Below, one piece after another: positions 1 to 40,849 of a stretch of DNA of 40,849 nt. Source of the stretch: Saprospiraceae bacterium (lineage in GTDB: Bacteria > Bacteroidota > Bacteroidia > Chitinophagales > Saprospiraceae); contig JAEUUU010000052.1 in the NCBI GenBank assembly GCA_016787345.1, positions 1-40,849 on the forward strand, read 5' to 3'. Every line of letters starts with the position of its first letter. The stretch's first letter is position 1. The notes beneath the pieces were generated by a model. The model was not told where the DNA came from. It searched no databases and saw only the letters and a list, made by a program, of their open reading frames with translations. The translations under genes and the position numbers were made by a program.

Positions 1-122
1 GGTTCAATTTCTTTCGCCGACTGGACAAGGATCGAGAGAAAACCGTAGAAAGTTCGGAATCCTGGATACTTTTAGCCAATTGTTCGGTAATCCTTAATCG
101 CCTGGAAAACTGGCCAAATTAA
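1..122 (+). CDS. C-terminal fragment of a probable IS5-type transposase
   Basis: An open frame runs in from the left edge (codons from base 3) and stops with TAA at 120-122, giving 39 residues. The stretch FRRLDKDREKTVESSES followed by a hydrophobic helix resembles the tail of IS5/IS4-type DDE transposases of Bacteroidota and cyanobacteria, where an FRRL-(S/D)KDYEKT-like segment precedes a last helix. Only the tail is visible, so the catalytic DDE residues cannot be checked. It overlaps the end of the opposite-strand EAD gene by 29 bp, so one of the two may be a remnant. The family call is from memory of the motif and is moderate at best. Confidence 0.45.
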   Translation, partial: FNFFRRLDKDREKTVESSESWILLANCSVILNRLENWPN

Positions 123-564
123 ATTCCTCAACATGCTCTAATAATCTTCGAGCTAGTTCTTCTGCTATTTCACCGCACCCGCTATTGTATGAGGCATGAA
201 TGATAAATTGTTTTTCCGTTTCTCTAAGTTTAAGATAAAATATAATATTGTCAGGATGAAACATTGGGCTAATGAATATGTTATCCCAACCAGAAGATTC
301 GCTTGAAGGTGGATTCACTTCTCCCTTTGATAAAATACCGATAACCTGAATCAATGAATCTGCAATCTTATTCGTTTCAAGTGTTGCTTCCTCGTTGCTG
401 ATAATGCCTTTTATAATTTTTTCTCTGTTACTATAATATCGATTTTCTAAAAGTAATAGATCATCTGAGACCGTATCGAGCTTTTTTTGATCTAAGTAGG
501 ATTTAAGTTGAGAGAAAGCTTCAACTAACGCTCCTTTCCCTATGAGTTCCCTTATTTCTTTCAT
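94..564 (-). CDS. Effector-associated domain (EAD11-like) protein
   Basis: A protein of 156 residues. The ATG at 564 is chosen because the upstream in-frame extension crosses a GC-rich spacer and has no domain-like sequence. Residues 1-80 are two or three helices with the pattern of effector-associated domain 11: a short helix MKEIRELIGKGALVEAF, then a segment rich in L and N ending in RYYSNREK, then G-x-I-S-N-E-E and a final helix NKIADSLIQVIGIL. These small adaptor domains are known from conflict systems of Bacteroidota and other social bacteria, where a shared EAD joins a sensor to an effector. Residues 90-156 form a separate short alpha/beta domain I cannot name. The gene lies downstream of the synthetase on the same strand, 189 bp away. 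Its base composition is AT-rich, unlike the core genes. The domain call is fairly secure; the function is inferred. Confidence 0.7.
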   Translation of the reverse strand: MKEIRELIGKGALVEAFSQLKSYLDQKKLDTVSDDLLLLENRYYSNREKIIKGIISNEEATLETNKIADSLIQVIGILSKGEVNPPSSESSGWDNIFISPMFHPDNIIFYLKLRETEKQFIIHASYNSGCGEIAEELARRLLEHVEEFNLASFPGD

Positions 565-753
565 TTTGTTGTTGTTTAAGTTGGTTAAAACGCAGATTGT
601 GAAACAAACTTCCCGCCACGCCCGTCGCATGTTCCCTTCCCACTCACACGCCACACCGCGCCTCACGACAAACGAAAAATCCGGGTTGGGTACCCGTGCC
701 CGCGGCCGCCACGACGCGCCAGGACAACAGTTGGGCCGCCTCTCCCTACTCGA
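565..753. other. GC-rich spacer between synthetase and EAD genes
   Basis: The first and last parts are ordinary, but bases about 610-745 are strikingly GC-rich compared with the AT-rich genes on both sides. I see no gene or clear promoter in it. Both strands stay open for some distance, which is expected from high GC alone. It may be foreign sequence or a structured leader for the EAD gene. Confidence 0.4.
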
Positions 754-1809
754 TTATGGGCTTTTTATTTGATTCAAAGTTTTAAATATTCTATCACTAT
801 TAGTTGCTAAATATTGAGTTTCGCCAATATTCATCAACTTTAAGTAATTCTCTAATTCATCCTTTCCTGCTTCGGCTTTAAGAATATATGCTAGCGTCCA
901 AACACTTAACCCTTTTCTAAGTAGATTTTGGCCTTCAACCCATTTTGAAGAGAAATCAATTAGTTGTTTTTCCTTCTGCTCTAATATTTTCTCGAGTTCA
1001 TTTAAATTAACAAGATTTAAAAGTGTAAAAATCTTCATCATTTGCGATACTCTGAATTTTCCTTGAATTGGAATGTTATTTATTTCTGCAATTTTGCCTT
1101 CAATTTGATTTAATATAATTGATTCCTCTAAAAATTTATCAAATGAAATTAAGTTTATAGGAATATTTATTGATTTGTCACTAATTTTAAGATTATCTGA
1201 ATACTGTTTAATCTCCTGCTTAATTCGTGTGAATTCCATGTCTGCCAATTCGAGCAACCCTGCTATCCTAAAAAAATCTCTTTGAATATATTCAGGCAAA
1301 TCATGTTCATATTTATATCCTAAATCATGTTCAATGTCAGCCCAGGCATGTTGTAAAATCGATCGCACTTGAATTTCAAATTTTAATTGCGAAATATCTC
1401 TATACTCAGGAAGATCCTTTCTGCTCTTACCAACGGAACAGACAAAATGTACTGAGCGATATCCGAATTCATTTGCCTTTAATTTTTTAGATTTATCTTC
1501 TGAATTGTCAGCGTCAACTTCAAATTCATCTTTAATAATATCTTCTACTTTTTGGACGTCATCCTCAAATAAGGTTATAATTCTAATTCCAACAATATCA
1601 GTTATGTCAGAAAGAGAATTGTATTTTTCACCTTTATTAGCGATTTTCCCTTTTAGGCTTTCTTCTGTTTTAACCCTTGATGAAGTTGAATGGATTTGAA
1701 TTGATTTCTGATCACACAACTCTTTTAGCAAACTGTAGCACTTTTCAGTTAGCTTGTTAAAATGGAGGATTGACTCCTTGTACTCCGATATTAGTTTATC
1801 TTCTTTCAT
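754..1809 (-). CDS. RelA/SpoT-domain nucleotide synthetase, small alarmone synthetase-like
   Basis: 351 residues. Residues about 20-170 are a complete RelA/SpoT synthetase domain: RVK-x(3)-S-x-KGK (45-55), DIVGIRI with the metal-binding Asp71, GYRSVH with the substrate-stacking Tyr117 (116-121), EIQVRS with Glu145, and HAWADIEH (154-161). All the usual catalytic residues are present. There is no HD hydrolase domain and no TGS/ACT region, so it can only synthesise. It would transfer pyrophosphate from ATP to GDP/GTP or, as in toxic SAS families, to other acceptors such as tRNA or adenosine nucleotides. Residues 170-351 are a helical extension I do not recognise, longer than in housekeeping RelQ/RelP enzymes. 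AT-rich composition and the EAD neighbour suggest a defence or toxin role; this is inference. The alternative is an ordinary stress alarmone synthetase. Confidence 0.85.
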   Translation of the reverse strand: MKEDKLISEYKESILHFNKLTEKCYSLLKELCDQKSIQIHSTSSRVKTEESLKGKIANKGEKYNSLSDITDIVGIRIITLFEDDVQKVEDIIKDEFEVDADNSEDKSKKLKANEFGYRSVHFVCSVGKSRKDLPEYRDISQLKFEIQVRSILQHAWADIEHDLGYKYEHDLPEYIQRDFFRIAGLLELADMEFTRIKQEIKQYSDNLKISDKSINIPINLISFDKFLEESIILNQIEGKIAEINNIPIQGKFRVSQMMKIFTLLNLVNLNELEKILEQKEKQLIDFSSKWVEGQNLLRKGLSVWTLAYILKAEAGKDELENYLKLMNIGETQYLATNSDRIFKTLNQIKSP

Positions 1810-1883
1810 TTATTTTAATTGCCCATAACTAAGGTTTCCCGTCACCCCCAATTTACATCCAAATTCATTTTGTCACCCCTCCC

Positions 1884-1923
1884 ATTGCGGCAAACCAACC
1901 CAAAATGGCTGGATAGCCGCAAT
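1884..1923. other. Small hairpin upstream of the synthetase gene
   Basis: ATTGCGGC at 1884-1891 pairs perfectly with GCCGCAAT at 1916-1923. It lies in the 300-bp gap between the amidase stop and the synthetase start, and could be part of the synthetase leader. No T-run follows on either strand, so it is not an obvious terminator. Confidence 0.35.
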
Positions 1924-1949
1924 AAATGCAAACAAAGAGTAACAAAAGA

Positions 1950-1990
1950 ACAACCCTGCTCCGGCACACAAAGCGTCGGGACAGGGTTGT
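1950..1990 (-). terminator. Probable terminator of the amidase gene
   Basis: ACAACCCTG at 1950-1958 pairs with CAGGGTTGT at 1982-1990 (9 bp), with further short GC pairing inside the loop. Read on the minus strand the hairpin is followed by TTCTTTTGTT, as expected for a Rho-independent terminator about 120 bp after the amidase stop codon. Confidence 0.6.
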
Positions 1991-2109
1991 AATATATAGG
2001 AGGGAATACGGGGACACGTGTTTACATTCTGTTTTGGATTAGGCAAACTTACCGGAAGGAGATTGGATTTCCAAATCGTCTAAGGTGCTTTTTATTTATC
2101 CCGCCGCAC

Positions 2110-3600
2110 CTATCCCCCCATCGCCATCCTCCCTCCCCACGGCATCGCCTTCTCCATCTGCCCCGCCAGCCGGTACAACACATCCTCTTCTCCGAAGCGC
2201 CCCGTGAACATCACCCCGATGGGCAGGTTTTCCTCTTCCGTCCAGCCGGCCGGCACCGACATGGAGGGCTGGCCGGTGATGTTGGCAAAGGCGGTCCAGG
2301 GCATGTAGTGGTAGATCTTGTCGGCCAGCTGGTTGATGGTGGAGCGGATGGCCTTGCCGAGGCCCAGGGCGTTGACGACCGCCATGAGCGCCTGCTCCGA
2401 GGCGCTGGTTTTGAGCGAGCCGGTGCGGATGGGGCGCAGGCCCAGGGTGGGCGTGAGCAGCAGGTCGTATTGCTCGTAGAAACCGGCGATGCGGTGGGTG
2501 ATCTCGGCCCAGCGCTGGCGGGCGTAGGCGAACTCCGCGGCGTTGTAGGAGCGCCCGAGCAGATTGAAGGCGTAGGTCTGGGCTTCCACGTCGGAGGGGC
2601 GCACCTTGCGGCCCAGGTGGCGGCTCATGACGTCGAGTTCAGCGGCCAGTTCGGCAGCCACGATGACGAGGAACACTTCCGTGAGGTCTTCGCGGCGGTA
2701 GGGCAGGGCGCATTCTTCCACCATGTGGCCTTCCGAACGCAGCACTTCCACGGTGCGGTGCAGGGCGGCCACACAGGCCGTGTCGACGCTCATGCCGAGT
2801 GTATGGGCGGCGGTGTAGCCGATGCGCAGCCGGCCGGGCGGAGTGCTTACTTCTTCGAGATAGGGGCGCTTCGGGGGCGTGATCTGGTAGGGGTCGCCGG
2901 GCGCGGCGCCCTGGATGGCGTCGAGATAGGCGGCCGAATCGCGCACGCTGCGGCTCAGACAGTTTTCCACGGCGGCGCCGTTCCACATTTCGCCGAAGAG
3001 GGGCGCCCAGGAAACCCGGCCCCGCGAGGGTTTCAGGCCGAACAACCCGCAACAGGAGGCGGGTATGCGGATGCTGCCGCCGCCGTCGTTGGCGGTGGCC
3101 AGCGGCACGATGCCGGCAGCCACGGCTGCCCCCGATCCGCCGCTCGATCCGCCGGTGCTGTGGGCTGTGTTCCAGGGATTGCAGGCGGGACCGAAACGCT
3201 CGGGCTCGACGAAAGGCGTGATGCCGAATTCGGAGGTGTTTGTTTTGCCAAAAATGACCAGCCCCGCGGCTTTCATCTTTTTCACGGCGAAACTGTCGAC
3301 TTTGGACACGTAACCATCGTAGCCCTTGCTGCCGGTGTTCATGGGCGTGCCGGCCACTTCCATGCCGAGGTCTTTGACCAGAAAGGGCACGCCGGCAAAG
3401 GGCGCATCGCGGGGCGCTGTGCGCGCGGCCTCCTTGCCGTGGTCGTACAACTTGTGCACGATGGCGTTGAGGGCGGGATTGACTTCCTCGGCGCGGCGAA
3501 TAGCGATGTCGAGCAGTTCTTCGGGGGTGACTTCGCCTTTTCTGACCAGGTCGGCCAGTCCAAGGGCGTCGTAGCGGCGGTATTCGTTGAAACTGAGCAT
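2110..3600 (-). CDS. Amidase-signature family amidohydrolase
   Basis: 496 residues, the usual length of the family. The amidase signature is intact: GVPFLVKDLG places the catalytic Lys76, GGSSGGS (150-156) places the cis-Ser152, and DGGGSIRIPAS places the nucleophile Ser176. The 24-residue spacing between the two serines is that of FAAH and malonamidase E2. The enzyme hydrolyses a carboxamide to acid plus ammonia or amine. The overall sequence resembles 6-aminohexanoate-cyclic-dimer hydrolase-like members, but the substrate cannot be read from sequence. No GatB or GatC gene is adjacent and there is no signal peptide, so it is probably a cytoplasmic stand-alone amidase, not GatA. It is the last gene of a minus-strand run, with its own downstream hairpin. 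Confidence 0.93.
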   Translation of the reverse strand: MLSFNEYRRYDALGLADLVRKGEVTPEELLDIAIRRAEEVNPALNAIVHKLYDHGKEAARTAPRDAPFAGVPFLVKDLGMEVAGTPMNTGSKGYDGYVSKVDSFAVKKMKAAGLVIFGKTNTSEFGITPFVEPERFGPACNPWNTAHSTGGSSGGSGAAVAAGIVPLATANDGGGSIRIPASCCGLFGLKPSRGRVSWAPLFGEMWNGAAVENCLSRSVRDSAAYLDAIQGAAPGDPYQITPPKRPYLEEVSTPPGRLRIGYTAAHTLGMSVDTACVAALHRTVEVLRSEGHMVEECALPYRREDLTEVFLVIVAAELAAELDVMSRHLGRKVRPSDVEAQTYAFNLLGRSYNAAEFAYARQRWAEITHRIAGFYEQYDLLLTPTLGLRPIRTGSLKTSASEQALMAVVNALGLGKAIRSTINQLADKIYHYMPWTAFANITGQPSMSVPAGWTEEENLPIGVMFTGRFGEEDVLYRLAGQMEKAMPWGGRMAMGG

Positions 3601-3621
3601 GGCGTGCGTTTTATGTTATAA

Positions 3622-3650
3622 CCCTATAAGGGTTTGCAACCCTTATAGGG
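3622..3650. terminator. Perfect 13-bp hairpin between two genes
   Basis: CCCTATAAGGGTT (3622-3634) and its exact complement (3638-3650) enclose a 3-base loop. It lies 5 bp after the stop codon of the secreted-protein gene and 21 bp before the amidase start. The T-run (ATTTTTTATC) lies on the plus-strand side; on the minus strand a run of A precedes it. It may act as a processing signal or bidirectional terminator. Confidence 0.55.
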
Positions 3651-3655
3651 ATTTT

Positions 3656-4306
3656 TTATCGTTTTTCATACAAAAACTGCCTGTCCGGCTGCATCAAGGG
3701 GTGTCCGCCGCGCAGGCCGCCGTCTTCGAGGCGCAGTTCGAAATGGTCGAACGCGATCTCCACGATAGAAGGCGACAGGGTAAATTCGAAATACCGGTCG
3801 GCGGGCTGCGCGACCTCGACCACACAGGGCACATTGGGCCACAACTGATGCAAGAGGTATATTTTCCGGATAGACTGGTCTGTATCGAAATAAATCAATC
3901 CGCTGCTATTGCTTTCCGCCTGAAACAGTTGCCCCCCGGTCGTCTCGATCTGACACAGGATGTAACCCAGAATGTCGCGGTTGGCGTCGGTCACCTGGAT
4001 CGCGATGCCGGGGGCTTCGCCCTTCGCACTTTTTTGCAACACAAAATCGGGCGCCGGTTTCGGCGGACTCTGGAGGATCAGGGTGTCGCCGTTCTGCGAC
4101 CAGCTGCCTTTCCCGAAGCGATCGACGGCCCCATAGATGAAAAAGAAATCGAAACTGCTGTCCGCATTGATCCGGAAGCCGGAGGCCAGCTCCGGCACGC
4201 CGTTGAGGTAATATTCTCCGGTTGGCATAGACGAGGGTGTTTGTGCGAAAACCGACTGAACGGCGATCGCAAGTAAAGTCATCAGGGTGGAAGGTTTAAC
4301 CATCAT
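3656..4306 (-). CDS. Secreted protein of unknown function
   Basis: About 216 residues with a signal peptide (MVKPSTLMTLLAIAVQSVFA, probable cleavage before QTPSS). The start lies in an ATGATG that overlaps the TGA stop of the upstream ferredoxin gene, so translation is probably coupled; either ATG (4306 or 4303) could be used. A longer in-frame extension upstream is an antisense-like shadow of the ferredoxin frame. The mature protein is rich in beta-strand pattern: a GEYYLNGVPELASGFRI segment followed by a short GKGSWSQNGDTLIL hairpin like those in lipocalin-type or DUF beta-barrels. The second half, from about residue 105, is another beta-rich block. No catalytic motif is seen. Its coupling to a ferredoxin is unexpected for an exported protein. 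Confidence 0.75.
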   Translation of the reverse strand: MMVKPSTLMTLLAIAVQSVFAQTPSSMPTGEYYLNGVPELASGFRINADSSFDFFFIYGAVDRFGKGSWSQNGDTLILQSPPKPAPDFVLQKSAKGEAPGIAIQVTDANRDILGYILCQIETTGGQLFQAESNSSGLIYFDTDQSIRKIYLLHQLWPNVPCVVEVAQPADRYFEFTLSPSIVEIAFDHFELRLEDGGLRGGHPLMQPDRQFLYEKR

Positions 4307-4503
4307 TCTTCCACCAGCGTGATCGCCTGGGTCGGGCAGCGCGGAACGGCTTCCTCCACGCGGGGCATGGCCTCGGCCGAAGGATATTCCTGGAGAATGT
4401 ACAAGAAACCGTCGTCGCGCACTTCGAACACGTCGGGCGCGATGTCCATACAAATGCCGTTGGATTCGCAGGCCTCGAAGTTGACCTCAATTTTGAAAGC
4501 CAT
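4303..4503 (-). CDS. Small ferredoxin, [3Fe-4S]-type pattern
   Basis: 66 residues. It has Cys12, Cys18 and Cys56 (CESNGIC ... CPTQAI), with Asn15 where a [4Fe-4S] protein would have the remaining cysteine. This is the layout of the small ferredoxins that serve cytochrome P450 and similar oxygenases, which usually carry a [3Fe-4S] cluster or a [4Fe-4S] cluster with a non-Cys ligand. The protein is acidic and cytoplasmic and would be a one-electron carrier. No P450 or reductase gene is visible nearby, so its partner is unknown. Its stop codon overlaps the start of the downstream secreted-protein gene. Confidence 0.9.
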   Translation of the reverse strand: MAFKIEVNFEACESNGICMDIAPDVFEVRDDGFLYILQEYPSAEAMPRVEEAVPRCPTQAITLVEE

Positions 4504-4556
4504 ATCTGTGATTTTTTACAGACAATAGTAGGGTTTTTGGGACAATCGGACAGGGG

Positions 4557-6683
4557 TTAGGGGCTCATTTTCAGAAAAATATCGCCCCATGCCTGCCCGC
4601 CTGCCCGGACACTGACGCGGTATGCCCCGTCCGGCCAGCCGTCGAGGGAAAAACAGCAGGAGCGGGCCGCTAAGCCCAGGATTTTGGTCGCTATGGGGCG
4701 GCCTTCCGGATTGAAGATGGCGATTTGCACGTTTCCATGCCGGATTTCTGCTGGCCATTCTACGCAAATTTCCCGTACAGCCGGATTGGGTCGCAGGGTA
4801 AACCATTGCTGCGGCGCCGGCTGCGAAGTACCGGATGTTCCCGTCGGGTATTTCCAGATGCCGCCGTATGGAGAGGCTGCGTAGAGCATTTCGTCGGCTG
4901 CCGCCAGTTCGCTGAACCGCAGGTTGGGCGGCGGGCCGCAGAACTGCTGCCAGCTGTCGCCGCCATCGGTGCTTTTGTAAATGCCGAGATAGTCGAGCGC
5001 GGCGTACAACAGCGTATCCTGCGCCACCAGCGCCTTCACGGTATAAGGCAGGTTGAACTCCTGGCTGTAATCGGGCAGGCCAAGGGGAACCGACCAGGAG
5101 TCGCCGAGGTCGTCGGAATACACCATGCCCGCCTGGGTAAAAGCGAACAAACGGCCGTCGAAATGTTCCATACGGCCCGCGCCCTCGAGTGGGTACACGA
5201 GTGCCCAGTTCGATCCTCCGTCGGTGGAGCGGACGATCCCACGCTCGTCGTTTTCTTCGGCCAGGGCGAACAGTTGGTCGCCGGCAAAAGCGACGCCTGA
5301 AATGCCTTCAAAGTCAAAGGAACTGTTGAAAGCCGTCCAGGACTCCCCGAAGTTGTCCGATAGAAACACAGCATCGGCGCCCACCAGTACCTGATTGCCT
5401 TTGAGGGCCATCCTTTTGGCAGGATAAGGGATAAATGGCCCCGGCGGGCCGCCGTCGAACGGCGCCGTCCATTGTGCGCCCTGGTCGGTGGAGTACAAAA
5501 AGCTGAACTGCGTCAGTGCGCAAAGGGTGTCGTTGCGGCGAAGCAGTTGAACGGTTGGGCTCAGTTGGCCGTCGTTGTTGGTGAAAGACCAGTTGTCGCC
5601 GCCGTCGGCGCTGCGCCAGAGCCCCCGGCCGTCGCCGGCCCAGAGCCAGTCGTCGCCAGCGGCCAGGGCTTTGATGTCGGCATTGTTCAGGCCGGTGTTC
5701 GACGGAGCGAGGTTGCCGGCGCTGCCGGCGTTGGTGAAAAAACCAATGCCGCAGCCCGCCCCGAGTGTGGTGCCTTCCGCATCGAAATCGAACAGGACGG
5801 ACGCTGGATTGACCGAAAATGGCGTCCAGCTCAGCCCGTCGTCGGTGGAGAGGTACACGGTCGGGTCCCAGCCGGTTTGTCCGAAAAAAGCGACCAGACG
5901 GCCATCGTCGAGCCGCTCGATATGATGGAAATAATTGTTGCCGAACGGATTGCCGATCTCCTGCCAGTTCTGGCCCAGGTCGGTGGAGCGGTATAAGGGG
6001 AAATTCGGGCCGGAGGCCAGGATAGTATTACCGTTACCCAGCCCGAAGCGAAAAACCGGAATCAGGAAGGGCCCATTCAGTTCCGTCCAGCTGCCGCCGT
6101 CGCTGGAGTACGCTCCGCCGTATCCCTGATTGTTGGCAAGTGCGATCGGGCCGTTCGACTGCAGGTAGTTGGCGGTAAAGCCCGGGTCGGTTATCGTCCA
6201 TTCCTGGCCGTCGTTGGTACTGCGCAGCAATTGTTCGCCACTCCATGCCAGCAAAACATTGCCGCTCCGGCAGATTTTATGGCGGTTGTAGGCCAGGAAG
6301 TACGTATTGACCAAACTGATCTGCCAGCTGTCGCCGCCGTCGGTGCTGCGGTAGAGCAGGTTGCTGACGTCGCTCAGGCCCAGCGGATCGAAACTGGGGG
6401 CGACGGCGCCGATCAGTATTTCACCGGGGTTAATTTCGATGGAGTTCACTGTCAGGTCGGCGGGAGTCCAATCGGAGCGCTGCCAGTGCGCACCCTGATC
6501 GTCGCTGTGGTACAGTCCGCCACCCGTGCCGGCATACCAGTGGCTATTGTCGGCTTCCAGGCTGTACACGACCCCGCCGAAAGGGCCGTCGAGGGGTTGC
6601 CAGCTGTTTTGTGCGAATATGCCCGGTTGAACAATGGCCAGCAACAGAAGGGGCAAAAAGCGCTCTATGATTTGCTTGAACAT
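4557..6683 (-). CDS. T9SS-exported beta-propeller (BNR/sortilin-like) protein
   Basis: 708 residues. It has a signal peptide (first about 24 residues, ending IFAQ), then many repeats of the form S-x-D-x-G-x-x-W (STDGGDSWQ, STNDGQEWT, STDLGQNWQ, SADGGDNWS, STDQGAQWT, STDGGSNWA). This is the Asp-box pattern of BNR/VPS10-type propellers, at roughly 45-60 residue intervals. The last about 75 residues (LRPNPAVREICVEWPAE ... GAYRVSVRAGG) are a type A T9SS C-terminal sorting domain, so it should cross the outer membrane by the type IX system and be attached to or shed from the cell surface. The Asp-box is shared by sialidases, glycosidases and non-enzymatic binding proteins. No sialidase catalytic residues are recognised, so a structural or binding role is likely. 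Confidence 0.88.
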   Translation of the reverse strand: MFKQIIERFLPLLLLAIVQPGIFAQNSWQPLDGPFGGVVYSLEADNSHWYAGTGGGLYHSDDQGAHWQRSDWTPADLTVNSIEINPGEILIGAVAPSFDPLGLSDVSNLLYRSTDGGDSWQISLVNTYFLAYNRHKICRSGNVLLAWSGEQLLRSTNDGQEWTITDPGFTANYLQSNGPIALANNQGYGGAYSSDGGSWTELNGPFLIPVFRFGLGNGNTILASGPNFPLYRSTDLGQNWQEIGNPFGNNYFHHIERLDDGRLVAFFGQTGWDPTVYLSTDDGLSWTPFSVNPASVLFDFDAEGTTLGAGCGIGFFTNAGSAGNLAPSNTGLNNADIKALAAGDDWLWAGDGRGLWRSADGGDNWSFTNNDGQLSPTVQLLRRNDTLCALTQFSFLYSTDQGAQWTAPFDGGPPGPFIPYPAKRMALKGNQVLVGADAVFLSDNFGESWTAFNSSFDFEGISGVAFAGDQLFALAEENDERGIVRSTDGGSNWALVYPLEGAGRMEHFDGRLFAFTQAGMVYSDDLGDSWSVPLGLPDYSQEFNLPYTVKALVAQDTLLYAALDYLGIYKSTDGGDSWQQFCGPPPNLRFSELAAADEMLYAASPYGGIWKYPTGTSGTSQPAPQQWFTLRPNPAVREICVEWPAEIRHGNVQIAIFNPEGRPIATKILGLAARSCCFSLDGWPDGAYRVSVRAGGQAWGDIFLKMSP

Positions 6684-6728
6684 GGAATAAGTTGATTAGC
6701 GAGAGTTAATAGCAAACATAAACAAAAA

Positions 6729-6757
6729 GCGCCCTGCCATCCGAAGATGCAGGGCGC
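6729..6757 (-). terminator. Rho-independent terminator of icd
   Basis: GCGCCCTGC (6729-6737) pairs with GCAGGGCGC (6749-6757). On the minus strand the hairpin follows the icd stop by about 20 bp and is followed by TTTTTG. Confidence 0.85.
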
Positions 6758-6779
6758 CCGGAATACAGGTTTTAGCAAA

Positions 6780-8069
6780 TTACATATTGGCGATGATCTC
6801 GTCGCCGAATTCGGAGCATTTCAGTTTGGTAGCGCCTTTCATAAGGCGTTCGAAGTCGTAGGTCACGCGTTTTTTGCGGATCGACTTTTCGATGCCTTTG
6901 ACGATGAGTTTGGCGGCTTTGGTCCAGCCCATGTATTCGAACATCATGACGCCCGACAGGATCACCGAGGAGGGGTTCACCACGTCTTTGCCGGCGTATT
7001 TGGGCGCCGTGCCGTGGGTGGCTTCAAAGATGGCGTGGCCGGTCAGGTAGTTGATGTTGGCGCCCGGGGCGATACCGATACCGCCGACCTGTGCGGCCAG
7101 TGCGTCGGAGAGGTAGTCGCCGTTGAGGTTGAGCGTGGCGATCACGTCGAAATCTTCGGGGCGGGTGAGCACCTGCTGCAGGGTGATGTCGGCGATGGCG
7201 TCTTTGATGATGATGCCGGCGCCCGGCTTGCCGTCGGGGATTTTGCACCAGGGGCCGCCGTCGATTTCCACGGCGCCGAATTCGTCTTTGGCGAGCTGGT
7301 AACCCCAGTCGCGGAAGCCGCCTTCGGTGAATTTCATGATGTTGCCCTTATGGACGATGGTGACGCTTTTGCGTTTGTTTTTGATGGCGTACTCGATGGC
7401 CGAGCGGATCAGGCGCTGCGAGCCCATTTTGCTCACGGGTTTGATGCCGATACCGACTTCGACGCTTTGTTTGCCGGCCAGTTTGGCCAGTTTGGCAAAC
7501 TCGCTGGTTTTGTCGGCGGTGCCGAAACGCACCTTGCCGAAACCTTTGGGATCGAATTCAGCCAGAAAATCGAGGAATTTCTGCGCCTCGGGCGTACCGG
7601 CGGCGTATTCAATGCCGGCGTAGATGTCTTCCGTGTTTTCGCGGAAGATCACCATGTCGACCAGACCGGGTTGTTTGACCGGGCTGGGCACACCTTTGAA
7701 CCAGCGCACCGGGCGCAGGCATACGTACAGGTCGAGGATCTGGCGCAGGGCCACGTTGAGCGAGCGGATACCGCCGCCTACGGGCGTGGTGAGCGGGCCT
7801 TTGATGGCGACTTTGTATTCATCAATCACTTTCAGGGTTTCATCGGGCAGCCAGTTACCGGTCTTGTTGTAGGCCTTTTCACCGGCCAGCACTTCCTGCC
7901 AAACGATTTTTTTCTTTCCGCCGTAGGCTTTTTCCACAGCGGCGTCGAGTACGCGCACCGAGGCTGCCCAGATGTCGGGGCCCGTGCCGTCGCCTTCAAT
8001 GAAAGGGATAATAGGATTGTCAGGGACCTTCAGTTTGCCCCGTGAAATGGTGATTGCTGAACCAGTCAT
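6780..8069 (-). CDS. icd: NADP-dependent isocitrate dehydrogenase
   Basis: 429 residues, of the E. coli Icd type (416). It oxidatively decarboxylates isocitrate to 2-oxoglutarate in the TCA cycle, giving [16 protein letters not shown] (24-34) is the N-terminal signature; RSLNVALRQ (102-110) holds Ser103, equivalent to E. coli Ser113, which is the AceK phosphorylation site; [13 protein letters not shown] follows. [11 protein letters not shown] contains the Lys-Tyr pair that recognises the 2'-phosphate of NADP. The C-terminus, [20 protein letters not shown], is almost the E. coli sequence. The start at 8069 ([11 protein letters not shown]) is chosen because the longer frame adds 23 residues with no homology. 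A terminator follows. No aceK is in view. Confidence 0.97.
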
Positions 8070-8238
8070 GGTAAAATTGGATAAAAGTGGATAATAGAGG
8101 ATGGAGGCTTTCCGGGCGTGTGCCTTTGGCGGCGGCAAAAATAGAAAGGGCGGGGGAGAACTTTGGCCCCGGAATCACAAGAATTCAGACATTTTTGAGA
8201 CTTTCTTACATGTCAGGCCTGAAATTGTAGAAACATTA

Positions 8239-8305
8239 TTTCACGCAAAGTCGCAAAGCGCGCAAAGAATTTACCCCTTGGCGGACTTTGCGGCTTTGCG
8301 TGAAA
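8239..8305. repeat. Intergenic inverted repeat (TTTCACGCAAAG type)
   Basis: TTTCACGCAAAG at 8239-8250 is repeated in inverse at 8294-8305. The pairing continues inward over one G-T wobble through CGCAAAG / CTTTGCG (to 8258 and 8286), giving about 20 bp. It lies in the 265-bp gap between icd and waaA. Similar CACGCAAAG-based palindromes occur between genes in many bacterial genomes; this is probably such a dispersed repeat. Confidence 0.65.
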
Positions 8306-8334
8306 CTTTATTCGCCAGCGTTGCGAGGTCGCCC

Positions 8335-9588
8335 TCATGATGCCAGCCGATCGTTCAAAAATGCCAAAACCCGCCCCGTTGCGCCCCTGCTTTCCGTCAA
8401 ATAAGTATTGATCGCCTCGGCAGCCGCGCGATGCTTTTCGGGCTGCATCAATCCGTATAAAACCGCCCCCAGTTCGTCCGCGCTGCCCACGGCAAAGCCA
8501 CCGCCTCGCGATACCAGTTGCCGCGCTTCTTCAAATTTGTGGTATTTCGGGCCGAAGACCACCGGCAGGCCCCAGGCCGCGGGTTCCAGGGTATTGTGAA
8601 TACCCCGCCCGAAACCGCCGCCGATATAGGCGACCCATCCGTAGCGGTACAGGGTATTGAGCAGGCCGATGTTGTCGATGATCAGGAAACGGGCGGCCGC
8701 GGCTTCTTTTTCGCCGCTTTGGGAATAGCGCGCCACGAGGGCTTGCGGAAAAGCATTTTTCAGGCGGGTTTCCAGTTGTTGCACCGGTGCGGCGGCCGGT
8801 TCGTGGGGGGCGAATACCACTTTCAGGTTCTGAAATTCCGGCTTTGCCAGCGCGGCGATCAGTAAATCTTCATCGGCCGGCCAACTGCTGCCCACGATCA
8901 GCGTCGCGGGGGCATTGGCGCTGAATGTTGCCACGACGGGGTTGTGCGGCGCCGTTTCGGCTATTTGCAGCACCCGGTCGACCCGCGTATCGCCGGCCAC
9001 TTCCACCGCTTCGATGCCGATACCGCTCAGCAAGCGGGCGGAGGATTCATTCTGGACAAAAAAACGGTCGAAACACCCCAGCATTCGCCGCCAAAAGCCG
9101 CCGTACCATCGGAAAAAAGCTTGGTTGGGGCGAAAAAGGGCAGAGATCAGCACCGTGGGCGTCTGCCTTTTTTTCAGGGCAAACAGGTAGTTGGCCCAAA
9201 ATTCATATTTGACAAAAACCGCCGCATCGGGCCGGATCAGGTCGAGCCAGTCGCGGGCATTAGCCGGCGTATCGGCGGGCAGGTAGGCGATAAAATCGGC
9301 GTGCGGATAGTTTTTTCGGATGTCGTAGCCCGAAGGCGAAAAAAAACTTAGCACGATCTGCCAGTCGGGGTGTTGCTGCCGGAACCCTTCGATCACCGGG
9401 CGGCCTTGTTCAAATTCGCCCAGCGAGGCGGCGTGCACCCACAACACGCGGCTTTTTTTCTGAAAATCAGCGCGATAGCGGCTGCGCCAGATGCGCCGCC
9501 CTTCAACCCATTTGCGGGCCTTGGGCAGAAATGGCGCTGCCAGCCGGATGCCTAACAGGAAGAGCCGGATAAAGAAATTGTACAACAT
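8335..9588 (-). CDS. waaA: 3-deoxy-D-manno-octulosonic acid (Kdo) transferase
   Basis: 417 residues, the typical length of WaaA/KdtA. It transfers Kdo from CMP-Kdo to lipid IVA at the cytoplasmic face of the inner membrane. The N-terminal hydrophobic segment (residues 1-20) is the membrane anchor; WVHAASLGEFEQGRP holds the catalytic Glu58; the N-domain continues to about 200 and ends in FFVQNESSARLL and VAGDTRVDRV. The C-terminal GT-B domain contains FAPHEP, YIGGGFGRGIHNTLEPAAWGLPV and the FGPKYHKFEEA motif of the CMP-Kdo site. Its ATG overlaps the TAA of the upstream barrel gene by one base (TAATG), so the two are translationally coupled. Confidence 0.97.
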   Translation of the reverse strand: MLYNFFIRLFLLGIRLAAPFLPKARKWVEGRRIWRSRYRADFQKKSRVLWVHAASLGEFEQGRPVIEGFRQQHPDWQIVLSFFSPSGYDIRKNYPHADFIAYLPADTPANARDWLDLIRPDAAVFVKYEFWANYLFALKKRQTPTVLISALFRPNQAFFRWYGGFWRRMLGCFDRFFVQNESSARLLSGIGIEAVEVAGDTRVDRVLQIAETAPHNPVVATFSANAPATLIVGSSWPADEDLLIAALAKPEFQNLKVVFAPHEPAAAPVQQLETRLKNAFPQALVARYSQSGEKEAAAARFLIIDNIGLLNTLYRYGWVAYIGGGFGRGIHNTLEPAAWGLPVVFGPKYHKFEEARQLVSRGGGFAVGSADELGAVLYGLMQPEKHRAAAEAINTYLTESRGATGRVLAFLNDRLAS

Positions 9589-10361
9589 TAATAAAAAATC
9601 TTCTCCGGCGCGCCGTAGTAGAACGGCAGCGTCCAGCTGGCCCGGATGCCGAAACGCAGGTCAAGGCGATTGCCGTCGAGGGGGCGCATATCGTTAAAAT
9701 CCCAGCTCCGACGCGATTGGGTGAAGCCCTGGTTGAATTCGAAGCCGATCATCCAGTTGGAGCGGCGGTTGGCGGCGAGGTTTTGCCAGCCGACAAACTG
9801 GTTGAGCGCCAGGCCCGAACAACGGCGGTCGTAGCCTTTGAGGTAGTCGCCGGTGAGTTGTGTGACGCTGCGGGTATCGTCCTGCACGCGGATTTTATGG
9901 TACATCCAGCCGGCGCCGAGGGTCAGCCGGAGGCCGCAACGGCTTTGGGATTTGTGTTTAACGGTAAAAAGCCGGCCCACCGTGCCGCCGAAATACATGC
10001 CCCGTTCGCGCAGGACCACCGTGGCGACCGTGCGGTCGCTGCCGATGATGTCGCCTTCGGGCGTGCGCAGGATGGCCAGCGGGTCCTCCTTGACGTCCTG
10101 CCCGAAAATCAATTGACTTTCCAGCCCCAGCGCCCAGTTGCCGGCGCTCAGCAGTTCCAGTCCGCCGCCAACGACGGCATTGTTGCCGAAGCGATCGGCC
10201 AGGTCGCCGCCGGGCAATTGATAGCCGCCGGAAACGTGCAGCAGAATCGCTTTACCTTTGTTGCGCGGCTCTTGCGCGGGCGGGTGTTCGCGAAATTTTT
10301 GTGCCTGGGCCATAAAGCCGCCCAGGAGGCAAATCCATAAAAAGAATAGTCTGATCGTCAT
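9588..10361 (-). CDS. Outer-membrane barrel protein of unknown role
   Basis: 257 residues from the ATG at 10361, with a signal peptide (MTIRLFFLWICLLGGFMAQA, cut before QKF). The mature part shows alternating beta-strand pattern with repeated aromatic/Gly motifs (HVSGGYQLPGGDLADRFG, GMYFGGTVGRLF, LTLGAGWMYHKIRV) and ends in -F-Y-type aromatics (ASWTLPFYYGAPEKIFY), consistent with a small barrel of 10-12 strands. The family is not recognised. Upstream in-frame codons would run through the divergent FAD-oxidase gene and are rejected. Its coupling to waaA suggests a part in envelope biogenesis; this is inference. Confidence 0.8.
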   Translation of the reverse strand: MTIRLFFLWICLLGGFMAQAQKFREHPPAQEPRNKGKAILLHVSGGYQLPGGDLADRFGNNAVVGGGLELLSAGNWALGLESQLIFGQDVKEDPLAILRTPEGDIIGSDRTVATVVLRERGMYFGGTVGRLFTVKHKSQSRCGLRLTLGAGWMYHKIRVQDDTRSVTQLTGDYLKGYDRRCSGLALNQFVGWQNLAANRRSNWMIGFEFNQGFTQSRRSWDFNDMRPLDGNRLDLRFGIRASWTLPFYYGAPEKIFY

Positions 10362-11826
10362 GGTATCTGATAAAACGCCTGAAACAAAGAATACATCCGG
10401 TCGCAAAAGCGCCGGCAAAAATAACAGCTTCCGTCCCCTTACGCCTGCCTTGCTGGCGAAAATGCGGGACATAGTGAGTGAATCCTTCCTGCTGACGGAC
10501 GAAACCGCCCGCCGCAACCACGGACACGACGAAACCGAAGACCTGCTCTTCTGGCCCGACGCCGTCGCCCTGCCGGCCAATACGCAGGAGGTCAGCGCGC
10601 TCCTGCGGCTTTGCCATGCAGAACGTATTCCGGTCACCATTCGCGGCGGCGGCTCGGGACTGGCGGGCGGCGCTTTGCCGGTGGCAGGCGGACTGGTGAT
10701 TTCCATGAAACGTTTCGACCGAATCATTCAGATCGACGTACGCAATTTTCAGGTGACGGTGGAGCCGGGCGTCGTCACCGAAGTGTTGCAAAATGCCGTG
10801 AAAGACAAGGGTTTATTTTATCCGCCCGACCCGTCGAGCCGCGGACTGAGTTTTATCGGCGGCAACGTAAGCACCAATGCCGGCGGCCCCAAAGCCGTGA
10901 AATACGGCGTGGTGAAAGACCACGTGCTCAACCTGGAAGTTGTACTGCCCAACGGCGACGTGATCTGGACGGGCGCCAATACCCTGAAAAATTCGACCGG
11001 CTACAACCTCACCCAACTCATCGTGGGCAGCGAGGGCACCCTGGGCGTAGTGACCAAAATCGTGCTCAAACTACAACCGCATCCCACCCAAACCCTGCTC
11101 ATGCTCGTGCCCTTCCGCTCGGCGGAAAGCGCCTGCGCGGCGGTCGCGGCGATCTTTCAGGCCGGCGTGACGCCTTCCGGACTGGAGTTTATGGAGCGCA
11201 ACGCCATCGACTGGGCCGTGCGTTACGTGGGCGAAACCCCGGTGCCCATCGACGACGCCGACGCTGCACACCTGCTGATCGAGGTAGACGGCTTTCACGT
11301 CGACAGCCTCATGGCCGATTGTGCCACGATCACCGAAGTGCTGGAAAATTTCGAGTGCGGCGAGATCTTTTTTGCCGACAACGACGCCCAAAAAAACGCC
11401 CTGTGGAAACTGCGCCGCAATGTGGCGCATGCCGTGAAAAGAAATTCGGTGTACAAGGAAGAAGATACCGTGGTGCCCCGCGCCGAATTGCCGGCTTTGC
11501 TCAAAACCGTCAAGGACGTCGGCCGTAAATACGGCTTCGAATCGGTGTGCTACGGCCATGCCGGCGACGGCAACCTGCACGTCAATATCCTGCGCGGCGC
11601 GCTCGACGAGCGGGCCTGGACCGTGGAAGTACCCAAAGGCATCCGCGAAATCTTCCGTTTTGTCAAAAGCGTGGGCGGTACCCTTTCCGGCGAACACGGC
11701 GTGGGCCTGGTGCAGCGCCCTTACCTCGACCTGGTTTTTTCCAAAACCGAACTGCGGCTGATGCGGCAGATCAAAAAGGCTTTCGACCCGAGAGGGATTC
11801 TGAATCCGGGCAAGGTGGTCGGTTGA
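10360..11826 (+). CDS. FAD-binding oxidoreductase, GlcD / D-lactate dehydrogenase type
   Basis: 488 residues from the ATG at 10360. The N-terminal PCMH-type FAD domain shows IRGGGSGLAGGALPV, PPDPSSRGLSFIGGNVSTNAGGP (with the usual KYG) and IVGSEGTLGVVTKI. The C-terminal FAD-oxidase cap has CYGHAGDGNLHVN and GTLSGEHGVGLVQRP. It oxidises a 2-hydroxy acid (glycolate, D-lactate or similar) and passes electrons to a quinone or flavoprotein partner. No GlcE, GlcF or Fe-S subunit is adjacent, and no Fe-S domain is fused, so it belongs to the stand-alone FAD subfamily. The longer frame before the ATG is antisense to the barrel gene and is left out. Its start overlaps the start of that divergent gene. 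Confidence 0.93.
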   Translation: MVSDKTPETKNTSGRKSAGKNNSFRPLTPALLAKMRDIVSESFLLTDETARRNHGHDETEDLLFWPDAVALPANTQEVSALLRLCHAERIPVTIRGGGSGLAGGALPVAGGLVISMKRFDRIIQIDVRNFQVTVEPGVVTEVLQNAVKDKGLFYPPDPSSRGLSFIGGNVSTNAGGPKAVKYGVVKDHVLNLEVVLPNGDVIWTGANTLKNSTGYNLTQLIVGSEGTLGVVTKIVLKLQPHPTQTLLMLVPFRSAESACAAVAAIFQAGVTPSGLEFMERNAIDWAVRYVGETPVPIDDADAAHLLIEVDGFHVDSLMADCATITEVLENFECGEIFFADNDAQKNALWKLRRNVAHAVKRNSVYKEEDTVVPRAELPALLKTVKDVGRKYGFESVCYGHAGDGNLHVNILRGALDERAWTVEVPKGIREIFRFVKSVGGTLSGEHGVGLVQRPYLDLVFSKTELRLMRQIKKAFDPRGILNPGKVVG

Positions 11827-12082
11827 GGGCAAGTTTGTAGATGGGGAATTCGGTCTGGTGAACAAGAGAAAAAATACATTATGCCGTAAAAATGGGGGAT
11901 GGCCGGTTTTTTTCAAAAGTAATAAAGGGTGGGAGAAATGTTATTCCGGGCACCGCCAGGCCCATGACGCTGCTTTTCGTTACTCTTCCCACTGACTACA
12001 ATCAATTTGAGCCCTAACAATCGTCAGTGATGCCGCGAAAATCGCACCGATACCTTTGATCAACAAAATCAAGGTACACATC
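11827..12082. other. Intergenic region with possible promoter of the YceI operon
   Basis: A 256-bp gap without a gene. TACCTTTG at 12051-12058 fits the Bacteroidota -7 box TAnnTTTG and lies 24 bp before the YceI start. No TTTG is found at the expected 19-21 bp upstream (the nearest lies 41 bp away), so the promoter call is weak. I see no hairpin with T-run at the end of the oxidase gene. Confidence 0.35.
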
Positions 12083-12661
12083 ATGAAACGCGGATTACTA
12101 CTTCTCGTCCTGTCTGTTCTCGTCGGCTTCACGTTGCAAGCGCAAGGACAGTATAATTTGGGGTCACACTGGATGGTCATCAAAGGCACGTCCAATCTTC
12201 ACGACTGGCAATCAAACGTAACGCAGGTACGCGGCTACGGTCAGATGACCTCCGAACCCAACCTTCTCAAAGAGATCAAGTCTTTGTACGTCGAGATACC
12301 GGTCAAGGGTATCAAAAGTGAAAAAGGCTCGATTATGGACGGCAAAACCTACGACGCTCTCAAGTCGGGTTCCTATCCTCAAATCACGTACAAGCTCACC
12401 AAAGTAACGGGTCTGAGCGCCAAAGGCGGGGGCAGTTTCTCCGTCGGCACGCTGGGCGATCTTACGATTGCCGGCACCACCAAGCAGGTTGATCTCTGGG
12501 TCAGCGCCAAGGTCGACAATTACGGCAGTGTGTCCTTTTCCGGTTCCAAGAAATTGAAAATGACCGACTTCGGTATCAAACCGCCGACGGCCCTGCTGGG
12601 TTCGCTCACAACCGGCGATGAAGTGGAGATCAGTTTCTCCGTCACATTGATCAAACAATAG
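12083..12661 (+). CDS. YceI-like periplasmic protein
   Basis: 192 residues with a signal peptide (MKRGLLLLVLSVLVGFTLQA). The mature protein follows the YceI lipocalin-like pattern: GTSNLHDWQSN near the start, then the central VEIPVKGIKSEKGSIMDGK and LTIAGTTKQVDL, and at the end SKKLKMTDFGIKPPTALLG, which matches the M-x-(D/T)-FGI-x-PP end of the family. Members bind polyisoprenoids or similar lipids in a beta-barrel in the periplasm; the ligand here is unknown. The ATG at 12083 is chosen over the one 27 bp upstream because it begins the signal peptide. It is followed 65 bp later by a porin gene and then by a second YceI-like gene. Confidence 0.88.
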   Translation: MKRGLLLLVLSVLVGFTLQAQGQYNLGSHWMVIKGTSNLHDWQSNVTQVRGYGQMTSEPNLLKEIKSLYVEIPVKGIKSEKGSIMDGKTYDALKSGSYPQITYKLTKVTGLSAKGGGSFSVGTLGDLTIAGTTKQVDLWVSAKVDNYGSVSFSGSKKLKMTDFGIKPPTALLGSLTTGDEVEISFSVTLIKQ

Positions 12662-12726
12662 AAAAACAATAGCCTGAACAACCAGATACAAGCCAATCCT
12701 TATTGTTCAATCAACAACTCTAATGT

Positions 12727-14112
12727 ATGAAGAAGTCTATCTTGTTTGCGCTCCTGCTGGTCACTGCCCAGCTCGCCATGGCTCAACAACCGGAAATCCA
12801 GTATTTCCGTGCATGGGACCAAACCGGTATCAATGTTTTTGAACCTTCCAAATCAGCCGATCAGCCGGAATTCACCGGTGTTAAGGTTCGTATCGGCGGC
12901 GCTTTTACCCAAAACTACCAATACCTCACGCATAAAAACGCAGCCAAATTTGCCGCTGCTACCAACGGCGCCAATAAAAACCTGCTGTACGGCGTACAAA
13001 AAGACGCGGGTCTCGACACCAACCAGGCTACCCTGAAAGGTTTCAACCTCGCCCAGGCCAACCTGAATTTCGATGTGCAGCTCGGCGACGGTATCCGGGT
13101 ATCGCTCGAAAACTATATGTCGGCCCGTCACCACAATGAATTCTGGGTGAAGGGCGGCTATATCCAGATCGACAAATTGCCGATGTTCGGCAATCCGGAA
13201 TGGTACACCAAGTACGTCCGCGTAAAAGTGGGCCACTTCCAGCAGAACTTCGGCGACATGCAATTCCGTCGTTCGGATGGCGGTAACGGTATGTACAACC
13301 CGTTCGTGGAAAACTTCATTCTCGACGCTTTCACGACCGATATCGGCGGTGAAGCTTACGTATTCCCCTTCGACGGTTTCATGGGTATGATTGGCGTGTC
13401 GTCGGGTTTGATCAAAGGTAATATCGACACTTACTCCGAAACGCCGACGGCTCCGAACGTCGAACCGACCGAACGCAAGCCTTCGGTTTTCCTGAAACTG
13501 GCCTACGACAAAAACATCAACTCTAACCTGCGTATTCGTTTGTCCGGTTCGTTCGTCAACAACGCCAGCAGCGCCTCCAACCAGATGTACTCCGCTGACC
13601 GCACCGGTTCGCAATACTTCATGGTGATGGAACCCGCCGTCAGCGGAACCGGCGCTGCCAGCACGTATGCCGGCAACAAAGATTCCGGCCGTTTCAACCC
13701 GGCTATGGGCAACAAAATTCAGGCCTTCATGATCAACCCGTTCGTGAAATTCTACGGCCTCGAATTCTTCGGCTCCTACGAACAACTGACCGGCCGCACC
13801 AATGCTGAACGCGACGGAACGGAACGCCAGTTTACCCAATTGGTCGGCGAACTCGTGTACCGCACGCTGCCCCGCGAACAACTCTACTTCGGTACCCGCT
13901 ACATCACGATGAGCGGCCGTCCGGCAGGCGCTGCCTTTACGCAAGACATCAGCATCAGCCGCCTGGCTTTCGTCGCCGGCTGGTACCCGACCGAAAACCT
14001 GGCGCTGAAAGGCGAATTCATGATCCAGGACTACACCGACTTCCCCGACACCGACTATCGCCACGAAGGCAATATCAAGGGTGTTATGGTCTCGGCTGTT
14101 GTAGGCTTCTGA
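12727..14112 (+). CDS. Outer-membrane porin-like beta-barrel
   Basis: 461 residues with a clean signal peptide (MKKSILFALLLVTAQLAMAQ). The body is made of long amphipathic strands (VKVRIGGAFTQNYQYL, GIRVSLENYMSARHH, VRVKVGHFQQNFGDM, LRIRLSGSFVNNAS, LALKGEFMIQDYTDF) and ends in the aromatic -VVGF typical of barrel proteins that use BAM. The layout, with a GHFQ-x-NFGD segment in the first third, resembles phosphate-selective/O-P type porins, but the substrate is not known. It stands between two YceI genes and is followed by a strong terminator, so the first YceI gene and the porin probably form one transcript. Confidence 0.85.
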   Translation: MKKSILFALLLVTAQLAMAQQPEIQYFRAWDQTGINVFEPSKSADQPEFTGVKVRIGGAFTQNYQYLTHKNAAKFAAATNGANKNLLYGVQKDAGLDTNQATLKGFNLAQANLNFDVQLGDGIRVSLENYMSARHHNEFWVKGGYIQIDKLPMFGNPEWYTKYVRVKVGHFQQNFGDMQFRRSDGGNGMYNPFVENFILDAFTTDIGGEAYVFPFDGFMGMIGVSSGLIKGNIDTYSETPTAPNVEPTERKPSVFLKLAYDKNINSNLRIRLSGSFVNNASSASNQMYSADRTGSQYFMVMEPAVSGTGAASTYAGNKDSGRFNPAMGNKIQAFMINPFVKFYGLEFFGSYEQLTGRTNAERDGTERQFTQLVGELVYRTLPREQLYFGTRYITMSGRPAGAAFTQDISISRLAFVAGWYPTENLALKGEFMIQDYTDFPDTDYRHEGNIKGVMVSAVVGF

Positions 14113-14165
14113 TGCCTCCTGATTACACTCCATGAACAAAACCACACGCGTTAATCCGGAGCAAT

Positions 14166-14201
14166 CCCATAGCCTGCTTGCAGGCTATGGGATTTTTTTT
14201 T
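14166..14201 (+). terminator. Rho-independent terminator after the porin
   Basis: CCCATAGCCTGC (14166-14177) pairs perfectly with GCAGGCTATGGG (14180-14191), followed by a run of nine T (14193-14201). It lies 54 bp after the porin stop. Confidence 0.95.
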
Positions 14202-14230
14202 GAACTTTCGATCACTAACCCAAACAAGCG

Positions 14231-14869
14231 ATGCTTCAATTCCTTTCCATCTTGCGTTTTATGCTCGTAACAAGCTGCGTTTTGTTGTTGTGCGGGGCCG
14301 CGGGCGATTTTTCCAACAACTCCGGGTATTTGTTTAAAAAACGCTATACCATCGAACGGGGCAGCAAGATGTATCTGTATGGCACCACTAACGTCAATAA
14401 TTTCACCTGCCACTGCGACGACCAGTTGGGTACCCGCTATGTCGAGCTGGAACAAAAAGGCTGGAAAGTACATTTCAGCGATGCCTGGCTCGATTTGTCG
14501 GTCAACGGTCTCGATTGCCGCAACCGCAAGATTGAAACCGATCTGCGAAAAGCCCTGAAAGCGGACAAATACCCGCATATCCGGATCACCTTGCTCGAAA
14601 CCATACAAAACCCGGATTGTCTGGAAGGGAAGTGCGCCGGCTGGTTCGATATCTATGCCAAAATGAACCTCAGCATTACAGGCGTGACCCGCACCCGCGA
14701 CATCAAAGCCAGGGCAAAACTGCTGGCGCCGAAGAAATTGCAATTGGTCGGTCAGCAACAACTTTACATGTCCGATTTCGGCATCCAGCCCCCCGAAGCC
14801 ATGTTGGGCATGATAAAAGTAAACGACCAGATCGATTTTCACTTCGACCTGGTCGTCTCTACCGAATAA
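14231..14869 (+). CDS. Second YceI-like exported protein
   Basis: 212 residues, with an N-terminal hydrophobic segment (MLQFLSILRFMLVTSCVLLLCGA) that looks like a signal peptide or lipoprotein-like signal. It keeps the YceI end motif (LYMSDFGIQPPEAMLGMIKV), the central ITGVTRTRDIKARAKL and the early YLYGTTNVNNFTCHCDD, but it is more divergent than the gene at 12083 and carries extra cysteines (CHCDD, CRNRK, CLEGKC) absent from the first copy. These may form disulfides in the periplasm. It starts 30 bp after the terminator, so it may have its own promoter or receive read-through. A second YceI beside a porin suggests a shared lipid or hydrophobic-compound task; this is inference. Confidence 0.8.
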   Translation: MLQFLSILRFMLVTSCVLLLCGAAGDFSNNSGYLFKKRYTIERGSKMYLYGTTNVNNFTCHCDDQLGTRYVELEQKGWKVHFSDAWLDLSVNGLDCRNRKIETDLRKALKADKYPHIRITLLETIQNPDCLEGKCAGWFDIYAKMNLSITGVTRTRDIKARAKLLAPKKLQLVGQQQLYMSDFGIQPPEAMLGMIKVNDQIDFHFDLVVSTE

Positions 14870-14884
14870 ACTTGTAGCCCCCGA

Positions 14885-15292
14885 TTACGGATTCATTTTC
14901 GCAAAGACCAAACCCGCGACCACGGCTTGCAACAAGCCGTACAACAGCCAGGTAAATACCAGCGTGGGCGATACCGACATGGCGCTGAACACAATCCACA
15001 TCGAGGGAAGTGTGGCGACAAGCGCATAAACAAGCCCCAATTCGAGCCCGCGAAACCAGAACGACCCATGGAAAAGGGGCTTGAAACGATCCCAAAACCA
15101 GGCCAGCGCAAAACTGAGCACAAAGGGGTGCAGGAAATAGAGGTAAGTTTTGTTGCCTTCCAGATCAAAAACCGGGTTGTAATACTCCTCGGCAACGGAA
15201 GGAAACAGGGCGATCATCAAATAAGGGCCTGCATAGCTGAGGGCCAGCAAAAGGAAGCCGGCCACAAGACCCGGAACAAAAAATTTTTTCAT
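14885..15292 (-). CDS. Small membrane protein, four predicted helices
   Basis: 135 residues from the ATG at 15292. Four hydrophobic segments are seen: FFVPGLVAGFLLLALSYAG near the start, then about residues 55-72, 83-101 and 110-130. The pattern resembles DUF1761-like membrane proteins, but no signature is strong enough to name a family. It ends 15 bp from the second YceI stop on the opposite strand (convergent). A 20-codon in-frame extension upstream has no signal of its own and is left out. Confidence 0.75.
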   Translation of the reverse strand: MKKFFVPGLVAGFLLLALSYAGPYLMIALFPSVAEEYYNPVFDLEGNKTYLYFLHPFVLSFALAWFWDRFKPLFHGSFWFRGLELGLVYALVATLPSMWIVFSAMSVSPTLVFTWLLYGLLQAVVAGLVFAKMNP

Positions 15293-15431
15293 ACTTGAAA
15301 CGGTTGGTGAAAAAACGAAACGAGGACAGGACCGACCGGGTAGTTGTTCCAAGTGCTAAGGTAGGTCAAATTGTGAGTACAATACTTCGCGAGAGGGATA
15401 ATTAAATACGGGGTTGATAAGGGGTTGACGA

Positions 15432-15510
15432 GGTTTATAGGGTTTATATAAAAGGAGGGTGGATGCTCTTGTCAAGCGTCCACCCTCCTTTTATATAAAC
15501 CCTATAAACC
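15432..15510. repeat. Perfect 32-bp inverted repeat, terminator-like
   Basis: Bases 15432-15463 are exactly complementary to 15479-15510, and three or four more pairs (TGCT/AGCG) extend into the 15-base loop. The arms contain GGAGGGTGGA and TATAGGGTTTAT. It lies 26 bp after the TonB-receptor stop. Flanking text repeats CCCTATAAA in tandem and CATCAACCTTTTC twice (about 15510-15545). It could end receptor transcription, or it could be a small palindromic mobile repeat. Confidence 0.75.
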
Positions 15511-15535
15511 CTATAAACCTCATCAACCTTTTCCA

Positions 15536-17602
15536 TCAACCTTTTCCACCAATCGCCACCGTTGCACGGAGCCACCAGCTGCGGCCCGGACTGATATTTT
15601 GTTGCGTGGTGCCGCCGCCGGTATGGTTGCCCGTTCCGGAGCCTGTGATGAGCGTGGATTGCACGTCGAGCAGGTTGCGGACGCCGGCGGTGAGCACGAT
15701 TCGGTTGTTCCACATCGATTTGCCGACAGAAGCGTCCATCTGTGTAAAACCATTGATGATGCGCTGCCGGGCAATGGTTTGGCCGTTTTCTTTTTCGGGA
15801 TAGTACCTCACGAACCGGTCGGTCGTACGCGCCCATACCCCGGCGTTCCAGCCGTCGGAGTGCTCCCATTGCACCGATCCGCTCCATTCCTGGGTATAGG
15901 TAAAGGCGGGTGTTTCGGGCATATTGTCGTGTTCGGGGTTGTAATGTCCGATTCGGTTGGTCGCGCCTTCGAGGTGCAGGCCGCGCCATTGGGCCGAGGC
16001 GCGCAGCGTGGCGCCGTGGGTGCGGTATTGGTCGATGTTGAAATAGGTGTACCGCAGCGTTGTGGTGTCGCCCTGGGCGGGTTCGATGCCGCCGCCCGGC
16101 AGGTCGACGAATTCGTACAATTCGATTTTGTCGCGCAGCCAGTTGGAGAAGCCGCAAACCTGCGCATTCCAGCGGATTGCGCCGGTTTTGCCCTGCCAGC
16201 CGAGCGTTGCCTGCACGTTGTCGGCGGTTTCGGCGCGCAAATCGGCATTGCCGACGATGTAGTGGTTGACGTCGACAAAATAGAAAAAGAGTTCCTTGAT
16301 GTCGGGGCTTCTGAATCCGCGGGCATAACTGGCCCGCAAGCTGAATGCCTCGCCCAGGTTTTGGCGGATGTGGAAAGAAGGCACTACGGAACCGTTGTAA
16401 CGGCTGTTCCAGCCGGCGCGCAAACCGGTTTCGAGGGTCAGGTCGGCCGTGGCGCGGAAGCGAAGGCTGCCCAGCACGGCCGCGTCGAGCATGGCGCTTT
16501 CGCCGACGGTGTTGTTGAGCGTATCGAGGATGCGCCGGCCGGAGCCGGTGTCGTAGCGGCCGTCGATACCGGCCATCCATTGCCAGCGCCGGTGAGCGCC
16601 TTGCGAGGCCAGCACGGAGCGCAGCATATAGCTGTTGAACCGAATGGTATCTTGTTCGGCATTGAGCGGCATGGTTTCCGCCGTTTCGAGGTCGGTTCGG
16701 CGGGCTTCTTTTTCGCGGTAGAAGAAATTGGCGCCCAGGGTGTTGTTCCAGAACAGGCCGGAGCCTACGGAGCCTTCGTGCAGAAATGCCAGGTCGCGGC
16801 GCTGGGTGCGGTAAAATTCGTCGAAAGCATAGGGTTTGAATTGCGGCCGCCTCACCTCTCCGAGGTTGTCCACCTGTTCGAGAAACAGGGCGCCTTTCAG
16901 CCGGAAAACATGATCGCCCGCCCCGTTGTACCGCAGGGTAGCGTCGCCGTAGGTTTGTTTTTTCGGATTCCACAGCCGGTTTCTGCTGCTGGCGCTGGTA
17001 TCGAAACCCGTAAAATGGTCATAGCCGCCACTACCCAGCAAAAGCCATTTTTCGCCCAGTCTGACGCCCGCGCTGCCGCCCAGACTACGTTCGCCGAGGG
17101 TTTCGTACTGGCTGTTGACGCTGAGGCGCCAGGGTTCGAGTTGGGAGCGGCGGGTAATCAGGTTGATGACACCGGCCAGGGCATCGGTGCCGTAATAAAC
17201 CGAAGTAGGCCCTTCGATCAGTTCCACGCGATCCACGTTGGCCAGGTTGATCTGCCCGAGGTCGATGTTGCCGTCCTGCCGGCCGATCACCGGCACCCCG
17301 TCGATGAGTATCTTGACGTTTTGCCCCGACAAGCCCTGCATCGACAGGCTGCTGCCGAGCACCATGTCTTGCCCGATGCCCAGGTTGAGCTCCTGGCGGA
17401 GCAATTGTTCGAGGTTGTTGGCGCCAAGCCGCTCGATGCGGTCGTGGCGCAGGATGCGCACGGCATGGGTGGCGCTGCGCACGTCGGTGGGGGCAAACTG
17501 GGCGGTGACTACCACTTCGCGAAGAAGGGTGTCGGTTTGTTGGGCGTAGACAGTCGTTACGCCCAACAAACCCAACAAGACAAGGCAGAAAGAAGATCGC
17601 AT
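15536..17602 (-). CDS. TonB-dependent outer-membrane receptor, haem-type signature
   Basis: 688 residues from the ATG at 17602, with a signal peptide (SSFCLVLLGLLGVTTVYAQQ) and a TonB box-like REVVVTAQF (28-36). The plug follows (about 40-145: NLEQLLRQELNLG, MQGLSGQNVKILIDGVPV, VELIEGPTSVYYGTDALAGVIN), then the barrel. GFRSPDIKELFF (429-439), His447 and GNADLRAE (451-458) correspond to the FRAP-His-NPNL region of haem receptors such as HemR/HmuR, although other TonB receptors share parts of it. The upstream gene encodes a HmuY-like protein only 59 bp away, which supports haem or porphyrin uptake. The last residues (WWLRATVAIGGKG) lack the usual terminal aromatic. Confidence 0.88.
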   Translation of the reverse strand: MRSSFCLVLLGLLGVTTVYAQQTDTLLREVVVTAQFAPTDVRSATHAVRILRHDRIERLGANNLEQLLRQELNLGIGQDMVLGSSLSMQGLSGQNVKILIDGVPVIGRQDGNIDLGQINLANVDRVELIEGPTSVYYGTDALAGVINLITRRSQLEPWRLSVNSQYETLGERSLGGSAGVRLGEKWLLLGSGGYDHFTGFDTSASSRNRLWNPKKQTYGDATLRYNGAGDHVFRLKGALFLEQVDNLGEVRRPQFKPYAFDEFYRTQRRDLAFLHEGSVGSGLFWNNTLGANFFYREKEARRTDLETAETMPLNAEQDTIRFNSYMLRSVLASQGAHRRWQWMAGIDGRYDTGSGRRILDTLNNTVGESAMLDAAVLGSLRFRATADLTLETGLRAGWNSRYNGSVVPSFHIRQNLGEAFSLRASYARGFRSPDIKELFFYFVDVNHYIVGNADLRAETADNVQATLGWQGKTGAIRWNAQVCGFSNWLRDKIELYEFVDLPGGGIEPAQGDTTTLRYTYFNIDQYRTHGATLRASAQWRGLHLEGATNRIGHYNPEHDNMPETPAFTYTQEWSGSVQWEHSDGWNAGVWARTTDRFVRYYPEKENGQTIARQRIINGFTQMDASVGKSMWNNRIVLTAGVRNLLDVQSTLITGSGTGNHTGGGTTQQNISPGRSWWLRATVAIGGKG

Positions 17603-17661
17603 GGATGAAATTCGGTTTCCTGAAAAAGTGCGTATTGGAAACAGGATCGGAGAAAGAGGTG

Positions 17662-18945
17662 TCACTTGCCCACCGAAATCTGGCGGGAAAACTGGCCGCC
17701 GGCGGTTTGAACGTTCAGTACGTACGAGCCGGCCTGGAGGCCGGGCAGTTCGATTTCGGCCGCGTTCAGGCCGTTTTGCAAACGAATGGAGCCGCTCCAC
17801 ACCATTTTCCCGTCGGGGCTCAGCAGCCGCAAATTGGCGGCGCCTGCTGCCTCGCTCGTAAACGAGAGCGTCATGCGCTCGGCCACCGGGTTGGGGTATA
17901 CGAGTACTTCATCGATACCGGCCGGCAGGTCATTAGCCGCGCTCAACTGACCCAGGAACGTGCGTTCCATGGTGCCGGCGCCGGTGCTCGATCCTTCAAA
18001 GTCGATGAAGACGATCTTGTACAGTTTGTTCTGTTTGGTTTTGACAAAATAAGCCAGGTTGGGCGTGGTGATCCAGCCGCCTTGCTGGAGGTTGAACGAT
18101 TTCCAGTCGTGGCCCATCCGGTCGAGTTCGGTGGAGAATGAGTCCACGTAGTCGAGGTAATCCACCGTATTCGGGTCGACACCGGCCGCGCGGGCTACCT
18201 GTACGCCGTCACCGGAGAGGATACCGGTTACGTTGTACTGAAGGGTGTTGCCCTGACCGTCGTCGAGCGGGTCGACATAGCGGCAAAAGACGAGGTCCCA
18301 GTTGAGCGGGGTGGTCACATTGGCGCCGTTGGCCCCGAGGCTGAAATAAATCAGGGGGCTGCCGTTGCCGAAGTTGGTGTTGATGGTGTGCTCGACCAGG
18401 TCGCTATTGTCGGGGTTGGCGACGCGGAATTTGTAGCTCGTGCCGTTGTATTCGTCAAAAATGATCTTTTTGTGGTCGCCGTTGCGCAGTTTGATCACGA
18501 ATACGCGGTTGCCCACCACCTTGAACTGGCCGGGATTGTACAGGCCCCAGCCGAAATCGAAGGGGTTGCCGAGGTCACGCGGCATGTTGAATGCACCTTC
18601 GCCCCAGTTGGTCTCGGGGTTGTACAGCCGTTCGGTAAACAGGGCCGGGTCGATGATATCGTTAAAATTGTCGGTCAGTGCGTCGTACACTTCGAGCGCA
18701 GGGCCGGTCTGGCCGCCGCTGCTGTTGGTACTTTCATTAATAAAAATACCGGCAGTCTGAACGTTCAGGTTGGAAAAAGCAATGTCCCAGGCGTTGTAGG
18801 CGACTTGTTGCGAACTTCCGTTGTTCAGAAAAAAATAGCCCGACTGGCCATAGCCCGGGCCAGCGGAGATCTGGTCGAAAGTGGTTTGGGAGAATGCAAA
18901 AATGCTCGTTACAAGCAGAGTAGAAATCGTAAGATGTACTTTCAT
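17662..18945 (-). CDS. HmuY-like haem-binding protein with T9SS sorting domain
   Basis: 427 residues from the ATG at 18945, with a signal peptide (KVHLTISTLLVTSIFAFSQ). Residues about 20-130 and 160-330 match the HmuY fold pattern: AYNAWDIAFSNLNVQTAGIF, then GWGLYNPGQFKVVGNRVFVI, KIIFDEYNGTSYKFRVAN and KLYKIVFIDFEGSSTGAGTM. HmuY proteins capture haem from host or environmental haemoproteins and hand it to a TonB receptor. The last 75 residues (YPNPVAERMTLSFTSE ... LQAGSYVLNVQTAGG) are a type A T9SS sorting domain; classic HmuY is a lipoprotein. The pair with the downstream receptor forms a likely operon. Which residues bind haem cannot be read here. An upstream ATG (19062) is rejected because the signal peptide starts at 18945. 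Confidence 0.85.
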   Translation of the reverse strand: MKVHLTISTLLVTSIFAFSQTTFDQISAGPGYGQSGYFFLNNGSSQQVAYNAWDIAFSNLNVQTAGIFINESTNSSGGQTGPALEVYDALTDNFNDIIDPALFTERLYNPETNWGEGAFNMPRDLGNPFDFGWGLYNPGQFKVVGNRVFVIKLRNGDHKKIIFDEYNGTSYKFRVANPDNSDLVEHTINTNFGNGSPLIYFSLGANGANVTTPLNWDLVFCRYVDPLDDGQGNTLQYNVTGILSGDGVQVARAAGVDPNTVDYLDYVDSFSTELDRMGHDWKSFNLQQGGWITTPNLAYFVKTKQNKLYKIVFIDFEGSSTGAGTMERTFLGQLSAANDLPAGIDEVLVYPNPVAERMTLSFTSEAAGAANLRLLSPDGKMVWSGSIRLQNGLNAAEIELPGLQAGSYVLNVQTAGGQFSRQISVGK

Positions 18946-18972
18946 GGTTATGCCGTTTTTTACTTGACGGCA

Positions 18973-19000
18973 CAAAAGTATAGGTCGAAAAAGCGGCAAA
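18973..19000 (-). promoter_or_regulatory. Possible promoter of the HmuY-receptor operon
   Basis: On the minus strand, TACTTTTG (18980-18973) fits the Bacteroidota -7 box TAnnTTTG, and TTTG (19000-18997) lies 16 bp upstream, a little shorter than the usual 17-23. The expected start point is about 20 bp before the ATG at 18945. No Fur-like box was recognised. Confidence 0.4.
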
Positions 19001-19066
19001 AACCAGTTGAAACAACTACTTGCAGACAAATGACATTGCGCAGACACCGCTGTGACAAACACCGCC

Positions 19067-20485
19067 TCAGCACTCGATCAGGCCCACCGAGATTTGCACG
19101 GCCAGGCCTCCGTCGGAGGTTTCCTTGTACTTGTGGCTCATGTCGTCGGCCGTTTCTTTCATGGTTTTGATCACGGCATCGAGACTGACCTTGGCTTTGG
19201 ACGGGTCGCTTTCCAGCGCGATCTGGCTGGCGGTAATGGCCTTGATGGCGCCCATGGTATTGCGCTCGATGCAGGGCACCTGCACCAGTCCGCCGATGGG
19301 GTCGCAGGTCATGCCCAGGTGGTGCTCCATGGCGATCTCGGCGGCCATCATGCACTGGCCGGGCGATCCGCCGAGGCATTCCGTCAGCGCCCCCGCGGCC
19401 ATGGCCGACGATACGCCGATCTCTGCCTGGCAGCCGCCCATGGCGGCCGAGATGGTCGCTCCTTTTTTGAACAAACTGCCGAATTCGCCGGCGGTGAGCA
19501 GGAAGCGGACAATATCGTCGTCCTGAAAATGTTCCGAAAAACACACGTGGTACAGCAATACAGCCGGGATGACGCCCGCTGCGCCGTTGGTCGGGGCGGT
19601 GACCACCCGGCTGAACGCCGCGTTTTCTTCATTGACGGCCAGGGCGAAACAACTGACCCATTTGAGGATTTCCTGGAAAGTCCAGCGGCCCGCTTTTATC
19701 CTGGCGATCCATTCGTCGGCGCTGGCGGAAGGGGTTTCGCCCAATAATTTGACGTTCAGGGTGTGGGCGCGCCGCACCACGTCGAGGCCGCCGGGCAATA
19801 CGCCGTCGGTATGCGCGCCGATGAAGGCGCATTGTTTCATCACCTCCCAGATGGCCAGCAGGTCGGTCCGGATGCGCTCGGGCGTACGCCAGGTGCGTTC
19901 GTTGTCCCACACGACTTCGGAGATGGGGCGGGTATTGTCCTGGCACCAGCGTTCGAGGTCGGCGCCCCGGTCGATCGGGTGGGGGAGTTGTACCGGGCTG
20001 ACCAGGTTTTCTTCTCCTTCTTTCACCACAAATCCGCCGCCGACGGAGTAGTAGGTTTGGCTTACGCCGGTGTCGTCGTGATAAAAAGCCCTGAATATCA
20101 GTCCGTTGGCATGATAGGGCAAGCTGGTTTCAAAGTGAAAGTGGATGTGTTGTTCGGGATCGAAATCGATGGCTTGTTTTCCGCCGAGCAGCAGGCGCCG
20201 GGTGCTGCGAATATTGTCGAGGGTGGGTTGAACCTGATCGACGGGAATGGTCACCGGGTCGTCGCCGTTGAGGCCGAGGATGACGGCGAGGTCGGTGCCG
20301 TGGCCTTTGCCGGTTTTGGCGAGCGAGCCGTAAAGTTCGACCCGTACTTCGGCGAGTTCGTTCAGGCGGCCCTGGGCGACAATTTCGTTGACGAAGCGCT
20401 GGGCAGCCCGCCAGGGGCCCATGGTATGCGAGCTGGAAGGGCCAATACCGATTTTAAAGATATCAAATACACTGATTCTTTCCAT
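19067..20485 (-). CDS. sdaA: L-serine dehydratase, iron-sulfur type, single chain
   Basis: 472 residues: alpha and beta domains fused in one chain, as in E. coli SdaA. It deaminates L-serine to pyruvate and ammonia using a [4Fe-4S] cluster. [11 protein letters not shown] (14-24) is the beta-domain signature; Cys352, Cys394 and Cys405 ([21 protein letters not shown]) have exactly the 42- and 11-residue spacing of the cluster cysteines of the E. coli enzyme. The last residue is Cys472, matching the C-terminal cysteine that reaches into the active site in the Legionella enzyme (tail-in-mouth autoregulation). The ATG at 20485 begins [10 protein letters not shown], the usual N-terminus. No sdaC transporter is adjacent. 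Confidence 0.97.
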
Positions 20486-20542
20486 GATGACAGGGTAGCG
20501 GATAAATGAGGGCGGAAAAGTAGGAAAAACCCGTTTGTCCGT

Positions 20543-21259
20543 TCAACGGCAGCCTTCGCTTTGTAGAATGTTGTTCATGGCCTGCTTTGCCGTTCGGGCA
20601 AATTGGGCGGCTTTTTCCCAGGAATCGGAAGTCAGGGCGTTGCTACAGGCCTGTGTTGCGATCAGCACTTGTTCGCGGGTGTTGCGGCAATTGGGCAATT
20701 GTTCGGAGAGGTACTCCATGTCGTGAAGTATATCGAGTGCATGTTCCAGTTTTTGCGCCATGACATGGAAATCGGCGACGGCCAGCGCATCCTGAAGGTC
20801 GTTGGACACGATTTCAGCGTCTTTTCGCAATACGTCGGACAGTTGGTATCCGGCCGACCCTTTTTCAGCGGCCGGCATACAAGCGGCGGCGGCTTCGCGC
20901 ATACGTATGGCCTGTAGTCGGGCTTCGGCAGCGCGAATTTTCAGGCTCATCAGGTCTTTTTCTTCTTTGAACTGCGTGAGGTCGCAAATTTGCCGGCCGC
21001 GTTCGGCAGCAATTCGGGCGTTGTGGCAATACAAGCCGGCATGGGCCACGGCCGTAAAGTCCTCCCAGGCAATATACAGATAGAGCAGGAGGTTGTACTG
21101 ACCTTCACCCCGTGTCGCCAGATCGAGAGAAGAGTCGATTTTTACGGAAACAGACTGGACCCAGCGCAGGGTTTCGCGGCTGTCGGTGGGGGTATTGGGC
21201 GTTTGGGCAGTGCCAGCAAGGGCAAAAAACAGAAAAGCAAATACAGACACAAAGCGCAT
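20543..21259 (-). CDS. Secreted helical protein of unknown function
   Basis: 238 residues with a signal peptide (MRFVSVFAFLFFALAGTAQT). The mature protein is almost wholly alpha-helical (SLKIRAAEARLQAIRMREAA, NDLQDALAVADFHVM, EHALDILHDMEYLSEQL, WEKAAQFARTAKQAMNNIL) with six cysteines that may form disulfides in the periplasm. I do not recognise a family. It lies 57 bp upstream of sdaA on the same strand and could share a transcript with it. Confidence 0.7.
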   Translation of the reverse strand: MRFVSVFAFLFFALAGTAQTPNTPTDSRETLRWVQSVSVKIDSSLDLATRGEGQYNLLLYLYIAWEDFTAVAHAGLYCHNARIAAERGRQICDLTQFKEEKDLMSLKIRAAEARLQAIRMREAAAACMPAAEKGSAGYQLSDVLRKDAEIVSNDLQDALAVADFHVMAQKLEHALDILHDMEYLSEQLPNCRNTREQVLIATQACSNALTSDSWEKAAQFARTAKQAMNNILQSEGCR

Positions 21260-21315
21260 GGTAAAGGGTTTTCCTTTTACAACAGCTTTGTGACCGGATT
21301 GTTACGATCGTATAT

Positions 21316-21789
21316 TCAGACCATTAAACCGGCAAACCCTATGACTCGAACGTTCTTTTTACCCTTGGGTTCGAACTGAATACCTTCCCCGTTGAGGTAC
21401 GCTGCTTGTAAAGGTCCGCCGCCGGGCAATTTTTCATTCAGGGAGCCGTCGTCGCGTACCAGCCGCCACCAGGGCGTCACTTCCGTGCGGCCCTGCGCCC
21501 GGTCCTCTTCAGCAGTTTCCGCCGCAATGCGGGCGAAGATGCCGGTTGTAAGCGGACAGGCAAAGTCGGCGTTGAAATCGGCTGCCAGTTGTTCGCGCAG
21601 CCGGCCAATCGTAATCAGCCTGCCTTTGGGTACCTGGCGGAGTTTTTCGTCGACCAACAGCGCGTTGGCAATCAGCATTTTATGGCCGCCGTAACGTTCG
21701 GCCCAATCTTTCGGCGCTTCTTCGATGCGGGGCGGTTCGTGTTTTTCGAGTTTGCGGCGCCAATGGCCGGGTGGTTTGGGCTTTTTCAT
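21316..21789 (-). CDS. Alkyltransferase-like protein (MGMT-fold, ATL type)
   Basis: 157 residues. From VPKGRLITIGRLREQLAADF (53-72) on, it follows the winged-helix DNA-binding domain of O6-methylguanine-DNA methyltransferases. In place of the active-site PCHR it has PWWR (106-109), so the acceptor cysteine is missing. This is the mark of ATL proteins, which bind O6-alkylguanine, flip it out of the helix and pass it to nucleotide excision repair. LPGGGPLQAAYLNGEGI follows, in the position of the family's LxGYGGGxxxKxxLLxxE. Residues 1-45 are an extra basic N-terminal tail. Confidence in the fold is high; DNA binding is inferred. Confidence 0.85.
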   Translation of the reverse strand: MKKPKPPGHWRRKLEKHEPPRIEEAPKDWAERYGGHKMLIANALLVDEKLRQVPKGRLITIGRLREQLAADFNADFACPLTTGIFARIAAETAEEDRAQGRTEVTPWWRLVRDDGSLNEKLPGGGPLQAAYLNGEGIQFEPKGKKNVRVIGFAGLMV

Positions 21790-21940
21790 GTTTTGTCACG
21801 TCTTTTATTGGAAGGAAAAATACCGGCTTTTTGTATTTCTAAGGCGATCATTGAACTTTTACCGGACAATTCACTTCTTACGCCGTACAAACAATAGCCG
21901 CCGGGCTCATTTGGATTCTGAACAAAATTGAAAATCAAAT

Positions 21941-21964
21941 CCTCGCATCCTCGCATCCTCGCAT
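21941..21964. repeat. Three tandem copies of CCTCGCAT
   Basis: The octamer CCTCGCAT occurs at 21941, 21949 and 21957, followed by looser copies (CTTCAAAT, CCTCACAG), ending just before the OsmC start at 21984. Together with the AAAATCAAAT before it, this is a low-complexity leader. Slippage here could change expression of the OsmC gene. Confidence 0.7.
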
Positions 21965-21983
21965 CTTCAAATCCTCACAGCAC

Positions 21984-22412
21984 ATGAGCGAACACCACGT
22001 CACTACCCGTTGGGCCGGCAAAATGGCCTTCGACAGCACAGTTGGCAACCACGTCGTCCGGATCGATTCCAAGCCGGAGGCCGGCGACGATTCCGGCCCC
22101 GGCCCCAAATCGCTGTTGCTGGTTGCCCTCACCGGCTGCACCGGTATCGATCTCGCCGCGCTTTTGCCAAAAATGCGCGTCAAGTTTGACACCCTTGAAA
22201 TCGAGGCCGCCGCCCCGCTGACGGAAGAACATCCGCGGGTGTATACCGAAATCAGACTGCTATTTCGGGTGCGAGGAAGAAATCTGAGCGAGGAAAAGAT
22301 TCGCCGGGCCATCGAACTCTCCCAGGAAAAATACTGCGGCGTGACGGCCATGCTCAAGGCCCATTGCCCGATCACCTGGTCGCTGGAACTGGTAGACGAG
22401 GCTTCTAAGTAA
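21984..22412 (+). CDS. OsmC-family peroxiredoxin
   Basis: 142 residues, the usual length. Cys52 in GPKSLLLVALTGCTGIDL and Cys118 in SQEKYCGVTAML are the peroxidatic and resolving cysteines of OsmC/Ohr proteins, which reduce organic hydroperoxides in the cytoplasm. The start at 21984 opens MSEHHVTTRWAGKMAF, with the early W and G usual for the family. It is divergent from the ATL gene; the 194-bp gap holds the tandem octamer. Confidence 0.92.
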   Translation: MSEHHVTTRWAGKMAFDSTVGNHVVRIDSKPEAGDDSGPGPKSLLLVALTGCTGIDLAALLPKMRVKFDTLEIEAAAPLTEEHPRVYTEIRLLFRVRGRNLSEEKIRRAIELSQEKYCGVTAMLKAHCPITWSLELVDEASK

Positions 22413-22507
22413 TTTCTAAGGAAATTATAAACCGGTTCTAAGGAGCCTCAGGTCAGGGGGGCGGTTCTTTGCAGGCAGTTCTTTGTTTATCAATCCTGTC
22501 GCATCGT

Positions 22508-23434
22508 ATGAATTTTCGCACTACTCTGTCTCTGCTCCTGCTGTTGGGCGGCTTCGGGTTGTTTCCGGTTTTTTCCGGCGCCCAGAGCCTGACCGATGGC
22601 ATTTTTATGAACAAAAAATTCCTGTGCGCCGGCGTGTTTTATGGTCACGACGCCTGGGATGAATACTGGGAAGGCACCCTGTTGCGTACCAATGGCAATA
22701 TCGGTACCGTCACGACCCAAAACGTGCTGCTCGGGCTCAACTACGGCATCACCGACCGGCTCAATGCCGTGGTGATGGCGCCCTACGTCTGGACGGAAGC
22801 CAGCGCCGGCACACTCGCCGGACAGTCTGGTATCCAGGATCTTACTCTGGGACTTAAATACAACGTCGTGGCCTTCAATGGCCTGGGTGGTCGAATGTCG
22901 GTACAGGCTGTCGCGGGGGGCTCCCTGCCCTTGACCGATTATGTGGCCGATCACCTGCCCTTGTCGATCGGTTTGCAAAGCAAAACCCTCTTCGGGCGCG
23001 GTATTTTGCATTATGCAGCCGAAAACAACCTCACCTTTTTGCTGTCGGGTACCTATACCCTTCGCAGCAACATCGAAATCGATCGGGAATCGTACTACAC
23101 CACCGAACAGATCTACTCCAATGAAGTGGAGATGCCCGACGCTGCCCAATTGTATTTCCGGGGCGGCTACTATTCGTTCCGCTGGGGCGCCGAACTGACG
23201 GCCAGCCACAACATGACCCTGGGCGGCTTCGATATCCGCCGGCAGGATATGCCTTTCCCCTCCAACAACATGGACCTTACGCGCGTCGGCGTGGAAGCAT
23301 TTTACCGCTTTTCGTTTCTGGGCGATCTTCAATTGCTCGGACAGGTCAACCAAACCGTTGCCGGTCGCAACATGGGCAAGTCGCTGGGCTGGACCCTCGG
23401 GCTGACCAAATTTATCAATTTCAACAAGGATTAA
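22508..23434 (+). CDS. Outer-membrane transporter-like barrel
   Basis: 308 residues from the ATG at 22508, with a signal peptide (MNFRTTLSLLLLLGGFGLFPVFSGAQ). The rest is a chain of amphipathic strands (VLLGLNYGITDRLNAVVMAPY, LTLGLKYNVVAF, MSVQAVAGGSLPLTDY, RVGVEAFYRFSFLGDLQLLGQV) like those of MetA-pathway/phenol-degradation-type or similar transporter barrels. No substrate is indicated. The last residues (LGLTKFINFNKD) lack a terminal aromatic. It is followed by a terminator and a PAP2-type lipoprotein gene. Confidence 0.8.
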   Translation: MNFRTTLSLLLLLGGFGLFPVFSGAQSLTDGIFMNKKFLCAGVFYGHDAWDEYWEGTLLRTNGNIGTVTTQNVLLGLNYGITDRLNAVVMAPYVWTEASAGTLAGQSGIQDLTLGLKYNVVAFNGLGGRMSVQAVAGGSLPLTDYVADHLPLSIGLQSKTLFGRGILHYAAENNLTFLLSGTYTLRSNIEIDRESYYTTEQIYSNEVEMPDAAQLYFRGGYYSFRWGAELTASHNMTLGGFDIRRQDMPFPSNNMDLTRVGVEAFYRFSFLGDLQLLGQVNQTVAGRNMGKSLGWTLGLTKFINFNKD

Positions 23435-23454
23435 GTTTTGTGAAAGCGTGTTAG

Positions 23455-23496
23455 AAACCGGGGGCGAATACCATTGTTCAAGCCCGGTTTTCTTTC
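23455..23496 (+). terminator. Probable terminator after the barrel gene
   Basis: AAACCGGG (23455-23462) pairs with CCCGGTTT (23483-23490), followed by TTCTTTCC. It is 20 bp past the barrel stop and 41 bp before the next start, so it may attenuate rather than fully stop transcription. Confidence 0.6.
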
Positions 23497-23536
23497 CGGT
23501 CTTTTATTTATTCAATTGAATTTCAATTTCATAGAA

Positions 23537-25087
23537 ATGAAAAAACATATACTCTCCCTACTTGCTTTTTCTGTGCTTTTCTTCATTTTTTCCGCTTGCG
23601 ACAAAGAGGTGACAGGAGAATACGCCGAACTTCAGCCCCTGTCGCCAGCCAATCAGGATCTCAACGCCGGCGCCTGGAAAACGGTCGTGCTGGCTACGCC
23701 CGATGAAGTTGCCGTGCCGGCGCCATCCGACGTAAATTCGGCCGAATACCAGGCCGAAGTGGCCGCCAGCAAACAAGCGCTGGCCGGTTTGACCGATGAG
23801 CAGAAAGAAATCATTCGCTACTGGAGTGCAGGCTCGGTGCTGCGCTGGAACGAGATCATGCGTTATCTGGTTGCCAAACACAACCTGGCGCCTGCGCCCA
23901 ATGCCGACGGGACCTATCCCGTACCGGATGCCAGCAACCCGTTTTCCTATCCCGAATTTCCGTTTGCCAACCCGCCTTACTCCGCCCGCGCTTATGCCTA
24001 TGCCAGTGTGGCACAGTTTGACGCCCTGGTGGCCGGCTGGCATTTCAAGAGCCTGTACAACCGCCCTGCGCCGTACAATGTCGATGCGACGATCGAGCCG
24101 TATCACGTCGTGAAAACAAGCCTCCCGACTTACCCGCTTGAAGACGCCGTGGTAGCCGGCGCGGCCTTTACCATGCTGCGCGCCCTGTTTCCGGCCGACA
24201 CGGCATTTATCAATGAAAAGGTAAATGAAGCCGCCTGGTACAAACAATGGGCCGGCGCCGCTGTGGCATCCGATGTTACGGCCGGTCTCAACCTGGGCAA
24301 ATCGGTGGCTGCCAAGGTGCTCAACCGCGCCAAAAGCGACGGTATGAAAAACGCGATCGGCAGCAAAGCCATTCAGGATAGTTTGCAGCAACGGGTTGAA
24401 GCCCTGGGCGAAACCTCCTGGAAAAGTCTGGAAAGCCCGAACCGCCTGGGTATGCTGGTCCAATTTGGCAAGGTAAAACCGTGGTTGTTCGATCCCGCCA
24501 ACATCGAAGCCGTGCGCCCTGCCGCGCCTCCTTCCACTCAGTCCGATGCTTTCAAAGCCCAGTTGGAAGAAGTCAAACGCGAAGCCGACCCCTCCGACCG
24601 TGAAAAAATGCGCATCGTACATTTTTGGGCCGACGGCACCGGCACTTACACCCCTCCGGGGCACTGGAACGTGTTTGCCTTTGAGGAAATTTACAACGCC
24701 GGTCAGAGCGAAGTACGGGCTGCCCGCAACTTTGCCCTCCTGAACATGGCTATGATGGATGCCGCTATTGCCTGCTGGGAAGCCAAGTATCACTATATGG
24801 TGCCGCGCCCCAGCCAGATGGACCCTTCGATCAAAACCCTGACGGGACTGCCCAATTTCCCTGCTTATACCTCCGGACATTCCACCTTCTCTGCTGCCGG
24901 TGCTACCGTTCTGGGGCACTTGTTTCCTTCAAAGGCGGCCACCTTTAATGCCTGGGCCGAAGAGGCTTCACTGTCGCGTTTGTATGGCGGGATTCACTAT
25001 CGGATGGATTGCGAAGCCGGGTTGCTTTGCGGCCAGGTGATCGGTGGCTTTGCCGTCGACCGGGCGCGGACGGATGGTGCGGAGTAA
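23537..25087 (+). CDS. PAP2 / vanadium-haloperoxidase-like lipoprotein
   Basis: 516 residues from the ATG at 23537. LFFIFSAC makes a lipobox with Cys21, so the protein is a lipoprotein. The C-terminal third carries the acid-phosphatase/haloperoxidase site: Lys417 and Arg424-Pro425 (KYHYMVPRP), SGH with His448 (YTSGHSTFSAAG) and SRLYGGIHY with Arg481 and His487. These are the residues that hold phosphate or vanadate. PAP2-type proteins of this build act as phosphatases or, with vanadate, as haloperoxidases; sequence alone does not tell which. The N-terminal 150 residues are helical. The in-frame 21-codon extension upstream of the ATG has no function seen. The stop lies directly against the left repeat array. 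Confidence 0.88.
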   Translation: MKKHILSLLAFSVLFFIFSACDKEVTGEYAELQPLSPANQDLNAGAWKTVVLATPDEVAVPAPSDVNSAEYQAEVAASKQALAGLTDEQKEIIRYWSAGSVLRWNEIMRYLVAKHNLAPAPNADGTYPVPDASNPFSYPEFPFANPPYSARAYAYASVAQFDALVAGWHFKSLYNRPAPYNVDATIEPYHVVKTSLPTYPLEDAVVAGAAFTMLRALFPADTAFINEKVNEAAWYKQWAGAAVASDVTAGLNLGKSVAAKVLNRAKSDGMKNAIGSKAIQDSLQQRVEALGETSWKSLESPNRLGMLVQFGKVKPWLFDPANIEAVRPAAPPSTQSDAFKAQLEEVKREADPSDREKMRIVHFWADGTGTYTPPGHWNVFAFEEIYNAGQSEVRAARNFALLNMAMMDAAIACWEAKYHYMVPRPSQMDPSIKTLTGLPNFPAYTSGHSTFSAAGATVLGHLFPSKAATFNAWAEEASLSRLYGGIHYRMDCEAGLLCGQVIGGFAVDRARTDGAE

Positions 25088-25566
25088 CTGTAGCGCTGTA
25101 GCGCCGCTGTAGCGCCGACCTCCAGGTCGGCGATGCTGAGAGCAGCAACAACCCGCGATTAACAGCTATTGCTCCGATCGAAAATTTCAAGTAGATTTTT
25201 TTCGGAGCAATCGCTGATAATCGCGGGTAATTTCTTTTTGTAGCGTCGCCGACCTGGAGGTCGGCGCTACAGGTCGGCGACGCTGAGAGCAGCAGCAACC
25301 CGCGATTAACAGCTATTGCTCCGATCGAAAATTTCAAGTAGATTCTTTTCGGAGCAATCACTATTAATCGCGGGTAATTTCTTTTTGTAACGTCGCCGAC
25401 CTGGAGGTCGGCGCTACAGGTCGGCGATGCTGAGAGCAGCAACAACCCGCGATTATTAGCCATTGCTTCAATCGAAGATTTCAAGTAGATTTTTTTCGGA
25501 GCAATCACTATTAATCGCGGGTAATTTCTTTTTGTAGCGTCGCCGACCTGGAGGTCGGCGCTACAG
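25088..25566. repeat. Left array: three 147-bp tandem repeats with a palindromic frame
   Basis: Units start at 25124, 25271 and 25418, each 147 bp (49 codons). Terminal 27-base arms at 25107-25133 and 25246-25272 are exact inverse copies (CTGTAGCGCCGACC... and ...GGTCGGCGCTACAG), so the first unit looks like a 166-bp inverted-repeat element. Inside, ACCCGCGATTA and TAATCGCGGGT close a second, nearly perfect 27-base stem around a loop with TTTCAAGTAGATT. Truncated copies of the arm (CTGTAGCG, CTGTAGCGCCG) fill the space from 25088. The array fills the gap between the two stop codons of converging genes. No protein function is assigned to the frame it keeps open. Confidence 0.95.
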
Positions 25567-25573
25567 GCCGTCG

Positions 25574-27970
25574 TTACTGCCCTCCTTTGATCCTCGAATT
25601 CTCTTTCTCCGCTCCGATATTGCGATCACGTGCATTGTCTGAATTCCGGCCAAAACGCCAGGATAAACCAATATTCAGCTGCTGACTTTCCCAATCATTG
25701 CGCATACTGCCGCGTACCGGACCGAAGTCGACTTTTTGTACCCAGCGCTGACTGTCGAAAACGTCCCACCAGGCCAGGCGCAGCGTCAGCCGGTCGCCCA
25801 AAAGGTTCTTTTTGAATGCGAGATTGGCATTCCAGATTCCCTCGTTGGTAAACATACCGTCGCGCGTAGGGAACTGCGCCCACCCGGACACTTCAACGCG
25901 AAAAGATTTGGGCAACGTAAATTCCTGACTCAAATAACATCCGCCACCCCAGGCCCGGGCGTCGAGCAAGCCGTCGGTCAGCCGGGCCCGAAAGTGGTTG
26001 TGCCAAACGCCGAGCCACAGGTAGCCCTCCCACCAGTCTTTGATCGGGAGGGGAGAGTTGAGGTTAAAACTGATTTGATCCTGACGACTCAAATTGTCCG
26101 GTTGGGTAAATACCTGCTCACCGACCTGCCGGGCGATGGTGCTCACACCTGCTGTTGTTCGCGTATAGCCTATGGAGAGCCCGGCTGCATCTTTGTACGA
26201 ATAGCTGAGCTCGCCGTTCCACGAAAAAGAAGGCCGCAGGTACGGATTGCCCTGTTCGGAGGTATAGGGATCAATCTGCCAGATAAACGGGTTGAGGTCC
26301 TGGAACGCAGGGCGGTCGAGCCGGCGGTTGAGCGACAAGCCGAGCTGGTGATCGTCGGCAGGCCGAAACTGAAGGTAGGCTGTCGGGAAGATACCCAGAT
26401 AAGCGGTGTCGGGGCGGTTGTCCGTTTGGCCGCTTAGCGACAGGGAACGGCCGTCGATACGTGTCCGTTCGGCGCGCACGCCGATTTGCCAGCGCCAGGG
26501 GCCCGACTGGCGGCCATAGTTGGCATAAGCAGCCGTGATATTTTCGTCAAAACGGAACAGGTTACTCCGGCTGGTGTCCGGGGAAGGGCCATCACCAGGG
26601 TCGACCGTGGTGAATAGGTTGTGGTCGGTTGTCGACCAACTCGTTCTGAATCCAGCTTCGGCTTTATAACCCGCAGGGGTGGTTTTTTCCCAGTCCGATT
26701 TGATTACCCAAACCCCGATGTCGCCGTTGATAGCCGTTACAAGCTGGTCGAAATCAGAAGCGTTTCCTTGTTGGTCGAATCGCTGATTATTCAGCGCGTT
26801 TTGCGATGACTGGGTAAACAGGATACGGTCGGCGTCGATTGTCCATTCGAGTCCCAGTGTATCGGCATATCGGTAGTTCAGGTTGACGTTCCAGCGGCGG
26901 TTTTGCTCCGGGTTGAATCGTTCGGTGAACAAACTGCTTTCAATTTGCGTGTCCGACGAAATCTGGGTGCGGTTGAGGGCCCTGGTATCATGATCGTAGT
27001 CGGAGCCGATGGCCAGCAAGCTCAGGCTGTTGCGGTCATTGAGGTTCCAGTCGACGCCGGTTTTGATAAATTGGGTTTGCCATTCGGAGGTAGCCGGGTT
27101 CGTTTGGTTAAAAAACTGGTTACCTACCTGGCGTTCGATGCGTTGATCGACCAGTTGGGCGGCATCGTTGAGGGAGTATTGAAGGTACAAATTCACAGCG
27201 CCGGGCCGGTAGTTCAGATTGATGCCGCCCTGCGCACGGTGGTGCAACGACTGGCTGTAAGAGCCGTTTACGCTGCCGTTCCAGCCTGCCGCCGCATTTT
27301 TTTTCAAACGGATATTGATAATACCCCCAACGCCCTGTGCTTCGTATTTGGAGGAAGGCTGAGAAATGAGTTCGATCGAACGGACATTGTCGGCAGGAGT
27401 TGAACGCAGGACATTGACGAGTTCGCTGCCGCTGAGTTGGAGGGGCCGGCCGTCGAACATGACCATCACACTGGTTTTGCCGTTGAGCAGTATGGCATCC
27501 TGTGGCGTGATGACGACTCCCGGACTGCGCTGGAGCAGTTCATAGGCGCTGTTTCCCAGCGCGGCGGTTGTTCCTTCAACGTTGACCACGATTTTATCGA
27601 CGAGCCGCTCCACAACCGGCACTTTTGAACGGACAGTCGCTTCGCCAAGCGAGAGGGCCGAGCCGGAGAGCCGGCTGACCGGTATTTCGAGGTCGTTTTG
27701 GTCTTTGATCTCCACGGGTATAAACACGTCAGTGTAGCCGATCAGGCTGGCTTGTACCAGATAGGCGCCCGGCTTGCCGACAGTAATGACATACCTGCCC
27801 GTTTCATCGGCGGAAGAACCTGCTAAAAATGAACTATCGGGCAGGCTGATTAAGCGGATTGTGGCAAAGGAGGCGGGTGTCCCATCGGGCAATTCCACGC
27901 GGCCAATGAGATTTTGGGCATTGGTAGAATAAAAGATGAAGGCAAGCAGGACGGTAAACAGGCGATACAT
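25574..27970 (-). CDS. TonB-dependent receptor-family barrel (OMP_b-brl_3 type)
   Basis: 798 residues with a signal peptide (MYRLFTVLLAFIFYSTNAQ). Residues 20-110 are a carboxypeptidase-regulatory-like beta sandwich (LPDGTPASFATIRL, ADETGRYVITV, GAYLVQASLIGYTD). The plug-like domain is at about 110-225 (VVERLVDKIVVNVEGT, LQRSPGVVI, VMFDGRPLQLSG, IELISQPSSKYEAQGVGGIINIRLKK). The remainder is a long barrel ending FGRNSDNARD. Such proteins import oligomers or siderophores with TonB, or act in secretion; the ligand is not clear. The AraC-like regulator is directly upstream on the same strand. Confidence 0.9.
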   Translation of the reverse strand: MYRLFTVLLAFIFYSTNAQNLIGRVELPDGTPASFATIRLISLPDSSFLAGSSADETGRYVITVGKPGAYLVQASLIGYTDVFIPVEIKDQNDLEIPVSRLSGSALSLGEATVRSKVPVVERLVDKIVVNVEGTTAALGNSAYELLQRSPGVVITPQDAILLNGKTSVMVMFDGRPLQLSGSELVNVLRSTPADNVRSIELISQPSSKYEAQGVGGIINIRLKKNAAAGWNGSVNGSYSQSLHHRAQGGINLNYRPGAVNLYLQYSLNDAAQLVDQRIERQVGNQFFNQTNPATSEWQTQFIKTGVDWNLNDRNSLSLLAIGSDYDHDTRALNRTQISSDTQIESSLFTERFNPEQNRRWNVNLNYRYADTLGLEWTIDADRILFTQSSQNALNNQRFDQQGNASDFDQLVTAINGDIGVWVIKSDWEKTTPAGYKAEAGFRTSWSTTDHNLFTTVDPGDGPSPDTSRSNLFRFDENITAAYANYGRQSGPWRWQIGVRAERTRIDGRSLSLSGQTDNRPDTAYLGIFPTAYLQFRPADDHQLGLSLNRRLDRPAFQDLNPFIWQIDPYTSEQGNPYLRPSFSWNGELSYSYKDAAGLSIGYTRTTAGVSTIARQVGEQVFTQPDNLSRQDQISFNLNSPLPIKDWWEGYLWLGVWHNHFRARLTDGLLDARAWGGGCYLSQEFTLPKSFRVEVSGWAQFPTRDGMFTNEGIWNANLAFKKNLLGDRLTLRLAWWDVFDSQRWVQKVDFGPVRGSMRNDWESQQLNIGLSWRFGRNSDNARDRNIGAEKENSRIKGGQ

Positions 27971-28040
27971 GGGTGGAAAAGTTTTGCTGTGAAAGAATGG
28001 GGCAAAACTCCATCAACAGAGCAGCCTGTATGCTGCAAGG

Positions 28041-28066
28041 GATGATTTGAGACGTCTCAAATCATC
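28041..28066. promoter_or_regulatory. Perfect 26-bp palindrome between regulator and receptor genes
   Basis: GATGATTTGAGAC at 28041-28053 is followed directly by its exact reverse complement to 28066, with no loop. It lies 13 bp after the regulator stop and 71 bp before the receptor start. With no loop and no T-run on the minus strand, a binding site for a dimeric regulator fits better than a terminator. Cruciform or transcript processing is also possible. Confidence 0.55.
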
Positions 28067-28078
28067 TTTTGAGCCCGG

Positions 28079-29233
28079 TCAGGCCTTGGATAGGTACTCG
28101 GAGGGGGATTGTCCGGTCGCTTTTTTAAACGCCCGGTTGAAGGTCGCTTTGGAGTTGAAACCGCATTCGAACGCGACGCCCAGCAACGATAAATGAGCAG
28201 CGTCGGGGTCGTTCATTTTTTCCTTGACCGCTTCTACCCGGTAGGCATTGATAAAGTCGTTGAAGTTTTTGTCGAAGCCGGCATTGACCAGATAGGACAG
28301 TTGGGAAACATTCATACCCGTTTGGGCGGCCAGTTCTGACAGCGTCAGGTCGGGATCGAGCCAGGGACGTCGCTCCGACATAAAAGCGGCGAGTTTTTCG
28401 CGGCGTGCAACCAGTTCTCCAGGCGTAAATAACACTTTTCCGCCGGCTGAACCGGCGGTTCCGGTTTCCGTCATTTTAACTTCCCGTTGTTCCAGGTCAT
28501 CGAAGGAAACCACGACTTTTTGTACAAATGCCCAACCCGTCACGCTGATATAATACAGCAGTATTGCCCGGGTCAGTTCCAGCCAGTACCAGCCGGTATA
28601 CCACAGGTCGATCCAAAGATTGACCAGATTGAAAATCAGGCTGGCCAGGTAATACGCTGCAAATACATACAGGAAGTTGCGCAGCCAGTCGAGTGTAAGC
28701 CGGTCGGTATTCGAATATTCCGATTGGAGCAAACGCCTGTAGGCTGCATATCGTTTCAGGGATAAAAACAGATAAATGCCAAGGGACGTCGCCAGCAATG
28801 CTTCGTCGAATATACTCACCCAGGGCGCTCCGAACGCTTCTTTTTGGGCGGGGGGTAAAGACCACATGTAAAAACTCACGGCGTAATAAAGCGCCGGCAG
28901 AAAAAAATGCCCCCATGTTTTTGGTCGCCACTGAAATTGCCGGTCGGTTACCGCGAGCACGTACAACCAGATCAGGGGGCCCAGCAAATAGCCGTTGCCG
29001 AATGGAAAATAGGTCAGATCCCAGCCCTGCTCCGCAGCATAATCGTATACGCCCATAAACCCGATGAAGAAGGAAATCAGGGACGTGACCAGTGCCAGCA
29101 ACAGACCCGACAGAATTACGTCGCGCAACTGCCGCCTGCGAATACCGCGGTGCAGCAGGAGTCCTGCAATAACAAGGCCTTGCACCATGGCAAGCAGCAG
29201 GAGGATGGAGCGAAGATTGATGGCGAAGTTCAT
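28079..29233 (-). CDS. Membrane-embedded AraC-type transcription regulator
   Basis: 384 residues. Residues 1-235 contain about seven hydrophobic helices (for example LLLLAMVQGLVIAGLLL, VILSGLLLALVTSLISFFIG, LLGPLIWLYVLAV, LYVFAAYYLASLIFNLV). Residues about 280-384 are an AraC HTH domain: LTLSELAAQTGMNVSQLSYL is the first helix-turn-helix and LLGVAFECGFNSKATFNRAF with KKATGQSPSEYL is the second, as in the family. A 7TM-AraC layout is common in Bacteroidota and lets a membrane event control DNA binding. The start codon lies only 2 bp from the right repeat array, so its promoter must be within the array or farther upstream. Together with the downstream receptor it may form a regulator-target pair. 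Confidence 0.92.
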   Translation of the reverse strand: MNFAINLRSILLLLAMVQGLVIAGLLLHRGIRRRQLRDVILSGLLLALVTSLISFFIGFMGVYDYAAEQGWDLTYFPFGNGYLLGPLIWLYVLAVTDRQFQWRPKTWGHFFLPALYYAVSFYMWSLPPAQKEAFGAPWVSIFDEALLATSLGIYLFLSLKRYAAYRRLLQSEYSNTDRLTLDWLRNFLYVFAAYYLASLIFNLVNLWIDLWYTGWYWLELTRAILLYYISVTGWAFVQKVVVSFDDLEQREVKMTETGTAGSAGGKVLFTPGELVARREKLAAFMSERRPWLDPDLTLSELAAQTGMNVSQLSYLVNAGFDKNFNDFINAYRVEAVKEKMNDPDAAHLSLLGVAFECGFNSKATFNRAFKKATGQSPSEYLSKA

Positions 29234-29235
29234 GT

Positions 29236-29707
29236 TGTAGCGCCGACCTGTAGCGCCGACCTCCAGGTCGGCGATGTTGAGAGAAGAAATTACCCGCGAT
29301 CATCAGCGATTGCTCCGAAAAGAATCTACTTGCAATCTTCGATGGAAGCAATGGCTATTAATCGCGGGTAATTTCTCTTTGTAGCGTCGCCGACCTGGAG
29401 GTCGGCGCTACAGGTCGGCGATGTTGAGAGCGGGAATAACCCGCGATGATTGATGATTGTTCTGAAAAGGATTTACTTGAAATTTTAGATTGGAGTAATC
29501 GCTAATAATCGCGGGTAATTTCTTTTTGTAGCGTCGCCGACCTGGAGGTCGGCGCTACAGGTCGGCGACGCTGAGAGCGGGAATAACCCGCGATGATTGA
29601 TGATTGTTCTGAAAAGGATTTACTTGCAATCTTCGATGGAAGCAATCGCTATTAATCGCGGGTAATTTCTTTTTGTAGCATCGCCGACCTGGAGGTCGGC
29701 GCTACAG
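29236..29707. repeat. Right array: three 147-bp repeats with the hairpin core inverted
   Basis: Units start at 29265, 29412 and 29559 with the same 147-bp period as the left array. The outer arms (29248-29274 and the arm ending at 29707) and the flanks GAGAG... and AATTTCTTTTTGTAGCG keep the left-array orientation. The core between ACCCGCGAT and ATCGCGGGT is reverse-complemented: AATCTACTTG here, CAAGTAGATT in the left array. A truncated arm lies at 29236-29247. The array fills the gap between the RNase H stop (6 bp away) and the AraC start (2 bp away). Confidence 0.93.
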
Positions 29708-29712
29708 CAGCG

Positions 29713-30333
29713 CTACTTGCGGCCGAAATCTGCCGGTATCTCTCCCCAGGCTTCCGTCTCCCATTTGAGGATCGGATTCGTCACCTTGTTGACCGCCAGC
29801 CATTTTTCCGCCCGGTCGATCAGTTCAAAAATTTTATTGTTTCGGCCGCTTCGTTCAAGTTTGGTGCGGCATTTTTTGGCTTTGACCCAAAGGATGGCAT
29901 TGCGCGAATCGGTGTATATCGGTAAACTCGGTTTGCCTTCTTTTTGGAGCAGTGCCAGCGCATGTACGATGGCGAGGAATTCACCGATGTTGTTGGTGCC
30001 GTCGTCGAGCGGCCCGATGCGGAACAACTCCTGTCCGGTCGCGGTGTAGACGCCCCGATACTCCATCGGGCCGGGGTTGCCGCTGCAGGCCGCATCGACC
30101 GAGAGGCTGTCGCGAAGGATAGCGGTCGCGGAGGGCGGTGCGGATTTTTGGGGCGCCGACTTTTGCACATGGGCCCAATAGTTCCCTTTGAAAGCCTGTT
30201 CCGCTTCCGCCTTGTTGAGAAAACTCTTGTATTTGGCAGCAGGAAAACCATCAACCTGCCGTTTGGCATCGGCCCAATCGTCGTAAACGCCGGGAGTATG
30301 CCCTTCCCAGACGACGTAGAATTTTTTTGCCAT
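29713..30333 (-). CDS. rnhA: Ribonuclease HI with viroplasmin-like N-terminal domain
   Basis: 206 residues. Residues 1-50 are the RNase H1 N-terminal (viroplasmin-like) domain, which binds RNA-DNA hybrids: KFYVVWEGHTPGVYDDWADA, then FPAAKYKSFLNKAEAEQAF. The catalytic domain has Asp80 (SVDAACSGNPG), Glu118 (NNIGEFLAI), Asp142 (IYTDSRNAI) and Asp202 (EIPADFGRK), the DEDD set for two-metal cleavage of the RNA strand of hybrids. It sits 26 bp downstream of the DUF6265-barrel gene on the same strand, so the two may share a transcript. Confidence 0.95.
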   Translation of the reverse strand: MAKKFYVVWEGHTPGVYDDWADAKRQVDGFPAAKYKSFLNKAEAEQAFKGNYWAHVQKSAPQKSAPPSATAILRDSLSVDAACSGNPGPMEYRGVYTATGQELFRIGPLDDGTNNIGEFLAIVHALALLQKEGKPSLPIYTDSRNAILWVKAKKCRTKLERSGRNNKIFELIDRAEKWLAVNKVTNPILKWETEAWGEIPADFGRK

Positions 30334-30359
30334 AATATCTGCTCGAATGCAGGAGAGGT

Positions 30360-31508
30360 TCAGAGTTTCAGCAGGTCAAAACTGTAGTACAGCGATACGC
30401 CGCGCAGTCCCACGCGCCCGTTGTAGAAGGCCGGGTCGCCGTCGCCGCGGGTGGTGTAGAGATTGTCGAGGTTGGAGAAGCCCAGGTTAGCGCGCAAACC
30501 GAGGCGGCCGCCGATGTCTTTTTTGCCAAAATTGAGTTTGTACTGGAATCCGGCGAGTACGCCGACGTCGGTCTTTTTAAAATCGTTATTGGCTTTGAAC
30601 AACTTGTTGTCTTCGTCGGTGGGCAGTACCGTACCATTGGTGCCGGTAAACAAGAGTCGTCCGAGATAGGGGCCGACGATAAACGACAGTTTGCCGTCGC
30701 GTTTCAGCGTGATTTCCGGCACAGCAGCCAGCACGAGCCAGGTTTGTCCATAGGTCACATCGCGCCGGTATTCCGTAAAAGCCGTGTCGATCACGACAAA
30801 ATCCGCTTTTGCATGCGAATATTTACCGATAAAGCCCAGTTCAAAATTGAGCGACACAAATCCGCCGCGGCCCCGGAAGGAGAACTGGGTGCCCAGTTCC
30901 CAGCCCGGTTTGGGGCTGTACTCCGGGCTCGACTGGCCGTTGCTCAGGTTGAAGTTGCCGGTGGCGTGTTGGGTAAACAGGTTGCCGCCGGCGCGCAGGC
31001 GGAATTCCATGCCGGCGGGCGTGAATTCCCGTTCAAACACGTATTCCTGTTTGGTATCGCGGTTGCCGCGGCGCCCTTCGGTCGTGACCTGGAGTTCGCG
31101 GTTGCCGAGCAGCAGGTAGCGGATTTTTTTGGGGTCGTCGTGTTCGGGGTTTTCAAAAAGGTAACCGTCCCAGTCGGCCTGGGTCATTTTGAACGTGACC
31201 GGCTGATTCTGATTCTGGCCGCGCACGATGACAGTGTAAAGGATATTGGTGTCGCGGCGTTCGAGGCGCATGGTTTCGAGGGTGATCGTGTCGCCGTTTT
31301 CGGGCCGTATGCGCAAACCGCGGCCGGTCATCGAACTGTCGTCGACGATTCGCCAGACTTCGAGGCGGTCGCCGCGGTCGGTAGGCATGAACCAGGTGCC
31401 GTCGAGGCCGCGCAGTTCGCGGAAGATGGCTTTGGGGTTGTCAATTTGAGCGGAGAGCAATGCCGGCGTGAGTACACAGGCGATCAAGAAGAATTGGCGA
31501 ATGGTCAT
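30360..31508 (-). CDS. DUF6265-like domain fused to an outer-membrane barrel
   Basis: 382 residues with a signal peptide (MTIRQFFLIACVLTPALLSAQ). Residues about 25-135 follow the DUF6265 pattern: LRGLDGTWFMPTDRGDRLEVW and YLFENPEHDDPKKIRYLL, the FENPxHDxPxxIxY block of that domain. From about 165 the chain becomes a beta-barrel of the PorT/outer-membrane-protein kind (FRLRAGGNLFTQHATGNFNL, GWELGTQFSFRGRGGFVSL, VGVLAGFQYKLNFGKKDIGG, GLRGVSLYYSFDLLKL). DUF6265 proteins are usually stand-alone, so the fusion is uncommon to my knowledge. Function unknown. Confidence 0.8.
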   Translation of the reverse strand: MTIRQFFLIACVLTPALLSAQIDNPKAIFRELRGLDGTWFMPTDRGDRLEVWRIVDDSSMTGRGLRIRPENGDTITLETMRLERRDTNILYTVIVRGQNQNQPVTFKMTQADWDGYLFENPEHDDPKKIRYLLLGNRELQVTTEGRRGNRDTKQEYVFEREFTPAGMEFRLRAGGNLFTQHATGNFNLSNGQSSPEYSPKPGWELGTQFSFRGRGGFVSLNFELGFIGKYSHAKADFVVIDTAFTEYRRDVTYGQTWLVLAAVPEITLKRDGKLSFIVGPYLGRLLFTGTNGTVLPTDEDNKLFKANNDFKKTDVGVLAGFQYKLNFGKKDIGGRLGLRANLGFSNLDNLYTTRGDGDPAFYNGRVGLRGVSLYYSFDLLKL

Positions 31509-31611
31509 GGATAAAGATAATTTGTGGCAAAAAAACGAAGAAGCGACCGAAACTGTACATTTGAGAGGCGATTCCTCATTTTTCGTTAATTAACCAAATT
31601 GAACAAACCAG

Positions 31612-32178
31612 ATGAAGACAGGCCAGTTGATCAATTTTTATGTGCCCTTTATTGAAAACAACAAAAACGTATCGCCCGACGATCAGGCAATCCTTTTTCT
31701 CGACAAGGCGACCGATCTGATCCGGGCCGGCGCGCCGGGCGTGGGTTTTACGTATTCCGCCAACTACGGCCAAACCCGCACCATTCAGCAAACCTATTTT
31801 TCCGGCGGCTGGAATACCCAAACCAACGGCGCCAACCAGGCAAAGGTCGTGGAAAGTCTCGAAGCGCTGCTGGACAGTAAGTACCCGGCTTTACAAGGCA
31901 AACTGCACATCCTCCCGATTACTACGATGAACGCTTATGTTCAGATCGTCGCTCCCTGGAACGACGATGTTCATCTCGGAATCGTCACGACCGACCTCGA
32001 CCGGATTGAAAATTACCTGAAAAGCGGTTGGACGGTACTGGGCTGGCAAAACCAGATCTCGGTCAACAATCCCAAACATCCCTATGCCGTGGGCGGCGGC
32101 GTAGCACAAGGGATGCCAACGGCGGTCTCCGACAAGATTCAACAAACGCTGATTTCCCTTTCCACGACATACAAATAA
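31612..32178 (+). CDS. Protein of unknown function, partner of the NADAR gene
   Basis: 188 residues with no signal peptide and no membrane segment. It shows an alternating alpha/beta pattern; the most distinctive segments are ILFLDKATDLIRAGAPGVGF, QQTYFSGGWNTQTNGANQAK and DDVHLGIVTTDLDRIENYL, with a Gly-rich YAVGGGVAQGMP near the end. I recognise no family. It stops 11 bp before the NADAR gene, so they are almost certainly co-transcribed; a shared NAD, ADP-ribose or nucleotide task is possible. Confidence 0.75.
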   Translation: MKTGQLINFYVPFIENNKNVSPDDQAILFLDKATDLIRAGAPGVGFTYSANYGQTRTIQQTYFSGGWNTQTNGANQAKVVESLEALLDSKYPALQGKLHILPITTMNAYVQIVAPWNDDVHLGIVTTDLDRIENYLKSGWTVLGWQNQISVNNPKHPYAVGGGVAQGMPTAVSDKIQQTLISLSTTYK

Positions 32179-32189
32179 CCTTTTGCCAG

Positions 32190-32795
32190 ATGAACACTTC
32201 CTCCAACATTTCGCCCCAGCCGAAATCGGTTGTTATCAACCATCAGCCTTACACGCTCGTCGCTTTTTATTACCCGGATCACGACACCGCCTGGGACAAG
32301 GTGTACTGTGCCCAGTTCCTGACCAATTTTTATCAATGCCCCATTACATTGACCATCGACGGCATTAGCGGTCACTTTGTTTGTGCCGAAGCAGCTTTTC
32401 AGGCGACCAAATGGTGGCATAATGCCGCCAACCGCAAATCTTTGGAAGATGCAACGTCTGGCACCGATGCTTTTACCCGTAAAAAAGGATTTTCCAATCC
32501 AGACTATTCCTATGCAGGCTTGGGCCAGTTGGGTGCTATGAAAGCGGTTCTTGAGCAAAAATTCAGCGACCCCTTGCTAAAACAAGGCTTGCTGCAAACC
32601 GGAGATGCGTATTTGCTGGAGCACAGGGAATACCAGCATGGCCCCCAGAGCGGCGATACCTTCTGGAGTGATGCCAGCGATGGTTCGGGCGGAAACCACC
32701 TGGGGCTTACGCTCATGGCGTTGCGTGCCGCGTTGGGCGGTTCGCCGGCCCCGGCCGGACAGTACACCGTTGCAGATTTTAGCCGGCAGGTGTAG
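32190..32795 (+). CDS. NADAR-family (YbiA/DUF1768) N-glycosidase
   Basis: 201 residues from the ATG at 32190. It has the family blocks: FLTNFYQCPITLTIDG, then CAEAAFQATKWW with Glu67 (the catalytic Glu region), LLQTGDAYLLEH (134-145) and GGNHLGLTLMALRAAL. Family members hydrolyse N-glycosidic bonds: YbiA-type enzymes clear toxic riboflavin-pathway intermediates, and related NADAR proteins remove ADP-ribose from guanine in DNA as antitoxins to DarT-like toxins. No DarT-like motif is seen in the neighbour. The upstream in-frame extension overlaps the unknown gene and is left out. Confidence 0.87.
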   Translation: MNTSSNISPQPKSVVINHQPYTLVAFYYPDHDTAWDKVYCAQFLTNFYQCPITLTIDGISGHFVCAEAAFQATKWWHNAANRKSLEDATSGTDAFTRKKGFSNPDYSYAGLGQLGAMKAVLEQKFSDPLLKQGLLQTGDAYLLEHREYQHGPQSGDTFWSDASDGSGGNHLGLTLMALRAALGGSPAPAGQYTVADFSRQV

Positions 32796-32865
32796 CAGCT
32801 TTGCGGCGGATTGGAGCGTCTGATTATTTGCTTCGTAACTTTCGCCGCAGAAGCCGGTTTTTACC

Positions 32866-35800
32866 ATGCAAAGACACCTATACTTACTCTCGATTTTATT
32901 CTTTTTCCGGGAATTACCCGCCCAAAACATTCAGATTGACTATTCCTCGCCGACGAGTTTTTTCGTGTGCGATACCGCACTATTCACCCTGTCGCTGAGC
33001 AACAACAGCGCGGTGGCTTCGGGAGCGATCAACACGACGATCAATCTGCCGCCGGGCGTCGATTATGTGCCCGGTTCGGTGACCGGCGCCACTGAAAACG
33101 GGGGGGCTTCCAATGCGCCCGTTTTTTCGGTTCCCGGACTGGCGGCCGGCGGTAGCCAGAGTATCACATTTGTCGCGCGGGCGTCGTGTGATCTGGTGGC
33201 GGCGATCAATGCCGGCCAGCAATTTGCCAACACGATCGGGGTCAGCTGGCCGGGTGGCAACAGCAGTATCACGACGGCGCCCTATCCCATAGAAACACCA
33301 TTGCTGCTGATCGTGAGCAGCACCAATTCCAATACGTTTGCGCAATTGGGTCAACAGGTCGTCCGCACCTTTACCATTCGGAATACGCGCCTGGGCGCTT
33401 TGAGTGGATTCACTTTTCAGGATAGTTATCCCGACGGCGGATTTACGGTGAGCGCCGACGTCGGTACGGTGACGGCCAACACAGGCACGCTTTTTATCCT
33501 GCAACTCGGCCCCGTTGATTTTCAGCAGATTGGCGATGGCGACGGTTTGTTCGAGTTGGGGGAGGAAATCATCGTGACGGAGACTTTGACCATAACGGAG
33601 TGCGGTATTGATCTGAACCAAAGCTTGTCGTCGCTGAATGCTTCGTGGAGCTGCGAGGGCGAGGTGTGTCAGAACAGCAACAGCGTAGCGACGGTGAATT
33701 TTTTGCAATCAGGCGGCAAACCCAAACTCAAATTTAAAGGCGTCGTCAATGTCCAGGAAGACCTCTGCGGCGAATTGCCTACGCGCCAGCATGTAACCAT
33801 CACCAACGTGGGCGACCAGCCGGCCATCGGCTCCTGGTACTGCCTCTTCATGCTGGAGGGCGACGGCGGCCCCGATATTCCCTGGGCCGGTATCGACACG
33901 ACAACGCTGGGAGTCGACAGCGCGGGTGTCTGGAAGCGATTGTATGCCTACTCGGCCATTCCGGCCACGCTGTGGGATTGCCCCGGAGAAGGTCCGTTTT
34001 ATTCGAACGTTTGTTTCAACATACCCTGGATTGGGCCGGGGGATTCGGTTGTGGTGGGGTTTGATCTGTACGCCTGTTCGGCCGAGTGCCCGAGCGATTT
34101 TGCCGGTTGGCAGATCGATTACTGGTTGCCCAAAAATTGTCCGCCGGGCGAAGTAGAGAACGGCTATGGCATTGGCCCGGCGCCGTACGTTATCGATGTG
34201 CTCGACGATCCCGAATGGCAGATTTGCCTGAAAGAACCCATGCAGGACGATCAGGAATACGCCATATTGTACAGTCTAAGTTCTTTGTTGCTGTCCGATT
34301 CGCAAGGCGTCGTGCGCGTCAGTTTCCGTTTGCCCTGCGGGATGAGCTGGGGCACACAGCCTTTTACACTCAATGGCGTCAGCCCGGTCGATACGGGCGT
34401 TTACCCTGATGCCGACACAACCGTGCATTGGTTTGAATTTCCGACGCCGATCGGACAATCGTTTGCGGTGGGGCAGTTCAGCGTTGTCTGGGATTGCGAC
34501 CAGCCCTGCGCCGACCGGGAAAGCGAGTGCCTGCATTATTTCGATGGCCCCGGAGATTGTCCCATGCCCTGCGACGCCGACCCCGATTCATTGCCCCGGA
34601 CCGGTTTGCGGGTGATTTCCGAGTTTTTGCTGCATCCGCTGGTGGCGCCCGGTTGCGGCATCAAACAATGCCTGGAATATGATCTGGTGTACGATTGCTC
34701 GGGCGATTCCTGTTTGACGCCCGTTAGCGGATGGGTCGAACATCAATCGGGTATTTTGCGCAACAGTTGGGGACTGCCCGACAACGACGGCGACCGCGTG
34801 GCCGATGCCGGTGGGACACTCGATTTCAACAAAATCAGACTGGATCGCTTTATGCCCGGCGATACGGCGGAGACGCTTTTGCAGGGCGTAGTGCGCGGCA
34901 GCCAGCCCGGTCTCTCCTTTGAAAACGGCCTGTTGCGGCTCTATTTCGATGCCTATGAATCGGATATCGACATCGATACGGGTACGCTTTTCCCACCCTG
35001 CGGGTATTTCGACAACCATTTGATCGCTCCGCTGAGTGCCGTGCTGCGTTTGCGTGATGCGGAGACCGGGCAAGTGTACACCTGCATGCTCGGCGAACCG
35101 GAGAAGGAATGTTACGACCGCCAAATCGTGACGATCAACGTAAGTTCCCTGCTTTGCGCCGATACCATCAACAATATGTCAGGGCTGAGCTGGACCTGGG
35201 ATATTTCACCGGCGGCGCTCGCGGCGGCGGGTTGTGCGGTGCCGGCCGGTTTTGTGTTTACGGATGGCGACAGCATCGAGTTGCGGGTGCTGAGCCGTTT
35301 TGTGAATCCCCTGCCCACCGATCAGCTCCTGAACATCCGGGCAGGCAGCTTCGCGAGCGTGTTCAACGGCTATGCGCCGGAGACCGAAAACTATGCCGCG
35401 CCGCCGCAGGATTTTTCCTGCTCCTGCCCCTACGACCTGATCCAATACACGCCGGTGCAGGTTTTTCTCAACCGCTCGAAGTATTACCTGCCGCCCTGCG
35501 AGCCGTCTGTTTCGCCGATGCAGGAGGATTTTACGGTGCGGCTTGCCTTCGGCGATTTTTTTCCTTTTGAATACCGGCCCATCGTTCGTGTCCGGCAAAT
35601 GAATGATTGGGTGCCGGCGCCCGTGGTGTTGACCAACACTTTTCTCGACAGCCTGGTATTGCAGGGCGGTCCTGTCATTTTGCAGGACGTACCGCTGGGC
35701 AGCAGTGTGGACGGCGAATTGTTTGCCACACCGCTGACCGAATTGCCGGAAGTAGACGAAGGTTTTACCCTGCATTTTAACCAAACTTACGAAGCCTCCT

Positions 35801-38800
35801 GCAACCTGAATCTGATCAAACCGCTCGAAGTCGGGGTGTTGTTCAACTGGTTGCCGCCGCTTCCGTTCGGCGAAGAAGGCATCGTGGATACGATCTTTTC
35901 CTACGACCCGATCAAAGAGGACACTTTTGCCTTTATCCCCATCCGACCGGCGCTGACGGCATTTTCACCCCAACCCAACCTGATCGGGACGGGCAATGTA
36001 GTAGAGTGGAATGTTACCCTGCTGGCGGTCGGCGACCCGGTGACGGCGCCCAATGGCTGGGTCTATCCGCAATCGAACAGTGGCTTGCTGACCGATTTTC
36101 AACTGCTCGAACTACCCGGCCTGACGCCGGTTCCGGCCGTCAATGGAATTTTTCAGATTGGGGAAGTGCCTTCTGGCGATGTGCGGCAATACCGGCTCGT
36201 GGCGCGGAACAACAGTTGCGGGGAGGAAATCCTGCTGCTTTTTTATGGCTGGAACTGTGATACGCTTACTGTGGCCAACGATTTTGCCTGCCAGCGGAAA
36301 AATATCGTGCTGAAAGTACAGGCACAGCCTGCCGAACTGGAAATTGACATTGATTCACCTGCCGGAACGGCTGCTTTGTGCGACACGACGGATTACCACG
36401 TGGTGGAAGTGTTCAACGCCTTGTACGGAGCGGCGTACTATCCACGCCTGGGTTTTCAGTTGCCTCCGTATCTCGACCTGGCGCCGGGCAGTTGCCAAAT
36501 TGCTTTCCCGACGGGCGCCAACTGGCAGAGCCTGCCCGACCCGCAGCCGCAACCAAACGGCTGGCTGGGCTGGGACCTGGCCGACTGGAACGCGGTGCTG
36601 GCGCAGGATGGCCTGGCGGGATTCCCGTTTGCGCCCGATCATTCGTTGAGTGTACGATTCCGGACCCTGAGTAATTGCGGATTTATCTCGGGTGATAAAA
36701 TTCTGTACCGCACCTGGGCAGAGCAAACCTGCGGCGATACCACCAACCTGCTCGTGAAACCTGGCGATCCGATTGCGCTCGACGGGGTGCCGCCGCCTTA
36801 CCAGGCTGCATTGAGCATCGGTTCGGGCGCTCCGCCGCCCGTTTTATGCGGCATGCCAGTGCCGATGCAGGTGCAGTTTAGTGCTGCTGCCGCCACTGGC
36901 GCATCGGATAGCATTTTTGTGCTGCTACCGCCCGGCGCGACGTACGTGGCGGGTTCCTACCAGGCCGGCGCCAATGCTCCGACGGCCGCGCCGTTTATTC
37001 AAAGTATTAATAATCAGCTTGTTTTACAATGGCGGCTCTTGCCCGGAGTACCTGCGGGAAGTGCTGTCGTTTTGGGTTTTACGGTGCAAAACCTGGGCGC
37101 TGCCGGCTGTGTGCCGGATACTTTCCGGGTTTGGTCGACCCAACAGCAAAGCGCGGTGTGTGTGGCCGACGGTTCGCTTTGTTCGTTCCCCACGCAGACG
37201 GGCGAGGCTTCCTACACCCTGCAAATTGCGCATCCGGATTTGAGTCTGAATGCTTTTAACGTGACTTTGGAGAACAACACGGCCAACTTTGCGCTGAGCA
37301 TCACCAATTCCGGTATGGTGAATATCGAAGACCCTTACATCCTGCATTTTTACCGCGACAATGATGCCAATGGCGTCCTCTCGGCCGGTGATGTTTTGCT
37401 GGAAACAGCAAGCAGTCAGGCGAATACCGCGCCAGGCCAGACCGTGACGCTCATCGGTGCTTTGTCGATCGAACTGGAAGACCTGTGTCACCTGCTTGTG
37501 TCGCCCGAGCTTTCAGCGCTTTGTCTGTGCGACACCCTGAGCCTTGGGCTGGATTCGCTGGGCATCAGCCTGGCGCCGCTGTCGATATGTTCCGGAGAGG
37601 TGGTCAGCCTGGGCGTTGGCCCACAGCCCAGCCATCAATACGCCTGGTCGCCCGCCAGCGGATTGAGTTGTACCGATTGCGCCGATCCGGTTTTACAGGG
37701 CATTTACAACCCCAATCCGCAGACTCAGGTGCTGACGTACCAGCTGACGGAATCTTCTGGCGCCTGTGTGGCTACGGGGCATCAGGAGATTAGTATTTAC
37801 CCCATGTTGTATGCCCTGAATGCGGATACCAGCATTTGCGCGGGGCAAGCGGTGTTGCTCGAAGCTTCGCCAGCCTGGTTGTATCACTGGACGGGGCCGG
37901 GTATACAGGACCCCTCGTTGCCCAGTCAATTGGTAGCGCCGGAGCAAACCGCGGTGTACATGGTGGACATCACAGACACCAACAACTGCACGGGTGTCGA
38001 CATGGTGCTGTTGACGGTGCTTCCTAGCCCTGACTTTGCATTTGAACAGGATACACTCGGGGTATGCGGCGCCGATCAATTGACCCTCGATGGTCCGGAA
38101 GGCCCGGATTTGACGTATGAATGGTCGCCTGCCGGAGCCGTCAGCAACCCCTCTATTGCCGATCCCGTATTTACCGGGCAGCAAAATACCTTGCTCATCC
38201 TGACGGTGACGAATGCCCAGCAGTGTGTCGCCAGTGATAGTATTTGGGTCGGGTTTTCCGACAATCCGGTTATTGAACTCTCGGTCCCGGCACTGGCAAA
38301 TTGCATCGGCGATACGGCGACGGTGAGTCTGACCGGTGCGGAAACGTATCAATGGTCGCCGGCTTCGGGTGTGATTTGTCTTTCGGGCGATTGCAGCGAA
38401 GTGTGGCTTGCGCCCTTGCAGACGACCGTGTACGAGGTAATCGGCGTCAATGAATTTGGATGTGCAGATACGGCTGCCTTGACCGTGACGGTACCGGGGG
38501 CGGTACAAAACACTGCCGAGACACTGGTCACCTGCGTAGGGGAGCCCGTTCCGGTTTTTGATATGGCGACGGATGCACCGGGGCTTTATTGTCGTACTTT
38601 TTCTGCTGCAAGCGGCTGCGATTCAACACATTGTATCACATTAGTCGCCAATGATACCTTATATGCCGAGTTGCTGCGAGCGCTTTGTCCGGGCGCAACC
38701 GTATCGGTTGGCGGGGTCAATTACACGCAGCCGGGGCGTTATTGCCAGACCTTTTTGACCCAGCAAGGCTGCGACTCGACGATATGTGTGGTAGTGGATG

Positions 38801-39339
38801 CTGTGGCAGCTCCCGCGGTTGATACGTTTATACGGATCGTGATTGGACCGGGCGAGACGCCGGTGCTGGGTTTGCCGGGCGGGTTTGCGGGTTATGCCTG
38901 GTCGCCGACGGAACATTTGTCGTGCGGAGATTGCCCGGCGCCGGTTTTTACACCGCCCGTGCCGGCGCCCGACAGTCTGACGTACACGGTCACGGTGACC
39001 AATGCAGCCGGTTGTACAACCGCGGTGACGTATCGAATCCGCATGTTACCGCCCTGCGATCCGGCGAATATTCGAATCCCCGATGCATTTTCACCCGACG
39101 GCGACGGGACCAACGATGTATTCCGGCCGGTAAAACAGGAGGGCCTGGAAGTGATACTGGGGCTTGAAGTGTACAACCGCTGGGGGCAGAAAGTGTATGC
39201 CGGTAGCGGCCCCGATGCGTCCTGGGATGGTCGGATAGACGGCAAGGCGGCCGCGGTGGATACCTACATTTACGTGCTGGAGGTGGTTTGTGACGGGGAG
39301 AAAGGGAAAAGGGTGGGGGAGTTGAATTTGTTGCGGTGA
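32866..39339 (+). CDS. Giant T9SS type B secreted protein with repeat domains
   Basis: 2157 residues with a signal peptide (LYLLSILFFFRELPAQ). The N-terminal part has conserved-repeat (DUF11-like) beta domains of the form NLPPGVDYVPGSVTGA. The middle is made of many further beta domains rich in Gly, Pro and Cys pairs. From about 1565 to 2060 come PKD/Ig-like domains with repeated WSPASGLSC-x-DC and CDST motifs. From about 2064 to the end is the gliding-motility-associated type B sorting domain: IPDAFSPDGDGTNDVFRPV, VYNRWGQKVY, WDGRIDGKAAAVDTYIYVLE. The protein is expected on the cell surface after T9SS export and may serve as adhesin or sheath. No catalytic site is seen. A short spacer upstream has no clear promoter. 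Confidence 0.92.
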   Translation: MQRHLYLLSILFFFRELPAQNIQIDYSSPTSFFVCDTALFTLSLSNNSAVASGAINTTINLPPGVDYVPGSVTGATENGGASNAPVFSVPGLAAGGSQSITFVARASCDLVAAINAGQQFANTIGVSWPGGNSSITTAPYPIETPLLLIVSSTNSNTFAQLGQQVVRTFTIRNTRLGALSGFTFQDSYPDGGFTVSADVGTVTANTGTLFILQLGPVDFQQIGDGDGLFELGEEIIVTETLTITECGIDLNQSLSSLNASWSCEGEVCQNSNSVATVNFLQSGGKPKLKFKGVVNVQEDLCGELPTRQHVTITNVGDQPAIGSWYCLFMLEGDGGPDIPWAGIDTTTLGVDSAGVWKRLYAYSAIPATLWDCPGEGPFYSNVCFNIPWIGPGDSVVVGFDLYACSAECPSDFAGWQIDYWLPKNCPPGEVENGYGIGPAPYVIDVLDDPEWQICLKEPMQDDQEYAILYSLSSLLLSDSQGVVRVSFRLPCGMSWGTQPFTLNGVSPVDTGVYPDADTTVHWFEFPTPIGQSFAVGQFSVVWDCDQPCADRESECLHYFDGPGDCPMPCDADPDSLPRTGLRVISEFLLHPLVAPGCGIKQCLEYDLVYDCSGDSCLTPVSGWVEHQSGILRNSWGLPDNDGDRVADAGGTLDFNKIRLDRFMPGDTAETLLQGVVRGSQPGLSFENGLLRLYFDAYESDIDIDTGTLFPPCGYFDNHLIAPLSAVLRLRDAETGQVYTCMLGEPEKECYDRQIVTINVSSLLCADTINNMSGLSWTWDISPAALAAAGCAVPAGFVFTDGDSIELRVLSRFVNPLPTDQLLNIRAGSFASVFNGYAPETENYAAPPQDFSCSCPYDLIQYTPVQVFLNRSKYYLPPCEPSVSPMQEDFTVRLAFGDFFPFEYRPIVRVRQMNDWVPAPVVLTNTFLDSLVLQGGPVILQDVPLGSSVDGELFATPLTELPEVDEGFTLHFNQTYEASCNLNLIKPLEVGVLFNWLPPLPFGEEGIVDTIFSYDPIKEDTFAFIPIRPALTAFSPQPNLIGTGNVVEWNVTLLAVGDPVTAPNGWVYPQSNSGLLTDFQLLELPGLTPVPAVNGIFQIGEVPSGDVRQYRLVARNNSCGEEILLLFYGWNCDTLTVANDFACQRKNIVLKVQAQPAELEIDIDSPAGTAALCDTTDYHVVEVFNALYGAAYYPRLGFQLPPYLDLAPGSCQIAFPTGANWQSLPDPQPQPNGWLGWDLADWNAVLAQDGLAGFPFAPDHSLSVRFRTLSNCGFISGDKILYRTWAEQTCGDTTNLLVKPGDPIALDGVPPPYQAALSIGSGAPPPVLCGMPVPMQVQFSAAAATGASDSIFVLLPPGATYVAGSYQAGANAPTAAPFIQSINNQLVLQWRLLPGVPAGSAVVLGFTVQNLGAAGCVPDTFRVWSTQQQSAVCVADGSLCSFPTQTGEASYTLQIAHPDLSLNAFNVTLENNTANFALSITNSGMVNIEDPYILHFYRDNDANGVLSAGDVLLETASSQANTAPGQTVTLIGALSIELEDLCHLLVSPELSALCLCDTLSLGLDSLGISLAPLSICSGEVVSLGVGPQPSHQYAWSPASGLSCTDCADPVLQGIYNPNPQTQVLTYQLTESSGACVATGHQEISIYPMLYALNADTSICAGQAVLLEASPAWLYHWTGPGIQDPSLPSQLVAPEQTAVYMVDITDTNNCTGVDMVLLTVLPSPDFAFEQDTLGVCGADQLTLDGPEGPDLTYEWSPAGAVSNPSIADPVFTGQQNTLLILTVTNAQQCVASDSIWVGFSDNPVIELSVPALANCIGDTATVSLTGAETYQWSPASGVICLSGDCSEVWLAPLQTTVYEVIGVNEFGCADTAALTVTVPGAVQNTAETLVTCVGEPVPVFDMATDAPGLYCRTFSAASGCDSTHCITLVANDTLYAELLRALCPGATVSVGGVNYTQPGRYCQTFLTQQGCDSTICVVVDAVAAPAVDTFIRIVIGPGETPVLGLPGGFAGYAWSPTEHLSCGDCPAPVFTPPVPAPDSLTYTVTVTNAAGCTTAVTYRIRMLPPCDPANIRIPDAFSPDGDGTNDVFRPVKQEGLEVILGLEVYNRWGQKVYAGSGPDASWDGRIDGKAAAVDTYIYVLEVVCDGEKGKRVGELNLLR

Positions 39340-39360
39340 TGCCAATAATTCCCGATGATA

Positions 39361-39392
39361 TTTGCGAGAGCAATGTTTTTATATTAGGTTTG
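39361..39392 (+). promoter_or_regulatory. Bacteroidota-type promoter of the SIR2-NTPase gene
   Basis: TTTG at 39361-39364 and TAGGTTTG at 39385-39392 are separated by 20 bp, which is the canonical TTTG-N19..21-TAnnTTTG form. Transcription would begin near 39399, leaving about 40 bp of leader before the ATG at 39440. It lies in the 100-bp gap after the giant gene. Confidence 0.75.
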
Positions 39393-39439
39393 CATAAATT
39401 CTTGATCGCTCCATATACCTTCTCTATAAAAATAAAGCA

Positions 39440-40849
39440 ATGGAATTACAGGAAGCTATTAATATGATATTAAAGAAAAACTGTATTTTGTTTACGGGAG
39501 CAGGATTCTCTTCTAATGCTATTAATATTCAAGGTGGAAACCCAAGAAGAGCATCTGTGTTAGCAAATGACTTATATGCTGAACTAGGAATAGACGGTGA
39601 TGGAAACCTGTCTTCGGCTGCCGACGATTATCTTGAAGAGAAAGGAGAAACAGAGTTGATCAATATATTGAAATCTGAATTTACTGTACTCGAAGTTAAG
39701 GATGAACACAGAATAGTAGCTTCTTTACCTTGGAAGCGAATATACACAACAAATTATGATAATGTAATAGAAATGTCTGGCCGGCAGTCAAAAAAATTAA
39801 TTACGCCGGTTACGCTTTCTAATAAAACTATGCATTATAAAGATAAGGGGCTTCTGTGTATTCACTTAAATGGCTATATTGAGCACCTTACGTCTGAAAC
39901 ACTTAATAATGAATTTAAACTGACTGAATCAAGTTACTTAGATGTTAACCCTTTTCTGAATAGTGAATGGGTTACAATGTTTCGTAATGACGTAAAATCA
40001 TCAGATGCAATATTTTTCATAGGATTTTCACTCAGGTACGATTTGGATTTGAAACGAATTATGTATGAAGAAAATGAGGTTATAAGGAAAAAATGTTTTT
40101 TTATTGTATCAAGGGATGAAAGTGCAATAAACCTGAGAAAAATTAGCAAGTTTGGGGTTCCATGTCCTATAGGTGTCGAGTCGGTTTCGCATATGATGAC
40201 TCAAGCAAGTCGAAATTATGATAAAAACGAACAAGATGAACCTGTTTTCTACTCTTTTAAACAATTTGAAATACCTCAGTCTGTTCCTAAATTATCTGAT
40301 GAGCAGGCTTTAAATCTATATTTGTATGGAAATTATGACTGGGACCTAATTAATTTTTCAATTTCTGATCCTGATAACTTCAAGTATTATCTGTACCGAA
40401 ATAAATTAAAAGAAATTTCGGAGAAGATTTTCAAAAGCAAAACCGATATCCTTATACATTCGGATCTTGGGAATGGGAAAACATTGTTCCTTTTAGGACT
40501 TGCGAATATATTACGTTCCAGGGGTGTGAATGTGTTTATGTTTAACCGATATTTTGATAATATTACAGAATCTGAGATAGATACAATATGTAAAATGAAG
40601 GGTAGGACGGTTATTATGTTGGAGAGCTACGCCAGTCACTTTAACATTGTTGAAACACTTAAGGTTTTTAAAAACGATGATGTTTCATTTGTTTTTACGG
40701 AAAGGACGATGATAAACGATACTGTTTATATAGATCTGGAATCAAAGTATTTTGATAAAGAATATACGACAGTCAACCTGAATAAACTTAGCAGTGAGGA
40801 GATCGACTCGTTGATTAAGATGTTTGATTATTATGGTTTTTGGGGGGAC
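39440..40849 (+). CDS. SIR2-like domain plus P-loop NTPase, truncated by the window edge
   Basis: 470 codons are visible without a stop; the gene continues past the edge. Residues about 10-230 are SIR2-like: ILFTGAGFSSN (16-26), YTTNYDNVIE (102-111), CIHLNGYIE (140-148) and FFIGFSLRYD (192-201), the NAD-binding and catalytic blocks; the usual HxHG is HLNG here with His142. From about 330 a P-loop follows: ILIHSDLGNGKT (337-348, Lys347) and a Walker-B-like VIMLE (391-395), then FVFTERT (417-423). SIR2 domains of this type deplete NAD, and SIR2-STAND proteins (Avs5-like) act in anti-phage abortive infection. AT-rich, unlike the genes before it, which suggests transfer. The C-terminal sensor part is outside the window. 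Confidence 0.85.
   Translation, partial: MELQEAINMILKKNCILFTGAGFSSNAINIQGGNPRRASVLANDLYAELGIDGDGNLSSAADDYLEEKGETELINILKSEFTVLEVKDEHRIVASLPWKRIYTTNYDNVIEMSGRQSKKLITPVTLSNKTMHYKDKGLLCIHLNGYIEHLTSETLNNEFKLTESSYLDVNPFLNSEWVTMFRNDVKSSDAIFFIGFSLRYDLDLKRIMYEENEVIRKKCFFIVSRDESAINLRKISKFGVPCPIGVESVSHMMTQASRNYDKNEQDEPVFYSFKQFEIPQSVPKLSDEQALNLYLYGNYDWDLINFSISDPDNFKYYLYRNKLKEISEKIFKSKTDILIHSDLGNGKTLFLLGLANILRSRGVNVFMFNRYFDNITESEIDTICKMKGRTVIMLESYASHFNIVETLKVFKNDDVSFVFTERTMINDTVYIDLESKYFDKEYTTVNLNKLSSEEIDSLIKMFDYYGFWGD

Follow-up and report, generated by a model that had tools for sequence, protein, structure and literature searches.

In the window, by which we mean the whole 40,849-nt stretch of Saprospiraceae DNA that was analysed, a gene for an outer membrane receptor and a gene for an AraC-type regulator are enclosed by two arrays of three 147-bp units each, and the inner part of the units runs one way in the left array and the opposite way in the right array relative to the flanks. 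This raises the question how the core of such a unit comes to be reversed between flanks that stay in place, and whether the reversal has anything to do with the enclosed genes.

Two arrays with opposite cores

The six units in the window are all built in layers, in that a REP is followed by a short flank, the arm ACCCGCGATTA and an inner stem with its loop, after which the same layers come in mirror image. The segment from ACCCGCGAT to ATCGCGGGT is 78 nt long in all six units (Table 1). The cores of the two arrays are related. When the 74-nt cores were compared, the left cores read in reverse agreed with those of R1, R2 and R3 at 58-66 of 74 positions, as against 45-50 of 74 when read unflipped, and this unflipped baseline is high because the core itself is a quasi-palindrome. 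The initial annotation had therefore described correctly the pair of arrays, each of three 147-bp units, and the inversion of the core against the flanks, as well as the uniform core orientation among the three units within each array. That annotation had also called the match between the cores almost base for base, which is right for R1 (64-66/74) and too strong for R2 and R3 (58-61/74). R3 is a mosaic whose 5' half is that of R2 (37/37) and whose 3' half is that of R1 except for one base (36/37). On inspection of the sequence, the flank junction ACCCGCGATTA and the inner stem ATTGCTCCGA are each inverted repeats, so that the boundary of the flip may lie anywhere from the one to the other.

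Table 1. Positions in the window of the two arrays, their REPs and inner hairpins, and the enclosed genes
Feature	Positions	Strand	Remark
Left REPIN array, three 147-bp units	25107..25573	.	End of a PAP2-family gene (+) on one side, end of the TonB-type receptor gene (-) on the other
REP (GTAG + palindrome) opening L1	25109..25132	+	Pattern match
Inner hairpin + core, L1	25151..25228	.	Core opposite to right array and to G025 ortholog
REP common to L1 and L2	25247..25270	-	Pattern match
Inner hairpin + core, L2	25298..25375	.	
REP common to L2 and L3	25394..25417	-	Pattern match
Inner hairpin + core, L3	25445..25522	.	
REP closing L3	25541..25564	-	Pattern match
TonB-dependent-receptor-like outer membrane protein gene	25574..27970	-	Enclosed
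AraC-type regulator gene	28079..29233	-	Enclosed
Right REPIN array, three 147-bp units	29241..29707	.	Start of the AraC-type regulator gene (-) on one side, end of an RNase H gene (-) on the other
REP opening R1	29250..29273	+	Pattern match
Inner hairpin + core, R1	29292..29369	.	
REP common to R1 and R2	29388..29411	-	Pattern match
Inner hairpin + core, R2	29439..29516	.	
REP common to R2 and R3	29535..29558	-	Pattern match
Inner hairpin + core, R3	29586..29663	.	5' half as R2, 3' half as R1
REP closing R3	29682..29705	-	Pattern match

A REPIN family with its RAYT

The arrays do not stand alone. In the genome of the window (G000) the unit was recognised, in the stretches fetched, at least 67 times in 37 clusters of 1-3 units each on 24 contigs. 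Together with 33 units in the sister species (G025) this makes 100 in all, and these numbers are lower bounds that come from the fetched stretches, with one of the 33 (L151:4128) looking spurious. The automated gene-context labels were wrong for some neighbours, including those of the convergent left site, and were used only for the numbers of clusters and units. The REP is GTAGCGCCGACCTCCAGGTCGGCG with close variants, that is, the tetranucleotide GTAG followed by a short palindrome, which makes it a GTAG-type REP. Allowing up to 2 mismatches, this 24-nt GTAG-tagged REP has 122 matches in G000, 73 in G025 and 0 in the same-genus relative G061, and the controls gave 0. The REPs are paired in inverted orientation around a spacer, 138-147 bp apart, and the pairs are dispersed in many copies over the clusters of G000 in the stretches fetched, which is the arrangement that defines a REPIN.

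A RAYT gene on contig C151 of G000 is bracketed by units, three on one side and two on the other, as is expected of the cognate RAYT. Its protein scores 100.4 bits with NF047646 (REP-associated tyrosine transposase) against a cut-off of 80, is above the cut-off for PF01797 and contains the PNHVHV stretch, and when used as a query it had one match in G000. No REP was present in the 5-6.5 kb fetched around each of the other three Y1 matches in G000. Since units lie on both sides of the C151 RAYT and the family is genome-wide, the arrays are REPINs of a RAYT system, here with a long nested palindrome; REPINs are reportedly known from the work of Bertels and Rainey. A RAYT was not found in the G025 assembly, which is 82% complete and in which contig ends interrupt the RAYT site. 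The RAYT of another genus member, G009, is 59% identical to that of C151, and related RAYT genes in the genus are adjoined by repeats in 6 of the 6 loci examined, strongly in three, these repeats being different in sequence from the C151-type repeats. A match to the unit was found in 3 of 42 same-genus genomes, one of them weak, and in 2 of 60 relatives when the left unit was the query. The REPIN sites themselves are old, as 22 sites in G025 adjoin, on at least one side, DNA that adjoins such an element in G000.

With 37 clusters and neighbours of varied families, a private array pair serving the receptor and regulator genes was rejected. Of ten open reading frames beside ten other clusters nine had Pfam matches, which were to different families, and these neighbours include a ClpB-like ATPase, triosephosphate isomerase, a threonyl-tRNA synthetase-like protein, RuvA and S1-domain proteins. 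The receptor-regulator pair between the arrays is thus probably incidental. No sign was found that the arrays influence the pair, although the right array, judging from its place upstream of the regulator gene, may affect the expression of that gene. It had been proposed that the two arrays support recombination around the enclosed genes, and this was not borne out at the left junction, where the receptor gene is collinear in G025 on a contig (C360) that covers the left side only. An inversion of the whole 25.5-29.2 kb segment was set aside on the same collinearity at the left junction, the right site in G025 being cut by a contig end and the best G025 match to the AraC-type regulator being 27% identical.

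Core orientation between species

Contig C360 of G025 is orthologous to positions 20590-26986 of the window at about 91-94% identity, and the two are collinear for 2480 bp to the left and 1431 bp to the right of the left array. At this site G025 holds one unit and the window holds three. The left flank of the G025 unit is identical to those of L1 and L3 over 22 nt, and its central 40 nt match those of L1-L3 at 33-34 positions when reversed and at 19-22 positions as is. The reversed alignment to L1-L3 scores 26-28, and the best score among 61 other units of G000 is 9.0. Over the 74-nt core, the reversed left cores match the G025 ortholog at 62-64 positions. The two species thus have the core of the left site in opposite orientations between flanks that are kept, which agrees with the earlier deduction that only the inner segment had flipped. 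Inverted arms, an inverted spacer and flanks unchanged between orthologs are thus found together at the left site, as in a template-switch inversion.

Passages of PMC8604942 describe template switching between short inverted repeats as a process that homogenises the arms and inverts the spacer, with inversions only where the arms are longer than 9 bp. The longest exact arm match is 11-12 nt in L1-L3 and in the left unit of G025. Single-stranded DNA folding of four of the six window units and of the left unit of G025 gave a single hairpin with z from -5.0 to -11.1 relative to shuffles. When 32 of the 67 units of G000 were aligned, two-sided compensatory change was present at 0 of 14 consensus pairs; covariation therefore gives no support for selection on the fold, and compensatory base changes were set aside as an argument for it. 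We give about an even chance to the explanation that these are REPIN/RAYT elements whose left-site core was flipped in place by template switching between the arms. A RAYT would have spread the REPINs in the past, and later the DNA polymerase would have switched templates between the inverted arms (ACCCGCGATTA and inner stem), on its own or on the sister strand, and would thereby have flipped the core. Growth from one to three tandem units, or homogenisation, after the flip would then have left three agreeing copies. Such a flip would need no dedicated recombinase and the enclosed genes would be bystanders. The initial annotation had placed the flip before the amplification, and the one unit of G025 against three in the window is compatible with this order, but homogenisation would look alike.

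The flanks complicate the history of the left site. One right-flank type is common to both arrays of G000 and another is common to both sites of G025, which suggests, as far as flank sequences tell, that within each lineage the two sites have exchanged sequence. The left flank of R1 resembles the reverse complement of the right flank of the G025 left unit, one unit of the right array scored discordant with that G025 unit, and the readable end of the G025 right site, which is cut by the contig end, consists of a flank like the left flank of R1 and a core end like the right end of R2. Given this apparent exchange within lineages and the likeness of the R1 flank, the flip at the left site may have run in either direction. 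An outgroup for the direction was set aside, as only G061 carries a relative of the unit and a weak one. Because of the flank types shared between the arrays, the reversed left core could also derive from the neighbouring array. It would do so by ectopic gene conversion, in which another unit, in the case of the left array probably one of the right array 4 kb off, pairs inversely by means of the palindromic arms and has its core copied, and the outcome would again be a reversed core between unchanged flanks. The left cores match R1 about as closely as their own ortholog, R3 is made up of parts of R2 and R1, and the sharing of a right-flank type by the two sites within each species points the same way.

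The orthologous sites bear on both of these explanations. Twenty-two site pairs were hand-chosen from the alignments of G000 and G025, of which 7 have aligned flanking DNA at both ends and the other 15 at one end. At 2 of the 22 the cores are unrelated or not matched clearly, as if the core were replaceable, and this too would fit conversion. The other 20 were scorable: 16 have the same orientation in both species (flanks agree in 13 and are undecided in 3), 3 have the whole element flipped, and one, the left site of the window, has only the core flipped. Among the seven two-sided sites 2 are flipped, L091 in the core only and L102 as a whole. The whole flip at L102/L065 is collinear on both sides with a recognisable common core, L100/L064 lies where there are signs of rearrangement, and L145/L069 is a weaker 'flipped' call that rests on a weak core match. 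The weaker 'same' calls are L096, where the unit boundary was misread, and L143, where the left flank is only 7 nt. This comparison omits the truncated right site (L152), a second alignment each of L093 (to L045) and of L144 (to L064), and those sites at which no unit was recognised in G025, among them L146, L147, L150, L153 and L155. The three whole-element flips, among them that at L102/L065, require no donor, and cores at the 16 sites that kept their orientation are homologous between the species, both of which speak against conversion; we regard it as possible, though not probable.

The same sites argue against a site-specific recombinase that flips the core as a phase-variable switch on the neighbouring genes. 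It is true that the flipped segment is bounded by inverted repeats and that the right array takes up the region upstream of the regulator gene. However, a Pfam scan of seven open reading frames near the arrays (two of them without any match) found no recombinase family, similar elements lie at all the 37 clusters beside unlike genes, and orientation is kept between the species at 16 of 20 scorable sites, so such a switch is extremely improbable, and the dedicated invertible element that had been suggested finds no support among the seven neighbouring frames. The three whole flips would rather bring to mind a RAYT that cuts the REPIN out at its REPs as single-stranded DNA and re-inserts it the opposite way, the more so as a RAYT flanked by REPINs of the window type is present in G000. 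But an element put back from REP to REP would have its flanks turned as well, which at the left site stay as they are, and with no RAYT found in the 82% complete G025 assembly we think this very unlikely. It is also unlikely that the reversal is an assembly error in which a palindromic repeat was threaded the wrong way, even though the two assemblies are drafts in many pieces (191 and about 640 contigs), several G025 contigs start or stop within repeats, and the 27-nt REP raises the risk for whole-element flips. The left array joins unique DNA on both sides in both genomes, and the longest exact inverted match within the inner unit is just 7-15 nt (14 named units), which is shorter than the usual assembly k-mers.

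Template switching between the arms also has to be seen against the other units. There are 147 pairs of units with homologous cores in G000 and G025, drawn from 94 of the 100 units, and core-flank phase is concordant in 87 of them, discordant in 30 and undecided in 30. A single core orientation everywhere outside this locus had been named in advance as the finding that would count against an inversion, and the idea has survived that test in these two genomes. Because the pairs are not independent events, discordance was counted by core group: 11 of the discordant pairs belong to the window with its G025 ortholog, 13 to C1 compared with C105 and C53, and 6 to the C71 group. The C105 and C53 units have the core reversed against the flanks relative to three C1 clusters, and in the C71 group two adjacent elements disagree in the orientation of core against flank. 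The exact inner arms of two C71-group units (8-9 nt) and of one C1-group unit (7 nt) are below the limit reported for template-switch inversions. With core-against-flank reversals in these two further groups, inversion mediated by the hairpin or its arms, as first suggested from the window, is the best reading. One may go further and suppose that the REPINs of this lineage are self-inverting, so that the core or the whole body turns repeatedly without a dedicated enzyme, 4 of 20 scorable sites being different between the species; orientation would then record template switching and may be mixed within populations. We hold this wider view to be rather doubtful.

Relation to known systems

In passages of PMC3116915, REPINs are two inverted REPs with a spacer that form one long hairpin, are extragenic, occur also in tandem clusters and are associated with a RAYT, all of which is found here as well. 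The REPs are 138-147 bp apart here, whereas in those passages the doublets of a P. fluorescens strain peak at 71 and 110 bp, and, unlike there, the arms are nested and conserved (ACCCGCGATTA) and the core is locus-specific and has turned against its flanks, a reversal that those passages do not describe. The GTAG REPs and RAYTs in passages of PMC2817692 and PMC3733652 share with the present ones the 5'-GTAG, the short palindrome, the pairing of REPs with GTAG outermost and a RAYT between inverted REPs. Spacers with complementary ends and REP pairs within longer palindromes are described in a passage of PMC3733652, therefore a structured spacer by itself is not new. What differs from the passages of these two papers is that this lineage has a REP sequence and a spacer of its own, as the matches in 3 of 42 same-genus genomes, one weak, indicate, and that the core is reversed within fixed flanks, which those passages do not contain. 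In passages of PMC8604942, as here, the segment between inverted arms is reversed and its surroundings stay in place, but those inversions, of 2-5 bp substitutions, are in yeast coding sequence, and here tens of bp of a bacterial repeat would have been turned by the mechanism proposed.

Among the papers listed in the literature searched, which mostly lay outside subscription papers, we found no mention of a REPIN, REP or BIME whose core is inverted, and this is weak evidence of absence. The REPIN literature, to the extent that its passages represent it, concerns the spread and persistence of the elements. Should in-place inversion of cores occur at a measurable rate, template switching in wild bacteria could be measured from the record that orthologous REPIN sites would provide, and by the same token the orientation and core sequence at REPIN sites would be unsafe as simple vertical markers. 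The class of element to which these arrays belong is known, and what appears to be new is that a REPIN core is reversed relative to its ortholog between flanks that stayed fixed.

Cores and flanks of REPINs at orthologous sites

When the orthologous REPIN sites of the window's genome (G000) and its sister species (G025) were compared, there were two, L099 against L051 and L144 against L050, at which the outer layers were kept and the cores were unrelated or could not be resolved, and from the sequences these cores look as if they had been replaced. It was also found by alignment that one G025 REPIN links flanks that lie at two separate G000 REPIN sites, and that another flank has two matching places in G000, with identities of 96.0 and 97.7%. 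Together, the linked flanks and the doubly matching flank suggest that REPINs may be located at rearrangement breakpoints or at strain-variant contig ends.

Features and loci with their locations
Feature	Location	Strand	Source
Open reading frame, 2157 aa	window 32866-39339	+	ORF listing
Flank-joining locus L144	G025 C19		flank alignment
Flank-comparison locus L064	G000 C10		flank alignment
Flank-comparison locus L050	G000 C80		flank alignment
Flank-comparison locus L059	G000 C65		flank alignment
Start of C11	L045:1-1022 (G000 C11)		alignment with L093 (G025 C464)
Counterpart on C177	L047:502-2982 (G000 C177)		alignment with L093 (G025 C464)
Lone element	L162, ~3920-4043 (G061 C203)		

Identity of C11 and C177 to the sister species

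Identity to G025 is 99.7% for the first part of C11 and 95.0% for its counterpart on C177, a difference that suggests a recent transfer or a binning mix.

A degenerate element in G061

The same-genus genome G061 carries a lone degenerate element with a variant REP, whose core is similar to those of C105 and C53; it is possibly an outgroup copy.
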